From Anaerococcus prevotii DSM 20548 (lineage in GTDB: Bacteria > Bacillota > Clostridia > Tissierellales > Peptoniphilaceae), in the NCBI RefSeq assembly GCF_000024105.1, contig NC_013171.1:1050501-1114500 (forward strand): 64,000 nucleotides of DNA. Reading direction: 5' to 3'. The translations under genes and the position numbers were made by a program. The notes under the pieces are model-generated. The model ran no database searches. It saw only the letters and a list, made by a program, of their open reading frames with translations, and was not told where the DNA came from. Positions 1-64,000 of the stretch are shown one piece after another (within the stretch, counting starts at the first letter, position 1; each line of letters begins with the position of its first letter).

Positions 1-1679
1 TCTCTAAAGTATTCGATTATATTTTGTGCTGTAATTTCACCTATATCATCAATATCTGAAAGCTCTTCAAGGCTAGCGTGTCTTAAAGCATCAAAACTCT
101 TAAACTTGTTGGCTAAATCTCTAGATGTTCTTTCACCTACATTTGGTATTCCTATTGCATAGATAAAATTATCAAGATCAACCTTTTTACTTGCTTCTAT
201 GGCATTTAAAAGATTTTTCGTTTTCTTATCTCCGAATCTATCTAAATTGATTAAATCGTCATAGCTAAGATCATATATATCATCTACTTCATTTATATCT
301 AACTCTTCCATTAGTTGGGCTATAGTTTTTTCAGAAAGTCCTTCTATATCCATTGCATTTCTTGAGGTGAAATGCTCCATTCTCGCAAGAAGTTGTGGTT
401 TACATGAAATAGAATTAGGACAAATTATGTGGACATTGCCTTGAATTAACTCGCTGCCGCAATATGGGCATTTGCTAGGCTTTTCTATCTCTTTCGTTCC
501 TTCTTGATTCTCATCTACAACCCCTAGGATTTCAGGGATTACATCATTCGATCTTCTGATGAATACCTTAGATCCGATTCTTACTTTTTTCCTAATAATA
601 TCATCATAATTGTTTAGGGTGGCTCGACTTACTGTAGCCCCAGAAAATTCAACTGGATCTAGTATTGCACTAGGAGTTACTTTTCCACTTCTTCCTACAT
701 TCCAAACAACTTCCCTTAATGTCGTGGTATATTCTTCTGCCTCGAATTTATAAGCTATTGACCAACGAGGAAATTTGTTTGTTGAGCCTAAGACTTCTTG
801 AGTTCTTTTATCATTGATCTTAATAACTACGCCATCAGTTAGAATATCTATATTTTTTCTTTCTTCCTCTATAAAATCAAGTTCTGCTAGCATTTCTTCT
901 AGATTATGAACTTTTTTATGGTAAGGATGAATTAATAATCCCTGTTCTTTTAGAAATTCCAACATATCTTCTTCAGTAGCAAAATCTAGGTTATTAGTTG
1001 GTATAGAATAGAAGTAGGCTGTAAGCTTCCTTTTTGCAGTTTCTTTGGTGTTTAGATTTCTAAGTGCTCCTGCCGCAGCATTTCTAGCATTCTTTAGCTG
1101 CAATTCATTTTCCTCATTGTAACGAGTTAGTTCTGATAAGGGCATTAGTGCTTCGCCTTGTATTTCTAGTAAAGACTTCTCTTTAATTCTATTAGGAATT
1201 GATCTAATAGTTCTAACCTGAGGAGAAATTTCTTCTCCGATGATTCCATTACCCCTAGTCGCAGCATTTACTAAATTACCATTATTGTAGGTTAAGTTTA
1301 CTGTTAGACCATCGAATTTATACTCCATTATATATTCAAGCTCAGCTAATTTATCATCGTGATTTATATTATAGTCATCTCTTAATCTATTACACCTATC
1401 AATCCAAGCTTCGAGCTCTTCGTGAGTCTGTGCCTTGTTTTGAGATAAGAGCTTAGTTATATGAAAATGCTTTTCAAACTTATCAAGTATTTCTCCTCCG
1501 ACTACTTGGGTGGGAGAATCATCTCTAACATAGCCTGTTTCCTCTTCGAGTTTTCTAAGTTCATCATAGATTTGATCATATTCTCCATCAGAAACTAGAG
1601 GCTCATCCAAAGTATAATAGTGGTAGTTTAAATTCTCTATTTTTTCTATTAATTTATCTATTTTCTCTCTCTTATCCAT
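1..1679 (-). CDS. ligA: NAD-dependent DNA ligase LigA (3' end cut by window edge)
   Basis: NAD+-dependent DNA ligase that seals nicks in replication and repair. I translated the frame from the ATG at 1677-1679 to the window edge; it stays open for about 559 codons. Visible are the N-terminal Ia region (YHYYTLDEP, then VSDGEYD), the adenylation motif KFDG with the catalytic lysine, the OB-fold region, a four-cysteine zinc finger (CPYC followed by CPNSISC) and helix-hairpin-helix repeats. The C-terminal BRCT domain lies beyond position 1. The ATG follows the pcrA stop codon by one base, so the two genes are probably translationally coupled. pcrA-ligA is a classic Firmicutes pair. Family identity is certain; only the missing end is unknown. 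Confidence 0.97.
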   Translation of the reverse strand, partial: MDKREKIDKLIEKIENLNYHYYTLDEPLVSDGEYDQIYDELRKLEEETGYVRDDSPTQVVGGEILDKFEKHFHITKLLSQNKAQTHEELEAWIDRCNRLRDDYNINHDDKLAELEYIMEYKFDGLTVNLTYNNGNLVNAATRGNGIIGEEISPQVRTIRSIPNRIKEKSLLEIQGEALMPLSELTRYNEENELQLKNARNAAAGALRNLNTKETAKRKLTAYFYSIPTNNLDFATEEDMLEFLKEQGLLIHPYHKKVHNLEEMLAELDFIEEERKNIDILTDGVVIKINDKRTQEVLGSTNKFPRWSIAYKFEAEEYTTTLREVVWNVGRSGKVTPSAILDPVEFSGATVSRATLNNYDDIIRKKVRIGSKVFIRRSNDVIPEILGVVDENQEGTKEIEKPSKCPYCGSELIQGNVHIICPNSISCKPQLLARMEHFTSRNAMDIEGLSEKTIAQLMEELDINEVDDIYDLSYDDLINLDRFGDKKTKNLLNAIEASKKVDLDNFIYAIGIPNVGERTSRDLANKFKSFDALRHASLEELSDIDDIGEITAQNIIEYFR

Positions 1680-1680
1680 A

Positions 1681-3876
1681 TCAAACCTTCTCTATTGGAG
1701 CGTAGTCTTGGTTAAGTTTTTTAAGACCTTTTTCATCAAAAGCAACGACAAGCTCATTACCCTTATCTTGTTTTTTAATCTGGACGACCATACCGCTACC
1801 CCACTTAGCATGTACTATCCTATCCCCTACCTTATATTCATCGTCACTTGCACTGGTTTTGTTTAATTTTTTACCTAAGACTGACTGCCTGGTTTTTTCT
1901 CTCATGTAATCTTCAGCCATGGTCTTTTCGTATTCTCTTGATGAATAACCATACGAACTAATCTTTTCTTCGACCTTGATGTTATCAATTATTTCATCTA
2001 TAAACCTAGATGGCTTGTAAAATACAGGTTTGCCATAATTCCTCCTTGCCTCAGCACTTGATAGAAATAGTTTCTCCTGGGCTCTTGTTATGGCCACATA
2101 GAAAAGTCTTCTCTCTTCTTCAATATTTCCTTCATCTATGCTTCTTTTTCCTGGAAATAGTCCCTCATCAAGACCAACTACAAATACTACTGGAAACTCT
2201 AGACCTTTTGCAGCATGCATTGTCATTAATGAAATCGAATTATCTGTACTTTCTGTCTTATCCAAATCTGATAGCAAGGATAAATTTTCGAGATAATCGT
2301 AAATATTGTCCTCTGGATTATTTTCCTGATATTCCGATGCTGATGATATAAACTCGTTTATATTATCTATCCTTGCCCTATCTTCAACTGAATATGATGA
2401 CTCTAGAGATTTCATGTAGCCACTTTTGTCTAATACATCTTCAATAAGATCAACTATTTTGTAATTATCTACATTATCAAATATTTCCCTTAATGGTAAA
2501 TAAAACTTCTCAGTAGACTTCTTAATCCTATCTGATATCAAGGTATTGAAACTATCATCTGTAATTAAGTCTAGAATGGCAATATTATGCAAATTAGCTA
2601 CTCTTTGCAACTCTTCAATGGATTTATTACCAATTCCTCTTTTAGGCTCATTAATGATTCTTTTTAGCGATAGGTCATCTTTTGGATTAACTAAAATCTT
2701 TAGATAAGATACCAAATCTTTTATTTCTTTCCTATCATAGAACTTAAGTCCACCAACTACCTTGTAGTCTAATAAGTTCTTCATCAAAATCTCTTCGAAT
2801 GGTCGTGATTGGGCGTTAGTCCTATAAAGAATAGCAAAATCCTTGGCATCATAGCCTTCTTGCATCAGGCTTTTTATATTATCAAGGACAAACTTAGCTT
2901 CTTCGCTTTCTACAGAATTCGCCTTATATATGACCCTATCTCCGCCCTTATTTTCAGTCCAAAGCTCTTTATCTTTCCTTTCAGAATTATTTTCTATTAG
3001 AAGATTTGCAGTTTCTAGGATGTTTTTTGTTGACCTATAATTTTGTTCTAGCTTTATTGTTTCAGCATCCTTAAAGTCTTTTTCGAAGTTAAGTATATTT
3101 GAAATATTCGCTCCTCTGAAGCTATAGATAGACTGATCAGCATCACCTACAACTGTGACATTGTTATGAAAACCCGCAAAATATTTAATTAGCTCGTACT
3201 GGCTGTTATTGGTATCCTGGTATTCATCTACAAATACATACTCAAATTTCTTTTGGTAAAAGTCTAATGTTTCTTTGCTTCTAACAAAAAGATATAAAAC
3301 TTTGTCTATTAAATCATCAAAATCCAATGCGTTGTAGTAAAACTTCTTCTCTTCATATTTTTTATAGATTTCATAATAGATGTCGCCCTTGCTATAGTAA
3401 GTATTTAGTTTTAGAAATTCATCTGGATCCAAAGACTTATTCTTGGCGGATGATATCACATTAAGCGCATCTCTTGGAGCAATATCGTCCTTATATCCAA
3501 GTTCATTAATTATCTCTTTGATTAAGGTCTTCTGATCACTTGTATCATAAATAGTAAAATTTCTATCATAACCAATTTTATCGATATTCATTCTCAGAAT
3601 TCTTGCGCAAATTGAGTGAAATGTCCCAATCCAAAGATGTGATACATCCATACCAAGGAGTTTTGAGATTCTTTCTTTCATTTCATTTGCAGCTTTATTG
3701 GTAAATGTTATAGCTATTATATTTCTCGGATCAATATTTTTTTCCTCAATAAGATAGGCAATACTCGTTGTAAGTACCCTAGTTTTGCCAGATCCTGCTC
3801 CTGCAAGAACTAACAGAGGTCCTTCGTCATGAAGTACTGCCTTTCTTTGCATTTTATTTAATCCATCTAAGTTCAT
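1681..3876 (-). CDS. pcrA: ATP-dependent 3'-5' DNA helicase PcrA (UvrD family)
   Basis: Superfamily 1A helicase used in nucleotide excision repair, plasmid replication and clearing RecA or RNA polymerase from DNA. The 731-residue length is normal. The Q motif is near residue 8 (LNKMQRKAV). Walker A is AGAGSGKT near residue 26, motif II is DEYQDTN, motif V region is MTMHAAKGLEF and motif VI is YVAITRAQ. The last 60 residues hold the Tudor-like RNA-polymerase-binding tail typical of PcrA (YKVGDRIVHAKWGSG). The ATG is preceded by a GGAAGGA ribosome site. ligA follows after one base. It has its own extended -10 promoter, separate from the yerC operon upstream. Confidence 0.97.
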   Translation of the reverse strand: MNLDGLNKMQRKAVLHDEGPLLVLAGAGSGKTRVLTTSIAYLIEEKNIDPRNIIAITFTNKAANEMKERISKLLGMDVSHLWIGTFHSICARILRMNIDKIGYDRNFTIYDTSDQKTLIKEIINELGYKDDIAPRDALNVISSAKNKSLDPDEFLKLNTYYSKGDIYYEIYKKYEEKKFYYNALDFDDLIDKVLYLFVRSKETLDFYQKKFEYVFVDEYQDTNNSQYELIKYFAGFHNNVTVVGDADQSIYSFRGANISNILNFEKDFKDAETIKLEQNYRSTKNILETANLLIENNSERKDKELWTENKGGDRVIYKANSVESEEAKFVLDNIKSLMQEGYDAKDFAILYRTNAQSRPFEEILMKNLLDYKVVGGLKFYDRKEIKDLVSYLKILVNPKDDLSLKRIINEPKRGIGNKSIEELQRVANLHNIAILDLITDDSFNTLISDRIKKSTEKFYLPLREIFDNVDNYKIVDLIEDVLDKSGYMKSLESSYSVEDRARIDNINEFISSASEYQENNPEDNIYDYLENLSLLSDLDKTESTDNSISLMTMHAAKGLEFPVVFVVGLDEGLFPGKRSIDEGNIEEERRLFYVAITRAQEKLFLSSAEARRNYGKPVFYKPSRFIDEIIDNIKVEEKISSYGYSSREYEKTMAEDYMREKTRQSVLGKKLNKTSASDDEYKVGDRIVHAKWGSGMVVQIKKQDKGNELVVAFDEKGLKKLNQDYAPIEKV

Positions 3877-3900
3877 ATTTCACGTCCTTCCATCTATCAC

Positions 3901-3906
3901 ATTATA
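3901..3906 (-). promoter_or_regulatory. Extended -10 promoter element of pcrA
   Basis: On the minus strand the sequence reads TGGTATAAT, an extended -10 (TGn plus TATAAT), 25 bases before the pcrA start. No good -35 is visible because that area is the yerC terminator hairpin; extended -10 promoters often lack one. The same TGGTATAAT core recurs before nrdD, efp and the asp23/DAK pair. Confidence 0.6.
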
Positions 3907-3942
3907 CCATAAAAATAAAAGAGTAAGTTATCCTTACTCTTT
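3907..3942 (-). terminator. Intrinsic terminator of the murT-gatD-yerC operon
   Basis: A perfect 10-bp inverted repeat, AAAGAGTAAG at 3918-3927 and CTTACTCTTT at 3933-3942, has a 5-base loop. On the minus strand it is followed by a T-rich tract. It overlaps the last codons of yerC and separates that operon from pcrA-ligA. Confidence 0.75.
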
Positions 3943-4254
3943 GCTTTTTTCTTCTTTTAAATTCTTTTCGATAAGCCTTTCCAATACAATATCATAGCCG
4001 TTAGATCCATAATTTAATGATCTGTTTACTCTAGAAATTGTAGCAGTTGATGCTCCTGTTTCTTCTTCGATTACACTGTATGTTTTTCTAATCTTAAGAA
4101 GTTTTGCAACATGTAGTCTTTGTGCTATTGATTGGATTTCTCTAGCTGTACAAATATCTGTGAAGAAATCATAACATTGCTCAATATCTTCAAGCATTAA
4201 TACTGCTTCAAAAAACTCATCTATTTCTTTGTTTCTTAATTTATTTTCTTTCAT
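3934..4254 (-). CDS. YerC/YecD family TrpR-related regulator
   Basis: A 106-residue helix-turn-helix protein of the YerC/YecD family, related to the TrpR repressor fold. The recognition region reads ATISRVNRSLNYGSNGYD near residues 70-87, and the first half is helical. Its targets are unknown here. It overlaps gatD by four bases (ATGA), so it is co-translated with the peptidoglycan amidation genes and ends in a terminator. A homologue near pcrA-ligA is common in Firmicutes. A tryptophan-sensing role should not be assumed, because family members usually lack that function. Confidence 0.88.
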   Translation of the reverse strand: MKENKLRNKEIDEFFEAVLMLEDIEQCYDFFTDICTAREIQSIAQRLHVAKLLKIRKTYSVIEEETGASTATISRVNRSLNYGSNGYDIVLERLIEKNLKEEKSKE

Positions 4255-4907
4255 TTGCCTCTCCTATTAATTAATATATCAATTAAGCTTTCGCATAAAT
4301 TGTTGTTTCTAGCAAGTAATGGTCCATGAAGGTAAGTACCTATAGTGTTTTTATATCTAAATCCTTCGCTCTTGTCTTTACCATTATTGCCATTACCTTC
4401 CAAGACATATGCAAAAGGCTCTTGACCTTCTCCCAAAAATGTTATACCGCCATGGTTTTCAAATCCTTTATAGATTGATTTTTCATCAAAGGCCGATTGA
4501 ATTTTTATATTACCAGTAAATCTATTTTTATCTTCCTGGTTTATTGTGTAGTGGTCAAAAATCTTAAGACCTTCTATTTTATTATTGTAGGCGTCGTAAT
4601 AGTACTGACCTAACAATTGATAACCGCCACATATAGCTAATAGTATACCATTATTTTCAATGTATTCTACTATAGCATCCCTTTTTTTAAGCAAATCTTT
4701 TTGCACTATACTTTGCTCATAATCCTGACCACCTCCAAAAAATACAAAATCATACTTTTTGTAATCAAAATCATCTCCAAGGCTTACTACTTCAATATTA
4801 GTTTCAAATCCCTTTTTTCTAGCCTCGTGAGCAAAAGCCATTACATTACCCACGTCGCCATATGTGTTTAATAAGTTTCCATAAAGATGTGCAATATTAA
4901 CAATCAT
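4251..4907 (-). CDS. gatD: Lipid II isoglutaminyl synthase, glutaminase subunit GatD
   Basis: Class I glutamine amidotransferase (CobB/CobQ-like) that supplies ammonia to MurT, which amidates the D-glutamate of lipid II stem peptides. The nucleophile elbow is AICGGYQLLG with Cys93, and the catalytic histidine is His194 in YLHGPLL. At 218 residues it is a stand-alone glutaminase without the synthetase domain of cobyric acid synthase. It overlaps murT upstream and yerC downstream by four bases each. The murT-gatD gene pair makes this assignment much more likely than cobalamin synthesis. Confidence 0.95.
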   Translation of the reverse strand: MIVNIAHLYGNLLNTYGDVGNVMAFAHEARKKGFETNIEVVSLGDDFDYKKYDFVFFGGGQDYEQSIVQKDLLKKRDAIVEYIENNGILLAICGGYQLLGQYYYDAYNNKIEGLKIFDHYTINQEDKNRFTGNIKIQSAFDEKSIYKGFENHGGITFLGEGQEPFAYVLEGNGNNGKDKSEGFRYKNTIGTYLHGPLLARNNNLCESLIDILINRRGK

Positions 4908-6235
4908 GATAATTCTAATACCTCTCTTAACCTTAGCATAGCTGTGTAAGTTGATAAGATATATACATTATCGGTCTTGGCGTTTTCTATTACATCGACT
5001 ATTTCCTTCTCATAATCAAATTCTTTTATATCTCCTTCATAAATCTCTGCTATCTCTAGTCTTCTTTTCATATCAGAAGATCTCTTGCCAGAAACATAAA
5101 CATCCTTAATATCCATCTCTTTTAATTTCTCGTAGTGAGAATCGTATATCCAGCTTACATCTAGTCCATCTGCATAATTGTCATTTAACAAACAAACGAG
5201 ACTTATATCACTTTTATTTAAAAGCATCAATTCTATTATTTGATTAAGTCCAGTAGGATTTTTTACAAGATTAATTATTACATTCTTATCAGCTATCTTT
5301 ATATTTTCTTGTCTGCCAAATACATTCTTTTGGGACTTAAGTCCCCTATATATTTCCTCATAAGTTAATCCTAGCTCTTTAGCAACAGCAAGTGAGGCTA
5401 AAGCATTATAAATATTATATAAGCCACCAACTGATATTTCATATTCTTCATTTGCTATTTTAAAAGTTGAATGGTCACTTTCTAATTTTTCTAGATTATC
5501 AATACAATATTTTAATTTCTTAGAGGAAAAATCACATGAAGGACAAGTAAAATCTCCCAGAGATGAGTAATTAACGAGCCTATACTTAAGAACACTATTA
5601 CACTTTGGGCAAAGTATCCCATCGGAATTTAGTTCCGCATCTAAACTATAGTCCTCATGAACATCTCTCTTATCTCTTATTCCATAATAAACTTTTTTGT
5701 AGGAGTCCATCTTATCATAAGCGAAAATCGGAAGATCTCCATTAGCTACTATAGTAGCATCAGGCATCTCCTCCATTCCTTCCATCATCTTGTCGAAAAT
5801 ATTGTAGATTTCACCAAACCTATCCATTTGATCCCTGAATACATTGGTGAATACAACATAATCTGCCTTGAGGAACTTGCCTATTCTAGAAAGATTTGCC
5901 TCATCTACTTCGAGGACCGCAACAGTATCCTCATTTGGCGGATTATCCAGTAAAGACGTGATAATTCCTTGGACCATATTAGAACCAGAATCATTAGTAA
6001 AAACATTTTCATAGTGCTGTCTTAATATATTGGTCAAAAAATGAGTAGTCATGGTCTTACCATTCGTTCCTGTAACAAATATAAATTTTGTATTCTTGGA
6101 TAATTCTTTAAGTATCTCTTTATCAAGTTTATAAGCAACATATCCTGGTAAGGAGGTAGCCTTATGATTTGTAATCTTTAAAGAAAATCTAATTAATTTT
6201 GCTATATTTTTTATTACTTTACTTTTAAAACTCAT
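4904..6235 (-). CDS. murT: Lipid II isoglutaminyl synthase, Mur ligase-like subunit MurT
   Basis: Mur-ligase-family subunit that activates the D-glutamate carboxylate of lipid II with ATP and amidates it using ammonia from GatD. The P-loop is TGTNGKT near residues 55-61. Residues about 205-240 hold a four-cysteine zinc ribbon (CPKC then CPSC), which marks MurT off from MurC-F, and the C-terminal DUF1727 region follows. Length is 443 residues, as expected. A TATAAT with a weak TTGTAC -35 lies just upstream, overlapping the end of the acylphosphatase gene. It is the first gene of murT-gatD-yerC. Confidence 0.96.
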   Translation of the reverse strand: MSFKSKVIKNIAKLIRFSLKITNHKATSLPGYVAYKLDKEILKELSKNTKFIFVTGTNGKTMTTHFLTNILRQHYENVFTNDSGSNMVQGIITSLLDNPPNEDTVAVLEVDEANLSRIGKFLKADYVVFTNVFRDQMDRFGEIYNIFDKMMEGMEEMPDATIVANGDLPIFAYDKMDSYKKVYYGIRDKRDVHEDYSLDAELNSDGILCPKCNSVLKYRLVNYSSLGDFTCPSCDFSSKKLKYCIDNLEKLESDHSTFKIANEEYEISVGGLYNIYNALASLAVAKELGLTYEEIYRGLKSQKNVFGRQENIKIADKNVIINLVKNPTGLNQIIELMLLNKSDISLVCLLNDNYADGLDVSWIYDSHYEKLKEMDIKDVYVSGKRSSDMKRRLEIAEIYEGDIKEFDYEKEIVDVIENAKTDNVYILSTYTAMLRLREVLELS

Positions 6236-6273
6236 AGATTTACTATATACCCAAAATTATAATCTTGCCATAG

Positions 6274-6543
6274 CTAGTACAAAATTTCAAAAGATTTTTC
6301 ATCATCCTTTATATCTATCTTGCTTATGTCTTTGGATTCTATCCTTACAAACCTCTGATTGTCTAGTTCCCTTATGAATGCATCAATATTTTCAGTAGCT
6401 CCTTGTACGTAAACTTCTACACTTCCATCGTAGAGATTCTTAACGCTTCCTGTTAAATTTAGATCAGTAGCAATCCTTAAAGAGTGAAATCTAAATCCGA
6501 CTCCTTGGACCCTACCTTTGAAATTTATTTTTAATCTTTCCAT
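6274..6543 (-). CDS. acyP: Acylphosphatase
   Basis: Small 89-residue acylphosphatase that hydrolyses carboxyl-phosphate bonds such as those of acetyl phosphate or carbamoyl phosphate. The signature GRVQGVGFR lies at residues 10-18, with the catalytic Arg18, and the substrate-positioning Asn is in SVKNLYDGSVEV. The alpha/beta sandwich length is complete. It is oriented with murT but separated by 38 bases, and is divergent from copA. It may be monocistronic. Confidence 0.95.
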   Translation of the reverse strand: MERLKINFKGRVQGVGFRFHSLRIATDLNLTGSVKNLYDGSVEVYVQGATENIDAFIRELDNQRFVRIESKDISKIDIKDDEKSFEILY

Positions 6544-6605
6544 GCTTACCCCTTTAATATACTATAACATTACATAGCCTTTCTTGTAAAGACTTTTCTT
6601 TCACC

Positions 6606-6633
6606 TTGACATGAATGCCACAAAAGTTATAAT
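6606..6633 (+). promoter_or_regulatory. Sigma-A promoter of the copper operon
   Basis: A consensus TTGACA (6606-6611) is separated by 16 bases from a consensus TATAAT (6628-6633), 36 bases before the copA start. The predicted start of transcription falls at the left edge of the adjacent CsoR-like palindrome. Confidence 0.8.
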
Positions 6634-6640
6634 ATTAATG

Positions 6641-6657
6641 ACACCCCCTATGGGTGT
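6641..6657 (+). promoter_or_regulatory. CsoR-type copper operator
   Basis: The palindrome ACACCC-CCTAT-GGGTGT (6-bp arms, 5-base spacer, C/G-rich core) resembles known CsoR operators. It sits between the -10 box and the copA ribosome site, where repressor binding would block transcription. csoR is the last gene of the same operon, so the site predicts autoregulated copper induction. The match is by eye to the general pattern. Confidence 0.72.
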
Positions 6658-6669
6658 TAAGGAGGTAAT

Positions 6670-9189
6670 ATGAAAGAACGATTCGATATTAGCGGAATGA
6701 CTTGTGCTTCTTGTCAGGCTAATGTCCAAAAAGCGGTTCAAAAATTAGGAGTTAATGATGTTAATGTCAATCTCATTAGTGAATCTATGATTGTTGATTA
6801 CGATTCTGATAAGATTAATAATGACGATATTATAAAGGCAGTAGAGAAAATTGGTTATGGAGCAAGTCTTAAAGATAAAGACAGATCAAACGATGTAACA
6901 CTAAAGGAAAGCGAAGAAATGTCTACAATAAGTAGATTGAAAATTTCTTTCTTGTTTTTGATCCCACTGATGTATATATCAATGGGGCCAATGATTAATC
7001 TTCCTATACCTGGTTTTCTAGAAGGTCGAACTGGAGCAGTAAATAATGCTTTTGTTCAATTTTTGCTAGCCTTACCTGTAATTTTTGTAAATCGCAAATT
7101 TTTTGTATCAGGCTTCAAGGGACTAGTTAATAAAGCGCCTAACATGGATACGCTTGTTGCCCTAGGAGCAAGTGCTGCTACTATATTTGGTATATTTGCC
7201 ATAATGAGAATGTCTTATGCTTTAGGAATAAACGACAACCAAGTTTTAGATCATTATAGGCACAATATCTATTTCGAATCAAGTGCAACTATCCTAACTT
7301 TGATTACTTTAGGTAAATATTTTGAAGCAAGGAGTAAGGGTGAGACCAAATCATCTCTGAAACATCTTATGGAACTTGCCCCAAAAACAGCTAGGGTGAT
7401 TAAAGATGGTAAGGAATTTGAAGTATCCATCGAGGATATTAAAATAGGTGATACTATAATTGTAAGACCAGGAGAGGCAATTCCAGTTGATGGGGTTGTG
7501 ACAAAGGGCTCTTCCCTAGTTGATCAATCTGCTATTACTGGCGAAAGCATTCCAGTAAATAAAAATCCTGGCGACGAAGTAATATCTGCAAGTATAAACA
7601 AGCAAGGCTCTTTTCAATTTAGGGCCAAAAGAGTTGGTGAAAATACAACCATTTCACAAATTATAAGTCTTGTTAATGAAGCAAATGAAACTAAAGCTCC
7701 AATTGCAAGATTGGCTGATAAGATAGCAGCAATTTTTGTTCCAGTGGTAATAGTTATTGCAATTTTAACTTTTGCTATATGGGCTTATATTACAAAAGAT
7801 TTTGAATTCGCATTAAATCTTATGATTGCTGTTCTTGTAATCTCTTGTCCATGTGCCTTGGGTCTTGCTACTCCAATGGCTATAATGGTCGCAACAGGCA
7901 AGTCGGCAGAGTTAGGACTTCTGTTTAAAAATGCTGAAAGCCTCGAGAACCTTCATAAAATTGATTCCATCCTTCTAGATAAGACTGGAACTATTACAGA
8001 AGGTAAGCCTGTAGTAACTGATGTCTACACGAAAATGGATGAAGCAGAATTTATTTCTATTGCAAGAAGCATCGAGGAAGCTTCCGAACATCCTTTGAGT
8101 AATTCGATAGTAGAATATGCTAATGATGAAAACATAAGTCCTAGAGAAATCACAGATTTTCATTCTATAACAGGAATGGGACTTGAAGCAAAAATAGATG
8201 GAAAAATTTATTATGCCGGAAATATTAGACTTATGAATGAAAAAAATATTTCTGTAGAAGGCTTTGAAGATAAGTCTATAGCCTATTCCGAAGAAGGAAA
8301 AACATCCATGTATTTCGCCAATGAAAATAAGGTCTTAGGCCTAATAGCAGTTCAAGACTTAGCAAAGGATAGTTCTATTAAGGCAATAGAAAAATTAAAA
8401 GCAATGGGCTACCATATAATAATGCTAACTGGAGATAATGAGAAAACAGCCGAAGCCATTAGAAAAAAACTGGATATAGATGAAAAATATGCAGAGGTCC
8501 TTCCACAAGATAAGGATAAAGTTGTAAGAAAACTTCAAGAATCGGGTAAAAAGGTAGCGATGGTCGGAGACGGTATAAACGATGCACCTGCTCTAGCAAG
8601 ATCTGATATCGGTATAGCTATCGGTAGTGGAACTGACATAGCGATAGACTCAGCTGATGTAGTACTGATTAAGAATTCCCTATTGGATATAGTAAATTCG
8701 ATAAGATTATCTAGTAAGACTATAAAGATAATAAAGGAAAATCTCTTTTGGGCGTTTTTCTATAATATTATCCTTATACCAGTTGCAGCAGGCATCCTCT
8801 ACCCTAGATATGGTGTAACCTTAAACCCAATGTTTGCGGCCTTGGCAATGAGTATTTCCTCAGTCTTTGTATGCCTTAACTCACTAAGACTTAGGAACTT
8901 TAAGCCTGAAGAAGAAAGTGAAGAAAGTAAAGAAGAAAATAAATTAATAAAGGAGAATAAAATGAGTGAATTAAATAAAATGATTGTAAAAGTTGATGGA
9001 ATGAGCTGTCAAAATTGTGCAAAACACGTTACAGAAGCCCTAGAAGCTGTTGCAGGAATAAAACAAGTTAATGTTGATCTTGAAAATAAAGAAGCTAATG
9101 TTGAGTTTTTCGGATCAGTAGATGAAAATGAAATCTCAAAGGCAATTAGCGAAGCTGGCTACGAATACAAGGGTATCGAATACAAATAA
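6670..9189 (+). CDS. copA: Copper-exporting P1B-type ATPase CopA with an extra C-terminal HMA domain
   Basis: An 839-residue Cu(I) efflux ATPase. An N-terminal heavy-metal domain carries Cys12-x-x-Cys15 (MTCASC). Eight membrane helices are expected, with the CPC metal site at residues 393-395. The phosphorylation site is DKTGT at Asp437, the histidine-proline motif is SEHP, and the hinge is GDGINDAP. After the last membrane helix comes a charged Glu/Lys linker and a second HMA domain with Cys780-x-x-Cys783 (GMSCQNC). The C-terminal position of that domain is unusual, and it has its own ribosome site and ATG (see the separate entry). The stop codon overlaps the csoR start by one base. A strong TAAGGAGGT precedes the ATG. 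Confidence 0.97.
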   Translation: MKERFDISGMTCASCQANVQKAVQKLGVNDVNVNLISESMIVDYDSDKINNDDIIKAVEKIGYGASLKDKDRSNDVTLKESEEMSTISRLKISFLFLIPLMYISMGPMINLPIPGFLEGRTGAVNNAFVQFLLALPVIFVNRKFFVSGFKGLVNKAPNMDTLVALGASAATIFGIFAIMRMSYALGINDNQVLDHYRHNIYFESSATILTLITLGKYFEARSKGETKSSLKHLMELAPKTARVIKDGKEFEVSIEDIKIGDTIIVRPGEAIPVDGVVTKGSSLVDQSAITGESIPVNKNPGDEVISASINKQGSFQFRAKRVGENTTISQIISLVNEANETKAPIARLADKIAAIFVPVVIVIAILTFAIWAYITKDFEFALNLMIAVLVISCPCALGLATPMAIMVATGKSAELGLLFKNAESLENLHKIDSILLDKTGTITEGKPVVTDVYTKMDEAEFISIARSIEEASEHPLSNSIVEYANDENISPREITDFHSITGMGLEAKIDGKIYYAGNIRLMNEKNISVEGFEDKSIAYSEEGKTSMYFANENKVLGLIAVQDLAKDSSIKAIEKLKAMGYHIIMLTGDNEKTAEAIRKKLDIDEKYAEVLPQDKDKVVRKLQESGKKVAMVGDGINDAPALARSDIGIAIGSGTDIAIDSADVVLIKNSLLDIVNSIRLSSKTIKIIKENLFWAFFYNIILIPVAAGILYPRYGVTLNPMFAALAMSISSVFVCLNSLRLRNFKPEEESEESKEENKLIKENKMSELNKMIVKVDGMSCQNCAKHVTEALEAVAGIKQVNVDLENKEANVEFFGSVDENEISKAISEAGYEYKGIEYK
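8962..9189 (+). CDS. copZ: Candidate internal in-frame CopZ-like copper chaperone within copA
   Basis: Inside copA, AAAGGAG (8949-8955) lies six bases before an in-frame ATG (8962), which is ideal ribosome-site geometry. Initiation there would give a 75-residue protein made only of the C-terminal HMA domain, with the GMSCQNC copper site and the size of a free CopZ chaperone. Directly upstream, in the +1 frame, are tandem TAA TAA stops (8945-8950), so the stretch looks like an intergenic junction of separate copA and copZ genes. It may be a recent fusion that kept its start site, or a dual-product gene. Expression of the short form is inferred, not shown. Confidence 0.6.
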   Translation: MSELNKMIVKVDGMSCQNCAKHVTEALEAVAGIKQVNVDLENKEANVEFFGSVDENEISKAISEAGYEYKGIEYK

Positions 9190-9464
9190 TGCATGCTGAT
9201 AAGAAAAAAACTATCAGGAAACTTAAAACCGTCGGTGGGCAAATCGACGGTTTAATTAAAATGATTGAAGATGATAGGTATTGTATAGATATATCAAATC
9301 AAATTATGGCTTCAATCTCTATTCTTAAAAATATAAATAAAGAAGTCCTCCAAGCCCATCTAGAACACTGCGTATACCAGTCTTTAAATAGTGATGATGA
9401 GGAAGATATAAGACAAAAAATCGAGGAGATAGAAAAAGTTATCGATAAACTCAATAAAATTTAA
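9189..9464 (+). CDS. csoR: Copper-sensing transcriptional repressor CsoR
   Basis: A 91-residue all-helical repressor of the CsoR/RcnR family, which has no helix-turn-helix. The Cu(I) ligands appear in the right places: Cys32, His57 and Cys61 (DRYCI and AHLEHC), matching the family's C-H-C pattern. Cu(I) binding releases CsoR from DNA. The ATG overlaps the copA stop (TAATG), so the two are translationally coupled. Its predicted operator lies at the operon promoter. The metal ligands favour copper over the persulfide- or formaldehyde-sensing relatives. Confidence 0.93.
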   Translation: MHADKKKTIRKLKTVGGQIDGLIKMIEDDRYCIDISNQIMASISILKNINKEVLQAHLEHCVYQSLNSDDEEDIRQKIEEIEKVIDKLNKI

Positions 9465-9517
9465 TAAGTGGGTATATATTTAATAGTAAGCGAAAATAAA
9501 TTTATAAGGAGAACAAA

Positions 9518-9937
9518 ATGACTGAAAGTTATAATAATGAAAATTTTGCTGGCGAAGTTAGCGAATATGTAGTTAGCGATAAGGTTCTAGCTAAAATCAC
9601 AAAAAAAGTTGTAGATAACGTAGACGGTGTTCTGGACTTACAAGGTGGATTCTTTGATAACTTAACAAGTTCTTTTTCATCTGATGAACAATCTACATCT
9701 GGTATTTCTATAAATCAAGCTGACAAAGATTCTGTTGTAGAAGCAGGAATCATCCTTGAATACGGCAAGAGAGCCGAAGAAGTATTCAGAAATCTAGATA
9801 AAGCTATCAAAAACGAAGTAAAAAACCTAACAGGTATCAACGTTAAAGCTGTTAAAGTAAATATTGTTGACATACTCACAAAAGAAGAATTCAACAAAAA
9901 ACAAAGACAAGAAGAAGCAAAAGAAAAAGAAATGTAA
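9518..9937 (+). CDS. Asp23/Gls24 family envelope stress protein
   Basis: A 139-residue Asp23/Gls24-family protein, typically a cytoplasmic membrane-associated protein linked to cell-envelope stress. It contains the family pattern of a short N-terminal beta segment (YVVSDKVLAKITKKVVDNVDGVLDL), a central variable insert and a conserved segment VKNLTGINVKAVKVNIVDI. The C-terminus is Lys/Glu-rich. A good AAGGAG precedes the ATG. It lies 53 bases after csoR, so it may be transcribed with the copper operon, and it ends in a strong terminator. Two further paralogues occur in the window. Exact function is unknown. Confidence 0.88.
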   Translation: MTESYNNENFAGEVSEYVVSDKVLAKITKKVVDNVDGVLDLQGGFFDNLTSSFSSDEQSTSGISINQADKDSVVEAGIILEYGKRAEEVFRNLDKAIKNEVKNLTGINVKAVKVNIVDILTKEEFNKKQRQEEAKEKEM

Positions 9938-9942
9938 TTAAC

Positions 9943-9979
9943 GACTCCCCTCTATCTACACGATAGAAGGGAGTCTTTT
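9943..9979. terminator. Bidirectional terminator between asp23 and queT
   Basis: A 14-bp hairpin with one mismatch (GACTCCC arm at 9943, GGGAGTC arm ending at 9975, loop TACAC) is followed by TTTTA. The genes on both sides converge on it, so it probably serves both strands. Confidence 0.85.
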
Positions 9980-10466
9980 AAAATTCTCTAATATATTTCA
10001 TAAAACCATCATTCTTTTCAAGCATTTTAAATATTAAAACACCTATAATACTTACCATAATAAATTCGCTTGCCATAAACTCGAGAATCATAATAAATAA
10101 TACAGCATCATTTGCTAAAATAAAATATGTTCCCAAAGCAGGCACAATCACCATCAGTACTGGCCATAAAGATGCCTTAAATAAAGTCTTACTCTTTAAG
10201 ATAAGACGGAAAGCAATATATGATGATAAGGTTCCAAACACCACATCAAACGCTGCCATTGGTGAAAACAAGTTGGCTATAGCACATCCTAACACAAGAC
10301 CTGGTATGAATCTCTTGTTATAAAATACAAGAAGAACCATAATTTCACTAAATCTTAGTTGGATTGGTCCATATGATGCCATAGGCAACAATAAAGTAAG
10401 CACAGCATACAAAGCTGCAACGATTGCGGATTTTACTAAAAAATTAGTATCCAAATTATTTTTCAT
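9978..10466 (-). CDS. queT: QueT-type queuosine precursor ECF transporter S component
   Basis: A hydrophobic protein of about 162 residues with five to six membrane helices, of the QueT family (COG4708). It is the substrate-binding subunit of an energy-coupling-factor transporter for queuosine precursors such as preQ1. The family signature near the N-terminus reads AALYAVLTLLLP followed by YGPIQLRFSE. I chose the ATG at 10466 because AAGGAG lies six bases upstream; the longer frame to 10520 would start inside the leader hairpin. The shared ECF ATPases and EcfT are not in the window. The leader carries a candidate preQ1 riboswitch, which supports the substrate. Confidence 0.88.
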   Translation of the reverse strand: MKNNLDTNFLVKSAIVAALYAVLTLLLPMASYGPIQLRFSEIMVLLVFYNKRFIPGLVLGCAIANLFSPMAAFDVVFGTLSSYIAFRLILKSKTLFKASLWPVLMVIVPALGTYFILANDAVLFIMILEFMASEFIMVSIIGVLIFKMLEKNDGFMKYIREF

Positions 10467-10469
10467 TTT

Positions 10470-10513
10470 ACACTCCTTGATATTTTTTACAATGGGTCCC
10501 AAGAAACATTGCC
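10470..10513 (-). promoter_or_regulatory. Candidate preQ1-I riboswitch upstream of queT
   Basis: The minus-strand leader forms CAATG (10511-10507), a 12-base loop, CATTG (10494-10490), and then an A-rich strand leading to CAAGGAG. The loop contains CTTG, which can pair with CAAG of the tail (10479-10476). That gives an H-type pseudoknot that would cover the ribosome site. Small stem, 12-base loop and A-rich third strand are the layout of class I preQ1 riboswitches, and the regulated gene is queT. The fold was drawn by hand and not scored against a covariance model. Confidence 0.6.
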
Positions 10514-10518
10514 TAACC

Positions 10519-10546
10519 ATTATAGCATAAAATACACCTTTTGCAA
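10519..10546 (-). promoter_or_regulatory. queT promoter
   Basis: On the minus strand TTGCAA (10546-10541) and TATAAT (10524-10519) are 16 bases apart. Transcription would start right at the 5' edge of the riboswitch hairpin. Confidence 0.65.
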
Positions 10547-11463
10547 ATTATGAAATTAAATAATACACATGAAATAAAAAAGAATAACATATAATTTTTG
10601 ACGGATTTTTGACGGAGATAAATTTAAGTATGTATAATGGAAGAAATTAAAAAAGGAGGATTTTACCTCTCCTTTTTCTACGAAAATAAACATTTCAGTT
10701 TTTAAGTTTTTATGCAAATTATCTCTTTATATTTTTCATTTTAAGCGATTTTAATTTTAAAAGAAGTTTTATTATCTAGACACTAAAAGCTTATATTCTT
10801 CAATCCTAAGCTTCTTAAGTCCAAGCACATCTTACTGTTCTTTTACTTATAGGGTTTCAGTTTTTATAAGTCATTTAGTATTTGAGTAATATCACTTGTC
10901 AAAAGTCTTGGCAAGGCTATCGGTTAAGTTCTCTGTGGTCCTTATAACAATGATGTTTTTAACCACAATAGCCCGATCTATAAAAAATAAGTTATTCCAA
11001 ATATTATAAAAATAATTTGCCCTAGCATGGAAGCTCAAATACCTTTCTAGATATAGTTACTTGGCATTGCTACTTTCTGCCCATATATAAAATCCAAAGC
11101 CTCCTAACGTTTAATCTTCGACCTTGTAGCAATGGTATTAGGCTTAAAAATCAATATCCAGTCACCAGTTATCTTAATATTTTTTCTACACTCCTATTCC
11201 TCAGTTGTTTAAGAGCTTCCTTATTCTATAATTCATTCTCAATCTAAAATAATCCTAAAGGACTTCAATCGACTTACTTATTTCCCCAATATCTATCTAA
11301 GTGTAATGCTGGATACTTCTTAGAAGGTATTAATAAGTCAGTTTAATTAATATGCTGATACAATCTTAAGTTTTAATTTTATTTAATAGCTTTTATTGTC
11401 TAAATAATCCCATCATTATCTTTTGATAATTGATTAATCACCAATAAAAGGTAATGTAAACTT
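10547..11463. other. Gene-free stretch of about 900 bases, apparently decayed
   Basis: No intact reading frame of useful length was found on either strand. The stretch starts with an exact tandem 11-base repeat TTTTTGACGGA (10595-10616) and a short GGAGG/CCTCTCC hairpin (about 10651-10677). The minus strand holds a broken frame (separate entry). The last 100 bases before 11464 are AT-rich and presumably hold the promoter of the lipoprotein gene, but no convincing -35/-10 pair was identified. No tRNA, riboswitch or known ncRNA was recognised. Confidence 0.6.
10892..11193 (-). pseudogene. Possible decayed coding remnant of unknown family
   Basis: Read on the minus strand, two stretches look protein-like but are broken. 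From 11193 the frame gives KITGDWILIF then a run containing IATRSKIKR, an in-frame TAG and EALDFIYGQKV, then more stops. After a frameshift the sequence gives NNLFFIDRAIVVKN and TENLTDSLAKTFDK before a TGA at 10892-10894. Single stops and one shift in otherwise plausible protein suggest fairly recent decay. I do not recognise the family; a transposase or other mobile-element gene is possible but unsupported. Confidence 0.35.
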
Positions 11464-12351
11464 ATGAAGTTCAATAGGTTGATATTTTTGTTAGCTGCAC
11501 TTTTTTTATGCTCGTGTTCTAACAAAAGAAAATTTGATAATGACTACTTAGATAAAGAAAACCTTCAGATGATAGAAGAAATCAATTCCATTGCCAAGGA
11601 TACTTTTAATAAAGGAGAAGATTTCGTTAATAATTTAGATGTTGTAAACGAAACTAAGCCTGTTTATAAAACTGATAGGAGAGATGATTTAATTAAAAAC
11701 TTAGAGGATCCTGCAAAGAAAGACCCAAAGGCTAAATGGGTTTATGATAATTTCAAGAATTTAACAGATACTGAGGCCTACCTTACTGGAAATGACCCAG
11801 ATACTATTGAGTTCGTATATAATATGAATCATAATATCAAAGATTTCCCATATAAGGAAGGTGAAAGCATTAAGCTAAATAGACCTACACCCTACTATAT
11901 TCAATGGGATAATAGATGGGCTTATCAGGAGCTATCAGATATTAATATAGGTGTTGCTGGCTGCGGACCAACTTCCATGGCCATGGTCTTAGCTAGACTT
12001 AGGAATGATCCTTCTATTACTCCTAAAATAATCGGAGAAGATGCAAAAGAATATATGGTTGAAGAAGGAATTGCTTGGAGCTTTTTTAAAGATGAAGCTA
12101 ATAAATATGGTTATAAATGCGAGGACTTGGAAAAAGACAAGCAAAAAATGATAGAGGCATTAAAGAAGGGTCCATTGATTGTTTCTGTCGAGAGAGGATA
12201 TTTCACTCTGGCCGGTCATATTTTCGTAATAGATTCATATAAAGACGGTAAATTTATTATAAATGATCCAAATAGTATAAAGAATACCATGCGAGAATGG
12301 GACTATGAGCAGATCCAAGACCAAATAGTCCACATTTGGAAATTTTCTTAA
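11464..12351 (+). CDS. C39-like cysteine peptidase, predicted lipoprotein
   Basis: A 295-residue protein with a short signal peptide ending in a lipobox-like LCSC (lipidated cysteine about residue 18), so it is probably anchored outside the membrane. Residues about 140-290 match the peptidase C39-like (C39_2) papain fold: catalytic Cys167 in AGCGPTSMAMVL, His252 in AGHIFVID and an Asn/Asp in FIINDPNS. The region between is a charged spacer. It lacks the ABC transporter parts of bacteriocin-processing C39 peptidases, so a role in processing or wall turnover is more likely; the substrate is unknown. The AAAGGT ribosome site is weak and about 12 bases from the ATG. Confidence 0.85.
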   Translation: MKFNRLIFLLAALFLCSCSNKRKFDNDYLDKENLQMIEEINSIAKDTFNKGEDFVNNLDVVNETKPVYKTDRRDDLIKNLEDPAKKDPKAKWVYDNFKNLTDTEAYLTGNDPDTIEFVYNMNHNIKDFPYKEGESIKLNRPTPYYIQWDNRWAYQELSDINIGVAGCGPTSMAMVLARLRNDPSITPKIIGEDAKEYMVEEGIAWSFFKDEANKYGYKCEDLEKDKQKMIEALKKGPLIVSVERGYFTLAGHIFVIDSYKDGKFIINDPNSIKNTMREWDYEQIQDQIVHIWKFS

Positions 12352-12359
12352 AAAAATAT

Positions 12360-12388
12360 TTGACAGCTACCCCGGAACATGGTATTAT
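12360..12388 (+). promoter_or_regulatory. Promoter of tRNA-Lys
   Basis: TTGACA (12360-12365) and TATTAT (12383-12388) are separated by the optimal 17 bases, 17 bases before the tRNA 5' end. This is a consensus-quality stable-RNA promoter. Confidence 0.8.
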
Positions 12389-12405
12389 ATAAGGGTAGTT
12401 GATAC

Positions 12406-12481
12406 GCACCATTAGCTCAGTTGGTAGAGCACCTGACTCTTAATCAGGGTGTCCAGAGTTCGAGTCTCTGATGGTGCACCA
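12406..12481 (+). tRNA. tRNA-Lys (anticodon CTT)
   Basis: A complete cloverleaf with encoded CCA. The acceptor stem GCACCAT pairs with ATGGTGC. The D-arm contains AGCTCAGTTGGTAGAGC. The anticodon stem CCTGA/TCAGG encloses loop CTCTTAA, so the anticodon is CTT, reading AAG lysine codons. The T-arm has GTTCGAGTC. The discriminator base is A. It is a single tRNA with its own promoter and terminator. Confidence 0.98.
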
Positions 12482-12489
12482 AATCACGA

Positions 12490-12511
12490 AGAGGCCTAGC
12501 CTCTTTTTTTT
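12490..12511 (+). terminator. Terminator after tRNA-Lys
   Basis: AGAGGC (12490-12495) and GCCTCT (12499-12504) form a GC-rich stem with a three-base loop, followed by a run of eight T residues. Confidence 0.88.
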
Positions 12512-12577
12512 ATTATTTAACTAGTATATATAGTAAAAGAGCTGCCATATTGATTGACAACTCCTCTTACTATATAT

Positions 12578-12880
12578 TTATTTATCTTGTATCAAATCAT
12601 TTGCTGTTTCTAATAAGGCAAGCCCTGTATAATAATTTTCTCCCATCAAATCATAGATGGCATCTTCACTCAGTACAGCCTGATTTATATCATCCCCTAT
12701 CTCTCCTCTGTTAGATGCATCCATATCCTTTGTAAAATCTTCGCTATAATAATAAGTAACTAATCTCTTGTACTTATCTTGATGGTCTACAAATTCTTCT
12801 AGAGCTTTTTTTAAATTTTCCATTAATTTTTCATGATCTTCATATATTTCATTTAGTTCGTTTAGGTAATTATAATCCAT
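12578..12880 (-). CDS. DUF4298 domain protein
   Basis: A 100-residue acidic, helical protein. It shows the DUF4298 pattern: an N-terminal coiled-coil-like helix (residues 1-38) and then YYYSEDFTKDMDASNRGE and LSEDAIYDLMGEN. Function of the family is unknown. It starts inside the last 11 bases of the upstream serine hydrolase gene, so the two are co-translated, and no transmembrane segment or signal peptide is present. Codon use matches neighbouring genes. Confidence 0.82.
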   Translation of the reverse strand: MDYNYLNELNEIYEDHEKLMENLKKALEEFVDHQDKYKRLVTYYYSEDFTKDMDASNRGEIGDDINQAVLSEDAIYDLMGENYYTGLALLETANDLIQDK

Positions 12881-13808
12881 TAATATCTCCTTTAATATAT
12901 TTTATCAACTTATCAACATCTTCTTTTATTGAGTCTGACAAATCGTCAGACCTATCATTTGTAGTCACTATAACTATATTTTCTTCAGCTAATAATGCAA
13001 TTATTTGACCACCAGTTCCTGAAGCAAAAACTGTTTGTTTTTTACTCTTCCAGAAACCAAGGGTGTAAAAGTCTTCAGAAAGATAGGTAAACTTATCAGA
13101 ATTTTTAGCAAAAACTGATGTAAATAATTTACTAATAGATGCTTCACTAAGGATTGAAGTGTTTTTATATCTCCCCTTATTTAATAATAAAATCCCAATT
13201 TTGATCATGTCCAAGTCACTAATATATAATTTGCTAGCACCAACAATAAACTTTCCGTATGAATCCCATATTACTGGTTTTATATTTAGTTTATCGAACA
13301 AATTATCTTTTAAAAATTCATACAGTGAAGAATTAAGATAATTTTCCATAACTACAGATAATAAGTAATAAGAGGCATTTGAATATTGAAAATGAGTACC
13401 AGGCTTATACTTGATGGGATAATTAATACATAAATTAAGTAAATCTTCTTCAGGAATGCCTTCAATATCCTTTGTCATCAACAAGGATTTATCATATCCT
13501 ACACTATGCGACAGTAGATGTTTTACTTTAGTTTCCTTTAAATATTTAATATTATCTTTATTTGTAAGCTTTGGACCTTCTTTTAATAAAGGATAAATAT
13601 AAGTATCTAAATTGAAATCAAATTGGCTTTTTTCCATCAGTATTAAGGATCCAATAGCCAAAACACTCTTGGCGATAGATCTCACATTTAAACTCCTGTT
13701 ATTTGCCTTTCCTATAATCCTATCACTATTTCCATCATAGATTAGAAAAGAACTAGCAAGGGATTTTTCTAGATTTCTCTTGTAATATATATCTAAATTA
13801 GACTCCAA
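12870..13808 (-). CDS. Serine hydrolase of the beta-lactamase/class C PBP-like family
   Basis: A 312-residue member of the serine beta-lactamase-like fold. The SxxK motif is Ser44-Ile-Ala-Lys47, the YxN motif is Tyr142-Ser143-Asn144 (FQYSNASYYLL) and a GTGGQ segment near residue 269 stands for the KTG motif. The start is TTG, preceded by AGGAG at seven bases. There is no signal peptide, so it is probably cytoplasmic. This argues against a beta-lactamase or wall DD-peptidase and for an esterase or amide hydrolase role. Substrate cannot be inferred. It overlaps the DUF4298 gene. Confidence 0.85.
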   Translation of the reverse strand: MESNLDIYYKRNLEKSLASSFLIYDGNSDRIIGKANNRSLNVRSIAKSVLAIGSLILMEKSQFDFNLDTYIYPLLKEGPKLTNKDNIKYLKETKVKHLLSHSVGYDKSLLMTKDIEGIPEEDLLNLCINYPIKYKPGTHFQYSNASYYLLSVVMENYLNSSLYEFLKDNLFDKLNIKPVIWDSYGKFIVGASKLYISDLDMIKIGILLLNKGRYKNTSILSEASISKLFTSVFAKNSDKFTYLSEDFYTLGFWKSKKQTVFASGTGGQIIALLAEENIVIVTTNDRSDDLSDSIKEDVDKLIKYIKGDINGL

Positions 13809-13886
13809 TATATACTCCTATAAGACTTATTTATTAATACCTCTAATTAATCATCAAGAGAGTTATTTTTTTATACAAATTAAATT

Positions 13887-15260
13887 CTATTTTTTCCTGG
13901 TCAATAAGGCTATGGCTTCTAAATGGCGGGATTTTGGGAATTGATCATAAATTTCGTAATCTTTTATTTCAAAACCTTGATTTATGAATTCTTTTAAGTT
14001 TTCTACTTGGGTTTTTGGATTACAAGAGATGTAGATGAATTTTTCTGTGTCGATCTTTAGTATTTTTTCGAGAGATTTTGGGCTTATTCCAGCTCTTGGC
14101 GGATCTAGTATTATAACATCGTACTTATCTCCTACCTTTTCGATTTCTTCTAAGACATCTCCACACAAGAAATTAATATTATCTATCTCGTTTATTTTAG
14201 CGTTCTCCCAAGCCTTATCTATGGCCTCTTCTACTATTTCGATACCTGTAGCAGTCCTTGCTCTTTGGGCCATAACTTGAGTAATTGTCCCTGTCCCTGA
14301 ATAAAGGTCAAGGACATCCATGCTTTGATTTATATTTGCAAGGTCGAAGGCCTTTTGGTAGAGTTTTTCAGCTGTATATATATTAGGTTGAAAGAAGGAA
14401 AAAGGTGAAATATTAAAGGTTAAACCAAGCATTTCTTCCTTAATAAATTCTTTTCCATATATTAGATTGAGTTTTTCTACTATTACAGCGTCTGCTGGCG
14501 AATCGTTTATTACATGATAGACTGATACTATTTTACCTACAAGATCAATTGATAAAAGTTTGTTTAAAAATAGATTTATCCTCAAACTATCAAAGCTCTC
14601 GTCACTTGTAGTAACTAGAATTACCATTATCTCGCCAGTTCTATGGGCTTTTCTTATGATTAAATGTCTTAGAAGCCCCTCTCTAGTTCTTTTGTGGTAG
14701 AAATCTGTCTTCTTTTCCCTAAAATAAGCCTGGACGCTCTCCCTTATAGTGTTAAAGTCTCCATCGATGATATTGCAATTTGTCGTATCAACAATTTCAT
14801 AAAATCTATTTTGTCTATGAAGTCCTAAGACTAGGTCACCACCCTTTTTACTATCGCCAAAAGTATATTCCATTTTATTTCTATAGGCTTTAGTCTTAGG
14901 AGATTGGTTTATTTTAATGTCTCCTGAGTAGTCTATAGAATTGTCCTTAAATAAATTTTTAATCATATCCACTTTTAGCATGAGCTCAGTCTCATAGGCT
15001 AGCTTTTGGTAGGCGCAACCTCCACAAATATCGGGATTATCGCATGTATTAGTCGAGTTTTCTAGGTCAGATTTTTCGATTGTTTCAATTAATTTCGCCT
15101 TAATCTTATCCTTGTTTCGTTTTTTAGCCTTTACTTTTACTCTTTGGCCCAATAGACCTCCCTTAAATTCGACCAATTTTCCATCTTCATCGTAGCCTTG
15201 GCTAATATTAGGATATTTCATTTTCTCTATTTTAATTTCTTTAATCGCTTTATTTCTCAT
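13887..15260 (-). CDS. rlmD: 23S rRNA (uracil-5-)-methyltransferase, RumA/TrmA family
   Basis: SAM-dependent RNA m5U methyltransferase acting on 23S rRNA; Gram-positive homologues may modify two uridines (RlmCD). It has an N-terminal TRAM domain (about residues 1-60), and 4Fe-4S cysteines in CDNPDICGGC plus Cys in TTNCNII. The SAM motif is DLYSGTGTITQ. The catalytic region is DPPRAGI and then YISCNPKTQ, with the nucleophilic cysteine. Length 457 is standard. It overlaps the nuclease-helicase gene upstream by 11 bases. Which uridine is modified cannot be read from sequence. Confidence 0.93.
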   Translation of the reverse strand: MRNKAIKEIKIEKMKYPNISQGYDEDGKLVEFKGGLLGQRVKVKAKKRNKDKIKAKLIETIEKSDLENSTNTCDNPDICGGCAYQKLAYETELMLKVDMIKNLFKDNSIDYSGDIKINQSPKTKAYRNKMEYTFGDSKKGGDLVLGLHRQNRFYEIVDTTNCNIIDGDFNTIRESVQAYFREKKTDFYHKRTREGLLRHLIIRKAHRTGEIMVILVTTSDESFDSLRINLFLNKLLSIDLVGKIVSVYHVINDSPADAVIVEKLNLIYGKEFIKEEMLGLTFNISPFSFFQPNIYTAEKLYQKAFDLANINQSMDVLDLYSGTGTITQVMAQRARTATGIEIVEEAIDKAWENAKINEIDNINFLCGDVLEEIEKVGDKYDVIILDPPRAGISPKSLEKILKIDTEKFIYISCNPKTQVENLKEFINQGFEIKDYEIYDQFPKSRHLEAIALLTRKK

Positions 15261-17583
15261 TTTTACTCCAAAATTTATCTGTTATATTTTTTAGTTCTTC
15301 AGATTGATTTAAATATTTTATACTATTCCAATGTTTTGGGAAAAGCATTTGGTATTGATTCCAGCTATATCTATCGTCAACAAGATAGATTATACCCCTA
15401 TCATCTTCGCTTCTAATAACTCTTCCAGCTGCTTGGAAGACTTTATTAATTCCTGGAAAGGTGTAGGAATAATCAAATCCACTTAAGCCTTCCCTATCAA
15501 AATGTTCCTTTATGAGATTTCTATCGAAAGAAACCCCTGGCATACCAACCGATATAATCATAGAGCCAATAAGTCTATCACCTATTAGGTCTACCCCTTC
15601 AGAAAAGATACCCCCAAGAACTACAAAGGCTACTTCGTTACTTTCTTCTGTAAATTTTTTAATAAATTTACTCCTATCAAGCTGACTCATAGACCTATCT
15701 TGAATTAAGATATCATCGCTATATCTTACAGTATAATCGCCAGCGACAGCTTCTAGATATGAAAATGAAGGAAAGAATATAAAATAATTACCTTCTTTAC
15801 TATTTATAAATTCATTTATAAGGTCTGATATTAGCGAAACATTTCTTGACCTATCCCTATAACGAGTGCTTATGGATTTTTGCAAAATGATTAAATTTTC
15901 TGAGGAAAATGGCATATCAAGACGTAATTTGAGGCTGTCTCTTGCCCCTAGCATATTCATAAAAAAGGGCATTGGAGAAAGTGTTGCAGAGAAAAAAATA
16001 GTAGATCTTGCATAATCGTATTTTTTCTTTAGGATATGGGAAGGATCAACACACTTAATTTCAAATATTTTATCCTCATTTTCCTCATCGAAACTAATCA
16101 CATTATAGAAACCATCCATGAAATAATCTGAAATCTTAAGGTAGGAATTGATATTAAAATACATCTCAAGGACATAATCATAATTCCTATCGTCCTTTTC
16201 TTCTATTAAGAACTTCTCCATTTTTTTAGCTAGTTCGAGTAATATCTTATCCAAGCTATCTATGTGATTTTTCGTATAATAGTGAAGTTTTTTGCCATAT
16301 TTTTCGTAATTATTCTCAAAATTAAGGATGGCCTCGTCCAAAACTTTAATTATTTTCTTGTGCTTATTAATATCAAAACAAGCTCTTAGTTCTTTGAAAT
16401 CACTATCCTTGAAGGAGAATGAGTACATATCTCTCGCCCTATCAAGGAGATTGTGGGCCTCGTCAATTAAAAATATATATCGTGATGATATTTCTTCAAA
16501 AAATCTCCTAAGAAATACTGTAGGATCGAAGACATAATTATAATCACAAATTATAAAATCAGAATAGCTTGCTATATCAAACTCAAACTCTAAGGGGCAA
16601 ACTCTATATCTTTCCGCATAGGAAGTTATAATATCATAATCCATTATGGTTTCTTTAGTCAAAATATCTTTAAGAGCATCATTTACCCTATCGAAATGCC
16701 CCTTGGCAAAGGGACAGTCATCAGGATTGCACCTAACCTCATCATTTAGGCAGATTCTCTCCTTAGATGTTATTTGAACAGCTTTTATCTTAAGCCCATT
16801 TTCTTCTAATAACTTAAGGGACTTGATAGCCTCCTTGCCAGTTGTTGTCTTAGCTGTTAGGTAAAATATCTTATCTGATAAGTCTTCTCCAATAGATTTT
16901 ATAGAAGGAAATATTGATGATATAGTCTTTCCTATTCCTGTAGGAGCATCTACAAAAAGATTTTTCTCCTTAAGAATTGCTGTATACACGGCCACTGCCA
17001 TCTTTCTCTGCCCCTTCCTATATTCTCCGTAAGGAAAGTTCAAAGCCTTTGAGCTAGTATTTCTATCTTCGAGATTTTTTGTGATAATCTTTGAAAAATC
17101 TATGTATTTTTTTAATAAATCTATGTAAAATATCTCAAGTTCTTCTCTTGTAAATGATCTTTTAAAAATTTTGGTCTTGTAGTTTTCTGTCGATACATAA
17201 GTTAGGCTTATGTTTATTTCATCTAAATCCTTATCTACTGAAAAGAAATAAGCGTAGCATTTTGCTTGTGCCCAGTGAAGCTTGTTCTTATCATCTATCT
17301 CTTCAAGCTTTCTCTTGGTAGATTTAATCTCATCAATTGTGTAGGAGTTCTTATCCTTGATTAGGCCATCCGCTCTTCCTTCAACTTGAAAATCGATTCC
17401 AGAAATACTTGTTAAGTTCTTCAAAGAATATTCTTTGTTGTAATTAAGACCATACGACTTCTGGATCTTTTGGTGGGCCCTAATTCCTTCAATCATCCTT
17501 GTATTATCCCTAAAGGTATTATCTATATCGCCTGAACGCATTACAAATTCTATTAAATTTCTTACAGATATTTTAACTAACAT
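15250..17583 (-). CDS. XPD/DinG-type iron-sulfur helicase fused to an N-terminal Cas4-like nuclease domain
   Basis: A 777-residue superfamily 2 helicase. Residues 1-160 look like a PD-(D/E)xK nuclease of the RecB/Cas4 type: a GRADGL segment with Asp72, the DEIKS motif with Glu85 and Lys87, and QAKCYAY with Gln106. The helicase follows, with Walker A DAPTGIGKT at 212-220, iron-sulfur cysteines 278, 285, 290 and 329, and DEAH at 374-377. Motif VI is seen in QAAGRVIRS. Such fusions are known in Firmicutes and are presumed to act in DNA repair. Its start has AGGTG upstream. There are no cas genes nearby. Confidence 0.9.
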   Translation of the reverse strand: MLVKISVRNLIEFVMRSGDIDNTFRDNTRMIEGIRAHQKIQKSYGLNYNKEYSLKNLTSISGIDFQVEGRADGLIKDKNSYTIDEIKSTKRKLEEIDDKNKLHWAQAKCYAYFFSVDKDLDEINISLTYVSTENYKTKIFKRSFTREELEIFYIDLLKKYIDFSKIITKNLEDRNTSSKALNFPYGEYRKGQRKMAVAVYTAILKEKNLFVDAPTGIGKTISSIFPSIKSIGEDLSDKIFYLTAKTTTGKEAIKSLKLLEENGLKIKAVQITSKERICLNDEVRCNPDDCPFAKGHFDRVNDALKDILTKETIMDYDIITSYAERYRVCPLEFEFDIASYSDFIICDYNYVFDPTVFLRRFFEEISSRYIFLIDEAHNLLDRARDMYSFSFKDSDFKELRACFDINKHKKIIKVLDEAILNFENNYEKYGKKLHYYTKNHIDSLDKILLELAKKMEKFLIEEKDDRNYDYVLEMYFNINSYLKISDYFMDGFYNVISFDEENEDKIFEIKCVDPSHILKKKYDYARSTIFFSATLSPMPFFMNMLGARDSLKLRLDMPFSSENLIILQKSISTRYRDRSRNVSLISDLINEFINSKEGNYFIFFPSFSYLEAVAGDYTVRYSDDILIQDRSMSQLDRSKFIKKFTEESNEVAFVVLGGIFSEGVDLIGDRLIGSMIISVGMPGVSFDRNLIKEHFDREGLSGFDYSYTFPGINKVFQAAGRVIRSEDDRGIIYLVDDRYSWNQYQMLFPKHWNSIKYLNQSEELKNITDKFWSKNEK

Positions 17584-17645
17584 ATTATCACCTAGCTAAA
17601 TTATAACATATTGGGTATAAGTTTAGAAAGAAGAAAGGAGCTATT

Positions 17646-18398
17646 ATGAAAGATGTAATTGATTTAGCCTTAAATCATAGGACCATAAGGGAATTCACAG
17701 ATCAAAAAATAGACGATAAAACTATAAAAAAATTATTAGGTGTTGCAAATCATTCAGCCTCATCTAACGGTATGCAGATGTTTTCAATAGTTAGAATTAC
17801 TGATCAAAATATTAAAGATCAACTAGCCGATAATGGTAATCAAGAATATATGAGAAGGGCACCAGAGTTATGGATTTTCGTAGCTGATCTATATAGGAAT
17901 TACTCTATAGCCAAGGAAAATGGAGTTGAAAATGACGAGATGATTAGCTTCGATAAGTTTATTCAAGCCTTCACAGATGCGATTATTGCAGTACAAAATG
18001 TCGTCGTTGCTTGCGAATCCTTGGGACTAGGAACAAATTATTTTGGAAATATTCACAATGATACTCAAAGGGTAATAGACTTACTAAATCTGCCTAAACT
18101 TACCTATCCTGCAGTTGGACTAGGCTTTGGCTACCCTAACCAAAGTCCGCAGCTTAAGCCAAGAATGCCGATAAAACTTAAGGCTTTTGAAAATTCTTAT
18201 AGGGTTTTTGAAAATTATGATGAAAAAATTAAATATTACGATAAGGAGATGACTAACTATTACGACCTTAGAGATGCTAATAGAAGAAGTGATTCCTTCT
18301 CCCTACAAATCCCTAAAAAACAAGGATCTCTTATAAAAAATCGTGGTAAGATGTTTGAAACATTAGAAAAACAAGGATTTCTTGTAAAAAGTAAATAA
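17646..18398 (+). CDS. NfsA-type flavin nitroreductase/NADPH oxidoreductase
   Basis: A 250-residue FMN-dependent oxidoreductase of the nitroreductase family. The N-terminal phosphate-binding segment NHRTIREF and the following SASSNGMQMFS are typical. The central FTDAIIAVQNVVVACESLGLGTNYFGNI and the GLGFGYPNQSPQLKPR segment match the NfsA/FrxA-like subgroup with a C-terminal extension. It reduces quinones, nitroaromatics or flavins using NAD(P)H; the physiological substrate is unknown. An AAAGGAG ribosome site lies just before the ATG. It is divergent from the helicase gene and ends at a hairpin. Confidence 0.92.
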   Translation: MKDVIDLALNHRTIREFTDQKIDDKTIKKLLGVANHSASSNGMQMFSIVRITDQNIKDQLADNGNQEYMRRAPELWIFVADLYRNYSIAKENGVENDEMISFDKFIQAFTDAIIAVQNVVVACESLGLGTNYFGNIHNDTQRVIDLLNLPKLTYPAVGLGFGYPNQSPQLKPRMPIKLKAFENSYRVFENYDEKIKYYDKEMTNYYDLRDANRRSDSFSLQIPKKQGSLIKNRGKMFETLEKQGFLVKSK

Positions 18399-18399
18399 A

Positions 18400-18421
18400 A
18401 AGGGAACTTCCCTTCTATTTT
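18400..18421 (+). terminator. Terminator of the nitroreductase gene
   Basis: AAGGG (18400-18404) and CCCTT (18410-18414) form a short stem with a five-base loop, followed by CTATTTTTT. Confidence 0.6.
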
Positions 18422-18445
18422 TTAGCTATTTAGTTTATAATAGTT

Positions 18446-18546
18446 GTATCAGAGTAGATAAAGAGCATAAAGTGTTAAGAAATGGGTTGTCGTTCTTAAA
18501 CGAAGCGAATGCATGATTCTTTATCGCAACCGCTGACCTCTGATAG
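18446..18546 (+). promoter_or_regulatory. THF (folate) riboswitch upstream of folT
   Basis: The element starts with ATCAGAGTAGAT and closes with CTCTGAT (18448-18454 pairing with 18538-18544). Inside are the conserved landmarks of the tetrahydrofolate riboswitch: GAGTAGAT, TAAGTGT-like spacing, AATGGGTTGTCG, ACGAAGCG and the CGCAACCGCTGACC segment. It is 101 bases long and directly followed by the GAAAGGGG ribosome site of folT, so translational control is likely. A TATAAT at 18436-18441 sits just upstream. The gene it controls is a folate transporter subunit, which agrees. Confidence 0.92.
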
Positions 18547-18557
18547 AAAGGGGATTT

Positions 18558-19073
18558 ATGAAAAATAAAATACTAATAAATAATTTAGTTAAGGCAGCGA
18601 TGTTAACAGCACTAAGCATAATTTTATCGAGGATATTCGGTATTCAGCTTACACAGGATATAAAAATATCTTTTGGTACCCTACCTCTTATGCTTTCAGG
18701 AGTACTATTTGGTCCCTTGCTTGGAGCCCTATCGGGCCTTGCAGCTGACCTCATAGGAATTATGATTAACTTGGGAGGAGCCTATCATCCTGGCTTTACT
18801 TTGGGATCTGTTCTAACAGGAATGGTGCCAGGTCTCATATTTATGTATGGCAAGAGAAAAAATATATCTAATAAAGTTTTAATTCTTCTTGTTATAATTT
18901 TTGTATATGGGATTAACCATGGTTTGTTGACACCTTTATGGTTGACACAACTTTATGGAACTCCTTACAAGGTTCTTCTTGCAGGCAGAGCTATTAAAGT
19001 TATACCAGATGCTATAATAAATTATATATTACTTTTATTAATATATGAAAGACTAATACCAAAAATGAAATAA
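18558..19073 (+). CDS. folT: Folate ECF transporter S component FolT
   Basis: A 171-residue membrane protein with about six hydrophobic segments. It is the substrate-binding subunit of an energy-coupling-factor transporter. Family features are the N-terminal LVKAAMLTALSIILSRI, FGTLPLMLSGVLFGP and LSGLAADLIG segments. The folate assignment rests on the THF riboswitch in its leader. The energising EcfA/EcfA'/EcfT module is not in the window and is presumably shared with queT and others. The strong GAAAGGGG ribosome site is immediately downstream of the aptamer. Confidence 0.92.
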   Translation: MKNKILINNLVKAAMLTALSIILSRIFGIQLTQDIKISFGTLPLMLSGVLFGPLLGALSGLAADLIGIMINLGGAYHPGFTLGSVLTGMVPGLIFMYGKRKNISNKVLILLVIIFVYGINHGLLTPLWLTQLYGTPYKVLLAGRAIKVIPDAIINYILLLLIYERLIPKMK

Positions 19074-19075
19074 AG

Positions 19076-19119
19076 AAAAAGGAGTTTGTATTCTCATTAA
19101 CTTGAGACAAACTCCTTTT
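19076..19119. terminator. Bidirectional terminator between folT and the TPM gene
   Basis: A 13-bp inverted repeat, AAAAGGAGTTTGT (19077-19089) and ACAAACTCCTTTT (19107-19119), has A/T tracts on both sides. The two flanking genes converge on it. Confidence 0.85.
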
Positions 19120-19122
19120 AAA

Positions 19123-19953
19123 TTAGAATTTTCTACTAGCTCCTCCGCCACCGGTGCTACCACCCCCGCCGGAAAAGCCTCCTCCGGAAAATCCTCCACC
19201 AGAAGACCAACCTGAGAAGGGATCATCATCGTTATCATTCCAGAAACTTCTACCATACCAACCTGGGAAATTTCTCCTTCTTCTTCCTCTATAATATGAA
19301 GAAGGTCCGCGACTAATTCTAGTAAACATGTTTGATATTAATATAAATACTACTAATATAAATAATATCTCAAACATACTAATTCCATCACCATCTTCTA
19401 GATTTTCTTGATAAGCTTCATAATTACCATCTAGTGTGATGTCGTATTCACTTAAAACTTGACTAACTACGGCATTGAAGCCTTCATCAATTCCCTTGGA
19501 GTATTGGCCATTTTTGAAATAATCTAACATAAAGTTGTCTATTATTCTGCCAACTTTAGCGTCATTAAGTATTCCTTCTAGACCATATCCTGGTATAATC
19601 GCAATTTCTCTTTGGTCTGTATTTTTATCCTCTAGAAATAAAATCAAGACTCCATTATCTTTTACCTTATCACCGAGTTTTAGTTCATTAAATAAATCGC
19701 TTCCGTAATCCATACCTTCTAGACCGTCTGGATTATTAAGACTTAGGACCACTATCTGAGCTCCAGTCTTACTTTCCAGCTCCCTATTGGTCTTTTTGAT
19801 ATTTTCCTTGGTACTTTCATCTAAAATTGAAAGCTCATCATAATAATAATCATTTACCTTGCTGGATATATCATCTGCTCGAGCAAGATTTGGAAAAAGG
19901 CAGAAGATAATCAGCATGATTATATTTAATTGTATTCTTTTAGCCTTTTCCAT
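19123..19953 (-). CDS. TPM domain (YgcG-like) membrane protein
   Basis: A 276-residue protein with an N-terminal signal peptide (hydrophobic residues 8-25, cleavage probably after ARA). A TPM domain follows, roughly 30-180, with motifs TGAQIVVLSL, DNGVLILFLEDKN and IPGYGLEGIL. A transmembrane helix lies around 193-212. The short tail is Arg-rich and then Gly/Ser-rich (repeated SGGGF), the usual layout of YgcG-like proteins. The TPM domain would lie outside the membrane; a role in photosystem repair is known only in plants and does not transfer. It follows lemA by eight bases, a recurrent pairing of unknown purpose. Confidence 0.87.
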   Translation of the reverse strand: MEKAKRIQLNIIMLIIFCLFPNLARADDISSKVNDYYYDELSILDESTKENIKKTNRELESKTGAQIVVLSLNNPDGLEGMDYGSDLFNELKLGDKVKDNGVLILFLEDKNTDQREIAIIPGYGLEGILNDAKVGRIIDNFMLDYFKNGQYSKGIDEGFNAVVSQVLSEYDITLDGNYEAYQENLEDGDGISMFEILFILVVFILISNMFTRISRGPSSYYRGRRRRNFPGWYGRSFWNDNDDDPFSGWSSGGGFSGGGFSGGGGSTGGGGASRKF

Positions 19954-19961
19954 AACATCTC

Positions 19962-20546
19962 CTATTTATTGAAATCTACGGTAGGTACTTCTTGGGCACT
20001 TTCACTTGCTTGGAAATATTCTGCCTGTTTAAATCCTGTAATCTTTCCTATTATATTAGTTGGAAATCTTACAAGCTTGGTATTAAATTCTTGGCAGGCT
20101 TCGTTATAATTTTTCCTTTCAACCGAAATCCTATTTTCACTACCAGCAAGCTCATCCATCAAAGCAACAAATTGAGTATCTGCCTTAAGCTCAGGATAAG
20201 CTTCAACTACTACATTAATATCTCCTACAGCTCTTGTTAGTTCTTCATTAGCTTCTGCAAGTTCTTCTGGGCTGTTAGCATTTTGTACTCCAGCTCTTGC
20301 ATTGGTGACCTTGGTTAAAGTATCTTCCTCGTGATCTGTATAGCCTTTTACAGTATTTACAAGGTTAGGTATAAGGTCTGCTCTTCTTTGTACAACATTT
20401 TGAACTTGGGCATAGGCTTTATTTACATTTTCTCTTGATGTAGCTAGATTGTTATATGTTGGTACAATTGCTATTAATAAGATTACAGCTATTGCAATTA
20501 TAGCAATTATCGCTGAAAATCCTTTCATTTTTTTGTTTTTATTCAT
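19962..20546 (-). CDS. lemA: LemA family membrane protein
   Basis: A 194-residue LemA protein. One N-terminal transmembrane segment (about 10-30) is followed by the family motifs YNNLATSRENVNKAYAQVQ, RRADLIPNLVNTVKGY and a C-terminal SENRISVERKNYNEACQEFN segment. The bulk is a helical bundle with the N-terminus expected outside. It sits directly before the TPM protein gene; LemA-TPM pairs are widespread and probably act together at the membrane. Specific function is unknown. Confidence 0.93.
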   Translation of the reverse strand: MNKNKKMKGFSAIIAIIAIAVILLIAIVPTYNNLATSRENVNKAYAQVQNVVQRRADLIPNLVNTVKGYTDHEEDTLTKVTNARAGVQNANSPEELAEANEELTRAVGDINVVVEAYPELKADTQFVALMDELAGSENRISVERKNYNEACQEFNTKLVRFPTNIIGKITGFKQAEYFQASESAQEVPTVDFNK

Positions 20547-20563
20547 AATTCCTCCTCTTTGTA

Positions 20564-21064
20564 TTATTTATACCCATCCACAAGGATAATATCCTTATAT
20601 TTTAGGGAGGATTTTACGTCTATTATTCTTTGATTGCTAGATCCTCTAAAATCCAATGTCAAATCTTTATATTCTTCTATAAACTCACCATCGACTAGAA
20701 CGTCAATTTGCTCTAGTATTTGTCTTGAAAGTTTCATTTTCTCTAAAACTTCAAATTTAAATCCACTATAAACCCAAATGGACTTATCTGTTTGTTTTCT
20801 TATATCGATTATGGCCTGTAAAAGCCCCTCTGGGCTTTCAAAAGGTTCCCCTCCTAGAATTGTAAGGCCCTCAACTTCATCAAGCTTAAGATAGGAAATA
20901 ACTTCCATTAGAGCCTTATCATCCCACTCTTTTCCAAAGTTAAAATCCATATAATCTCTATTGAAGCAATTCTTGCAATTTCTGTCGCAACCTGATAGGA
21001 AAAAAGAGGTCCTGATTCCAGGACCATTAGCAACATCATATTTTCTTATTTGCCCATATCTCAT
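20564..21064 (-). CDS. nrdG: Anaerobic ribonucleotide reductase activating protein NrdG
   Basis: Radical SAM enzyme that generates the glycyl radical on NrdD. The cluster motif Cys-x3-Cys-x2-Cys is seen in GCDRNCKNCF. The GGEP motif (ILGGEPFESPEGLL) binds SAM. The 166-residue length is typical. Its ATG overlaps the nrdD stop by four bases (ATGA), so it is co-expressed from the NrdR-controlled nrdD promoter. Confidence 0.96.
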   Translation of the reverse strand: MRYGQIRKYDVANGPGIRTSFFLSGCDRNCKNCFNRDYMDFNFGKEWDDKALMEVISYLKLDEVEGLTILGGEPFESPEGLLQAIIDIRKQTDKSIWVYSGFKFEVLEKMKLSRQILEQIDVLVDGEFIEEYKDLTLDFRGSSNQRIIDVKSSLKYKDIILVDGYK

Positions 21065-23181
21065 ATGTGAAGCACCCTTGCTTTTATTTCTTTTGTTCTA
21101 CCTTCGTTCCAGAAGTTTTCACCTAGGTAGCCGCAGGTTCTCCTAACTACAGTAAGAGTGTTTCTGTCCTTGTTGCCACAGTTTGGGCAATACCAATTAT
21201 TGTCATCATCTAGGAGGATTTCTCCATCATATCCACACTCAGCACAATAGTCAGACTTTGTGTTAAACTCCGCATATTGTATGTGATCGTAAATATATTT
21301 TACCATGGTCATCACGGCCTTAATATTATTGGTCATGTTAGGGATTTCTGCATAGGAGATACATCCACCTGTCGATAATTGTTGAAATTCTGACTCAAAA
21401 TCAAACTTATCAAAGACAGAAATATCTTCTCTAACATCTACATGGAAGGAGTTTGTATAGTAACCCTTGTCGGTGATATTTTCTATACTTCCAAATCTTT
21501 CTTTATCTATTGACGCAAATCTATGAGTTAAGCTTTCTGCTGGAGTACCATATACTGCAAAGGCAATACCATATTCCTTCGTCCATTCTTCCTTCTTCTC
21601 ATTTAAAACTTCCATAATCTTCATAGCAAAGTCATGGCCACGCTTACTAGTATGACTTTCTCCTGTTGTAAGTACGCTTGCTTCATAGATTCCAATGTAT
21701 CCGATTGTAACTGTAGCATAGCCATTTTCTAAAAGTGGCTTTATAGATTGATGCCTATCTAATCTTGCTATAGCTCCATGTCTAAAGTGAATTGGAGAAG
21801 AGTCGCTTGTTACCTTGGATAGGTGTTCATATCTTAGTAATCCAACTTGCTTTATCAGGTCAAGCCTTTTATCTAGGATTTCAAAGAATTTATCCTCATC
21901 TCCATCAGCAAGGATTCCTATTTGAGGGAGATTTATTGTAGCAACTCCCATATTAAATCTTCCATCAAACTTATAATTTCCATTTTCGTCTTTATATGGA
22001 GGAAGGAAGGCCCTGCAGCCCATAGGAGAGAATACATTTCCTTCATAGTTTTCTCTCATTTTCTTAGCTGAAATATAATCAGGATACATTCTCTTGGCTG
22101 TACATTTTGCTGCAAGTTCTGTAAGCTTATAATATTTAGAACTTTCGTGAACATTATTTTCATCTAGGACGTAGATTAGCTTAGGAAAGGCTGGTGTAAC
22201 ATATACTCCTTGTTCATTTTTGATTCCTTTAATCCTTTGTCTAAGAATTTCTTCTATTATTTTTACAGTGCTTGAAAGGTATGGATCATTCTCATCTGTA
22301 TGCATAAACAAGGTTACAAATGGAGATTGGCCATTGCTGGTCATTAGGGTATTTATCTGATATTGAATTGTTTGAATACCGCTTTCTAGGTCTCTCTGGG
22401 TCAAAGCTTCTGCCATTTCTCTTATTTTTTCTTCATCATCTAGGATAGACCTACTTAGTTTTAGGTTTTTATCGTAAGATTTTTTGAGATAAGGACTTAG
22501 GCAGGATATGTTTATAGATTGACCTCCATACTGGTTGCTCGCAATTTGTGCTATAATTTGAGTCATAACATTACAGGCGACTTGAAAAGACTTTGGAGTC
22601 TCAATCATCTTATCATTTACAACTGTTCCATTATCAAGCATATCCTTCATATCAACTAAGCAACAATTAAAGATTGGCTGGATAAGATAGTCCAGATCGT
22701 GAATATGTATGGCACCAGAGTTATGAGCTCCTACTAGATCTATTGGTATTAATTTCCTTTTAGCAATATCTTTTGCGACTTCTCCTGCAATCAAATCTCT
22801 TTGAGTAGATGCAATAATAGGATTCTTATTGGAATTTTCATCCATAACATCAATGTTAGTTTGATTTAATAAGCCTAAAATATCATCATCTGATGTATTT
22901 TGCTCTCTCTTGTAGGCTTGAACAGACTTATAGCTCTCATAGGATTTGGCAGTAGCTGGATTTTTCCTGTTGATTAACTTATAATAGACCATATCTTCTA
23001 TCTTATAAATTGAAATATCATCCCCGTCTAAAGCTTCACTTTCTATTTCATTAGCTATATCCATAGCTTGATTTTCAACAAAAACTCCACTTGCTGACTT
23101 CATTGCTTTTTCTATAGCTATTACTATTTTATCTTTTTCAAATTTGGCTTTGCTGCCATCTCTTTTAATTACCTGAATCAT
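21061..23181 (-). CDS. nrdD: Anaerobic (class III) ribonucleoside-triphosphate reductase NrdD
   Basis: Glycyl-radical enzyme that makes deoxyribonucleotides without oxygen. An N-terminal ATP-cone (about 1-90, starting MIQVIKRDGSKAKFEKDKI) gives allosteric control. The catalytic barrel follows, and a zinc site CAECGY/CPNCGN is present near the end. The glycyl radical loop RRTCGYLG has the radical Gly at residue 684 of 706. nrdG is directly downstream. Two NrdR boxes lie at the promoter. Its presence shows an anaerobic lifestyle. Confidence 0.97.
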   Translation of the reverse strand: MIQVIKRDGSKAKFEKDKIVIAIEKAMKSASGVFVENQAMDIANEIESEALDGDDISIYKIEDMVYYKLINRKNPATAKSYESYKSVQAYKREQNTSDDDILGLLNQTNIDVMDENSNKNPIIASTQRDLIAGEVAKDIAKRKLIPIDLVGAHNSGAIHIHDLDYLIQPIFNCCLVDMKDMLDNGTVVNDKMIETPKSFQVACNVMTQIIAQIASNQYGGQSINISCLSPYLKKSYDKNLKLSRSILDDEEKIREMAEALTQRDLESGIQTIQYQINTLMTSNGQSPFVTLFMHTDENDPYLSSTVKIIEEILRQRIKGIKNEQGVYVTPAFPKLIYVLDENNVHESSKYYKLTELAAKCTAKRMYPDYISAKKMRENYEGNVFSPMGCRAFLPPYKDENGNYKFDGRFNMGVATINLPQIGILADGDEDKFFEILDKRLDLIKQVGLLRYEHLSKVTSDSSPIHFRHGAIARLDRHQSIKPLLENGYATVTIGYIGIYEASVLTTGESHTSKRGHDFAMKIMEVLNEKKEEWTKEYGIAFAVYGTPAESLTHRFASIDKERFGSIENITDKGYYTNSFHVDVREDISVFDKFDFESEFQQLSTGGCISYAEIPNMTNNIKAVMTMVKYIYDHIQYAEFNTKSDYCAECGYDGEILLDDDNNWYCPNCGNKDRNTLTVVRRTCGYLGENFWNEGRTKEIKARVLHI

Positions 23182-23204
23182 ATTAACCTCCGAAATCTAT
23201 GATG

Positions 23205-23233
23205 ATTATACCATATATAGTGGTGCTTGTAAA
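23205..23233 (-). promoter_or_regulatory. nrdD promoter
   Basis: On the minus strand TTTACA (23233-23228) is followed by a 17-base spacer and TATAAT (23210-23205), with the extended TGG before the -10. One NrdR box covers the spacer and touches the -10. Confidence 0.8.
23208..23223 (-). promoter_or_regulatory. NrdR box, proximal
   Basis: CCACTATATATGGTAT on the minus strand matches the NrdR box (acaCwATATaTwGtgt) with a few mismatches. It lies between the -35 and -10 of nrdD. Its centre is 32 bases, about three helical turns, from the distal box, as expected for paired NrdR boxes. Confidence 0.75.
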
Positions 23234-23239
23234 AAATGA

Positions 23240-23255
23240 ATACTATATATAGTGT
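23240..23255 (-). promoter_or_regulatory. NrdR box, distal
   Basis: ACACTATATATAGTAT on the minus strand is a near-perfect NrdR box located just upstream of the nrdD -35. Together with the proximal box it predicts repression by NrdR when dATP is plentiful. nrdR itself is outside the window. Confidence 0.8.
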
Positions 23256-23317
23256 TAAGCCTATGATTTAGGCAATCGACTTTTATCTTTAATTATCTTT
23301 ATACATATCAAAATATT

Positions 23318-23364
23318 TAAAAAATCCCCAAGATTCCTAGTTAAGAGTTAGAATCTCGGGGATT
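23318..23364 (-). terminator. Terminator of the dnaJ-like/clpB operon
   Basis: AATCCCC-AGATTC (from 23323) and GAATCT-GGGGATT (to 23364) form a long stem of about 13 bp. On the minus strand six T residues follow. It lies 16 bases after the clpB stop. Confidence 0.88.
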
Positions 23365-23379
23365 AAAATAAAGTTTATC

Positions 23380-25959
23380 CTATTTTATTTTAAATATTAA
23401 TTTATTATTTTCATCTAAATCTAATAATGCTGTATCTTTTTCAGCAACTTTTCCTTCGATAATTAACTTACCTAGTTCTGTTTCTACATGAGTTTGTAAG
23501 AATCTCTTGACAGGTCTTGCACCGTACTCGATATTATATGCATTAGCCAAGATATATTCCTTAGCAGCATTTGAAATCTCTAGATTTATATCTTTGTCTT
23601 CTAGCCTAGATCTAATGTCAGCTATTTGAAGGTCGATTATTTCGTAGACTTGTTCACTTGTAAGTGGAGTAAACATCACTATATCGTCAATTCTATTTAG
23701 AAATTCTGGCTTGAAGGAATTTCTTAAGATTACATCTACCTTGTCTTTATTTTCTTCATCAATACTTCCATCATCATTTAGGCCATCTATCAAGTATTCA
23801 GAACCTATATTGCTTGTCATGATGATTATAGTATTTTTAAAATCTACAGTTCTTCCTTGGGAATCAGTTAGTCTTCCGTCATCTAAAACTTGTAATAATA
23901 TGTTGAATACATCTGGATGGGCTTTTTCAATTTCGTCAAAAAGGATTACTGAGTAAGGTTTGCGTCTAACCGCTTCTGTTAATTGGCCGCCTTCTTCGTA
24001 GCCAACATATCCAGGAGCTGCACCGATTAGTCTTGACACAGAATATTTTTCCATATATTCACTCATATCAATTCTAATCATGTTTCTCTCATCATCAAAC
24101 ATTGCTTCGGTTAAGGCCTTGGCAAGCTCTGTCTTACCAACTCCAGTTGGACCTAGGAAGATAAAGGAACCTATAGGTTTACTTTGACTCTTAAGTCCAG
24201 ATCTTGCTCTTATAATAGCATCTGATACTGCTCTTATTGCCTCATCTTGGCCGATTACTCTTTGGTGTAGCTTTTCTGGAAGGTGGAGGATTTTGCTCCT
24301 TTCGCTTTCTACAAGCTTATTAACTGGTATATTTGTCCAGTTGCTCACTACATCTGCAACATCTTCGTCGGTTACTTCCTCTTTGATCGAAGAATCAGTA
24401 TTTTCACCAGAATTCTTCTCTTCCAATTTCTTCTTTAATTCTTCAAGCTTTCCATATTTTAGTTCAGATAACTTTTCGAAATCATAGTTTCTTTCGGCAT
24501 TTTCAATTTCAACCTTTACCCTATCAATCTCTTCCTTAATATTCTTAACATCGTCTATGGCAGATTTTTCATCTTTCCATTTTAGAAATTCTTCATCATA
24601 TTTTTCTGATAGGTTTGCCAAGTCTTCTTCTAATTCCTTAAGTCTCTTCTTAGAATATTCATCATCTTCTTTTTTAAGAGCAGTAATTTCTATCTGTAAT
24701 TGTAGAAGTTTTCTCTTTTGCTCATCTAGATAGCTAGGCATGGTGTCAATTTCTGTTCTAACTGTCGCACAGGCTTCATCCATTAAGTCTATGGCCTTAT
24801 CTGGTAAGAACCTATCTGAAATATATCTATCAGATAATTCTGCAGCTGCAATTACTGCGCTATCTTGGATTCTTATTCCATGGAAGATTTCATACTTATC
24901 CTTGATACCTCTAAGAATACTTATTGTATCTTCTACAGATGGCTCTTCTACCATGACCTTTTGGAAACGACGTTCCAAGGCACCATCTTTTTCTATATAT
25001 TGCCTATACTCGTTAAGGGTAGTAGCACCTATGACTTTAATCTCTCCACGAGCTAGCATTGGCTTCATGATATTTGAAGCATCCATAGCCCCCTCAGACT
25101 TACCAGCTCCAACAATATTGTGAATTTCGTCAATGAACATTATTATTTGTCCATCTGACTTTTGGACCTCATCGATTACAGCCTTTAATCTTTCCTCAAA
25201 TTGTCCCCTATATTTTGCTCCTGCTACAAGAGAACCCATATCGAGTGAGAATATAGTCCTTCCTTGGATTGGTTCTGGGACGTCGTTATTGACAATCCTT
25301 TGGGCAAGTCCTTCTACAATTGCAGTCTTACCTACACCAGGTTGTCCGATTAGGACTGGGTTATTTTTCTTTCTTCTAGAAAGAATCCTTAGAGCGTTTC
25401 TAATCTCCCTATCTCTTCCAATAACTGGATCAATTTTACCTTCTCTAGCTTCTTGGGTTAGGTTTCTACCAAACTTTTCTAGTGGATTAGTAGTCTCTTC
25501 AGGATTATCATTAGTAACTTTTTGACCTTTCCTGACATTTTGGATAGAGTTTTTAAAGCTAACTGCACTTATGGCAAATTTCTTATTGATGGAATCTAAT
25601 TCGGTTTTTTCCTTCAAGAGACTTAGGAAGATATGTTCAGTTGATACAAAACTATCTCCCATTTCTTTAGCTACATCTTCTGCCTTTAGAAGGATTCTTT
25701 GGAATACTTGACTTGGGTAAGTATTTGAGTTACCAGACTGACTTGGCATAGAGTCAACCTTTTTGATAAGTTCATTTCTGTAGCCTTCGTAGTCTACATC
25801 CATTGACTTGATTATTTGACTAACAATAGAGTCTGAATTGTTAACCAAAGCATAAGCCAAATGCATTTCGTTTACTTCTGGATTTGAATTTTTGATAGCC
25901 ATTGCTTGAGCGTCATTAATGGCTTCTTGAGATTTTTGTGTGAATTTGTTGATGTCCAT
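23380..25959 (-). CDS. clpB: ATP-dependent disaggregase ClpB (Hsp100)
   Basis: An 859-residue AAA+ unfoldase that rescues aggregated proteins with DnaK/DnaJ. Parts in order: N-domain (1-145), first ATPase with GQPGVGKTA, a long coiled-coil M-domain (about 400-525, rich in Lys/Glu), second ATPase with [12 protein letters not shown] and a C-terminal domain. The full M-domain separates it from ClpC/ClpA. A GGAGG lies just before the ATG, which follows the dnaJ-like stop by one base. Regulation is through the CtsR-type operator before the upstream gene. Confidence 0.97.
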
Positions 25960-25960
25960 A

Positions 25961-26896
25961 TTAATCCTCCTCCGCTAATTTTTTATATAATTCTTCTTGT
26001 TTCTCACTGAGTTTTTCAGGGTTTTCTATTACTATATTTAAGATCAAATCTCCTATATTGCCCTTTCTATCCTCATATCCTCTCTTCTTTAATCTAATCT
26101 TTCTTCCTGAATTTACTTTTTCAGGAATATTAACCATAAAAGATCCTGATTTAGTATCTATTTTTTTCTTAGTACCAAAATAAGCTTCCCACGGTGTTAG
26201 TTTAACTTCCTTGATAAAGTCAATCCCGTCGAGGACTAGACCCTCTTCATCTTGGATAATTACCTTTACCATGATATTAGCATTTAAACCGTATTTTGAA
26301 CCATCTATTCTTATCTTATTTTTATTCTTGATCCCTTTTGGTATTGTTACATTGATGTCTGTAAGTCTTCCTTGATTTTTGACTTTTATTATTCTCGAAG
26401 TCCCTTTGATAGCTTCATCTATGCTAATTTTCATATCATAATCTAGGCTTTGCTTTTTCTTTCTACCAAAACCCTGACCTATATTAGAAAACCTACTTCC
26501 ACTCCCGAAACCTTTGTTAGTGGATCTTGATCCTTGTTGGAATCCTCCAAAAAGTGTATCAAAGAAATCTGAAAATCCACTATCGCCAGTTGACGAATAT
26601 GTGTAAGAGTTTCCTCCAAAATTATTAAAGTCAAAACCAAAATCTCTAGGGTCGAAGTTCTGACCTCCTTGGAAATTAGCATTTTGACCAAACATATCAT
26701 ATTTTTTACGTTTGTCCTCATCTGATAAGACTTCATAAGCTTCATTTATTTCTGTAAATTTCTTTTCTGCTTCCTTGTCGTTCGGATGAAGGTCTGGGTG
26801 ATATTTCTTGGCTAGTTTTCTGTATGCTTTTTTTATTTCGTTGGAACTTGCTTTTTTGTCAACTCCCAACACTTCATAATAATCTCTGTATTTCAT
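25961..26896 (-). CDS. DnaJ-like (CbpA-type) Hsp40 co-chaperone
   Basis: A 311-residue J-domain protein. The J domain (1-70) has the HPD motif ([11 protein letters not shown]). A long Gly/Phe/Asn-rich linker follows (about 75-150), and then two C-terminal beta-barrel substrate-binding domains ending in a dimerisation tail. The four CxxCxGxG zinc repeats of true DnaJ are absent, so it is a CbpA-type protein. The start is ATG at 26896, because GGAGGT lies six bases before it; the ATG four codons upstream overlaps that ribosome site. It is co-transcribed with clpB, pairing a DnaK partner with the disaggregase. Confidence 0.92.
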
Positions 26897-26912
26897 ATTT
26901 ACCTCCATCTTC

Positions 26913-26929
26913 TTTGACCATCTCTGACC
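26913..26929 (-). promoter_or_regulatory. CtsR-type heat-shock operator
   Basis: The minus strand reads GGTCAGAGATGGTCAAA, a tandem heptad repeat (GGTCAGA, GAT spacer, GGTCAAA) that matches the CtsR consensus GGTCAAA-NAN-RGTCAAA with one mismatch in the first heptad. It lies just downstream of the predicted transcription start. No ctsR gene is in the window. Confidence 0.75.
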
Positions 26930-26937
26930 TTAATGAA

Positions 26938-26965
26938 ATTATACTAGGTCAGATTCTTTTTTCAA
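26938..26965 (-). promoter_or_regulatory. Promoter of the dnaJ-like/clpB operon
   Basis: On the minus strand TTGAAA (26965-26960) and a perfect TATAAT (26943-26938) are 16 bases apart. The start point would fall next to the CtsR-type operator. Confidence 0.72.
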
Positions 26966-26976
26966 GATATATTTAC

Positions 26977-27002
26977 AAAAAAAGAATTCCCTTGTTAGGG
27001 AA
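26977..27002 (-). terminator. Terminator of apt
   Basis: TTCCCT (26987-26992) and AGGGAA (26997-27002) form a stem with a four-base loop. On the minus strand a run of seven T residues follows after TTC. Confidence 0.8.
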
Positions 27003-27012
27003 CTCCTTTGAT

Positions 27013-27531
27013 CTAGTGATTGTATTTTATTAATGATATTACATCGTAGTCCTTTAGGTAATCTCTTCCCTTAAGGTCAGTAAGTTCTATTAAAAACTCG
27101 AAGCAAGCTACCTTGCCTCCTACTGCTTCAACAAGCTTAGCTGCAGCTTTTGCAGATCCACCAGTTGCTATCAAGTCATCTAAGATGACAACTCTTTCTC
27201 CTTCTTCCAAGGCATCTTTATGCATTTCTAATTCATTTGATCCATATTCTAATTCATAAGAAACTTTTTCTATTTCTCCAGGTAGCTTACCTGGTTTTCT
27301 AATTGGGATGAATCCCTTGGAAAGCCTATCAGCAAGAGGAGCTCCAAATATCAATCCTCTTGATTCAATTCCTGCTATATAGTCAAAATCGTAGTCCTTT
27401 AGCTTTTCTTCTAGTTGATCTATAGTCTCCCTAAAGGCATCTTTATCCCTTAGCAAGGTTGTAATATCTTTAAAGGAAATTCCTTCTGTTGGGTAGTCTT
27501 CTATCACTCTAATTTTTGATTTTAAATCCAT
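27013..27531 (-). CDS. apt: Adenine phosphoribosyltransferase
   Basis: Purine salvage enzyme converting adenine and PRPP to AMP. It has 172 residues, the usual length. The PRPP-binding loop reads VVILDDLIATGGSAKAA, and the N-terminal IRVIEDYPTEGISFKDITTLL matches Apt closely. The catalytic loop RKPGKLPGE and the YELEYGS motif are in place. It is 40 bases downstream of the LCP gene and could share its transcript. A hairpin ends it. Confidence 0.97.
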   Translation of the reverse strand: MDLKSKIRVIEDYPTEGISFKDITTLLRDKDAFRETIDQLEEKLKDYDFDYIAGIESRGLIFGAPLADRLSKGFIPIRKPGKLPGEIEKVSYELEYGSNELEMHKDALEEGERVVILDDLIATGGSAKAAAKLVEAVGGKVACFEFLIELTDLKGRDYLKDYDVISLIKYNH

Positions 27532-27571
27532 TTAGTCCTCCACTCATAAAATCTCTATATTATATAATACC

Positions 27572-28429
27572 CTAATAAGCAAAGTTATATAGATAATCGC
27601 TCCTTATTTCTTCAATCGATTCGTCATAAATTTCAAAGTAGCTTACATCATCCTCATAGGTCACGGAACCTTCTAGCCTAACCATATTTATATCTGACTT
27701 ATCAATAGATCTAAAGGCTAGGGCAAGCTGGGAAAGCTTAGAGAATTTGATATTCGTCTTAATCTTATCTTTCATAGCCATGTAAGCTATAGGAAGCTTA
27801 GGTAGGTTCTTTGCCTTAGTCATCTCGTTTATGAATTGCATCATAAAGTCTTGTTGAGTTGAAATTCTACCAAGATCTGCATTTTCATATCCCTTTCTAA
27901 ACCTAACATAATTCAAGGCCTCTTCTCCAGTGAAATGATGGGTACCAGGGCTTATATCCATAGCACTTGCTACATAATCATCGACTTCTATGTCTATGCC
28001 TCCTATGGCATCTATTCCCTCAACTACCGCCTCAAAAGGAATAACGCAATAGTAGGTTAGATTAATTCCCAAGAAGTCCCTTATTGTCTGCATTGTCAAA
28101 TCAATACCCCCGTAAGAGTGGGCCGCATTTATTTTATCCATATATCCATTAATTTCTACCTTGCTATCTCTAGGGATTGAAATTAAATCGATAGACTTAT
28201 CATCTACATTAGCCTTAACAAGCATCAAAGTATCGGTCCTTGTTCCTGTATCTTCGCCAGTACTATCTACTCCAGCAAGAAGAAATAGAAATTCATCTCC
28301 ATTTCCAGATATCCTATCATCAGAATCATTTTTAACAAAATTAATAACCAGTATTATAGAGCTGAACAAAACTACAAACATCAAAAATATAAGTATAGAC
28401 TTAAGAATTCTTTTAAAACTTTTTTCCAT
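27572..28429 (-). CDS. LytR-CpsA-Psr (LCP) family cell-wall ligase
   Basis: A 285-residue membrane-anchored enzyme. One N-terminal transmembrane helix (about 10-31) is followed by an extracellular LCP domain. Motifs seen are TRTDTLMLVKAN, ISIPRDSKV with the conserved arginine, KINAAHSYGG and the ALNYVRFRKG segment. LCP proteins transfer polyprenyl-linked glycopolymers to peptidoglycan. The acceptor polymer here is unknown. It is divergent from the PLP decarboxylase gene. Confidence 0.94.
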   Translation of the reverse strand: MEKSFKRILKSILIFLMFVVLFSSIILVINFVKNDSDDRISGNGDEFLFLLAGVDSTGEDTGTRTDTLMLVKANVDDKSIDLISIPRDSKVEINGYMDKINAAHSYGGIDLTMQTIRDFLGINLTYYCVIPFEAVVEGIDAIGGIDIEVDDYVASAMDISPGTHHFTGEEALNYVRFRKGYENADLGRISTQQDFMMQFINEMTKAKNLPKLPIAYMAMKDKIKTNIKFSKLSQLALAFRSIDKSDINMVRLEGSVTYEDDVSYFEIYDESIEEIRSDYLYNFAY

Positions 28430-28517
28430 ATTTATCTCCTAATTAGATTATATGCCTTTTTAGCTAAATTAAAATGGTCCTTTTATAAATAAATAGTAAG
28501 GTGTGGAAGAGGTAATT

Positions 28518-29855
28518 ATGTTAAATGAAAAATTAGACTTATATTTAAAAGAAGGATACTATCCTTTTCATATGCCAGGCTCTAAGAGAAGCAAAATACT
28601 AAGATCAGACCTTTCTTATAGGAGAGATTTAACTGAAATCTATGGCTTCGATAATTTAAATGATCCAGAAGATATTTTTATCCAAATGGAAGAAAGATTA
28701 GCCCAAATTTATAGGGTAAACAAAGCTATAATTTCTACAAACGGATCAACTTCTGGAATTCTTTCAACAATTAGGGCCTTGTGTAGGGATAATAAGAATA
28801 TATTGATACAAAGATCTTCCCACAAGTCAGTATACAATGCTTGTGAATTAAATTCACTTAATGTTTCCTATACAAATATAGTAACTGACGAGCAATTAGC
28901 TATAAAGGATATAGATTATGAAAATCTAGAAGAGAAATTAAAGGAGAAAAATTATCAGGCTCTAGTCCTAACTTCCCCTTCCTATGAAGGCTACCTCCTT
29001 GATCTTAAGAGAATATACAAACTCTGCAGAGAAAATAATACTAAGCTTATCCTTGATATGGCTCACGGGAGTCACCTTCCACTGACGAATCTCTATGATA
29101 ATTCTTTTGACCTTGCAATTACATCTTTTCATAAAAACTTATCTGCCCTAACTCCTTCTGCTGCAGTCCTAATCAATGATATGGAGTACTTTGATGAAAT
29201 CAAAAGAAATATGGCAATATTTCAGACATCTTCTCCTTCATATGTAATTTTACAATCTATTGATGAAATGATAGAAAAGTTTGAAAGTTTTGATGAGCTT
29301 TATAAAAAATTAGAAAATAATTTAGACGATTTATACAAGTTGAAATTAGATAATATAAAGCTAATAGAAGATTCAAGAAAAGATAAGACTAAACTTCTTA
29401 TATCTACTAAGAATACAAATATAAATGGAAGTGATTTAGAAAAACTTCTTAGAGAAGATAGAATCGAAATAGAAATGTCCTATCCAGACTACGTTCTTTT
29501 AATTTCTACAATATTTGATACTGAGGACGGATTTAATAGAATAAAGAAATCCCTAAGAAGGATTGATGGATTGTTAGGTGCGAAAAGAAAATCCTATAGT
29601 TTAGAACTACCAATCCCTCAAAAGAAATTAGAAATATATGAAGCTATAAATTGTAAGAAAAAATATGTAAAGGTAGAAAATTCTCTGGGAAAGATTGCAG
29701 GAGAATTTGTTTACGCCTATCCCCCAGGAAGTCCTATAATAGCTCCCGGGGAAATAATTGATGCAGAAATTCTAGCTACTATTAACTACATGTTAGACGA
29801 TAATATCCATTTAAACATTAAAGGTGAATATATTTCCGTCATAATTGACAAATAA
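28518..29855 (+). CDS. Orn/Lys/Arg decarboxylase family PLP enzyme
   Basis: A 445-residue fold-type I PLP enzyme of the YaaO/arginine-lysine decarboxylase group. It begins with the family opening YPFHMPGSKR, has the STNGSTSGI cofactor loop, DMAHGSHLP and the PLP lysine in TSFHKNLSALTPSA. A short C-terminal domain ends in PPGSPIIAPGE. I start at ATG 28518 because AGAGGT lies just before it; the upstream GTG at 28503 overlaps that ribosome site. The substrate (arginine, lysine or ornithine) cannot be told from sequence. The SCIFF promoter begins inside its last codons. Confidence 0.9.
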   Translation: MLNEKLDLYLKEGYYPFHMPGSKRSKILRSDLSYRRDLTEIYGFDNLNDPEDIFIQMEERLAQIYRVNKAIISTNGSTSGILSTIRALCRDNKNILIQRSSHKSVYNACELNSLNVSYTNIVTDEQLAIKDIDYENLEEKLKEKNYQALVLTSPSYEGYLLDLKRIYKLCRENNTKLILDMAHGSHLPLTNLYDNSFDLAITSFHKNLSALTPSAAVLINDMEYFDEIKRNMAIFQTSSPSYVILQSIDEMIEKFESFDELYKKLENNLDDLYKLKLDNIKLIEDSRKDKTKLLISTKNTNINGSDLEKLLREDRIEIEMSYPDYVLLISTIFDTEDGFNRIKKSLRRIDGLLGAKRKSYSLELPIPQKKLEIYEAINCKKKYVKVENSLGKIAGEFVYAYPPGSPIIAPGEIIDAEILATINYMLDDNIHLNIKGEYISVIIDK

Positions 29856-29873
29856 ACAAAAAACTGTTATTAT
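29845..29873 (+). promoter_or_regulatory. Promoter of the SCIFF peptide gene
   Basis: A perfect TTGACA (29845-29850) with a 17-base spacer and TATTAT (29868-29873), preceded by TGT as an extended -10. It is among the strongest-looking promoters in the window and starts within the end of the decarboxylase gene. Confidence 0.82.
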
Positions 29874-29898
29874 ATTGTTAGAAAAGGAGAATATACAT

Positions 29899-30048
29899 AT
29901 GAAAAGAATTGTAACTTTAAATACTAGAAATCTCCACAAGAGCAAAAAACATGGTGGTTGTGGCGAATGTCAAACATCTTGCCAATCAGCATGCAAAACA
30001 AGCTGTGGTGTAGCTAATCAAGAATGTGTTAGCCAAAAAAATAAATAA
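29899..30048 (+). CDS. scfA: SCIFF ranthipeptide precursor (six cysteines in forty-five)
   Basis: A 49-residue ribosomally made peptide. The leader starts MKRIVTLNTRNLHKSKKHGG and the core has six cysteines (CGEC, then C, C, C, C spaced by 3-6 residues). This is the SCIFF family found across Clostridia, in which a radical SAM enzyme makes thioether cross-links from cysteine to other residues. I use the ATG at 29899 because AAAAGGAGA is correctly spaced; a longer upstream frame has no such signal. The maturase follows after a hairpin. Biological role of SCIFF is not established; it has been linked to community and quorum behaviour in some species. Confidence 0.95.
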   Translation: MKRIVTLNTRNLHKSKKHGGCGECQTSCQSACKTSCGVANQECVSQKNK

Positions 30049-30058
30049 TTGTTTTTAG

Positions 30059-30090
30059 CTTATCTAGGATATTCTTAGATAAGTTTTTTA
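30059..30090 (+). terminator. Terminator/attenuator between SCIFF and its maturase
   Basis: CTTATCTA (30059-30066) and TAGATAAG (30076-30083) form a perfect 8-bp stem with a nine-base loop, followed by TTTTTT. It would make the peptide transcript far more abundant than the maturase message. Confidence 0.78.
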
Positions 30091-30157
30091 TTGTAGGAAT
30101 TTTGTTAGATTATTCTCAATTCCTAGTAAAATACTATAGTAAATATAAGGAGTAATA

Positions 30158-31540
30158 ATGATTCACCAATACAAGGCCAAGGGCTTTAATATTGTTTTAG
30201 ATATATACAGTGGTTCTGTCCACGCAGTAGATGATGTGACCTATGATATTATCGAAAAATACGAGTCTAAAGATAAAGAAGATATTAGAAAAAAAATAAT
30301 TGAAAAATATGAAATAAGTAATGATCAATTCGAAGAGGCTTATGCTGAGGTTAAGGAATTAGAAGACGAAGGGCTTCTCTTTACTGACGACATATACGAA
30401 GATCTTTCAATTGATATAACAAATAGACCGACTACAATCAAGGCCCTCTGCCTAAACGTCGCTCACACCTGCAATCTATCATGTGAGTATTGTTTTGCAA
30501 AGGGAGGAAAGTATTCCGGTCCAGATGCTATTATGACAATAGATGTGGCCAAAAAAGCTATTGACTTTCTTTTGGCAAATTCCGGTAGCCACTACAACTT
30601 AGACATAGACTTCTTTGGAGGAGAACCTCTCCTAAACTTCGCCCTAGTAAAAGAAACTGTTGATTATGCAAGAAGTAAAGAAGAGGAATTTAATAAGCAT
30701 TTTAATTTCACTCTTACTACAAACGGTCTTCTCCTAGACGATGAAGTCATAGACTATTTGAATGAAAATATGAAAAATGTCGTCCTATCTCTCGATGGAA
30801 GGAAAGAAAAGCACGACCAATTTAGAAAGACTCTAAACGGTAAAGGTTCATATGACGCCATAGTTCCTAAATTCCAAAACTTTGTAAAAAAACGTGGCGA
30901 TAAGGAATACTACATGAGAGGAACTTTCACAGCAAATAATCTTGATTTTACAGAAGACTTGAAGACATATCTTGACCTAGGCTTTACTAGGACCTCCCTT
31001 GAACCAGTTGTAGGAAAATCTGATGAGCCTTATGCCCTAAAGGAAGAACACCTAGATAAAATCTATGATGAATACGAAAAACTTGCTGATATGTTAATGG
31101 AAAAAATTGATAAGAATGAAGATTTCATCTTCTATCATTACATGATTGATTTAGAAAATGGACCTTGTGTCCACAAGAGAATCTCTGGTTGTGGGTCAGG
31201 AACTGAATATATGGCTGTTACTCCAACAGGAGAGCTATACCCTTGCCATCAATTCGTAGGAAATCCTGATTTTATTATCGGAAATATAAGTGATGGAATC
31301 CAAAACAAGGACTTAGTAAATCAATTTAAAACTTGTAACTGTTATTCCAAAAATGAATGTAGGTCTTGTTGGGCAAATATGTATTGCTCTGGCGGTTGTG
31401 CTGCTAACTCCTACAATGCTACAGGTGATATAAATAATATCCATGAATATTCTTGTAAACTTTTTAGAAAAAGAATAGAGATGGCAATAGCGGTTAAGAT
31501 ATATGAATATATGAAAGAATCTGAAAAAGAATTCGCATAG
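30158..31540 (+). CDS. scfB: SCIFF radical SAM maturase (SPASM domain)
   Basis: A 460-residue radical SAM peptide-modifying enzyme. Residues 1-85 form an N-terminal RRE/PqqD-like peptide-recognition region. The SAM cluster motif Cys105-x3-Cys109-x2-Cys112 (CNLSCEYC) is followed by FFGGEPLL. The C-terminal SPASM domain has many cysteines (CHQFVG, CNCYSKNECRSCW, YCSGGC) for two extra iron-sulfur clusters. It installs thioether bonds in the neighbouring SCIFF peptide. A TAAGGAG lies before the ATG. Confidence 0.96.
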   Translation: MIHQYKAKGFNIVLDIYSGSVHAVDDVTYDIIEKYESKDKEDIRKKIIEKYEISNDQFEEAYAEVKELEDEGLLFTDDIYEDLSIDITNRPTTIKALCLNVAHTCNLSCEYCFAKGGKYSGPDAIMTIDVAKKAIDFLLANSGSHYNLDIDFFGGEPLLNFALVKETVDYARSKEEEFNKHFNFTLTTNGLLLDDEVIDYLNENMKNVVLSLDGRKEKHDQFRKTLNGKGSYDAIVPKFQNFVKKRGDKEYYMRGTFTANNLDFTEDLKTYLDLGFTRTSLEPVVGKSDEPYALKEEHLDKIYDEYEKLADMLMEKIDKNEDFIFYHYMIDLENGPCVHKRISGCGSGTEYMAVTPTGELYPCHQFVGNPDFIIGNISDGIQNKDLVNQFKTCNCYSKNECRSCWANMYCSGGCAANSYNATGDINNIHEYSCKLFRKRIEMAIAVKIYEYMKESEKEFA

Positions 31541-31542
31541 AA

Positions 31543-31576
31543 AAATAGCGCCGATTAATACCGGTGCTATTTTTTA
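31543..31576. terminator. Bidirectional terminator between scfB and the V-ATPase operon
   Basis: AAATAGCGCCG (31543-31553) and CGGTGCTATTT (31562-31572) pair along 11 positions with one G-T wobble. T residues follow on the plus strand and A/T sequence on the other. It overlaps the end of ntpD, so it probably ends both converging transcripts. Confidence 0.82.
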
Positions 31577-32214
31577 GATTCTTCTTTTTTAATTTTATTT
31601 TCTTTGACAATCTTGGTCTTGGAGAATTCTTCTCTTTCTTTCTCCTCTATACTTTGAGATATGGTCTTAATCATTTCCTTGTATTTTGGAATTTGAACCT
31701 TATCCAAACTATTTACTTTCTTGCTCGTCTTTTTAATTTCTCTATCCAAAGAATTAATTGTAGTATCAAGCTCAGCAAGCTTAAATATCTTGGATCTTAA
31801 TTGATTAAAAGAAAGTATAGCCTCATCAAAACCAGCATTAGTTTCATAAAATGAATAGGATAAGTTAAGCTTTACATCTTCAAAGTGAATTTCAGATATT
31901 TCTGTCTGCATGAATTTATCAACTTTTAAGCTAATACTATTATCTATTGGCACAGTCTTTGATATGGAATCAAGATCCGACTCACCAATGCTTACCAAAA
32001 CTTTTTTGAAATCATGGCTAACCTTTTTGATCGTCTCATTTACCTTTTCATTTAAATCATTACGTTCTTTTATCTTGGAATCATAAGCTCCAATCAAGGC
32101 CTTTCTCTTCTTATCGAGTATGTCGTATCCACCCTCTAAGAGATTTAGTTCTTCTTTTGCCTTGATTAGATTGGCCTTTGTAGCTGCAACATTATTCGTT
32201 TGCATACTATTCAC
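31567..32214 (-). CDS. ntpD: V-type ATPase subunit D
   Basis: Central rotor shaft of the V/A-type ATPase. The 215-residue protein is almost entirely helical, with long N- and C-terminal coiled-coil helices framing a short middle region, as in NtpD. It begins [34 protein letters not shown], close to the family opening, when the ATG three codons in is counted. It overlaps ntpB by eight bases and is the last gene of the operon. Confidence 0.93.
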
Positions 32215-33571
32215 CTATAAACTTATCTAGATTCTCTTTAGAAACTCTATGAAGCTCATTTCTTGGAAGGATTTTAAGAATTTCCCAACCTAAATCTAGA
32301 GATTCATCGAGTTCTCTATTCTCGTCCTTATCTTGGGCTAAGAATCTTCTTTCAAATTCATCTCCGAAACGTAAATATTTCTTATCAACATCGGACAAAT
32401 CATCTTCACCAACAATTTGAGAAATATTTCTAACATCTTGGACTTTAGAATATGATTCATAAAGTTGGTTCATTAGGTCTTCATGGTCAGCCCTTGTATA
32501 ACCTTCACCTATACCGTCCTTCATAAGTCTTGATAAGGAAGGAAGTACATTTATTGGAGGATAGATTCCCTTATTAGAAAGAGACCTGTCAATTACAATT
32601 TGTCCCTCTGTTATATAGCCTGTAAGGTCGGCAACAGGGTGGGTTATATCATCATTAGGCATGGTAAGTATTGGAATAAGAGTTACAGATCCCTTAACTC
32701 CCCTAATCATTCCTGCCCTTTCGTATAAAGAAGCAAGGTCTGAGTAAAGATATCCAGGATAGCCCTTCCTTGAAGGAACCTCTCCCCTTATAGATGAAAC
32801 TTCACGTAGGGCTTCTGAATAAGATGTCATATCCGTAACTATTACTAGTACGTGATAGCCCCTCTTGTAGGCTAGATATTCAGCTGCTGTTAGGGCACAT
32901 TTTGGAGCAACAAGTCTTTCCATTATTGGAGAATCCGCAAGGTTTTGATACATTACAACCTTATCACGAACACCTGCCTTGTTAAAGGCATCCTCGAAGA
33001 ACATGGCTTCGTCTTTCTTAATCCCCATAGCAGCAAAAACAAAGCAGAAGTTCTCATCTGTCTTAAGCTTAGCTTGTCTTACAATTTGAGCTGCAATCTC
33101 GTTGTGTAAAAGACCAGATCCAGAAAATATCGGTAGCTTTTGTCCACGGATAAGGGTTGTTAGAGTATCAATAGAAGATATTCCTGTCTGGATGAAGTCT
33201 CTTGGGTACTCACGTGCTACAGGATTTAGGGGAAGTCCCTCTACTGAATATTTATCATCAGAGTAGATATCTCCTCCATTATCAATTGGCTCTCCTATTC
33301 CGTTAAAGCTCCTACCAAGTATTGATTCATCGAGAGGAATCTCTAAAGGCTTTTCATGAAAGCTTACTACTATATCATTTAAGGAAAACTCTTCTGTATT
33401 ACCAAAAACTTCAATAGTTACAGTGTCATCATCAATTTTAACAACTTGACCTACAAAGTCCATCCCCAAAGCGTGAACAGAAACTACTGCCTTGTAGGCT
33501 ACATCTGTAACTTTTTCTATCTCAATCATAGATGATTCAATTTTTCTAATCTTAGTATATTCTTTTCTCAT
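32207..33571 (-). CDS. ntpB: V-type ATPase subunit B
   Basis: Non-catalytic nucleotide-binding subunit of the V1 hexamer. Length is 454 residues. Landmarks are [31 protein letters not shown], in which a degenerate P-loop replaces GKT as expected for B, and [15 protein letters not shown] and [13 protein letters not shown]. The ATG directly follows the ntpA stop codon. It alternates with A around the D/F shaft. Confidence 0.96.
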
Positions 33572-35320
33572 CTATAAACCTTCCTTCACACTTACAAAAT
33601 GATTGTTTATCTTTGAATTAAGATCAATAAACTTGTCTAACTCATCATTTTTTATATTATATTTCATTTGAGTAATCTCGTTAATTAGATTTGAATCATA
33701 TATAGCCTTATGGCTAAGACCACCACTAATAGCTGCTTTACTCTTTTGATAATAATTATAAATAATGTCGAGCATCTTGACTTGTTTTTCAAGTGGTACA
33801 TATTTATCAATATCATTGTAAGCATTTTGTTGTAAGAAGCCATTTCTTATAAGACCAGAAACATCTAATATGTTCTTTTGACTATTAGAAAGTGCATCTT
33901 CACCAACTAGCATCATGATAGATCTAACTTCGTCTTCTTCAAGAAGGACATTCATCAATTCATTTCTTATAGCAATTATGTCCTTACCCAGTCTTTCCTC
34001 ATAGTAGGCTCTGATTTTTTCAATATAATTAGAATAAGAAGAAAGCCAGTTTATAGCTGGATAGTGTCTTGAATAAGCAAGCTTTCTATCAAGTCCTAAA
34101 AATACATTTACACATCTTCTAGTATTTTCTGTTACAGGCTCTGAGAAGTCTCCTCCTGAAGGAGATACGGCCCCGATAAGAGTAACAGAACCTTCGCTTC
34201 CGTTTAAGTTTTTGAAATATCCCGCTCTTTCATAAAATTGTGAAAGTCTTGATCCAAGATATGCAGGATAGCCTTCCTCGGCTGGGATTTCTTCAAGTCT
34301 TCCTGATATTTCACGTAAGGCCTCTGCCCATCTTGATGATGAGTCTGCCATAAGAGCTACATCATAACCCATGTCTCTAAAGTATTCAGCCATAGTAATA
34401 CCAGTATAGATAGATGCTTCCCTAGCTGCTACCGGCATGTTTGAAGTGTTAGCAATCAAGATAGTCCTTTCCATAAGTCCCTTACCTGTGTTTGGATCTA
34501 TAAGATCAGGGAACTCCTCAAGAACCTGGGTCATCTCGTTTCCACGCTCTCCACATCCAATATAAATTATTATATCTACGTCAGAATATTGGGCAAGCTG
34601 GTGTTGAAGCATGGTCTTTCCTGTACCGAATCCACCAGGAATTGCAACAGTACCTCCCTTAGCAAGAGGGAAGAAAACATCAAGGACCCTTTGACCTGTC
34701 TCAAATAGCTTCTCTATTGGCATATTAGCCATAACTGGTCTTTGATTTCTAACTGGCCAATATTGGTATAGTTTTTCCTCAACCACATTTTTTTCTGTCT
34801 TAATCTTTACTACAGTATCCTCAAGGGTGTACAAACCATCTTCTGCTACTTCAACAACTTCACCACTAACTTGAGTCATAAGTCTATGCTCGATAGTTTC
34901 AGTTTCTTTTATGGTAGCGTAGATGTCGCCTCTTTTAATCTTATCTCCAACCTTAACAGTAAGTTTGACATCCCATTTTTTCTCAGTATCTAGATTTTCA
35001 AATCCTATTCCTGAAGGAATAAAGGATCCATTTTTATCCATTATATTTTTTAAGGGTCTTTGGATACCATCAAACATGTTTCCAAGCATACCTGGGCCCA
35101 GTCTTACTGAAAGAGGTCTACCAGTTGGAATTATATCTTCATTTACTTTAAGTCCTGATGTATCTTCATAAACCTGAATTGTCGCAAGATCACCCTCAAG
35201 TGATATTACTTCACCTATAAGCTTTAGCTTACCAACTGAAACCATCTCACGAACAGTCAAGATTTTCGCATCTGTCGCAATTACAACAGGACCATTTATT
35301 GTTTTAATTTTTGGATTCAT
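33572..35320 (-). CDS. ntpA: V-type ATPase catalytic subunit A
   Basis: Catalytic subunit of V1. From the ATG at 35320 the protein has 582 residues. The Walker A GGFGTGKT is at about 229-236, the non-homologous region typical of V/A-type A subunits lies before it (about 115-185), and the catalytic SSRWAEALRE and PAEEGYPAYL segments follow. The frame could begin at a TTG six codons upstream, but the ATG is preferred. Its start overlaps the end of ntpE by 17 bases. Confidence 0.96.
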   Translation of the reverse strand: MNPKIKTINGPVVIATDAKILTVREMVSVGKLKLIGEVISLEGDLATIQVYEDTSGLKVNEDIIPTGRPLSVRLGPGMLGNMFDGIQRPLKNIMDKNGSFIPSGIGFENLDTEKKWDVKLTVKVGDKIKRGDIYATIKETETIEHRLMTQVSGEVVEVAEDGLYTLEDTVVKIKTEKNVVEEKLYQYWPVRNQRPVMANMPIEKLFETGQRVLDVFFPLAKGGTVAIPGGFGTGKTMLQHQLAQYSDVDIIIYIGCGERGNEMTQVLEEFPDLIDPNTGKGLMERTILIANTSNMPVAAREASIYTGITMAEYFRDMGYDVALMADSSSRWAEALREISGRLEEIPAEEGYPAYLGSRLSQFYERAGYFKNLNGSEGSVTLIGAVSPSGGDFSEPVTENTRRCVNVFLGLDRKLAYSRHYPAINWLSSYSNYIEKIRAYYEERLGKDIIAIRNELMNVLLEEDEVRSIMMLVGEDALSNSQKNILDVSGLIRNGFLQQNAYNDIDKYVPLEKQVKMLDIIYNYYQKSKAAISGGLSHKAIYDSNLINEITQMKYNIKNDELDKFIDLNSKINNHFVSVKEGL

Positions 35321-35909
35321 TAAAACTCTCACTTTCAAGAAGTTGATTTAGTTTTTTACCAACTTCATATTTCTTCTCTTTAAGCCTATTCAAATAAGTA
35401 TAATTATATCTAAAATCTCTATCAAGATTTGAAATTATAAAACCACCAATATACTCATCATCGAGTACTTCTACATTAGGAAAGTCTATAAGCTTCTTGT
35501 CCTTTTCTAATACACTTATTATTACTTCTTTCTTAGATAAGCCAAGGTCTTCTAGAGCTTTATCTATACTTGAAGTTAGCTTGTCTTTATAGTCTTTAGT
35601 ATTAGTAAAATCTCTAAGATTTTCTTTAATTCGTTTTGTCAAATCTTCCAATAGAGATTGTCTATAAAGAAATATATCATTTTTAGATTCAAATTCTTTC
35701 TTAGAAACATTCTCATTCTTTCTAGTCTCAGCAAATATTTGTCTATCCTTGACACTCTCTTCCAAGTGCTTTTCTAGCTCCGCCTTTTTATCTGAAACTA
35801 ATTTTGAATTATCCTCTGTTGACTGATATAATTCTTTTTCACTTTTTTCTTTTTCTTCATCCCATACCATCTTTCTAAAGGATGAAATCTTTGCTTCTAG
35901 ATCTAGCAT
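35304..35909 (-). CDS. ntpE: V-type ATPase subunit E (peripheral stalk)
   Basis: Peripheral stalk subunit of about 201 residues. The N-terminal 100 residues form a long charged helix and the C-terminal part is the globular E domain (YIGGFIISNLDRDFRYNYTYLNRLKE). I start at ATG 35909 since GGAGGAAAA precedes it; the ATG five codons upstream overlaps this ribosome site. E normally pairs with a G/H-type helical subunit, and no separate gene for that partner exists in this operon (see ntpI). Confidence 0.9.
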   Translation of the reverse strand: MLDLEAKISSFRKMVWDEEKEKSEKELYQSTEDNSKLVSDKKAELEKHLEESVKDRQIFAETRKNENVSKKEFESKNDIFLYRQSLLEDLTKRIKENLRDFTNTKDYKDKLTSSIDKALEDLGLSKKEVIISVLEKDKKLIDFPNVEVLDDEYIGGFIISNLDRDFRYNYTYLNRLKEKKYEVGKKLNQLLESESFNESKN

Positions 35910-35920
35910 TTTTCCTCCAA

Positions 35921-36160
35921 TCAACCATCAATAACTACGATTAAAGGCTCACTTTTATTTTCTCTATAATAATCAACATCCTTGGATATATTATTATAAA
36001 TTGTTCTACTTAAGATAAGAACAGCTAGATTATCATCACTTACAGAAGTCTTAAATTTACTAAGACTTTCTTCGATTCTATCTACCTGCTCTATTTCTAT
36101 ACCCCCAAGCCTAAACATAAGGTTTAAGCTTGGATCGTTACTTATTAATTTTGCCTTCAT
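35921..36160 (-). CDS. ntpG: V-type ATPase subunit F, short form
   Basis: Rotor-associated regulatory subunit F (NtpG in Enterococcus). The core Rossmann-like fold is visible: MKAKLISNDPSLNLMFRLGGI, then LAVLILSRTIYNNI and PLIVVIDG. At 79 residues it is about 25 shorter than usual: the C-terminal loop and helix that follow the PLIVVI strand are absent, and a TGA ends it directly before the ntpE ribosome site. Position between K and E in the operon supports the call. It may be a naturally reduced form or a truncation. Confidence 0.82.
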   Translation of the reverse strand: MKAKLISNDPSLNLMFRLGGIEIEQVDRIEESLSKFKTSVSDDNLAVLILSRTIYNNISKDVDYYRENKSEPLIVVIDG

Positions 36161-36161
36161 T

Positions 36162-36590
36162 TTATGCGTATAGGATTAGGATTGATATAATTACACCGAA
36201 GATAGCAATACCTTCTGCAAGACCTACGAAGATGATTGTTCTACCAAGGATAGATTGATCTTCTGAAATAGCACCAAGTGCTGCTGAACCTACAGTACCT
36301 ACTGCATAACCAGTACCAATTGTTGCAAGACCTGTTGAGAGTGCTGCACCAATGTATTTTAGACCATCACTTGCTGCTGCACTTGTGCCAGCTTCTGCTG
36401 CTTTTGAGCTTGATGGGAAAAGAAGAACTATCATCATTACCATAATTGGTACAAATGTTGAAAGATTAAGCTTTAATGCTTTTCTAATCTTTGCCTTTGA
36501 ACTATCTTCGTTTGTTTTTAATAGATATAAACCTGAATAAATTGTCATTACGACAACTGCTAATGCTAATAAAGCAATTTTAAAAATCAT
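36162..36590 (-). CDS. ntpK: V-type ATPase proteolipid subunit K (rotor ring)
   Basis: Membrane ring subunit of 142 residues. The C-terminal 70 residues form one helical hairpin (DGLKYIGAALSTGLATIGTG then VGLAEGIAIFGVI) with the ion-binding glutamate in the second helix. The N-terminal part has two further hydrophobic stretches (about 3-23 and 45-63) ending in SSSKAAEAG, which may be an extra hairpin or a cleavable leader. The classical Enterococcus NtpK has two ion-type hairpins; here only one looks functional. Whether the enzyme moves protons or sodium cannot be decided from this sequence. Confidence 0.92.
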   Translation of the reverse strand: MIFKIALLALAVVVMTIYSGLYLLKTNEDSSKAKIRKALKLNLSTFVPIMVMMIVLLFPSSSKAAEAGTSAAASDGLKYIGAALSTGLATIGTGYAVGTVGSAALGAISEDQSILGRTIIFVGLAEGIAIFGVIISILILYA

Positions 36591-36599
36591 ATTAACTCC

Positions 36600-37976
36600 T
36601 TATTTTTCTGTAATTGGTCTAAACTTACGACCATTTCCTTCATAGTACTTACTAAACATTTCGTAAAATTCTAGTCTTAGTCCTTGGATGAATACAATCA
36701 TTCCTTCAAGACCTATTATCAGAACATTACCTAATATCAAAATTATTATTCCAATTATTCCACCACCTGCAAGTTTTGCCATGACTTCAAAGGCCATATA
36801 CAAACCTACGTGGTTGATTGCGAAAGCTCCAACTCTTGTAAAAGACACTAAGTTAGAGAATACCGATAGTAGGGCCTCTACTATTGAGAATGAACTTTCT
36901 ACATAATAGTCACCCTTGGAACTGTCATATAGCGGATATTCTCCCTCAATCCTTCTTGCTAGTGGCTGTTTAAATATTATCATAACTATTGATAACACAA
37001 GAATTATTATAGCTACCAGCATAGGTATTGGGCTTTTTCCTACTATATTAAGGATGATTAGTATAAAAGAAATCATCATCATAAGACCTGCTAGGCCTTC
37101 TTTTCCAAATATTCCTTCCTCTATATTATCTTGTTTTTTGACTTTGTTGAAGATTCCTATGATATAAGATATGACCATCAATACTACACCGAACGCTACA
37201 GATGCTATTAGTACAGTCATAATATTATCAAAAGGCTTGATCAACAATGTAGGTATCAGAGTCTCTATACCAAAGAATGAACCATACATCAATCCAAATA
37301 TAGAAGAACTTATTCCTATTCTTCTTACCAGGCCGCCAAAGGTCTTGTTTATCTTGTCTACATAGAAGCTTAATAAAACAAATACTAATCCTTGTCCTAA
37401 ATCACCGAACATCATTCCATACAACAATAAATATGTTATAGCGAAAAATGGTGTCGGGTCAATTTCGTTATAGTTTGGAGCACCGTACATGTTCACCAAA
37501 AACTCAAAAGGACGAAAGAGAATATTGTTTTTTAGTTTGGTCGGCGGTTTCGAGGAATAACTCCTATTGTTTATATTTACCTTAGTTTTGTCGTATTTTT
37601 CTTCAAGATTTTTGAAGTCATCGACTTTTGATTTAGGAACCCAGCCACTAAGGTAGAAGTACTTGTCCCCTTTTGCCATCTTATCTTTTATTTCGCTACT
37701 TTTTTCATAGTATTCGATAGTATGAGGAATATCTTCAATCAAATCCTCATTTTTATTCTTGATAGCTTCGATTTTCTCTTCTAGTTCTTTTATTTCTTTG
37801 TCAGTTTCTTCTAATTTCCTATCGATAGTTTCTAGATCATCAGACTCTGGAGTCTTTTTATCTATAAAACCCATAGTATTGACAGCTCTTTTAATATCTT
37901 CTTTGACCTGTTTAGGATAAACTAACAAATAATTTTCTTTGCTGTCAATATTTTTATTTTTCTTCTTAATTGCCAA
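36600..37976 (-). CDS. ntpI: V-type ATPase subunit I, C-terminal part (membrane half)
   Basis: A 458-codon frame that continues subunit I after an in-frame TAA. Residues 1-165 are the rest of the cytoplasmic arm (ENYLLVYPKQVKEDI, a coiled coil, YFYLSGWVPKSKV), and the rest is the membrane part with about seven helices. It includes TPFFAITYLLLYGMMFGDLGQG and FTRVGAFAINHVGLYMAFE, with the arginine needed for ion transfer. If translated separately, the only start at the boundary is TTG at 37976, with a weak AAGGGA upstream. Readthrough or restart from the upstream frame is possible. Essential membrane residues are present. Confidence 0.85.
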   Translation of the reverse strand: MAIKKKNKNIDSKENYLLVYPKQVKEDIKRAVNTMGFIDKKTPESDDLETIDRKLEETDKEIKELEEKIEAIKNKNEDLIEDIPHTIEYYEKSSEIKDKMAKGDKYFYLSGWVPKSKVDDFKNLEEKYDKTKVNINNRSYSSKPPTKLKNNILFRPFEFLVNMYGAPNYNEIDPTPFFAITYLLLYGMMFGDLGQGLVFVLLSFYVDKINKTFGGLVRRIGISSSIFGLMYGSFFGIETLIPTLLIKPFDNIMTVLIASVAFGVVLMVISYIIGIFNKVKKQDNIEEGIFGKEGLAGLMMMISFILIILNIVGKSPIPMLVAIIILVLSIVMIIFKQPLARRIEGEYPLYDSSKGDYYVESSFSIVEALLSVFSNLVSFTRVGAFAINHVGLYMAFEVMAKLAGGGIIGIIILILGNVLIIGLEGMIVFIQGLRLEFYEMFSKYYEGNGRKFRPITEK

Positions 37977-38861
37977 TTATTTGTTCCCTTCTTCTAAAAT
38001 AGATGAGCTAATATCAGAAACTATATCTTCGCTATAATTCTCATAAATTCTGTCAAGCTTATCTTTCATTTGCTTATACTCATCTTCTATCTCTTTTTTC
38101 CTTAATTCACCCTCTGAAAGGATATTTGAGTAAACTTCATCAGATTTATCCTTAGTTAAGGATGAATATTTTTTATCAAGCTGAGCTATTACATCAAAGG
38201 TATTAGCTTTCTCATTAGAAACTATATTATCTGTATCAGTTCTCAATTTACTTGTTTCCTTATCAAGTGCTATAAGTTCATCAAGATATCCCAAAGAAAT
38301 ATCATCAAGGCTACCATCCAAGTGGAGAATCAATGAAGGCAAGTTGTCATAGTTATTCTTTAGAATATATCTACCATCCTTGCTTACTTCACCAAACCTA
38401 TGATCAAAGTAGTTGAGATTTTTAATCTTTCTAATATCTATTCCATACCTATTAAGGACTTCTAAGTTATCCTTATACTCTTCGAGAATATTTTTTTCTT
38501 CGATTAATTTATTTTTCCTATCAATTAATGCCTTCAAGTCGTTGTATAAACTGTCAATATCGCTTTCAGAAATATGCTTTGGATTTTCACTAGCTGAAGA
38601 GTCTATTTTAAATAAATCTTTTAATAAGTTCAACTTATCAATAATAGACTTATCTGACCTTTCAAAGCTCGATATAGTTGATATATCTTCAGTCAATTCA
38701 ACATTTTCTTTACTAGCCTTAATTGAGAAAGCTCTTGATGCTACTTGATTAAAGGCATCAACTGGTTCAATATCGCCTAATTCAATAATATCTTCTAGAA
38801 AATCATCGAGATTATTTAATCTAGAAGTAATATTGACAAGGTGCATTTTTTCTACTGCCAT
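37977..38861 (-). CDS. ntpI: V-type ATPase subunit I, N-terminal part with extra coiled-coil segment
   Basis: A 294-residue frame. Residues 1-185 match the N-terminal arm of subunit I (MAVEKMHLVNI opening, coiled coil about 105-140, and FDHRFGEVSKDGRY). Residues about 187-294 are a charged, mostly helical stretch (LDELIALDKETSKLR through ELRKKEIEDEYKQMKDKLD) that I do not expect in subunit I. It resembles a stand-alone V-ATPase G/H peripheral-stalk subunit in length and character. It ends at a single TAA (37979-37977), after which the same frame continues as the rest of subunit I. Joined, the frame has 753 codons, about 100 more than normal. Confidence 0.8.
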   Translation of the reverse strand: MAVEKMHLVNITSRLNNLDDFLEDIIELGDIEPVDAFNQVASRAFSIKASKENVELTEDISTISSFERSDKSIIDKLNLLKDLFKIDSSASENPKHISESDIDSLYNDLKALIDRKNKLIEEKNILEEYKDNLEVLNRYGIDIRKIKNLNYFDHRFGEVSKDGRYILKNNYDNLPSLILHLDGSLDDISLGYLDELIALDKETSKLRTDTDNIVSNEKANTFDVIAQLDKKYSSLTKDKSDEVYSNILSEGELRKKEIEDEYKQMKDKLDRIYENYSEDIVSDISSSILEEGNK

Positions 38862-38863
38862 AA

Positions 38864-39844
38864 TTACCTCACAATCACTAGTTCATATCTTTCAGAAAGA
38901 GTAAAGCTCTCATCAACCTCAAGCATACTAACTAAATTTTCGATATTGGTGTGGATAATGCTCATAGCAGATATTACATATAGAATAGATGATCTCTCTT
39001 TGATTATTTCATCTCTTGAAAGTTTCATCTTTCTCCTGCTGATTTTAATATGTGAATCCCACGCATTATCGAAAATACTTTTATACTTAGTACCATCAAG
39101 GTATTCATAGAAATCATCCATGGATAAGTTAGAAATCATCTTAAGCCTATCAGCGTTATAGCCCTTACCACCCTCAATCAAATAATTAAATATTTCATTA
39201 TTGTTTAAATTGAAGAATTTCTTGAGTCTATAAAGCATTTCTAGGTTAGACAAGTTAATCAACTCACCCACAAAATTTTCTATAAGGACCCTCTCTTTTG
39301 CTTTAAACTTCTTAGCTAATTTGAGAAGATTTCTAAAATAAAATTTCATCAAAGCATTACTTGATAAAAAAATCAATGATTCATTGTCCATGTTTTCATT
39401 TATAAAGGGCAAGAGAGTTCTGTAATACTTACTATCTCTAAGCCCTTCAATAAATTCTTCTAAGGTCATGCCTACATCAATTTTTAAATCTTTGGAAAAC
39501 GGATTTTGCTTTAAATTTAAAATATTTTTCTCCAAAGTATTGTTGAGTATACATTGTATTACTTCTTGAATAAGGTATATCTCATAAATACTGAAATATT
39601 CCTTAAAGAAGTCACTTTCAATACCTTCTAGAAAAAAATCTAAACTTTTTAATTCATCATAGAAATTCCTAAATAACTTTAATTCGACTTCCTTTTTGCC
39701 AGTCTCATTATTTAGAAAATCATAGTGCTCTTTAAGCAATCCTATTTTTCTTTCCAAATTGCTCTCATGAATTAATTTATTATAGAGATCGTCACTGGGT
39801 AGCTTTCCCATTTTTGCTTTCGCTTTAACAGTCACATCTCTCAT
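38864..39844 (-). CDS. ntpC: V-type ATPase subunit C (central stalk to ring connector)
   Basis: First gene of the V-ATPase operon: about 326 residues, the AC39/subunit d-like C subunit that joins the rotor shaft to the K ring. It is a helical protein with KAKAKMGKLPSDDLYNKLIHESN at the start and ENFVGELINLSNLEMLYRLKKFFNL in the middle, a typical family segment. I start at ATG 39844 because AAAGAGGT precedes it; a longer frame to 39895 lacks such a site. ntpI follows after two bases. Confidence 0.88.
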   Translation of the reverse strand: MRDVTVKAKAKMGKLPSDDLYNKLIHESNLERKIGLLKEHYDFLNNETGKKEVELKLFRNFYDELKSLDFFLEGIESDFFKEYFSIYEIYLIQEVIQCILNNTLEKNILNLKQNPFSKDLKIDVGMTLEEFIEGLRDSKYYRTLLPFINENMDNESLIFLSSNALMKFYFRNLLKLAKKFKAKERVLIENFVGELINLSNLEMLYRLKKFFNLNNNEIFNYLIEGGKGYNADRLKMISNLSMDDFYEYLDGTKYKSIFDNAWDSHIKISRRKMKLSRDEIIKERSSILYVISAMSIIHTNIENLVSMLEVDESFTLSERYELVIVR

Positions 39845-39958
39845 AACAACCTCTTTCTTTTGATACATATTAATTTTATCACTTGAACTCGACATTTAAA
39901 AGCATAAAGAATAATCTCTATAAAGTATTGATAAATACAAGTTTTCGGAAATCTTTTT

Positions 39959-40001
39959 CAAATAAAGACAAAGCTTATATCAAATCGATTAAACTTTGTC
40001 T
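39959..40001 (-). terminator. Terminator of miaB
   Basis: AGACAAAGCTT (39966-39976) and AAACTTTGTCT (39991-40001) pair over 11 positions with one wobble. On the minus strand a T-rich TTTATTT follows. It lies just after the miaB stop and before the V-ATPase operon. Confidence 0.65.
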
Positions 40002-40009
40002 AATTTTGT

Positions 40010-41359
40010 CTATTCTACAAGCTCTCCTGAAATTGTAAACGATGTATTGTCTGTAATTTTAACCTTTACAATTTCTCCAATTAATTTTTTGCTAGCCTTA
40101 ACGTGGACTAACTTAAAGGTGTCAGTTCTACCAGTAAGGATATCAGGATTGTTTTTACTTTCTGATTCTAAAAGGACTTCTACGGTTTTTCCTATATATT
40201 CTTTATTCTTCTCGTTAAATATTGGATAAATCGTATCTAATAGTCTATCAAACCTATCCTGAACTATTTCATCGTCTATTGGAGTTAGTTTTGCTGCCCT
40301 AGTTTTTGGTCTAGGTGAATACTTAAAGGTGAAGGCTGAATCAAATTCTATTTCTCTACATACCTTTAGAGTCTCCTTAAAATCCTCTTCAGTTTCAGTT
40401 GGGTAACCTACAATAATATCTGTAGAGATCGCAATCCCTGGAATTTCTTCCCTTAACTTCTTCGCTCTTTCTATATATTTTTCCTGATCATACTTTCTAT
40501 TCATGTCCTTTAGGACCTTACTTGAGCCTGATTGTAAAGGTAAGTGGAAGTAATTACATATGTTATCATTATTTTTTATGACTTCTATTAACTCATCTGA
40601 TAAATCTTTGGGATGGCTTGTAGTAAATCTCAATCTCTTAAGACCTTCAATCTGACTAATTTTTTCCAAAAGTTCTGGGAAGGTCATATCAAAATCAGCC
40701 TTATTGCCGTAGGAGTTTACATTTTGTCCTAACAGAGTTATCTCCTTGTATCCTTCCTCAACAAGATGCTCTACTTCAGCAAGAATTGCAGAAGGCCTTC
40801 TTGACTCTTCCCTTCCCCTTGATTCAGGAACTATACAATAAGAGCAGAAATTGTCGCAACCTGTCATAATATTTACAAAGGCTTGGAAGTCATTTAAGGT
40901 ATTATAATTTACATAATCATCCTTTACATCATCTGTAGAAATATCTATGACTCTCTCATTTGTTTCTAGATATCTAAATATAAGGTCTACTAGGGAGTTG
41001 ATGTTTTTTGTACCAAAGATAATATCTACTTCCTTATGGTCTTTGATAATTACTTCTCTTGCGGTTGATGTTTGCATCATACAACCTGATACGGCGATAA
41101 TTTTTTCGGGATGTTCTTTCTTTAGTTTCTTAAGGGAAGAGACTTGACCGTAAAGCTTCAGCTCAGCATTTTCTCTTACTAGACATGTGTTAAATAAAAT
41201 AAAATCCGCACTTGACCTATCTTCTGTCTTTGTATATCCTAAATCTTCAAGTATATAAGATATTCTTTCAGAATCGTGCTCATTCATTTGACAACCAAAG
41301 GTTGTTATATTGTATGTTTTGCCCTTAAAATAATCTTTGTATTTTTCTTTAACTTTCAT
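40010..41359 (-). CDS. miaB: tRNA-2-methylthio-N6-dimethylallyladenosine synthase MiaB
   Basis: Methylthiotransferase that adds a methylthio group to i6A37 of tRNA. It has 449 residues. The N-terminal cluster-binding domain has cysteines in TFGCQMNEHDSE, FNTCLVREN and VSGCMMQT. The radical SAM motif is GCDNFCSYC, and a TRAM domain closes the protein (about 380-449). The CQMNEHDSE wording fits MiaB rather than RimO or MtaB. It probably has its own transcript between two hairpins. Confidence 0.96.
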   Translation of the reverse strand: MKVKEKYKDYFKGKTYNITTFGCQMNEHDSERISYILEDLGYTKTEDRSSADFILFNTCLVRENAELKLYGQVSSLKKLKKEHPEKIIAVSGCMMQTSTAREVIIKDHKEVDIIFGTKNINSLVDLIFRYLETNERVIDISTDDVKDDYVNYNTLNDFQAFVNIMTGCDNFCSYCIVPESRGREESRRPSAILAEVEHLVEEGYKEITLLGQNVNSYGNKADFDMTFPELLEKISQIEGLKRLRFTTSHPKDLSDELIEVIKNNDNICNYFHLPLQSGSSKVLKDMNRKYDQEKYIERAKKLREEIPGIAISTDIIVGYPTETEEDFKETLKVCREIEFDSAFTFKYSPRPKTRAAKLTPIDDEIVQDRFDRLLDTIYPIFNEKNKEYIGKTVEVLLESESKNNPDILTGRTDTFKLVHVKASKKLIGEIVKVKITDNTSFTISGELVE

Positions 41360-41374
41360 ATTACTCCATTCATG

Positions 41375-41402
41375 AAAAAAGGAGATGATTTAATCATCTC
41401 CT
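41375..41402 (-). terminator. Terminator of the ispH-S1 operon
   Basis: A perfect 9-bp stem GGAGATGAT (41381-41389)/ATCATCTCC (41393-41401) with a three-base loop. On the minus strand it is followed by six T residues. Confidence 0.9.
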
Positions 41403-41418
41403 CTTAGTCTTCTAAGAT

Positions 41419-43479
41419 TTATTCGTCTTCGCCTTCTAGTAATCCTTCACTACCTTGTTCAGATAATGCTTGTTCTAGTAGGTTACCTAAATTGTTATTT
41501 AGATCGTCATCACCAAATGAAGCAGAATTATCTCTTTCTGGTCTTCTTCTTGGTCTATCATTGTTTCTTGGAGCTCTCTTAGCTCTTCTTTCTGGTCTTT
41601 CTGGAGCTTCCTTAAGAGCTTTAATGCTTAGGCCAACTTTTTCTTCATCTGTATCGATGCTTATGATCTTAACTTCGATTTCATCACCAACGTTAAGCTC
41701 ATCAGATGGCTTTTCAACATGTTCCCATGAAATTTCTGAAACGTGAACTAGTCCTTCAACTCCGTCTGCTACTTCAACGAAAGCACCAAAGTCAAGTAGG
41801 TTAACAACCTTACCAGTTACAACATCACCAACTTCGTGTTGGTTAACGAATGCTTCAAATGGTTTTTCTAGAAGTTGTTTACGTCCAAGAGAAATTCTGT
41901 TCTTTTCTTGATTTAATTTTAGAATTTTAACTTCGATTTCATCACCAACGTTTAGTACATCAGATGGGTGTTCAACTCTGCTCCAAGCGATGTCTGATAC
42001 GTGTAGGAGTCCATCAAGACCATTTACTTCAACGAAAGCACCGAAGTCTGTAAGCCTTGCAACTTTTCCAGTTACTACTTGTCCTTCTTCAAGTTCTTCC
42101 CATAGTCCGTCAAGTTCATCTTCAACTACTTCTTTTCTAGAAAGAACTAGTCTATTTTTTCTTTCATCGATGCTGATGATTTTTAGATCCCACTCTTCTC
42201 CAACGAATTTCTTGAAGTTTTTAACAAAGTATGTTGCGATTTGGCTTGCTGGAACAAATCCATTTATTCCTTCAACATTAACAGTAAGACCACCCTTGTT
42301 GAATCCACTTACTACTCCGTGAACTAACTCATCATTTTCAGCCTTTTCTGCTAGGTCTTTCCATACCTTCATACCTTCAACTCTTCTTGTAGAAAGTGAA
42401 ACATTGCCTTCACCGTCATCTAATTTGATAACGAATACGTCAATCTCATCACCTACGTTAAAACTGTTTTTTGGATCTTTTGCTTCTTCTTCTGTCATTT
42501 CGTCTAGTTTGATAATTCCGTCAGCTCTAAATTGAATGTCAACGAATACTTCATCATCCTTAACATCAATAACTGTACCCTTTACGATTTCCTTTGGGTA
42601 AATCTTCTTTAAACTATCCTCTAGACTGTTCATAAATTCTTCTTTTGTGAATTCATCCATACTACTTACTACCTCCTCGATAATCTCATCAGGTGTAGAG
42701 GCACCTGCGATTATACCAACTTTTTTAAATTTAGAGAGCTTTTGCAAAGGTAGATCTTTAACAGTTTCAATCCTAAAAACATTTTTACAATACAGATTAG
42801 CTACTTGATATAGCTTATTTGTATTAGAACTATTAAAACCACCAGCTACAATCATGCAATCAACTTCCTTAGCTAAGGATTTGGCTGCTTCTTGCCTATT
42901 TTCAGTTGCTTTACATATTGTGTTTTCTATTACTACACTATCATTATTTTCTTTTAACTTGTTAGCAATATCATAAAAATAATCAAGCCTATTTGTAGTT
43001 TGACTAACAACATAAAGCTTGTTATTACATTTTATATTTTTTGCTTCAGTCTCATCTGAAACTATTATACCATTGTTTAGGAAAGATTCCATAGCAATTA
43101 TTTCGGGATGCGTTTTATCTCCAACAATAACCACCTGGTATCCATCATTTTCTTTTTCTATAATCTTTTTGTATATATTGTTTAGTACTGGACAAGTAGC
43201 ATCCACTACTTCGTTACCGTTTGCTAAAAGTCTTTCTTTAAAGTCGGCACTTTCTCCGTGCGCCCTTATAAGAACTGTAGAATCTTTTATCTTTAGAGCT
43301 TCTTTTTTATCAACAACTTCTAGTCCTTCATTTTCTAATTTCTCGACTAATTGCGGATTATGTATCAAAGGTCCTACACAGTAGCGCTCGCCTTCATTCT
43401 TTATAGCTTCTTCGGCAAGCTCCACAGACCTTCTTACACCACCGCAAAATCCTGAATAATTTGCAATAATTATTTCCAT
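41419..43479 (-). CDS. ispH: IspH fused to S1 RNA-binding domains (IspH-RpsA fusion)
   Basis: A 686-residue two-part protein. Residues 1-285 are 4-hydroxy-3-methylbut-2-enyl diphosphate reductase, the last step of the MEP isoprenoid pathway. Its three iron-sulfur cysteines are Cys12, Cys96 and Cys189 (FCGGVRR, ATCPVL, TICKATENRQ). From about 300 come four S1 domains (VKGTVIDVKDD, VHGVVSGFNKG, VTGKVARLTDFG, VTGKVVNLLDFG) like ribosomal protein S1. An Arg-rich then acidic tail ends it. This fusion is known in Clostridia. It overlaps plsC by ten bases and shares the cmk-plsC operon. Confidence 0.95.
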   Translation of the reverse strand: MEIIIANYSGFCGGVRRSVELAEEAIKNEGERYCVGPLIHNPQLVEKLENEGLEVVDKKEALKIKDSTVLIRAHGESADFKERLLANGNEVVDATCPVLNNIYKKIIEKENDGYQVVIVGDKTHPEIIAMESFLNNGIIVSDETEAKNIKCNNKLYVVSQTTNRLDYFYDIANKLKENNDSVVIENTICKATENRQEAAKSLAKEVDCMIVAGGFNSSNTNKLYQVANLYCKNVFRIETVKDLPLQKLSKFKKVGIIAGASTPDEIIEEVVSSMDEFTKEEFMNSLEDSLKKIYPKEIVKGTVIDVKDDEVFVDIQFRADGIIKLDEMTEEEAKDPKNSFNVGDEIDVFVIKLDDGEGNVSLSTRRVEGMKVWKDLAEKAENDELVHGVVSGFNKGGLTVNVEGINGFVPASQIATYFVKNFKKFVGEEWDLKIISIDERKNRLVLSRKEVVEDELDGLWEELEEGQVVTGKVARLTDFGAFVEVNGLDGLLHVSDIAWSRVEHPSDVLNVGDEIEVKILKLNQEKNRISLGRKQLLEKPFEAFVNQHEVGDVVTGKVVNLLDFGAFVEVADGVEGLVHVSEISWEHVEKPSDELNVGDEIEVKIISIDTDEEKVGLSIKALKEAPERPERRAKRAPRNNDRPRRRPERDNSASFGDDDLNNNLGNLLEQALSEQGSEGLLEGEDE

Positions 43480-44081
43480 TGATTCTCACTTTCCACAATT
43501 GTGTGATGCTCATAGATTTTATCATAAACCCTATCTGTCATCTTCTTCATAGCTTCTTTGTTCTTTAGAGAAGCGAATTCACTAACAGCTATAGGTTTTT
43601 TTATCAAAATTTCACTTTTCCTAAATGGTTTGTAAGTAGAAATTATCTCTACTGGCATAATATCTGCCTTAGCTTTTAAGGCGACAAATGCCACACCATC
43701 TTTAACATTTTCTCTCTTAACTTCCTTAACCCTAGTTCCTTCAGGAAAAATTCCGAGAATCTTTCCTTCATTGACCAAAGCTACTGAAGCCCTCAAAGCT
43801 TTTAAGTCACGCCCAAATCTATCTACTGGAAAGGCTCCAAGAGCTTTTAGAAATCCACCTACAAAAGGCTTATCAAAAAGTTCTTTTTTCGCCATAAAAT
43901 AGATTCTTTGAGGTAAACTTATTGCTAAAAATATCGGATCCAACAAAGACTTATGGTTGGCGCATACGATAACTTTATCAGTTTCTTCGATATTTTCAAG
44001 ACCCTTAACCTTTATTCTAAAAATAGGAAAGCATATGATTTTTAAAAGCACTACTAAAAAATTATATAACATCTTCACCAT
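43470..44081 (-). CDS. plsC: 1-acyl-sn-glycerol-3-phosphate acyltransferase
   Basis: Membrane-associated acyltransferase making phosphatidic acid. The catalytic HxxxxD motif is NHKSLLD (about residues 43-49), followed by the glycerol-phosphate site FPVDR and FPEGTR. The N-terminus is hydrophobic (residues 1-22). Length is 203. It overlaps cmk by 20 bases and ispH-S1 by ten. A cmk-plsC-ispH/S1 order recurs in clostridia. Confidence 0.94.
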   Translation of the reverse strand: MVKMLYNFLVVLLKIICFPIFRIKVKGLENIEETDKVIVCANHKSLLDPIFLAISLPQRIYFMAKKELFDKPFVGGFLKALGAFPVDRFGRDLKALRASVALVNEGKILGIFPEGTRVKEVKRENVKDGVAFVALKAKADIMPVEIISTYKPFRKSEILIKKPIAVSEFASLKNKEAMKKMTDRVYDKIYEHHTIVESENQWK

Positions 44082-44712
44082 CCATCATATTTAATATTGC
44101 TTCTATCGTCTCTTCTATATTTAAGTCAGAGTTATCAATCAAATGAGCGTCTTCTGCCTTTCTCAAGGGAGAAGTTTCTCTACTTGAATCATATTCGTCT
44201 CTTGCTATGATAGATTTTTCTAATTCATCTAGACTTAAGCTAGATTCGTTTTGTTCAAATCTTCTCATAGCCCTTACCCTTGGACTGGCTGTTAGGAAAA
44301 ACTTGTACTTAGCATTAGGAAAAACTACCGTACCTATATCCCTACCATCTAGAATAAAACTAGTATTTTGAGCAATTTGTCTTTGCATATCTACAAGTTT
44401 TCTTCTAACATCTTCATTAGCAGAAACCCAGGATACGTTTTTAGTCACTATATCACTTCTTATTTCCTTACTAACGTCATCACCGTTAAGGAAAATAGCT
44501 CCCTCATTAAAATCAATTTGAATATTTTCTAAATTTTTAATAATTTTATCTAAGTCTATTTCTTTTATTTCATTATCTAAGAAATATTTGGTAACTGCTC
44601 TATACATAGAACCGGTGTTTAGGTATTCAATCCCTAACCTATCAGATAATTTCTGGGCAATGGTCGATTTGCCAGAGCCACTTGGTCCATCAAGTGCGAT
44701 TATATATGTCAT
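44062..44712 (-). CDS. cmk: Cytidylate kinase
   Basis: CMP/dCMP kinase of 216 residues. It has the P-loop LDGPSGSGKSTIA at the N-terminus, the LNTGSMYRA CMP-binding segment and the conserved LDGRDIGTVVFPNA. It supplies CDP and dCDP for nucleic-acid and lipid synthesis. It overlaps the flavoprotein upstream by four bases and plsC downstream by 20. Confidence 0.97.
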   Translation of the reverse strand: MTYIIALDGPSGSGKSTIAQKLSDRLGIEYLNTGSMYRAVTKYFLDNEIKEIDLDKIIKNLENIQIDFNEGAIFLNGDDVSKEIRSDIVTKNVSWVSANEDVRRKLVDMQRQIAQNTSFILDGRDIGTVVFPNAKYKFFLTASPRVRAMRRFEQNESSLSLDELEKSIIARDEYDSSRETSPLRKAEDAHLIDNSDLNIEETIEAILNMMDGEDVI

Positions 44713-45920
44713 ATCTTCTCCTTTATATCAAGACTTGCTGCATAGGCTGTAGTGAAGGCAATCTGTAAATTAAAACCTCCTGTTAGAGCGTCAATATCCA
44801 GGACTTCTCCTATAAAATATAAATCCTTAACTAGTTTTGATTCCATAGTTTTAGGATTAATTTCTTTTAGATCAACTCCTCCACTAGTTATTACAGCATT
44901 GTCGAAATTTTCTTTTTGACTCATTTTTAAATCAAAAGCTTTTATTGAGTCCAATATACTCTTTCTATCTTCTCTACTTACTTCACTTACTTTCATGTCT
45001 TTATTAATTTTTAATCTATCTAATAAGATTGATACTAGCTGATCATTTAATAGTAAATTTAAAACATTTGACAAATTCTTTCTACTATTATCTTCAAAGA
45101 TGGATATTAATTTTTTATCAAGCATCTCATAAGTATATTCAGGAAGAAAATCTATTGATAAAATTTTCAAATGATCCCTTGCCGCCAGAGCTTGAATTTT
45201 AATGGCAGCTGGCCCTGTAATGAAGTTTGGGGTAAGCATTATATCCCCTCTTATCTCATAAGTTTTTTCCATCGTTTTTAGACAAAGTTTCTTATCAGAT
45301 AGACTTAAGGCCTTTACATTTATCCTATCCTCTAGATAAAGGGGCATAAGAGAGGCTTTTGTATTTATTATCTTATGGCCAAAGCTTCTAGCAAAAGTGT
45401 ATCCATCTCCTGTTGAGCCTGTTTTGAGATAAGTTCGGCCGCCTGTTGCAATAATTAGGCTATCAAACTCATATTTTCCCCTAGATGTTTCTAGCAAAAA
45501 ACAATCTGATTTTTCTATGTTTTCAACCTCAGTCTTTGGGATAAATCTAATTCCTTTTTCTCTAATCAAACGTTCAAACAGACAAATAATTTCACTAGAT
45601 CTCGAAGATTTAGGAAATACCTTACCGTCTTCTTCTATTACTGTTTCGATACCTTCCTTATTCAAAAAATCAATCATGGAAAAGTTGTCAAATCTAGAAA
45701 ATGCAGAGTATAAGAAATTCTTATTCCTTATGATATTTTCCAAAAATTCATCGTAATACTTGGCGTTTGTTACATTACATCTTCCATTTCCTGTAATTTT
45801 AAGCTTCTCACCTATTTGATTGTTTTTGTCTAATAAGTAGACTTGGTTATTTTCATTTTTTATATTTATAGCTGCAAAGACTCCCGCAGGGCCTGCACCT
45901 ATTATCCCTATCTTTCTCAT
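44709..45920 (-). CDS. HI0933-like (YhiN family) FAD-dependent oxidoreductase
   Basis: A 403-residue flavoprotein. The N-terminal dinucleotide-binding fold reads IGIIGAGPAGVFAAIN, followed by the family signature GEKLKITGNGRCNVTNAK. A second motif LIIATGGRTYLKTGSTGDGY is central, and the C-terminal GEVLDIDALTGGFNLQIAFTTAY closes the FAD site. Function of this family is unknown; it is often annotated as an NAD(P)/FAD-dependent oxidoreductase. It is first in the operon with cmk-plsC-ispH/S1. Confidence 0.92.
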   Translation of the reverse strand: MRKIGIIGAGPAGVFAAINIKNENNQVYLLDKNNQIGEKLKITGNGRCNVTNAKYYDEFLENIIRNKNFLYSAFSRFDNFSMIDFLNKEGIETVIEEDGKVFPKSSRSSEIICLFERLIREKGIRFIPKTEVENIEKSDCFLLETSRGKYEFDSLIIATGGRTYLKTGSTGDGYTFARSFGHKIINTKASLMPLYLEDRINVKALSLSDKKLCLKTMEKTYEIRGDIMLTPNFITGPAAIKIQALAARDHLKILSIDFLPEYTYEMLDKKLISIFEDNSRKNLSNVLNLLLNDQLVSILLDRLKINKDMKVSEVSREDRKSILDSIKAFDLKMSQKENFDNAVITSGGVDLKEINPKTMESKLVKDLYFIGEVLDIDALTGGFNLQIAFTTAYAASLDIKEKI

Positions 45921-45934
45921 ATATAAATTTTACC

Positions 45935-45961
45935 ATAAAAAAAGAGATAGACCCCTATCCC
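45935..45961 (-). terminator. Terminator of the rluB operon
   Basis: GAGATAG (45944-45950) and CTATCCC (45955-45961) pair over seven positions with one wobble and a four-base loop. On the minus strand seven T residues follow. The hairpin overlaps the rluB stop codon. Confidence 0.82.
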
Positions 45962-46656
45962 CTAGTTTTTCTTACAAAATCCATCTCAGCCTGATCAAAG
46001 TTTCTTTTCTCGTAAGGCTTCATACCATCAAGCTTAATAGGCCCTATGCTGATTCTTTTAAGCATCTTAACCTCGCTTGAAAAGTAGGCGAACATCCTTC
46101 TAATCTGCCTGTTATATCCTTGATGAATCGTAACTTTGTAAGTTTTACTTGTCTTATCAATGAGTTCTATCCTAGAATCAGAAGTCATTTCAGAATCTCC
46201 TATGTCAATCCCTGACTCGAATTGTTGACATTCTTCCTTATTTAATAATCGGCTCACCCTTACTATGTAAGTCTTATCAAGCTTCTTACTAGGATGAATT
46301 ATTTGATTAGTAAAGATCCCATCATTTGTAATAATTAATAGACCCTCACTATCTTTATCAAGTCTTCCCGCAGCGAAAAATCTCTGATCTAATTTTACTA
46401 AATCATTTAGGTCACGGTCATTGTAGGGGTCGAAGTTACTCGTAATATAGCCTCTTGGTTTATAGAGTTTGATATAGATTTTTTCTTCGATTTCCAGAAC
46501 CTTTCCGTCAATTTCAACTACATCAGAGTCTTTTATATCAAGGCCTAGCTCATGGGTTGTTTCGCCATTAACCTTAACTTTCCCTTTTTTTACAAGATCA
46601 TCGGCTTTTCTCCTTGAAGTGTATCCACTACTGGCTATATATTTATTAATCCTCAT
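45955..46656 (-). CDS. rluB: Pseudouridine synthase RluB (23S rRNA, RsuA family)
   Basis: A 233-residue RsuA/RluB-type enzyme. An N-terminal S4 RNA-binding domain (MRINKYIASSGYTSRRKADDLVKKG) precedes the catalytic domain, with the GRLDKDSEGLLIITNDG motif containing the catalytic aspartate and the NRQIRRMFAYF segment. In Firmicutes with scpA-scpB upstream the enzyme is RluB, modifying U2605 (E. coli numbering). It overlaps scpB by 11 bases. Confidence 0.93.
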   Translation of the reverse strand: MRINKYIASSGYTSRRKADDLVKKGKVKVNGETTHELGLDIKDSDVVEIDGKVLEIEEKIYIKLYKPRGYITSNFDPYNDRDLNDLVKLDQRFFAAGRLDKDSEGLLIITNDGIFTNQIIHPSKKLDKTYIVRVSRLLNKEECQQFESGIDIGDSEMTSDSRIELIDKTSKTYKVTIHQGYNRQIRRMFAYFSSEVKMLKRISIGPIKLDGMKPYEKRNFDQAEMDFVRKTRG

Positions 46657-47176
46657 AGCTATCTCCCTCTAAGTCGATTTCTGGCAATTCTTCTAGGCTT
46701 TTTATGTTAAAGTATTTTAGAAATTCTGTTGTAGTGATATATATAATAGGTTTGCCAATCTTATCAAGCCTTCCATTTTCTGCAATAAGTCCCCTAGCTA
46801 TCAAAGAATCTATGGTCGATTGAGAGTTCACTCCCCTTATTTTATCAATTTCAGCTCTGGTAATGGGCTGTTTGTAAGCAATAATTGATAGGGTCTCTAA
46901 AGTTGAAGTTGAAAGCTTTTTTTCAGATTTTTTGATTACCTTTTCAAAATACTTGTCATGGCAACTTCTCGAGGTGAATTGAAAAGACTTATCGAATTGT
47001 CTAATTATAAGGCCGGACTTTTTTGAATTTCTTTCCTCTATCAACTCTTCAAGGGCAACCTTAATATCCTTCTTAGCAAAGTCGAAAATTATAGCAGAAA
47101 GATCTTCCAAATCAATAGGCTCTGCCCAAATATATAAAATTTCTTCAATTAGTCCTTTAAGATATTCCTTATCCAT
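46646..47176 (-). CDS. scpB: Segregation and condensation protein B
   Basis: SMC-complex kite protein with two winged-helix domains, 176 residues. Family segments are LIEEILYIWAEPIDLEDLS, LSTSTLETLSIIAYKQPITRAEIDKIRGV and LIARGLIAENGRLDKIGKPIIY. It binds ScpA to form the SMC-ScpAB condensin for chromosome organisation. It starts one base after the scpA stop and overlaps rluB. Confidence 0.96.
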   Translation of the reverse strand: MDKEYLKGLIEEILYIWAEPIDLEDLSAIIFDFAKKDIKVALEELIEERNSKKSGLIIRQFDKSFQFTSRSCHDKYFEKVIKKSEKKLSTSTLETLSIIAYKQPITRAEIDKIRGVNSQSTIDSLIARGLIAENGRLDKIGKPIIYITTTEFLKYFNIKSLEELPEIDLEGDSYED

Positions 47177-47177
47177 A

Positions 47178-47876
47178 TTACCTCTTTATAACTAAAAAAG
47201 AATTTAGACCCTTGGCCTCTAAGCTTATTTCCTTTAGTTTGACTAGTTCTAGAAGGGCTAGGAATGTAGCTATACACTCAGCTTTGTTTTTAATCCTGTC
47301 CGTTAGAGAAGATAGATCCAATTTTTTCGTGAAATTCAATGTCTTTTTGATCTTTTCGACATAAGCATTTACATCTTCCTGCTTAATGCTTTTGACTATG
47401 GATTTTTCTGATTTTTTCTCCAAATTAGCCATTAATTTTCTAAACTCTTGAGTCAGAATATTGATATCCTTATCGATCTTTACTTCTTCATATCTTTCAA
47501 ATTGACTGAGGTCTTCTTGATATTTGCTGTAGATTTTTCTAGCCTCATCTTCCATAAGCTTGAAATCATCTTCAACAGATTTTATTTTCTTGTAATATAT
47601 TAGATAAGAAAGAAATTCCTCTTCTAGGTCATCATCCCTATCTTTAGGCATTAATTTATTGGCCTTAATAGTCAAAAGAATAGACGCTATATAAATAAAC
47701 TCAGACAAATTTTCTATATCATCATTTAGTTTATTAATTTCTTCTAGGTAAGAATTCGTAATCTCTTCAAGTTCTATATCGTAAATATCTATTTTCTTTT
47801 TCTCAATTAGTTTTAGAAGTAAATCAAAAGGGCCCGTGAAGGCCTCTAGTTCTATATTTAATCTAGTCTCGCTCAT
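47178..47876 (-). CDS. scpA: Segregation and condensation protein A
   Basis: Kleisin subunit of the SMC complex, 232 residues. The N-terminus (FTGPFDLLLKLIEKKKIDIYDIELEEIT) is diagnostic, followed by LSEFIYIASILLTIKANKLMP. The C-terminal winged-helix segment carries FLALLELVKLKEISLE. Its start overlaps the NUDIX gene by 14 bases, so translation is coupled. Confidence 0.96.
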   Translation of the reverse strand: MSETRLNIELEAFTGPFDLLLKLIEKKKIDIYDIELEEITNSYLEEINKLNDDIENLSEFIYIASILLTIKANKLMPKDRDDDLEEEFLSYLIYYKKIKSVEDDFKLMEDEARKIYSKYQEDLSQFERYEEVKIDKDINILTQEFRKLMANLEKKSEKSIVKSIKQEDVNAYVEKIKKTLNFTKKLDLSSLTDRIKNKAECIATFLALLELVKLKEISLEAKGLNSFLVIKR

Positions 47877-48414
47877 TTATAATTTTCTTCGCATATAAAA
47901 CAGCTATAATGCTTTTTGCATCTGTAAGCTCTCCATTTTCTATCATATTATACAAATCATCGATAGAGTAGGAAAAGGCCATGACATTTTCATCTTCATC
48001 TTGTTCTAGCTCAGATTTTACCAAATCATTTGCTATAAAAAATGATAATTTATCATTTGTAAATCCTGGTGATGCGTACATGTCGAATAGGTAAGAGATA
48101 TTTTCAGGAAAATATCCAATTTCTTCTTGAAGCTCTCTTTTAGCTGTCTCAATTGGAAGCTCATTACTTTCCACTAGACCTGCAGGAATTTCTAGTGTCA
48201 CTTTATCTATAGCTTTTCTGTATTGTTTTACCATCCACAACTTACCTTCATCATCGAAAGCTATGATTCCTACACCCTTTTGATGGTCAACAATTTCTCT
48301 TTTAGAATACTTTTTATTTTCAAGCTCAACTGTATCCACTCTGAGTTTTAGAATCTTTCCATCATATATAGTATCAGATTTTATAGATTTTTCATAAAAT
48401 TTATCTTCACTCAT
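47863..48414 (-). CDS. NUDIX hydrolase, ADP-ribose pyrophosphatase type
   Basis: A 183-residue NUDIX enzyme. The NUDIX box is complete: GLVESNELPIETAKRELQEEIGY fits Gx5Ex7REUxEExGU, here split as GLVESNELP and TAKRELQEEIGY. The N-terminal domain with ILKLRVDTVELENKK and KQYRKAIDKVTLEIPAG resembles ADP-ribose pyrophosphatases. It likely hydrolyses ADP-ribose. It overlaps recN and scpA and lies in the same run of genes. Confidence 0.9.
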   Translation of the reverse strand: MSEDKFYEKSIKSDTIYDGKILKLRVDTVELENKKYSKREIVDHQKGVGIIAFDDEGKLWMVKQYRKAIDKVTLEIPAGLVESNELPIETAKRELQEEIGYFPENISYLFDMYASPGFTNDKLSFFIANDLVKSELEQDEDENVMAFSYSIDDLYNMIENGELTDAKSIIAVLYAKKIINERD

Positions 48415-50095
48415 TTCTTAAATCCTCCGCCATTTGTAACATCTCTTCTGCAGATTTTTTGCTGGTAGCCGTTATATCTACACCACTTATCATCCTAGCA
48501 ATCTCTAAGCTACGATCACCATTAGATAGTTTCTCTGTTCTGCTTATAGTAAAATCTTCGATATCTTCTTTCTTGATAAGAATATGGTTATTAGCAAGAG
48601 AGGCAATTTGAGGCAAATGGCTAATTGCTATAATTTGTCTCTTTTTTGATAAATCTAGGATTTTCTCGCCTACAACTTGAGCAGTTCTACCACTGATTCC
48701 TGTATCTATCTCATCAAATATCAAGGTATCCACTGTGTCGGCATCAGAGAATACTTCCTTGAAGGCAAGCATAATTCTAGATAATTCTCCACCAGAAGCA
48801 GTTTTTGATAGAGGCTTTAAGCTATCTCCCTTATTCGTACTTATTAGAAAATCTATATCGTCAAATCCATTTGATCCAAGACTTTCCTTTCTTTCAATAT
48901 CTATCTTAAATTTACCATTTTTTATATCTAATTCTTTTATAGCTTTGTTTATCTCTGCTTCAAGGATTTTACTTTTATTCTTACGGATTTCACTTAATTG
49001 TAAGGAATAATCTGACAAGTCCTTATTTATTTTAGACCTATCTCTGTCAATGGTAGTTCTCAATCCCTCAATCTCGTTAAGTTCTTTTATTCTTTCTTTA
49101 ATATTATCATAGTAGCCTTTAATGTCTTCAATAGTAGATCCATACTTTCTCTTTAGACTAAAGAGGGTCTGATTGATCATATCCAATTCATACATTCTCT
49201 CTGGATCTTGCTCTAGAGAAGATTCATATGAATCTATATCTTGATAAGCATCATTTATTAGTTCTGATATATTGATAAGGCTCTTATAGATATCTTCAAT
49301 CTTCTCGTCAACTGAAGTATAAGAAGAAATCTCAGAAATACACTCGTTTATTAAGCTTGTCATAGATACTTGACCAAATTCGCTCGAATCGATATATTCT
49401 TTAATCTTATTGGAAGAGTTCATGATAGATGAAATATTGTTGAGCTTTTGATACTCTCTATCTAGACTTTCCTCATCCAGATTAAATATATCGACTTCTT
49501 CAATTTCATTTATCTGATAGTTGATCAAATCTCTTTCTCTAGTAATTTCTTCTTCAGATAAATCTAGCTTATTAAACTTATCTAATAATTCTAATCGCTG
49601 TTTATATAGTTTACTTAAGTTATCCCTAATATCTTTGCTTTCAGCATCATTAGTAAAATTATCAATCAAATCAATATAATTTGCGCTGTTCATAAAAGAA
49701 TTACTATCGCCCTGCTTGTAGATATCCATTAAGATATGAGAAATATCCTTTAAACTATTGAGATTTGTAATCCTCCCATTCACCCTTATACTAGATGATT
49801 TTTTGCTAATAGTTCTTGTTATTATTAGCTTATTATCATCAAAAGATACATCCATATCGCAAAGTATTGCTTTAATCTCAGAGTTAACTTCAAAAACTCC
49901 CTCGATTATTGTCTTATCAGCAAATCTTCCAATGCTATCCTTATCCGCCCTTGCTCCCAAGCAAAGATTGATTGCTTGAAGTATCAGGCTCTTACCAGAT
50001 CCTGTCTCACCTGTTAGTACATTGAAACCTTCTTCAAAATATATATGGTTTCTTTTTATTATTACAAAATTGTCTATAAATAGCTCTAAAAGCAT
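48407..50095 (-). CDS. recN: DNA repair protein RecN
   Basis: SMC-like ATPase of double-strand-break repair, 562 residues. The N-terminal Walker A LTGETGSGKSLILQA and the RecN-type Q-loop-containing LCLGARAD follow the opening MLLELFIDNFVIIK. The middle has two coiled-coil arms (about 150-370). The C-terminal signature LSRIMLAFKE, the Walker B LIFDEIDTGISG and the ISHLPQIA segment are present. It overlaps argR by one base. Confidence 0.97.
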   Translation of the reverse strand: MLLELFIDNFVIIKRNHIYFEEGFNVLTGETGSGKSLILQAINLCLGARADKDSIGRFADKTIIEGVFEVNSEIKAILCDMDVSFDDNKLIITRTISKKSSSIRVNGRITNLNSLKDISHILMDIYKQGDSNSFMNSANYIDLIDNFTNDAESKDIRDNLSKLYKQRLELLDKFNKLDLSEEEITRERDLINYQINEIEEVDIFNLDEESLDREYQKLNNISSIMNSSNKIKEYIDSSEFGQVSMTSLINECISEISSYTSVDEKIEDIYKSLINISELINDAYQDIDSYESSLEQDPERMYELDMINQTLFSLKRKYGSTIEDIKGYYDNIKERIKELNEIEGLRTTIDRDRSKINKDLSDYSLQLSEIRKNKSKILEAEINKAIKELDIKNGKFKIDIERKESLGSNGFDDIDFLISTNKGDSLKPLSKTASGGELSRIMLAFKEVFSDADTVDTLIFDEIDTGISGRTAQVVGEKILDLSKKRQIIAISHLPQIASLANNHILIKKEDIEDFTISRTEKLSNGDRSLEIARMISGVDITATSKKSAEEMLQMAEDLRNE

Positions 50096-50547
50096 TATTT
50101 TATAAGACTCCTCAAGTCTTCTATTAATAATTCAATCTTTTCTTCAGAGGTTGGAGTTATAAAAATTGTATCAATTCCAGTAACAATCCCACCAACATTC
50201 TCAAGCTTTTCATTTGTTATATAGGCACCGCATACAGTCGCACAATATGAAATTGTCTTAATAACTATAAGGCCAGAAGTTTTCTCAATAGATAATACAG
50301 ATTCTTTGAAAATCTTTTCCATTCTTTCTGTAAGTGTATCATAGACTGTATCTACAACTGTATACTTGTACTCATAATCATCAGTTTGAACTTTAGATAT
50401 CCTAAGTTCCTTGATGTCTCTGGATATAGTCGCTTGTGTGGCATCGACCCCGTGATCTTTTAACATCTCTGACAATTGACTTTGGGTCTTCACGTCATTA
50501 TTTTGTATTATATCTAAAATTAATCTTTGTCTTGTGTATTTTTTCAT
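50095..50547 (-). CDS. argR: Arginine repressor family regulator ArgR/AhrC
   Basis: A 150-residue ArgR-type regulator. The N-terminal winged helix has the SQLSEMLKDHGVDATQATISRDIKEL recognition region. The C-terminal oligomerisation domain contains CATVCGAYI and ends GIVTGIDTIFITP. In most ArgR proteins this loop reads GxxxGDDT with two aspartates that bind arginine; here the first is Ile (GID). Effector sensing may therefore differ. In this clade argR sits between recN and ispA. Confidence 0.93.
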   Translation of the reverse strand: MKKYTRQRLILDIIQNNDVKTQSQLSEMLKDHGVDATQATISRDIKELRISKVQTDDYEYKYTVVDTVYDTLTERMEKIFKESVLSIEKTSGLIVIKTISYCATVCGAYITNEKLENVGGIVTGIDTIFITPTSEEKIELLIEDLRSLIK

Positions 50548-50555
50548 AATCGCCT

Positions 50556-51392
50556 CTAATATTTTCTATTTGTTAGAAATTCGATTAGAAATAAAAGAAA
50601 ATCATTATTTTCTAAATCTTCAATTTCTTTTTTACATTTACCATTAATTTCAGCTAGAAATTTTTTACTAGAATCGAGATCCTTTAAATTTAATATATTA
50701 ATCTCATCTTTGAAGTCTTCTTCTAATAAATCGTCCTGAATCTGAAATCCCAAGCCTAAATAATATGAATATCTTTCAAGCTTAGCTATAATTTCCTCAT
50801 CATAACCATTGACAATACCTGCTGCTACTATAGCCCCCTTGAAGAAATCTCCAGTTTTCTTATCATATACTTCGACTAAGAAGTCTTCAGCATAAGATTT
50901 TCTTCTCCTAAGGTCTAAGATTTGTCCAGTAATCATCCCATCCTTGCCAACTTTTTTCATTAAATAAGAAGCTGCCTTTAGATAAGAAGGATCCTCTAAC
51001 GAAACATCCATCATAAGCATACTTGCTTCACTTAGGAGAGCATCTCCAGTAAGTATTGCCAAATCCTCGCCATAATGTTTGTGAACACTTTCCTTTCCAC
51101 GTCTATAATCATCATCATCCATGGCTGGCAAATCATCATGAACAAGGGAATAGGCTTGAATCATCTCTATTGCTAAAGCAAATAGTAAATCGTTTTTACT
51201 GATTTCATTTGTATGTAATCTTCTATTTTCTAAGAACAAGCTTGCACGAATTCTCTTACCAGAATCAGCTGCATAAAGCATGGCTTCATTAATTTTAGAA
51301 TCTTCAGAGAAATACTTTTTCATTTCCTCGTCAATTATTCTCTTATTATAGGCTAGTCTATTTTCATATTTTTCGTAAATCGTATTATTCAT
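50556..51392 (-). CDS. ispA: Farnesyl diphosphate synthase family prenyltransferase
   Basis: Short-chain trans-prenyltransferase of 278 residues that condenses IPP with allylic diphosphates. The first aspartate-rich motif is HDDLPAMDDDDYRRG. The second is QDDLLEED, where the last aspartate of DDxxD is replaced by Glu. The TGDALLSEA segment is also typical. I start at ATG 51392; the frame also has a GTG one codon earlier. It overlaps xseB by eight bases, as in most clostridia. It provides isoprenoids downstream of IspH. Confidence 0.94.
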   Translation of the reverse strand: MNNTIYEKYENRLAYNKRIIDEEMKKYFSEDSKINEAMLYAADSGKRIRASLFLENRRLHTNEISKNDLLFALAIEMIQAYSLVHDDLPAMDDDDYRRGKESVHKHYGEDLAILTGDALLSEASMLMMDVSLEDPSYLKAASYLMKKVGKDGMITGQILDLRRRKSYAEDFLVEVYDKKTGDFFKGAIVAAGIVNGYDEEIIAKLERYSYYLGLGFQIQDDLLEEDFKDEINILNLKDLDSSKKFLAEINGKCKKEIEDLENNDFLLFLIEFLTNRKY

Positions 51393-51573
51393 CACTTGTT
51401 ATCGTCTCTACCTTTGCTTTATACTCGTTAAGTCTTTCTTCTAGTTTCTTATATATATCACTAGCTTTTTCATAAATCTTAATACTCTCATCGAGATTGT
51501 CTTTGTTATTTTCCAACTTTTCTAAGAGCTCTTCTATTTTTTCGAAATTTTCTTCTATTGACTTATCAATCAA
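51385..51573 (-). CDS. xseB: Exonuclease VII small subunit XseB
   Basis: A 62-residue helical protein: FEKIEELLEKLENNKDNLDESIKIYEKASDIYKKLEERL is the two-helix XseB pattern, here at residues 9-47. It forms the exonuclease VII holoenzyme with XseA. It overlaps both neighbours by eight bases, which also supports a real gene despite its size. Confidence 0.92.
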   Translation of the reverse strand: MIDKSIEENFEKIEELLEKLENNKDNLDESIKIYEKASDIYKKLEERLNEYKAKVETITSDE

Positions 51574-52750
51574 CTACTTCCACCTTTACTTTTCCATCGC
51601 TAAATTCTATAAAAGCAATATCAGATTTTTTAAGAGAATGTTTAGAGAATACTATATTACCCATATTATCTTTGATATGAATATTATTTTTGCCAATTTC
51701 TATTATATCATTGAACCTCTTTAACTCTGATGAAATAAGCCTTAGTCTTTGCTCATTATATGACAAGTTTGACTTTAATTTTATATCTAAATCTTTTTTT
51801 AGATAAGTAAGACTATTTATTTTTTTATCAATCTCCCTTAAAGGGCTTTGTCTCTCCAGTTTTTTTCTCGTCTTAAGAAGTTTATATTCATAATCCCTAA
51901 TCCTAGATAGGGTTATTTCACCCATTTTATCAATAGTATTTTTCATTTCTTTAGAGATATTAGAATAATTTTTAATCACATACGATCCTGCTTCTGTTGG
52001 AGTCTGTAGACTCAAATCCGCTACTAAATCCAGAAGAGTTTGATCGATTTTGTGTCCTATAGCTGAGATTATAGGAGTTTTGGCTAGAAAGCTAGCCTCT
52101 ATTACTAATCTATCGTTAAAGGATGAGAGATCTTCACTAGATCCTCCACCTCTAGTAATAACAATTAAATCAAGATTTCTACCATCTAGTGTTTCAATTG
52201 CCTTTTTAACCATAAGCGGAGAAGACTCGCCTTGCACCTTTACAGGACATAGGTATATGTGCATATCATTTGGCTTTTGATTAATAACAGATAGAAAATC
52301 TACAATAGCCGCACTTTCGTTAGAAGTAATTAGCCCAATTTTTTGGGGAAATTTAGGTATTTCTTTTTTCTTTTCTAAATCAAAATAACCTTTTTTCCTA
52401 AAATCTTCCTTCATTTGAAGAAATTCTATATATTTCTGAGAAAGGCCTTTTTCCTTGATTTCGTTTACTGAAATGACAATCCTCGAGGAGTAGTTGTTAA
52501 AGATTACAGTTCCTTTAACTAGCACATCCTTGCCTATTTCCACAGAAAAATCTATATCCTTATCCTCATAATAATAAATTACACAATCTATAATATCCCT
52601 ATCTTCTTTTAGAGAAAAATATAAATGGGAATTATTGATCCTAACGTTCGATAATTGCCCATTTATATAAAGATTTTGGAATATAGGATCGTGTTTTATA
52701 TTGGATTTGAAATATTCGTTAAACTGCTTAACACTAAGTGCTTTTCTCAT
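51566..52750 (-). CDS. xseA: Exonuclease VII large subunit XseA
   Basis: Catalytic subunit of the single-strand exonuclease, 394 residues. An OB-fold (LSVKQFNEYFKSNI to about residue 100) precedes the catalytic domain with PQKIGLITSNESAA, ITRGGGSSEDLSSFND and ISAIGHKIDQTLLDLVADL. Coiled coils toward the C-terminus bind XseB. It is slightly shorter than the E. coli protein. It overlaps nusB by four bases. Confidence 0.96.
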   Translation of the reverse strand: MRKALSVKQFNEYFKSNIKHDPIFQNLYINGQLSNVRINNSHLYFSLKEDRDIIDCVIYYYEDKDIDFSVEIGKDVLVKGTVIFNNYSSRIVISVNEIKEKGLSQKYIEFLQMKEDFRKKGYFDLEKKKEIPKFPQKIGLITSNESAAIVDFLSVINQKPNDMHIYLCPVKVQGESSPLMVKKAIETLDGRNLDLIVITRGGGSSEDLSSFNDRLVIEASFLAKTPIISAIGHKIDQTLLDLVADLSLQTPTEAGSYVIKNYSNISKEMKNTIDKMGEITLSRIRDYEYKLLKTRKKLERQSPLREIDKKINSLTYLKKDLDIKLKSNLSYNEQRLRLISSELKRFNDIIEIGKNNIHIKDNMGNIVFSKHSLKKSDIAFIEFSDGKVKVEVVD

Positions 52751-53130
52751 TTTCCATCTTTTCTAACGATTGACCCTAAGATAGAATTTACTAGCTTATA
52801 ATCATCTTCATCTGAGTACTTCTTAGCTAGATTTACTGCTTCGTTGATTGAAACTGATACTGGTATATCCATAAAATACATCTCGTTAATGCTTAGGTAT
52901 AAAATCGATCTTAGTACCTTGGATAGTCTCTTGCGTTTGCTGTCAAGATTAGAAGTAAGCTTTTCATCAATGCTAGAGAAATTATTTAGAAAAGATGATA
53001 TAGACTTTCTTACAAAATCTTCATCGGTAAGGTCTAATTCTTCAAGAGCCTTATCTATATCTTCAATTTTACTAATACTGTCTTGGTAGATGAGTTTAAA
53101 AACCCACTCTCTTTGTTCAACCCTATTCAT
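52747..53130 (-). CDS. nusB: Transcription antitermination factor NusB
   Basis: A 127-residue helical RNA-binding factor for rRNA antitermination. The opening REWVFKLIYQDSISKIEDIDKA and the C-terminal segment PVSVSINEAVNLAKKYSDED, ending in VNSILGSIVR, are typical. It overlaps the Asp23-family gene by one base and xseA by four, in the classic nusB-xseA order. Confidence 0.94.
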   Translation of the reverse strand: MNRVEQREWVFKLIYQDSISKIEDIDKALEELDLTDEDFVRKSISSFLNNFSSIDEKLTSNLDSKRKRLSKVLRSILYLSINEMYFMDIPVSVSINEAVNLAKKYSDEDDYKLVNSILGSIVRKDGK

Positions 53131-53456
53131 TATATTTCTAAATTACCGACATTGACATCGACTCTAGTTACAGAAATACCTGTCATATTCTCAACTATAT
53201 TTTTAACATTTTCTTGTATTTTCTTAACTGTCTTTCTCACATTAATATTTCTATCAAAGTTAACATCTAGAGTGAAATGTAGGTTTTCCCCGTGTTTTTT
53301 TACTTTGCTTTTAGAATTTCTCTTGTGGAGTCTAAAAGACTTATCTTGATTGTCCTCACAGTATACACCATAGACATCACTTGCTGCTGCAACTGCTATT
53401 TGATCAAGGATTTCGTCTGCTATTTTGACTGATCCGTTTATGAAACTTCCTGACAT
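53130..53456 (-). CDS. Asp23/Gls24 family protein (nusB-linked)
   Basis: A 108-residue Asp23-family protein. It contains GSVKIADEILDQIAVAAASDVYGV near the start and the family segment KNIVENMTGISVTRVDVNVGN at the end. It is shorter than the copper-linked paralogue because the central insert is reduced. A gene of this family between efp and nusB is a conserved clostridial arrangement. Its specific job is unknown. Confidence 0.88.
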   Translation of the reverse strand: MSGSFINGSVKIADEILDQIAVAAASDVYGVYCEDNQDKSFRLHKRNSKSKVKKHGENLHFTLDVNFDRNINVRKTVKKIQENVKNIVENMTGISVTRVDVNVGNLEI

Positions 53457-53466
53457 TATTTACTCC

Positions 53467-54024
53467 TTATACTCTTGATAGGTAGTCTCCAGTTCTAGTA
53501 TCAATTTTGATTACGTCACCTTCATTTACGAAAACTGGAACTTGTATAACTGCCCCTGTCTCAACTGTTGCTGGTTTTGTGACATTTGTAGCTGTATCAC
53601 CTTTGATGGCTGGCTCTGTTTCTTCTACCTTAAGTTCAACAAAGTTTGGTGCTTCGATTTGAAATGGTTTACCTTCATAGAATTTAATTTGAACTGGTTC
53701 ATTTTCTTTTACATAAATAATCGCATCTTTAACCGCTTCATATTCAATACCGATTTGTTCAAATGTTTCTGGGTCCATAAAGTAATAAAGTTGGCCATCA
53801 TTGTATAAATATGACATTTCTTTAGTTGATATTACAGCTTGTTCGAACTTTTCATTTGGGTTAAAGGTTACATCCTTAGCCCCACCATTCATTACAGATC
53901 TAATCTTAGCACGAACGAAAGCTGCTCCCTTACCTGGTTTAACGTGTTGAAAATCAACTATTTGATAAACATCATTATCATATACAAAAGTTACGCCTTT
54001 TCTTAAATCATTTGCTGAAATCAT
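53467..54024 (-). CDS. efp: Translation elongation factor P
   Basis: EF-P relieves ribosome stalling at polyproline. All 185 residues and three beta-barrel domains are present. It starts [13 protein letters not shown] and has the modification-site loop [17 protein letters not shown] with the conserved lysine. The C-terminus is the usual [28 protein letters not shown] precedes the ATG and an extended -10 (TGGTATAAT) lies upstream. It heads the long efp-asp23-nusB-xse-ispA-argR-recN-scp run. Confidence 0.97.
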
Positions 54025-54052
54025 ATATCCTCCTACGCATGTTTCTTCTATT

Positions 54053-54058
54053 ATTATA
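54053..54058 (-). promoter_or_regulatory. Extended -10 promoter of the efp operon
   Basis: Minus-strand TGGTATAAT, with TATAAT at 54058-54053, lies about 29 bases before the efp start. No clear -35 is seen, as in the other TGGTATAAT promoters of this window. Confidence 0.6.
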
Positions 54059-54153
54059 CCATATGAACTTATATTTTTAAAACTATTAGTATTTTACTAG
54101 TGGCTATAATTTATTTATAAGCCTATTTAATGTATAATTAAGATGGTGATATT

Positions 54154-55338
54154 ATGAAAAAACTTGCAATTATTTCTGAATTTAATCCATTTCACAATGG
54201 ACACAAATATTTAATAAACAAGGCAAAGGAAATTACAAAAACAGACTTAGCTATTAGCTTAATGAGCGGTGATTTCGTTCAAAGAGGTGAAGCGAGTCTT
54301 ATAGATAAGTATTCTAGAGCTGACGCTGCCTTAGATAATGGCTTCGACCTTGTTATAGAGATGCCTAACTTTATATCTCTGCAATCAGCGGAGTTTTTCT
54401 CCTACAAATCCATCGAACTTTTAAACAAATTAAAGATAGACTATCTTGCTTTTGGAATAGAGAATTTAGATAGTGAAGAATTTCTTGATATTTCAGCTAG
54501 GTTAATAAAAGATAATGATAGATTGGAAGAATTAACTAAATATTATATTGATAAAAAATATTCATTTACTGAAGCAAAGTACCTTGCTCTCAAAGACTTC
54601 CTAGGAAGAGAGGATTTTATAAGTTCTAACAATATCCTTGCCCTCGAGTATATGATATCAATTAGTAAAATCAACCCAAATATTATGGCAATTCCTATTA
54701 GAAGGCTTGGAGCAAATAACCAAGACCTAGATATAAAAGATGAAAAGTATGCCTCATCTACATCAATAAGAAGGAATCTTTCTGGAAATATAGAAAAACT
54801 TATGCCTTCCTCTTCCTATCAAAAATTAAAATCTTTTCAAAAAAATTATGGGCTAGCCAATAAGGAGAATCTTTTTGAGATTTTCAAATATAAATTTATG
54901 ATTGAAGAAAGTCAAATGCAAGATTCCTTGTGCTATGAGGAGGGTCTAGATAATTATTTCAAGACCTTGTTAAAAGATTCGCCCACCTACGATGAATTTA
55001 TTGAACTTGCTGTATCAAAGCGTAATACAATGGCGAGGATTAAGAGATTAATGTTAAACTATATACTAAATAATAAAAAATCTCTTAATGATCTTGATTA
55101 TAATTTTGTTAAAGTTCTTGCTTTTAATGAGAAAGCTACAAAACTTTTTAGAGATATTAAAAAAGAATTGAAAATTGTTATAAGAAAGTCTGATATAGAA
55201 GCATTAGACCACGACGATCTTCTTGTGTACGAAAACATGCTAAGGGCAAGCAACCTCTACTCACTCCTAATAGATAGACAGTTTAATACAGACTTCACTA
55301 GAAAAATTTCTATTAAAAAAACCTATGAGGCCAATTAG
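54154..55338 (+). CDS. tmcAL: tRNA(Met) cytidine acetate ligase TmcAL
   Basis: Nucleotidyltransferase-like enzyme (formerly YlbM) that uses ATP and acetate to acetylate C34 of elongator tRNA-Met. It has 394 residues. The opening ISEFNPFHNGHKYLI holds the HxGH nucleotide site, followed by MSGDFVQRGEASLIDKYSRA and the RRLGANNQD segment with SSTSIRRNL. It is the only plus-strand gene in this part of the window. In many Firmicutes it is also near coaD and rsmD, as here. Confidence 0.94.
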   Translation: MKKLAIISEFNPFHNGHKYLINKAKEITKTDLAISLMSGDFVQRGEASLIDKYSRADAALDNGFDLVIEMPNFISLQSAEFFSYKSIELLNKLKIDYLAFGIENLDSEEFLDISARLIKDNDRLEELTKYYIDKKYSFTEAKYLALKDFLGREDFISSNNILALEYMISISKINPNIMAIPIRRLGANNQDLDIKDEKYASSTSIRRNLSGNIEKLMPSSSYQKLKSFQKNYGLANKENLFEIFKYKFMIEESQMQDSLCYEEGLDNYFKTLLKDSPTYDEFIELAVSKRNTMARIKRLMLNYILNNKKSLNDLDYNFVKVLAFNEKATKLFRDIKKELKIVIRKSDIEALDHDDLLVYENMLRASNLYSLLIDRQFNTDFTRKISIKKTYEAN

Positions 55339-55349
55339 CTTCATAGGTT
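55320..55349. terminator. Probable bidirectional terminator after tmcAL
   Basis: AACCTATGA (55320-55328) and TCATAGGTT (55341-55349) pair perfectly around a 12-base loop containing the tmcAL stop codon. T-rich sequence follows on the plus strand. The next gene converges from the other side. Confidence 0.6.
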
Positions 55350-55354
55350 AAGTT

Positions 55355-55843
55355 TTACTTATTTTCTAAAATTGTTCTTCTATTCTTTTCAAGTTGGTTA
55401 GCAAGTTGACTGAAGTTTTCAATAGAGCCTTGGAATAATCTATCAACATAAGCATAAGATTGTTGTCTAATCTTGTCAGCTTCTATGTTTGCCTCTTCGA
55501 TTATTCTTTCCGCTTCGTTCCTAGCTTCTCTAGTTATTTCATTTTCTGAAACTAGTTGTCTAAATTTATTTCTAGCTTGCTCTTTTATATTGTTAATTTC
55601 ATTTTCCGCTTCATTTAATCTACTATCTGCCTCACTCTTGGCCTCACTGATAATCCTATCTTTCTCATCAGTTACCCATTGAGCTTGCTTGATTTCTTCT
55701 GGTAGAGCATCCTTCATCTCATTTAATAATTCATAGATTTCATCTGGATCTACAGAAACTTTTCTAGAAAATGGTACAGATGAAGATTCATCCATCACAT
55801 CTTCCATCTCATTAATCAAGTTAATTAATTTATTTTGTGCCAT
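55355..55843 (-). CDS. Coiled-coil protein, DivIVA/ATP-synthase-b-like
   Basis: A 162-residue protein that is nearly all helix with Glu/Ala/Arg-rich heptads (residues about 60-150), such as SEADSRLNEAENEINNIKEQ. A short non-helical SSSVPFSRKVSVDPDEIYELL segment comes before it. No membrane segment is visible. Proteins of this type beside coaD in clostridia are often annotated as ATPase or ATP synthase B/B'-like because of low-complexity helix similarity. I do not assign a function. It lies nine bases after coaD. Confidence 0.72.
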   Translation of the reverse strand: MAQNKLINLINEMEDVMDESSSVPFSRKVSVDPDEIYELLNEMKDALPEEIKQAQWVTDEKDRIISEAKSEADSRLNEAENEINNIKEQARNKFRQLVSENEITREARNEAERIIEEANIEADKIRQQSYAYVDRLFQGSIENFSQLANQLEKNRRTILENK

Positions 55844-55852
55844 AACTTCCCC

Positions 55853-56335
55853 CTAATATTCAAACTTCACTTTAATTCTTTCTTCGACTTCTTTACTTAC
55901 AAAAGAGGATACATCTCCCTTAAATGTTGCTACTTCCCTAACTCCACTTGAGCTTATAAAAGAATAGTTAGGATTGCTTAGAAGAAATATAGTCTCTAGA
56001 CCGTCCATAAGCTTTGAATTAAACATAGCTATATTTTTCTCATACTCATAGTCAGTTACTTCTCTTAAGCCCCTTGCAACTATCTTGATGTCATTTTCTT
56101 TTGCAAAATTAACCAATAAGCCATCAAAAGATGATATACTTACATTTTCGATTCCATCTTTAATCATTTGCTCTTTAATGATTTCTTCTCTTTCTTCCAG
56201 AGAAAAGACAGATTTTTTATGTTCATTAATTAATACAGCTACGACAACTTCATCGAACATCTTGGAAAGTCTCTTGATTATATCAATATGCCCAAGAGTC
56301 AATGGGTCGAAGCTACCTGGATAAATAACTTTCAT
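55853..56335 (-). CDS. coaD: Phosphopantetheine adenylyltransferase CoaD
   Basis: Coenzyme A biosynthesis enzyme of 160 residues. It has the YPGSFDPLTLGHIDI nucleotide-binding motif (TxGH), VARGLREVTDYEYE and NPNYSFISSSGVREVA. It converts 4'-phosphopantetheine and ATP to dephospho-CoA. It overlaps rsmD by 23 bases, a tight arrangement known for this gene pair. Confidence 0.97.
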   Translation of the reverse strand: MKVIYPGSFDPLTLGHIDIIKRLSKMFDEVVVAVLINEHKKSVFSLEEREEIIKEQMIKDGIENVSISSFDGLLVNFAKENDIKIVARGLREVTDYEYEKNIAMFNSKLMDGLETIFLLSNPNYSFISSSGVREVATFKGDVSSFVSKEVEERIKVKFEY

Positions 56336-56876
56336 TTGCTTTGTATATGTTTACTTGTTTCCTTCCATAAGATTTTTCCTTAATAAGGGTTAATTCTCTC
56401 ATATCAGAAAAATCTAATTCTTTATCAGATTCTGTTATTATTATACCTTCATTGGTTAATAATTCATATTCTAATATTAGCTTAACAGATTGCTTTACTA
56501 AATCGCCCTCATAGGGAGGGTCTAGAAATATGTAGTCAAAGCTAGACCCACAATCCCTATATTTTTTCAAAGCTTTTTTAAAATCCAGCCTATCTACACT
56601 TACATTAGAAGCCTTAACTTTCTCTATATTTTTATTTAGGATAGAAAAAGTAGAGGAGTTTCTTTCGTTAAATGTTACTTCACGAGCTCCTCTTGATAGA
56701 AACTCTATTCCCATCTGTCCAGTTCCAGAAAATAGGTCCAAGGCAGAGAAGTTATTCCTAAATGGATAGAGCATATCAAATATAGCTTCTTTTACTTTAT
56801 TATCAGTAGGCCTAGACGTATTTGACTTTGGAGATTGTAAAATGAATCCCTTGTATTTTCCTGCTACTACTCTCAT
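56313..56876 (-). CDS. rsmD: 16S rRNA (guanine(966)-N2)-methyltransferase RsmD
   Basis: A 187-residue rRNA methyltransferase. Features are the MRVVAGKYKGF opening, RPTDNKVKEAIFDML, the SAM site LDLFSGTGQMGIEFLSRGA and the catalytic FLDPPYEGD. It methylates G966 of 16S rRNA in the 30S head. It overlaps recG by one base. Confidence 0.96.
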   Translation of the reverse strand: MRVVAGKYKGFILQSPKSNTSRPTDNKVKEAIFDMLYPFRNNFSALDLFSGTGQMGIEFLSRGAREVTFNERNSSTFSILNKNIEKVKASNVSVDRLDFKKALKKYRDCGSSFDYIFLDPPYEGDLVKQSVKLILEYELLTNEGIIITESDKELDFSDMRELTLIKEKSYGRKQVNIYKANESYLSR

Positions 56877-58867
56877 TAGTTTAAAATAATCCTTTTATTC
56901 TCTCTAAAATATTCTTCGACATATGTAAGGTCGATTCCTTCGTAGTTACCATCTTTGAGCTTCTCATATATCTTAAAACATTTTTCAATTTCATCTTTAC
57001 TCATATTAAGAAAATCTACAGTCGAAAGATTTTTTCCATGTTGTAAATAAGATAAGATTTTGCCGCCACCTCTTTGTTCATAGTCTTTCTTAGCTATTTC
57101 GAATCCATCATTACTTTCTACTAAGACATTTAATTTATTTGATGGAGAGGGATTATCAGAAATTAGATAGCAGTATGATTCATACTCACCCCTACCTACT
57201 CTTCCCCTAAGCTGGTGGAGGGTTGAAAGACCGAAATTATTGGCATTATATATTATCATGGTATTAGCATTGGCCACATCTATTCCTACTTCAATAACTG
57301 TAGTTGCTAGTAATATATCAATTTTACCCTTATTGAAATCTCCTAAGATATCTTCCTTATCCTTAGCTTTCATCTTGCCATGAAGGATAGCTATCCTATA
57401 TCGTGGAAATCTATTCTTATAGATTTTATATAAATTTTCCAAAGAATTTTTATCATCGGAGTCAATATTATTGCTAACTACATATATTTGCCTGCCTTCT
57501 CTTATAGTTTGATTTATCTTCTCATATAAGATTTCAATCTTATCAGATCCCAAAAGCCTTGTCATTATAGGCTTTCTTCCCTTGGGAAGTTCGTTTATTA
57601 TAGATAAGTCGATAATTTCTGAGATTTTAAGAGACAGGGTCCTAGGGATAGGGGTTGCTGTCATTGTAAGATAATTTACAGCATCGCCCTTTAGGGCCAG
57701 CATTTGCCTTTGACTTACACCAAATCTGTGTTGCTCATCATTTACGACAAACTTCAAATTATTAAAGTCAACATCTTCAACTATGATTGCATGAGTTCCA
57801 ATAAGGATGTCAATTTTACCATTTTTAAGGTCCTCTTTAAGTTTATCCTTATCCTTGCTACTTCCTGTAAGTAAGGCTGCTCTTACATTAAACTTATCAA
57901 ACAGCTCGATATTTTTTTCGAATTGCTGAATAGCCAAAAGTTCAGTAGGTACCATCATAGCTGATTGATAGCCATTTAGGGCAAAAATTATCATAATTAC
58001 TATAGCAACTATTGTCTTACCACTTCCTACATCTCCAACCAAGAGTCTATTGGCTGTGTAAGGACTCTTACAATCATCCAAAATTTCTTCCAAAACCCTT
58101 CTTTGACTTCTGGTGAGTGTGAAAGAAAGCTCAGATAAAATCTCATCTAGCTTGTAAGCAAGATCAATATCTTGTCTAAACTTAGTCTTACTTTTGAGAA
58201 AGTCCAAGAAGCATAAGTCTTTTAATAAGTCCACTATTTTGATCTGACTCTTTGCCTTGGTTAAGCCTTCGACTGACGTGGGAAAATGAATCTCTTTAAG
58301 ATTGTCGTATCTTTTGTTTAGCGAGAATCCTTCTAATATAGTATCGGACAAAATTTCTTCTCTCCTATCAAAGTAAGCCAAAGCCCTACTCATAAATTGT
58401 CTGATTTGTTTATTACTAATTCCCTTTGTAAGAGGGTAAATCGATGCAATAGAGCCTATTTCATCATCATCCATTTCACAAAATAAAGGATTCCCAGCTT
58501 CATAAAAAGCATTCTTCTTAGAAACTGAGGTATAAAACTTATATGTCCTTCCTCTAACAAGCCTTCTTGGGGTAAATCTATCATTAAACCATATTAGTCT
58601 TATATTTCTAAATTGCGATTTTTCTTCAAAGGCATAGATATAGGAAATAGTCATTTTACCGAAATTCTTCTGGTACAGTCTGCTAGAAATTTTCCGGACA
58701 AAATAATGTTTGTTGTTATCATCTATATCGACTATGCTTTTTAACTTGCTCCTGTCCTCATATTCTCGAGGATAGTAATTATAAAGATCTGATACAGAAG
58801 ATATACCAAGCCTCTTAAAGTCCTTGCTCTTCTTATCTCCTATGCCCTTTAGAGACGTTAAATCCAT
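56876..58867 (-). CDS. recG: ATP-dependent DNA helicase RecG
   Basis: Branch-migration helicase of 663 residues. The N-terminal wedge/OB domain spans about residues 60-160. Helicase motifs are LLVGDVGSGKTIVA, the DEQH box (VVNDEQHRFGV) and TMTATPIPRTL, and the C-terminal half has HQLRGRVGRG. It restarts stalled forks and processes Holliday junctions. It overlaps the DAK kinase gene by one base. Confidence 0.97.
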   Translation of the reverse strand: MDLTSLKGIGDKKSKDFKRLGISSVSDLYNYYPREYEDRSKLKSIVDIDDNNKHYFVRKISSRLYQKNFGKMTISYIYAFEEKSQFRNIRLIWFNDRFTPRRLVRGRTYKFYTSVSKKNAFYEAGNPLFCEMDDDEIGSIASIYPLTKGISNKQIRQFMSRALAYFDRREEILSDTILEGFSLNKRYDNLKEIHFPTSVEGLTKAKSQIKIVDLLKDLCFLDFLKSKTKFRQDIDLAYKLDEILSELSFTLTRSQRRVLEEILDDCKSPYTANRLLVGDVGSGKTIVAIVIMIIFALNGYQSAMMVPTELLAIQQFEKNIELFDKFNVRAALLTGSSKDKDKLKEDLKNGKIDILIGTHAIIVEDVDFNNLKFVVNDEQHRFGVSQRQMLALKGDAVNYLTMTATPIPRTLSLKISEIIDLSIINELPKGRKPIMTRLLGSDKIEILYEKINQTIREGRQIYVVSNNIDSDDKNSLENLYKIYKNRFPRYRIAILHGKMKAKDKEDILGDFNKGKIDILLATTVIEVGIDVANANTMIIYNANNFGLSTLHQLRGRVGRGEYESYCYLISDNPSPSNKLNVLVESNDGFEIAKKDYEQRGGGKILSYLQHGKNLSTVDFLNMSKDEIEKCFKIYEKLKDGNYEGIDLTYVEEYFRENKRIILN

Positions 58868-60435
58868 TATTCAAGTGTGATTGTATAGTAGTAGACTGGC
58901 TGTCCACCGTAGACTAATTCGCAGTCCACGTCCTTGAATTTTTTAGAAAGTTTCTTAGAAAAATCCTTAGCTCTTCTTTTTTCTATATCCTCACCATAAT
59001 AAATAGTAATCAAAGAAATATCATCTTCTTCTATAATATCAGCTATGGTTTCCTCACAAGTTTTTTCTATAGATGAATCTGTAGCTACAATTTTACCATC
59101 GAGTATTCCTATATAATCATCTTTTCTTATCTTAATATCATTGACGCTTGTATCTCTTATAGATATAGAAACTTCAGCAATATGAATATCTTCAATGATT
59201 TCATTCATATTCTCTAAATTTTCTTCTGGACTCATCCCTTCATCAAATTCAAGAATTGCACTGAAGGCTTCAGGAATTGATCTTGTCTCAACAACGAAAA
59301 CATTCTTATCTGAAACTTCAGCAGCTTGCTTCGCAGACATTATAATATTCTTGTTGTTCGGGAAAATAAAAATATTTTCAGCCTTTATTTCTTCAACGGC
59401 CTTATATAGATCTTCAGTAGATGGGTTCATAGTTTGTCCACCTTCAATAACCTTATCTATATTCATGCTTTCCATTATAGCGTTGTAGCCTTCGCCCCTA
59501 GATACTGCAATAAATCCGTATTTCTTATTGATAGCTTCCTTATTTTCAGGGATGTTCTCTACTTCAGGCTTTAAGTTTTCTACCGTGATTTTTAATATCA
59601 CTCCCTCCATCAAAATCATTTGAACTATATTTTGAGGGCTGTCAGTCTTAAATGTTGATTTCAATAAATCTTTATTTAAGTCAGATTCATAATTCTTCGT
59701 GATTCTTTCAAGGTTTTCATTTAAAGAAGCAAGCTTTTCTTCATTTCCAGCAAGCTCAAATTCCACCTTATAAGTAAAGTCATCATCGCTTTTTTCTTCA
59801 GACAAATCGATATCTCTGTCGATATTTGAATTTAATGCATTTAGTGCACCTCTTAGTAAGAAAATTAATCCTTGTCCACCTGAGTCAACAACACCTGCTT
59901 CTTTGAGGACTGGAAGTTGGTTAGGGGTATTATCTAATGCTACTTGACCCGCTCCAATAATTTCTATAAGGTAATCGTCTAATTCTATATCTTCATTGAA
60001 GGATTCCTTAGCCTTGTCAGCCATTTTATTGGCTACAGTAAGGATTGTTCCCTCTGTTGGCTGCATGACAGCTTTGTAGGCTGTTTTACTAGCATTTGCG
60101 AAAATATCCCTTACATCAGTAGCATAGATTGTATCCTTACCCTTAAGAGTCTTTGACATACCCCTAACGAGCTGAGATAGAATAACACCTGAATTTCCCC
60201 TAGCTCCCATAAGAGTCCCTTGACTTAGTGCCTTAGAAACTTCTTCAACAGAAGTCAATCCAGATTTATTTACTTTATCAAGACCAGATTTTATTGTCAT
60301 AAACATATTCGTACCTGTATCTCCATCTGGTACAGGAAAGACGTTTAGCTCATTAACCAAGTCCTTATTTTCATTTAAATATTCATAAGCTCCAATAATC
60401 ATTTGTTGAAGTTTATTTGCATCAATACTTTTCAT
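58867..60435 (-). CDS. fakA: DAK2-domain protein, fatty acid kinase ATP-binding subunit (FakA/YloV)
   Basis: A 522-residue protein. The N-terminal DAK2 domain (1-200) has NVFPVPDGDTGTNMFMT, LMGARGNSGVILSQ and GVVDSGGQGL. The middle and C-terminal domains (about 240-520) match the YloV family, ending YYGEDIEKRRAKDFSKKL. FakA binds ATP and works with FakB to phosphorylate exogenous fatty acids. No fakB is in the window. It follows the Asp23-family gene, as yloU-yloV in Bacillus. Confidence 0.92.
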   Translation of the reverse strand: MKSIDANKLQQMIIGAYEYLNENKDLVNELNVFPVPDGDTGTNMFMTIKSGLDKVNKSGLTSVEEVSKALSQGTLMGARGNSGVILSQLVRGMSKTLKGKDTIYATDVRDIFANASKTAYKAVMQPTEGTILTVANKMADKAKESFNEDIELDDYLIEIIGAGQVALDNTPNQLPVLKEAGVVDSGGQGLIFLLRGALNALNSNIDRDIDLSEEKSDDDFTYKVEFELAGNEEKLASLNENLERITKNYESDLNKDLLKSTFKTDSPQNIVQMILMEGVILKITVENLKPEVENIPENKEAINKKYGFIAVSRGEGYNAIMESMNIDKVIEGGQTMNPSTEDLYKAVEEIKAENIFIFPNNKNIIMSAKQAAEVSDKNVFVVETRSIPEAFSAILEFDEGMSPEENLENMNEIIEDIHIAEVSISIRDTSVNDIKIRKDDYIGILDGKIVATDSSIEKTCEETIADIIEEDDISLITIYYGEDIEKRRAKDFSKKLSKKFKDVDCELVYGGQPVYYYTITLE

Positions 60436-60443
60436 TTACACTC

Positions 60444-60797
60444 CTATTTGTTAATCCCTTGAACAAAGATATTAACTTCGGCAACTCTTACCTTAAGGGA
60501 TTTTTCAACATTATACTTTACATTCTCAATTATATTTTGACAAACTACAGGAATCCTAACACCATATTTCAAAAATAAAGAAATATTGATAGAAATTGTG
60601 CCATTATCTAGCCTTCTAACTTGAACTCCTTTTTGCATATTATTTACACCTAAAAGCTCATATATACCATCTTTTGCAGATTGACTAGCAAGACCTACAA
60701 CCCCATAAGATTGCATTACACTTGCTACAGCAATATTGGTTATGAGTGAGTCATCAATAGTTACTTTTCCTAAATTATTAACATACTTAATAGTCAT
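60444..60797 (-). CDS. Asp23/Gls24 family protein (YloU-like)
   Basis: A 117-residue Asp23-family protein linked to the DAK kinase gene, equivalent to YloU. Segments are TIDDSLITNIAVASVMQSYGVVGLASQ and VRIPVVCQNIIENVKYNVEKSLKVRVAEVNIFVQ, here only partly quoted in length. GGAGG precedes the ATG. An extended -10 lies upstream. It is the third Asp23-like gene in this window. Function is unknown. Confidence 0.9.
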   Translation of the reverse strand: MTIKYVNNLGKVTIDDSLITNIAVASVMQSYGVVGLASQSAKDGIYELLGVNNMQKGVQVRRLDNGTISINISLFLKYGVRIPVVCQNIIENVKYNVEKSLKVRVAEVNIFVQGINK

Positions 60798-60841
60798 AAT
60801 ACCTCCAGTATGATCAGTAAGTCTATTACCTTTTTATTATG

Positions 60842-60847
60842 ATTATA
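60842..60847 (-). promoter_or_regulatory. Extended -10 promoter of the yloU-like/DAK/recG operon
   Basis: Minus-strand TGGTATAAT, with TATAAT at 60847-60842, lies about 45 bases before the start. No strong -35 is visible. Confidence 0.58.
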
Positions 60848-60901
60848 CCATAAACCATACATTAATTATAATAAAATTATCAAAGATTATTGGACAATAG
60901 A

Positions 60902-60929
60902 AAAAACCGCCAAATTAATGACGGTTTTT
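60902..60929 (-). terminator. Terminator of pyruvate:ferredoxin oxidoreductase
   Basis: AACCGCC and GACGGTT form a seven-pair stem with one wobble, and six T residues follow on the minus strand. It lies 14 bases after the stop codon. Confidence 0.85.
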
Positions 60930-60942
60930 GAAAATTTTAATC

Positions 60943-63900
60943 TTATTTACCAGCTAATCTCTTATATGTTTCATATCTTTCTTTAGCAGCTTTTTCTGCT
61001 TCAGCATATAGTTCGTCAGCTGTTTCAGGGAAAGATCTCTTAAGTGATGAGTATCTTACTTCACCTTGAATAAATTCTTGGAATGATTCTTTTGGTTCTC
61101 TAGAATCAAGTTGGAATGGATTTTTGCCCTCGTCTGCAAGTCTTGGGTCAAATCTCCATAAGTGCCAGTAACCAGCATCTACAGCTTGTTTTTCTCTGTA
61201 TTGTGATTTACCCATACCAATTCTGATACCGTGGTTGATACATGGTGCATAAGCTATAACTAGTGATGGACCATTGTAGCTTTCAGCTTCTTTAAGAGCC
61301 TTAAGTGTTTGGTTTTGGTTAGCACCCATAGCTACTTGTGCACAGTATACGTAACCGTAAGAAGTCATCATTAGACCAAGGTCTTTCTTTCTTACCTTTT
61401 TACCAGCGGCAGCAAATTGTGCTACTGCAGATAATGGTGTAGCTTTAGAAGATTGTCCACCTGTGTTAGAGTAAACTTCTGTATCGAATACAAGAATGTT
61501 GATGTCTTCACCACTTGCAAGTACGTGGTCAACTCCACCAAATCCGATATCGTAGCTCCATCCGTCACCACCAAAGATCCAGATTGATTTCTTAATCATG
61601 TAATCTTTTAGTTGGAAAATCTTGTCAAGTAGGTCTTTACCTTCTTCACTGTCTACTGTTTCTTCTTTAAGTTTCATGATCTTAGCTGTTGCTTCTTTAG
61701 AAGTATTAACAGTTTCTTTTCCTTCTAACCAAGCTTTGAACGCTTCGTTAAATGGTGTATCAAGACCAAGTTCTAGGAAGTTGTTCATATATGTTTCAAG
61801 TAGTGACTTGTTAGCATCTGCTGCAAGTTTCATACCATAACCATATTCAGCAGCATCTTCGAATAATGAGTTACCCCAAGCTGGACCTTGTCCACAAGAG
61901 TTCTTTGTGTAAGACATAGCTGGTGCACTTGCTCCCCAGATTGATGAACATCCTGTAGCATTTGCAATGTACATTCTATCACCAAATAATTGTGTTACAA
62001 GTTTAGCGTAAGGTGTTTCACCACAACCTGCACAAGCACCTGAGAACTCAAGTAATGGTTGTTTGAATTGGCTTCCCTTTAGAGTCATTGGATCCATAAC
62101 ATCTTCTTTGTATCCAACTTCTTCATGAGCGTAATACCAATTTTCTTTTTCTTTTTCAACTTCATCTTCGAATGGTTTCATTAGAAGAGCTTTTTCTGGA
62201 GCTGGACAAACATCTGCACAGTTACCACATCCAGTACAGTCTAATGGAGAAACTTGAATTCTAAATTCGTATCCTTCCATGCCCTTACCGATAGCTTTTT
62301 TAGTATCAAAGCCTTCTGGTGCGTTTGCCTTTTCTTCTTCTGTTACTAAGAAAGGTCTAATTACTGCGTGAGGACAAACGTATGAACATTGGTTACATTG
62401 GATACAGTTATCAAGTTGCCATTCTGGAACGTTAAGAGCGATTCCTCTCTTTTCGTATTGAGTTGTACCTGATTCGAATGCTCCATCTTCTCTACCAACG
62501 AATGCTGATACAGGGATGTCATCTTCTTTTTGTTCAAGCATAGGTTTAACAATTTCTCTGATGAATTCAGGAAGTTCTCTTTCTTCTTTCTTTTCATCAA
62601 CAGCGTCTTTCCAAGCTTCTGGTACTTCTACTTTGTGGATTGCATCGATTCCGCTATCAACAGCCTTGTAGTTCATGTTTACAATGTCATCACCCTTGTG
62701 ACCATAAGATTTAACTATAGAGTCTTTTAGGTAGCCAACTGCATCTTCTAATGGAATTACGTCAGCTAGTTTGAAGAATGCTGATTGCATAATCATGTTT
62801 GTTCTAGAACCTAGACCAATTTCAGCTGCTAAGTGAGAAGCGTCAATTGTGTAGAATTCTACATCATGTTCAGCAATATAGCGTTTCATGTTTGCTGGTA
62901 GGTGTTCTTCTAATTCTTCATCTGACCAAGCACAGTTTAGTAAGAATTTACCACCATCTTTAAGACCTTTAAGTAGGTCGTATTGGTTAACATAAGCTAC
63001 CTTTGAACAAGACATGAAGTCTGCTTCGTCTAGTAGGTATGTTGATCTAATTGGGTCTTTACCAAATCTTAAGTGAGAAACTGTTAGACCACCAGATTTC
63101 TTTGAGTCATAGTCAAAGTATCCTTGTGCGTACATGTCAGTGTTATCACCGATGATCTTGATAGCTTGTTTGTTAGCTCCAACAGTACCGTCAGATCCGA
63201 ATCCCCAGAATTTACATCTTGTTGTACCTTCTTGTCTAATCTTAAGGTCTGTTCTTTCAAGTGATTTGTGTGTTACGTCATCATTGATAGAGATTGTAAA
63301 GTCTTCTTTTGGTTCATCTTTAGCAAGGTTTTCAAATACTGCTTCGATATCAGCTGGAACTGTATCTTTAGATGAAAGACCATATCTACCACCGATAATT
63401 TGTGGTTTATCTTCTTGATCATAGTAAGCAGATTTAACATCTAGTAGTAGTGGCTCACCGATTGATCCTTTTTCTTTTGTTCTATCAAGAACAGCAATTT
63501 TCTTAACTGTTTTTGGAATTGCTTTTAGTAGGTGTTCTTTAGAGAATGGTCTATATAAGTGAACTTCAATCATACCTACTTTTTTGCCTTCAGCTAGTAG
63601 GGCATCGATTGTCTCTTCTGCTGCTTGACATACAGAACCCATAGCTACTATGATTTCTTCGGCATCATCTGCACCGTAGTAATTGAATAATTCGTAGTTT
63701 GTACCAATTAATTCATTGATTTTGTGCATGTAATCTTCAGCTATACCTACGATATCTTCATAAGCATTGTTTACTGATTCCATTCTTTGGAAGAAGATGT
63801 TCTTTTCAGCTGTACCAATTGTTTTTGGTCTTTCTGGGTTTAGTGAATTGTTTTTAAATCTATTTACAGCTTCCATATCAACAAGTGGAGCTAGGTCTTT

Positions 63901-64000
63901 GTAGTCCCAAACTTCTATTTTTTGAATTTCGTGACTTGTTCTAAATCCGTCGAAGAAGTTTACGAATGGGATGCTTCCCTTGATTGCTGATAAGTGAGCA
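60943..64000 (-). CDS. nifJ: Pyruvate:ferredoxin oxidoreductase (5' part cut by window edge)
   Basis: Large fused anaerobic enzyme turning pyruvate and CoA into acetyl-CoA, CO2 and reduced ferredoxin. The frame is open to the right edge (I read AHLSAIKGSIPFVNFFDG and onward before the ATG at 63874-63876, so that ATG is internal). About 1018 codons are present of roughly 1170. Landmarks are two 4Fe-4S motifs (CIQCNQCSYVCP and CTGCGNCADVCP), the extra cysteines GACAGCGETPYAK, and the thiamine-diphosphate region GDGWSYDIGFGGVDH. The N-terminal domain lies beyond 64000. Confidence 0.97.
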   Translation of the reverse strand, partial: AHLSAIKGSIPFVNFFDGFRTSHEIQKIEVWDYKDLAPLVDMEAVNRFKNNSLNPERPKTIGTAEKNIFFQRMESVNNAYEDIVGIAEDYMHKINELIGTNYELFNYYGADDAEEIIVAMGSVCQAAEETIDALLAEGKKVGMIEVHLYRPFSKEHLLKAIPKTVKKIAVLDRTKEKGSIGEPLLLDVKSAYYDQEDKPQIIGGRYGLSSKDTVPADIEAVFENLAKDEPKEDFTISINDDVTHKSLERTDLKIRQEGTTRCKFWGFGSDGTVGANKQAIKIIGDNTDMYAQGYFDYDSKKSGGLTVSHLRFGKDPIRSTYLLDEADFMSCSKVAYVNQYDLLKGLKDGGKFLLNCAWSDEELEEHLPANMKRYIAEHDVEFYTIDASHLAAEIGLGSRTNMIMQSAFFKLADVIPLEDAVGYLKDSIVKSYGHKGDDIVNMNYKAVDSGIDAIHKVEVPEAWKDAVDEKKEERELPEFIREIVKPMLEQKEDDIPVSAFVGREDGAFESGTTQYEKRGIALNVPEWQLDNCIQCNQCSYVCPHAVIRPFLVTEEEKANAPEGFDTKKAIGKGMEGYEFRIQVSPLDCTGCGNCADVCPAPEKALLMKPFEDEVEKEKENWYYAHEEVGYKEDVMDPMTLKGSQFKQPLLEFSGACAGCGETPYAKLVTQLFGDRMYIANATGCSSIWGASAPAMSYTKNSCGQGPAWGNSLFEDAAEYGYGMKLAADANKSLLETYMNNFLELGLDTPFNEAFKAWLEGKETVNTSKEATAKIMKLKEETVDSEEGKDLLDKIFQLKDYMIKKSIWIFGGDGWSYDIGFGGVDHVLASGEDINILVFDTEVYSNTGGQSSKATPLSAVAQFAAAGKKVRKKDLGLMMTSYGYVYCAQVAMGANQNQTLKALKEAESYNGPSLVIAYAPCINHGIRIGMGKSQYREKQAVDAGYWHLWRFDPRLADEGKNPFQLDSREPKESFQEFIQGEVRYSSLKRSFPETADELYAEAEKAAKERYETYKRLAGK

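Follow-up and report, generated by a model that had tools for sequence, protein, structure and literature searches.

A conserved internal start within copA suggests a two-product gene for a copper pump and a free CopZ-like chaperone

Results

The copA locus of Anaerococcus prevotii

The window, i.e. the whole 64,000-nucleotide stretch of the A. prevotii DSM 20548 genome analysed here, contains a copA gene whose open reading frame (ORF) encodes 839 amino acids and stays open as far as the stop codon ending at 9189. The product passed the curated copper-ATPase model TIGR01511 (611.9 bits, cut-off 397) and its translation contains ISCPCALG and LLDKTGT; CPC in a membrane segment together with DKTGT marks a CopA copper P1B-type ATPase. 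The features of the locus, in window coordinates, are:

6606..6633, + strand: probable copA promoter (TTGACA, 16 nt, TATAAT; 12 of 12 consensus matches)
6641..6657, no strand assigned (the scan lists the stem on the - strand): palindrome ACACCCCCTATGGGTGT, between promoter and copA start
6659..6666, + strand: Shine-Dalgarno (SD) sequence of copA, AAGGAGGT, read from the sequence
6670..9189, + strand: copA, 839-aa copper P1B-type ATPase with N- and C-terminal HMA domains (ORF, TIGR01511, Pfam)
6682..6858, + strand: N-terminal HMA domain (domain search, converted to window coordinates)
8893..8961, + strand: Lys/Glu/Asn-rich linker of 23 codons, from the last membrane segment to the chaperone start
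8949..8955, + strand: internal SD AAAGGAG, duplex of -8.8 kcal/mol with CACCUCCUUU
8962..9189, + strand: internal start and proposed free CopZ, 75 aa (MSELNK...GIEYK)
8986..9165, + strand: C-terminal HMA domain with GMSCQNC (domain search, converted to window coordinates)
9189..9464, + strand: csoR-like repressor gene, 91 aa (Trns_repr_metal, 87.6 bits)

Within copA, the motif AAAGGAG (8949-8955) is followed by the gap AATAAA (8956-8961) and by ATG (8962-8964), which is in frame with the copA start codon at 6670 and separated from it by 764 codons. A preliminary description of this DNA had placed an SD motif, a six-base gap and an in-frame ATG at the edge of the C-terminal HMA domain, and this reading is exact. 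The exact 16S 3'-end sequence GGATCACCTCCTTT occurs four times in the genome. In the 75-residue product, the Pfam HMA domain is complete (residues 9-68; 2-62 of 62 model positions; 64.5 bits, cut-off 24.8) and includes GMSCQNC, and relatives of solved structure comprise the CopZ chains 1k0v, 2qif, 6ff2 and 1cpz. We call the product CopZ-like because it scores below the NCBIfam CopZ cut-offs (NF047957, 74.6 with a cut-off of 85; NF033795, 60.9 with 91; NF033794, 55.4 with 95). The sole other HMA match in the genome is a CANC-type ORF, which adjoins an ArsR-like gene; across 11 genomes of the genus, the stronger matches to separate small HMA ORFs were read, and all 12 are of this type.

The promoter is the only site noted from a scan that found 17 sites in total compared to 12.3 (sd 3.1) in shuffled sequences, as it was the only perfect match. 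The palindrome 5' of copA resembles a CsoR operator and is a candidate for the operator of the copper repressor. At the other end of the gene, the csoR ATG overlaps the copA/copZ stop as TAATG (9183-9192), an arrangement found at 23 of 28 loci of the genus, and csoR is probably translated by coupling.

Conservation of the SD and the start codon

For the genus, 30 other genomes were searched, 29 of which carry this copA with its C-terminal domain; with the gene studied here, 30 genes were read (genome G009, 82% complete, yielded a weak match only and was left out). More distant relatives were parsed in three sets and classified as fused when copA is joined in frame to a C-terminal CopZ-like domain: L004-L073 (69 parsed, 61 fused, 8 not; L032 omitted as a repeat of the gene at L073), L074-L183 (110 parsed, 84 fused, 26 not) and L210-L258 (49 parsed, 41 fused, 8 not). 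After removal of seven repeats, 179 non-redundant fused genes remained, reaching from the genus itself to the class and a few other phyla. The named relatives comprise the best 80 of at least 588, and the class loci come from matches obtained with a fused-gene query, so that these counts give no estimate of how common the fusion is. Named carriers are Acetatifactor muris DSM 23669 (L075), Hornefia butyriciproducens (L099), Ruminococcus albus AR67 (L114), Butyrivibrio sp. FCS014 (L112) and Gemmiger formicilis (L136), and metagenome-assembled ones are assigned to Treponema, Desulfovibrio, Elusimicrobiales and Coriobacteriaceae. The 'Tissierellia bacterium' at L074 is a family member with a sequence identical to locus L034 of genome G062.

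All 30 genes of the genus are fused and have an ATG 15 codons before CxxC together with an SD of -8.1 kcal/mol or stronger. The preliminary description had named loss of the ribosome-site bases under a conserved linker as the result that would speak against internal initiation; the opposite was found, as the linkers of the genus vary in length and sequence while SD and start codon stay. Across the 179 fused genes, in which linker length ranges from 15 to 74 codons, an ATG is present in 167 boundary windows (2337 of 6126 core windows) and an SD duplex of -8.1 kcal/mol or stronger at 146 boundaries, compared to 251 of 6150 core windows of the same genes (19/1871 in the family/order set, 191/3297 and 41/982 in the class sets), all counts being taken over relatives as non-independent samples irrespective of kinship. 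With a threshold of -5.5 kcal/mol, 170 of the 179 qualify; SD energy is intermediate in 24. In the family/order set, 58 of 61 boundaries are at or below -8.1 kcal/mol, versus 19 of 1871 windows in the gene cores and 10 of 906 ATGs inside the same genes. Spacing between GGAG and the start is mostly 6-9, and the start lies 11 codons before CxxC in 108, 15 codons in 31 and 12 codons in 19 of 175 genes. Three genes combine a non-ATG start with a strong SD (L048, GTG, -14.6; L129, GTG, -11.9; L067, TTG, -9.0), which indicates that methionine itself is dispensable at the boundary. In five of the 179, the only start is non-ATG and its SD is weak, which may be chance, and four have no start codon there at all. 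Two loci (L036 and L044, in G052 and G054) encode two tandem C-terminal HMA domains, and SD and ATG are found only at the second.

Age of the fusion

All 30 members of the genus that were read carry a fused copA, as do most other genera read in the family. A tree of 163 CopA cores, built by a quick method and with many weakly supported forks, needs seven changes between fused and unfused, and so few changes point to an old fusion. That the tandem TAA marks a recent intergenic junction, now read through, is thus not supported. The comparison of copA ends in relatives that the preliminary description had called for revealed both forms: fused throughout the genus, and separate copZ genes with their own SD at L058 and L068-L071. 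The tandem TAA TAA (8945-8950) does lie in the +1 frame, as had been described, but as a fossil stop it was rejected: out-of-frame stops are no commoner than expected by chance in either shifted frame, and tandem stops in the +1 frame occur in 4 of 30 members of the genus, compared to a mean of 3.4 after shuffling of the linker codons.

Constraint on nucleotides and on protein

When the boundaries were recoded synonymously according to each gene's own codon use, the real sites were stronger throughout: in the genus, the mean was -8.99 observed versus -4.51 recoded (z -12.8), in other genera -9.94 versus -5.46 (z -10.9), and the class sets gave z values of -9.2 and -7.7. Gene by gene, the test fell below 0.05 in only 27 of 61 cases, since the words Lys-Glu and Gly-Glu already tend to be encoded by SD-like DNA. 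When linker codons were shuffled instead, values below 0.05 were obtained for 56 of 61 (family/order) and 58 of 76 (class) genes. GGAG occurs in all three codon phases (104/38/3), and its phase changed at least 25 times on the tree of CopA cores. Within the genus, the codons across the SD are AAG GAG or xxG GAG in 21 of 30 members and GGA GAA in nine; GAG accounts for only 8 of 147 Glu codons elsewhere in these linkers, yet it is part of the SD in those 21. In 147 of 149 genes, GC content is lower in the 24 nucleotides upstream of the start than in the core; where core GC is at least 0.5, the values are 0.38 and 0.59 (lower in 67 of 68), and the SD persists in these GC-rich fused genes. The internal site is thus conserved at the nucleotide level.

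RNA accessibility was dropped as a line of evidence: in all 137 of 137 cases the boundary was less structured than its gene core is on average, which follows from A-rich composition, and the region at the internal start studied here was no less structured than its own shuffles (z 0.34). As internal control, tandem N-terminal HMA domains were sought, and the parser found no gene with two.

Loss of the start and separate small HMA genes

Ten fused genes were scored as start-lost, having no start codon (L117, L122, L250, L253), only a weak SD, no stronger than -5.3 (L040, L109, L240, L243, L248) or only a TTG seven codons before CxxC (L249, -5.6), and were compared with 50 genomes keeping an SD of -7.3 or stronger. 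Separate small HMA ORFs (frame of at most 160 aa), sought with a profile from ten separate copZ genes, were among the matches listed in 10 of 10 start-lost but 15 of 50 start-keeping genomes (Fisher 4e-5, rank test 5e-6; both ignore kinship, and G219 and G192 belong to the same genus). At 55 bits or more, again among the matches listed, the counts were 5 of 10 versus 0 of 50 for frames of at most 110 aa and 5 of 10 versus 4 of 50 for frames of at most 160 aa; groups and thresholds of this comparison were chosen after earlier results, and intermediate genes were set aside. The small ORF is of another CxMC type in at least three of the ten start-lost genomes (L262, L272, L275). The small HMA gene adjoins copA in three of the ten (L276 in G358, L275 in G357, L267 in G253) and in one start-keeping genome (G193).

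Taken together, the shifts in SD phase, the recoding result, the persistence in GC-rich genes and the apparent compensation of start loss suggest that selection acts on nucleotides, and not on the protein alone, to keep an internal start in copA.

Discussion

We propose that copA of A. prevotii is a two-product gene, encoding a pump with a tethered CopZ-like domain and, from an internal start, the same domain as a free protein, and assign this reading a probability of roughly 0.88. Ribosomes starting at 6670 would produce the copper pump with its CopZ domain tethered C-terminally by a flexible linker, while others would bind the SD in the linker and start at the ATG at 8962 of the same mRNA, yielding the free 75-residue chaperone. 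A single transcript could thereby supply the pump and an independently set amount of soluble chaperone, with no need for a separate copZ gene. Translation from the ATG at 8962, copper binding by the product, transfer of copper to the pump and the proportion of the two products are what we infer from sequence conservation.

Free CopZ might alternatively arise without internal initiation on the long mRNA, either from a transcript of its own that begins inside copA or through cleavage in the linker. The linker is flexible and charged, a separate transcript would use the very same SD and ATG, and the E. coli case, reportedly and judging from the title of Drees 2017, combines differential transcripts with frameshifting. 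We consider this improbable, since no good plus-strand promoter lies close upstream (the nearest, at 7934-7961 and 8395-8423, match 9 of 12 positions each in a scan at chance level) and cleavage would require neither SD nor start codon. That the site is a relic of a fused copA/copZ pair and of no present use would be plausible in the light of the neighbouring copZ genes with their own SD in relatives, but we regard it as very improbable, as the fused state is old and the linker has nevertheless turned over completely, while the site beats synonymous recoding in every group and has moved between codon phases. Could the boundary be conserved for the protein only? C-terminal metal-binding domains of CopA are described in PMC7558416, and single-gene synonymous tests are often weak; such a reading is nonetheless highly unlikely, as it gives no protein-level reason for the codon choice in the SD, its codon phase or the GTG and TTG replacements. 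An SD-like site at a domain boundary might also slow elongating ribosomes while the membrane part or the HMA domain folds, but pausing needs no start at a fixed distance, and 158 of 175 genes have theirs 11, 12 or 15 codons before CxxC, with a spacing of mostly 6-9 from GGAG, which leaves this idea with hardly any weight. An internally initiated free CopZ beside the pump is thus the most likely reading, consistent with what the preliminary description had put forward and with the conservation of SD and start across the 179 fused genes.

The same division of labour is known from E. coli, where, as reportedly found in Meydan 2017 and Drees 2017, CopA(Z) is a frameshift product of copA. According to PMC5009743, a -1 frameshift near the 5' end releases the N-terminal domain of about 70 aa; likewise, PMC10187127 states that the chaperone is made from copA by frameshifting and that copZ is typically a separate gene. 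In both E. coli and, as predicted, A. prevotii, one copA would give pump and small chaperone, the former by frameshifting at the 5' end with release of the N-terminal domain, the latter by an internal start at the 3' end with release of the C-terminal domain. The copA-copZ pairs of Firmicutes provide the same two functions, and at L058 and L068-L071 the methionine of copZ, behind its own SD, has the same distance from CxxC as here. Unlike in these pairs, no stop intervenes in A. prevotii: the reading frame continues uninterrupted across the linker, and the domain is part of the pump as well. As for internal starts in general, the product of the one in arcB is the free phosphotransfer domain. 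In-frame internal starts in arcB, infB, clpB and clpA yield shorter C-terminal proteoforms according to start-site ribosome profiling, as set out in PMC11005335. Ours would do the same, although its function is another and it is argued from conservation across the class and not from expression. A full-text search of the open-licence literature found no report of an internal start in copA. Neither do we know of one in the pump with a C-terminal HMA domain described before. That CopA, according to PMC7558416, shares with ours an HMA-type domain at its C-terminus.

A frameshift resembling that of E. coli was looked for as well, in A runs only: copA of A. prevotii has no A run of seven or more in the 150 bases after the N-terminal HMA domain. 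At L184, L185 and L186 (G013, G030 and G003), the N-terminal HMA domain is a short ORF (76-83 aa) ending at or soon after a run of A7-A9, and the ATPase core continues in another frame; L187 (G007), a near-twin, has one more A and copA in frame. The break reflects either slippage giving a free N-terminal HMA domain or a homopolymer error in the assembly, and further frame breaks in G003 favour the latter there.

That one copper gene can yield pump and chaperone is known already from E. coli frameshifting. If our reading is true, many gut and skin anaerobes make both products by internal initiation, surveys in which copZ is counted as a short gene of its own overlook the CopZ inside copA, and one-gene-one-protein annotation hides a conserved protein. 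A testable question is then what the chaperone domain does in its tethered and what in its free form. We tentatively suggest, as a possibility we hold to be less than even, that a two-product copA is old and widespread in Clostridia and some other anaerobes, that tethered plus internally initiated free chaperone may represent a second evolutionary answer beside the frameshifting of E. coli, and that, as csoR starts at the TAATG overlap and its translation would also be fed by ribosomes starting at copZ, the internal start could set the levels of the chaperone and the CsoR repressor together.
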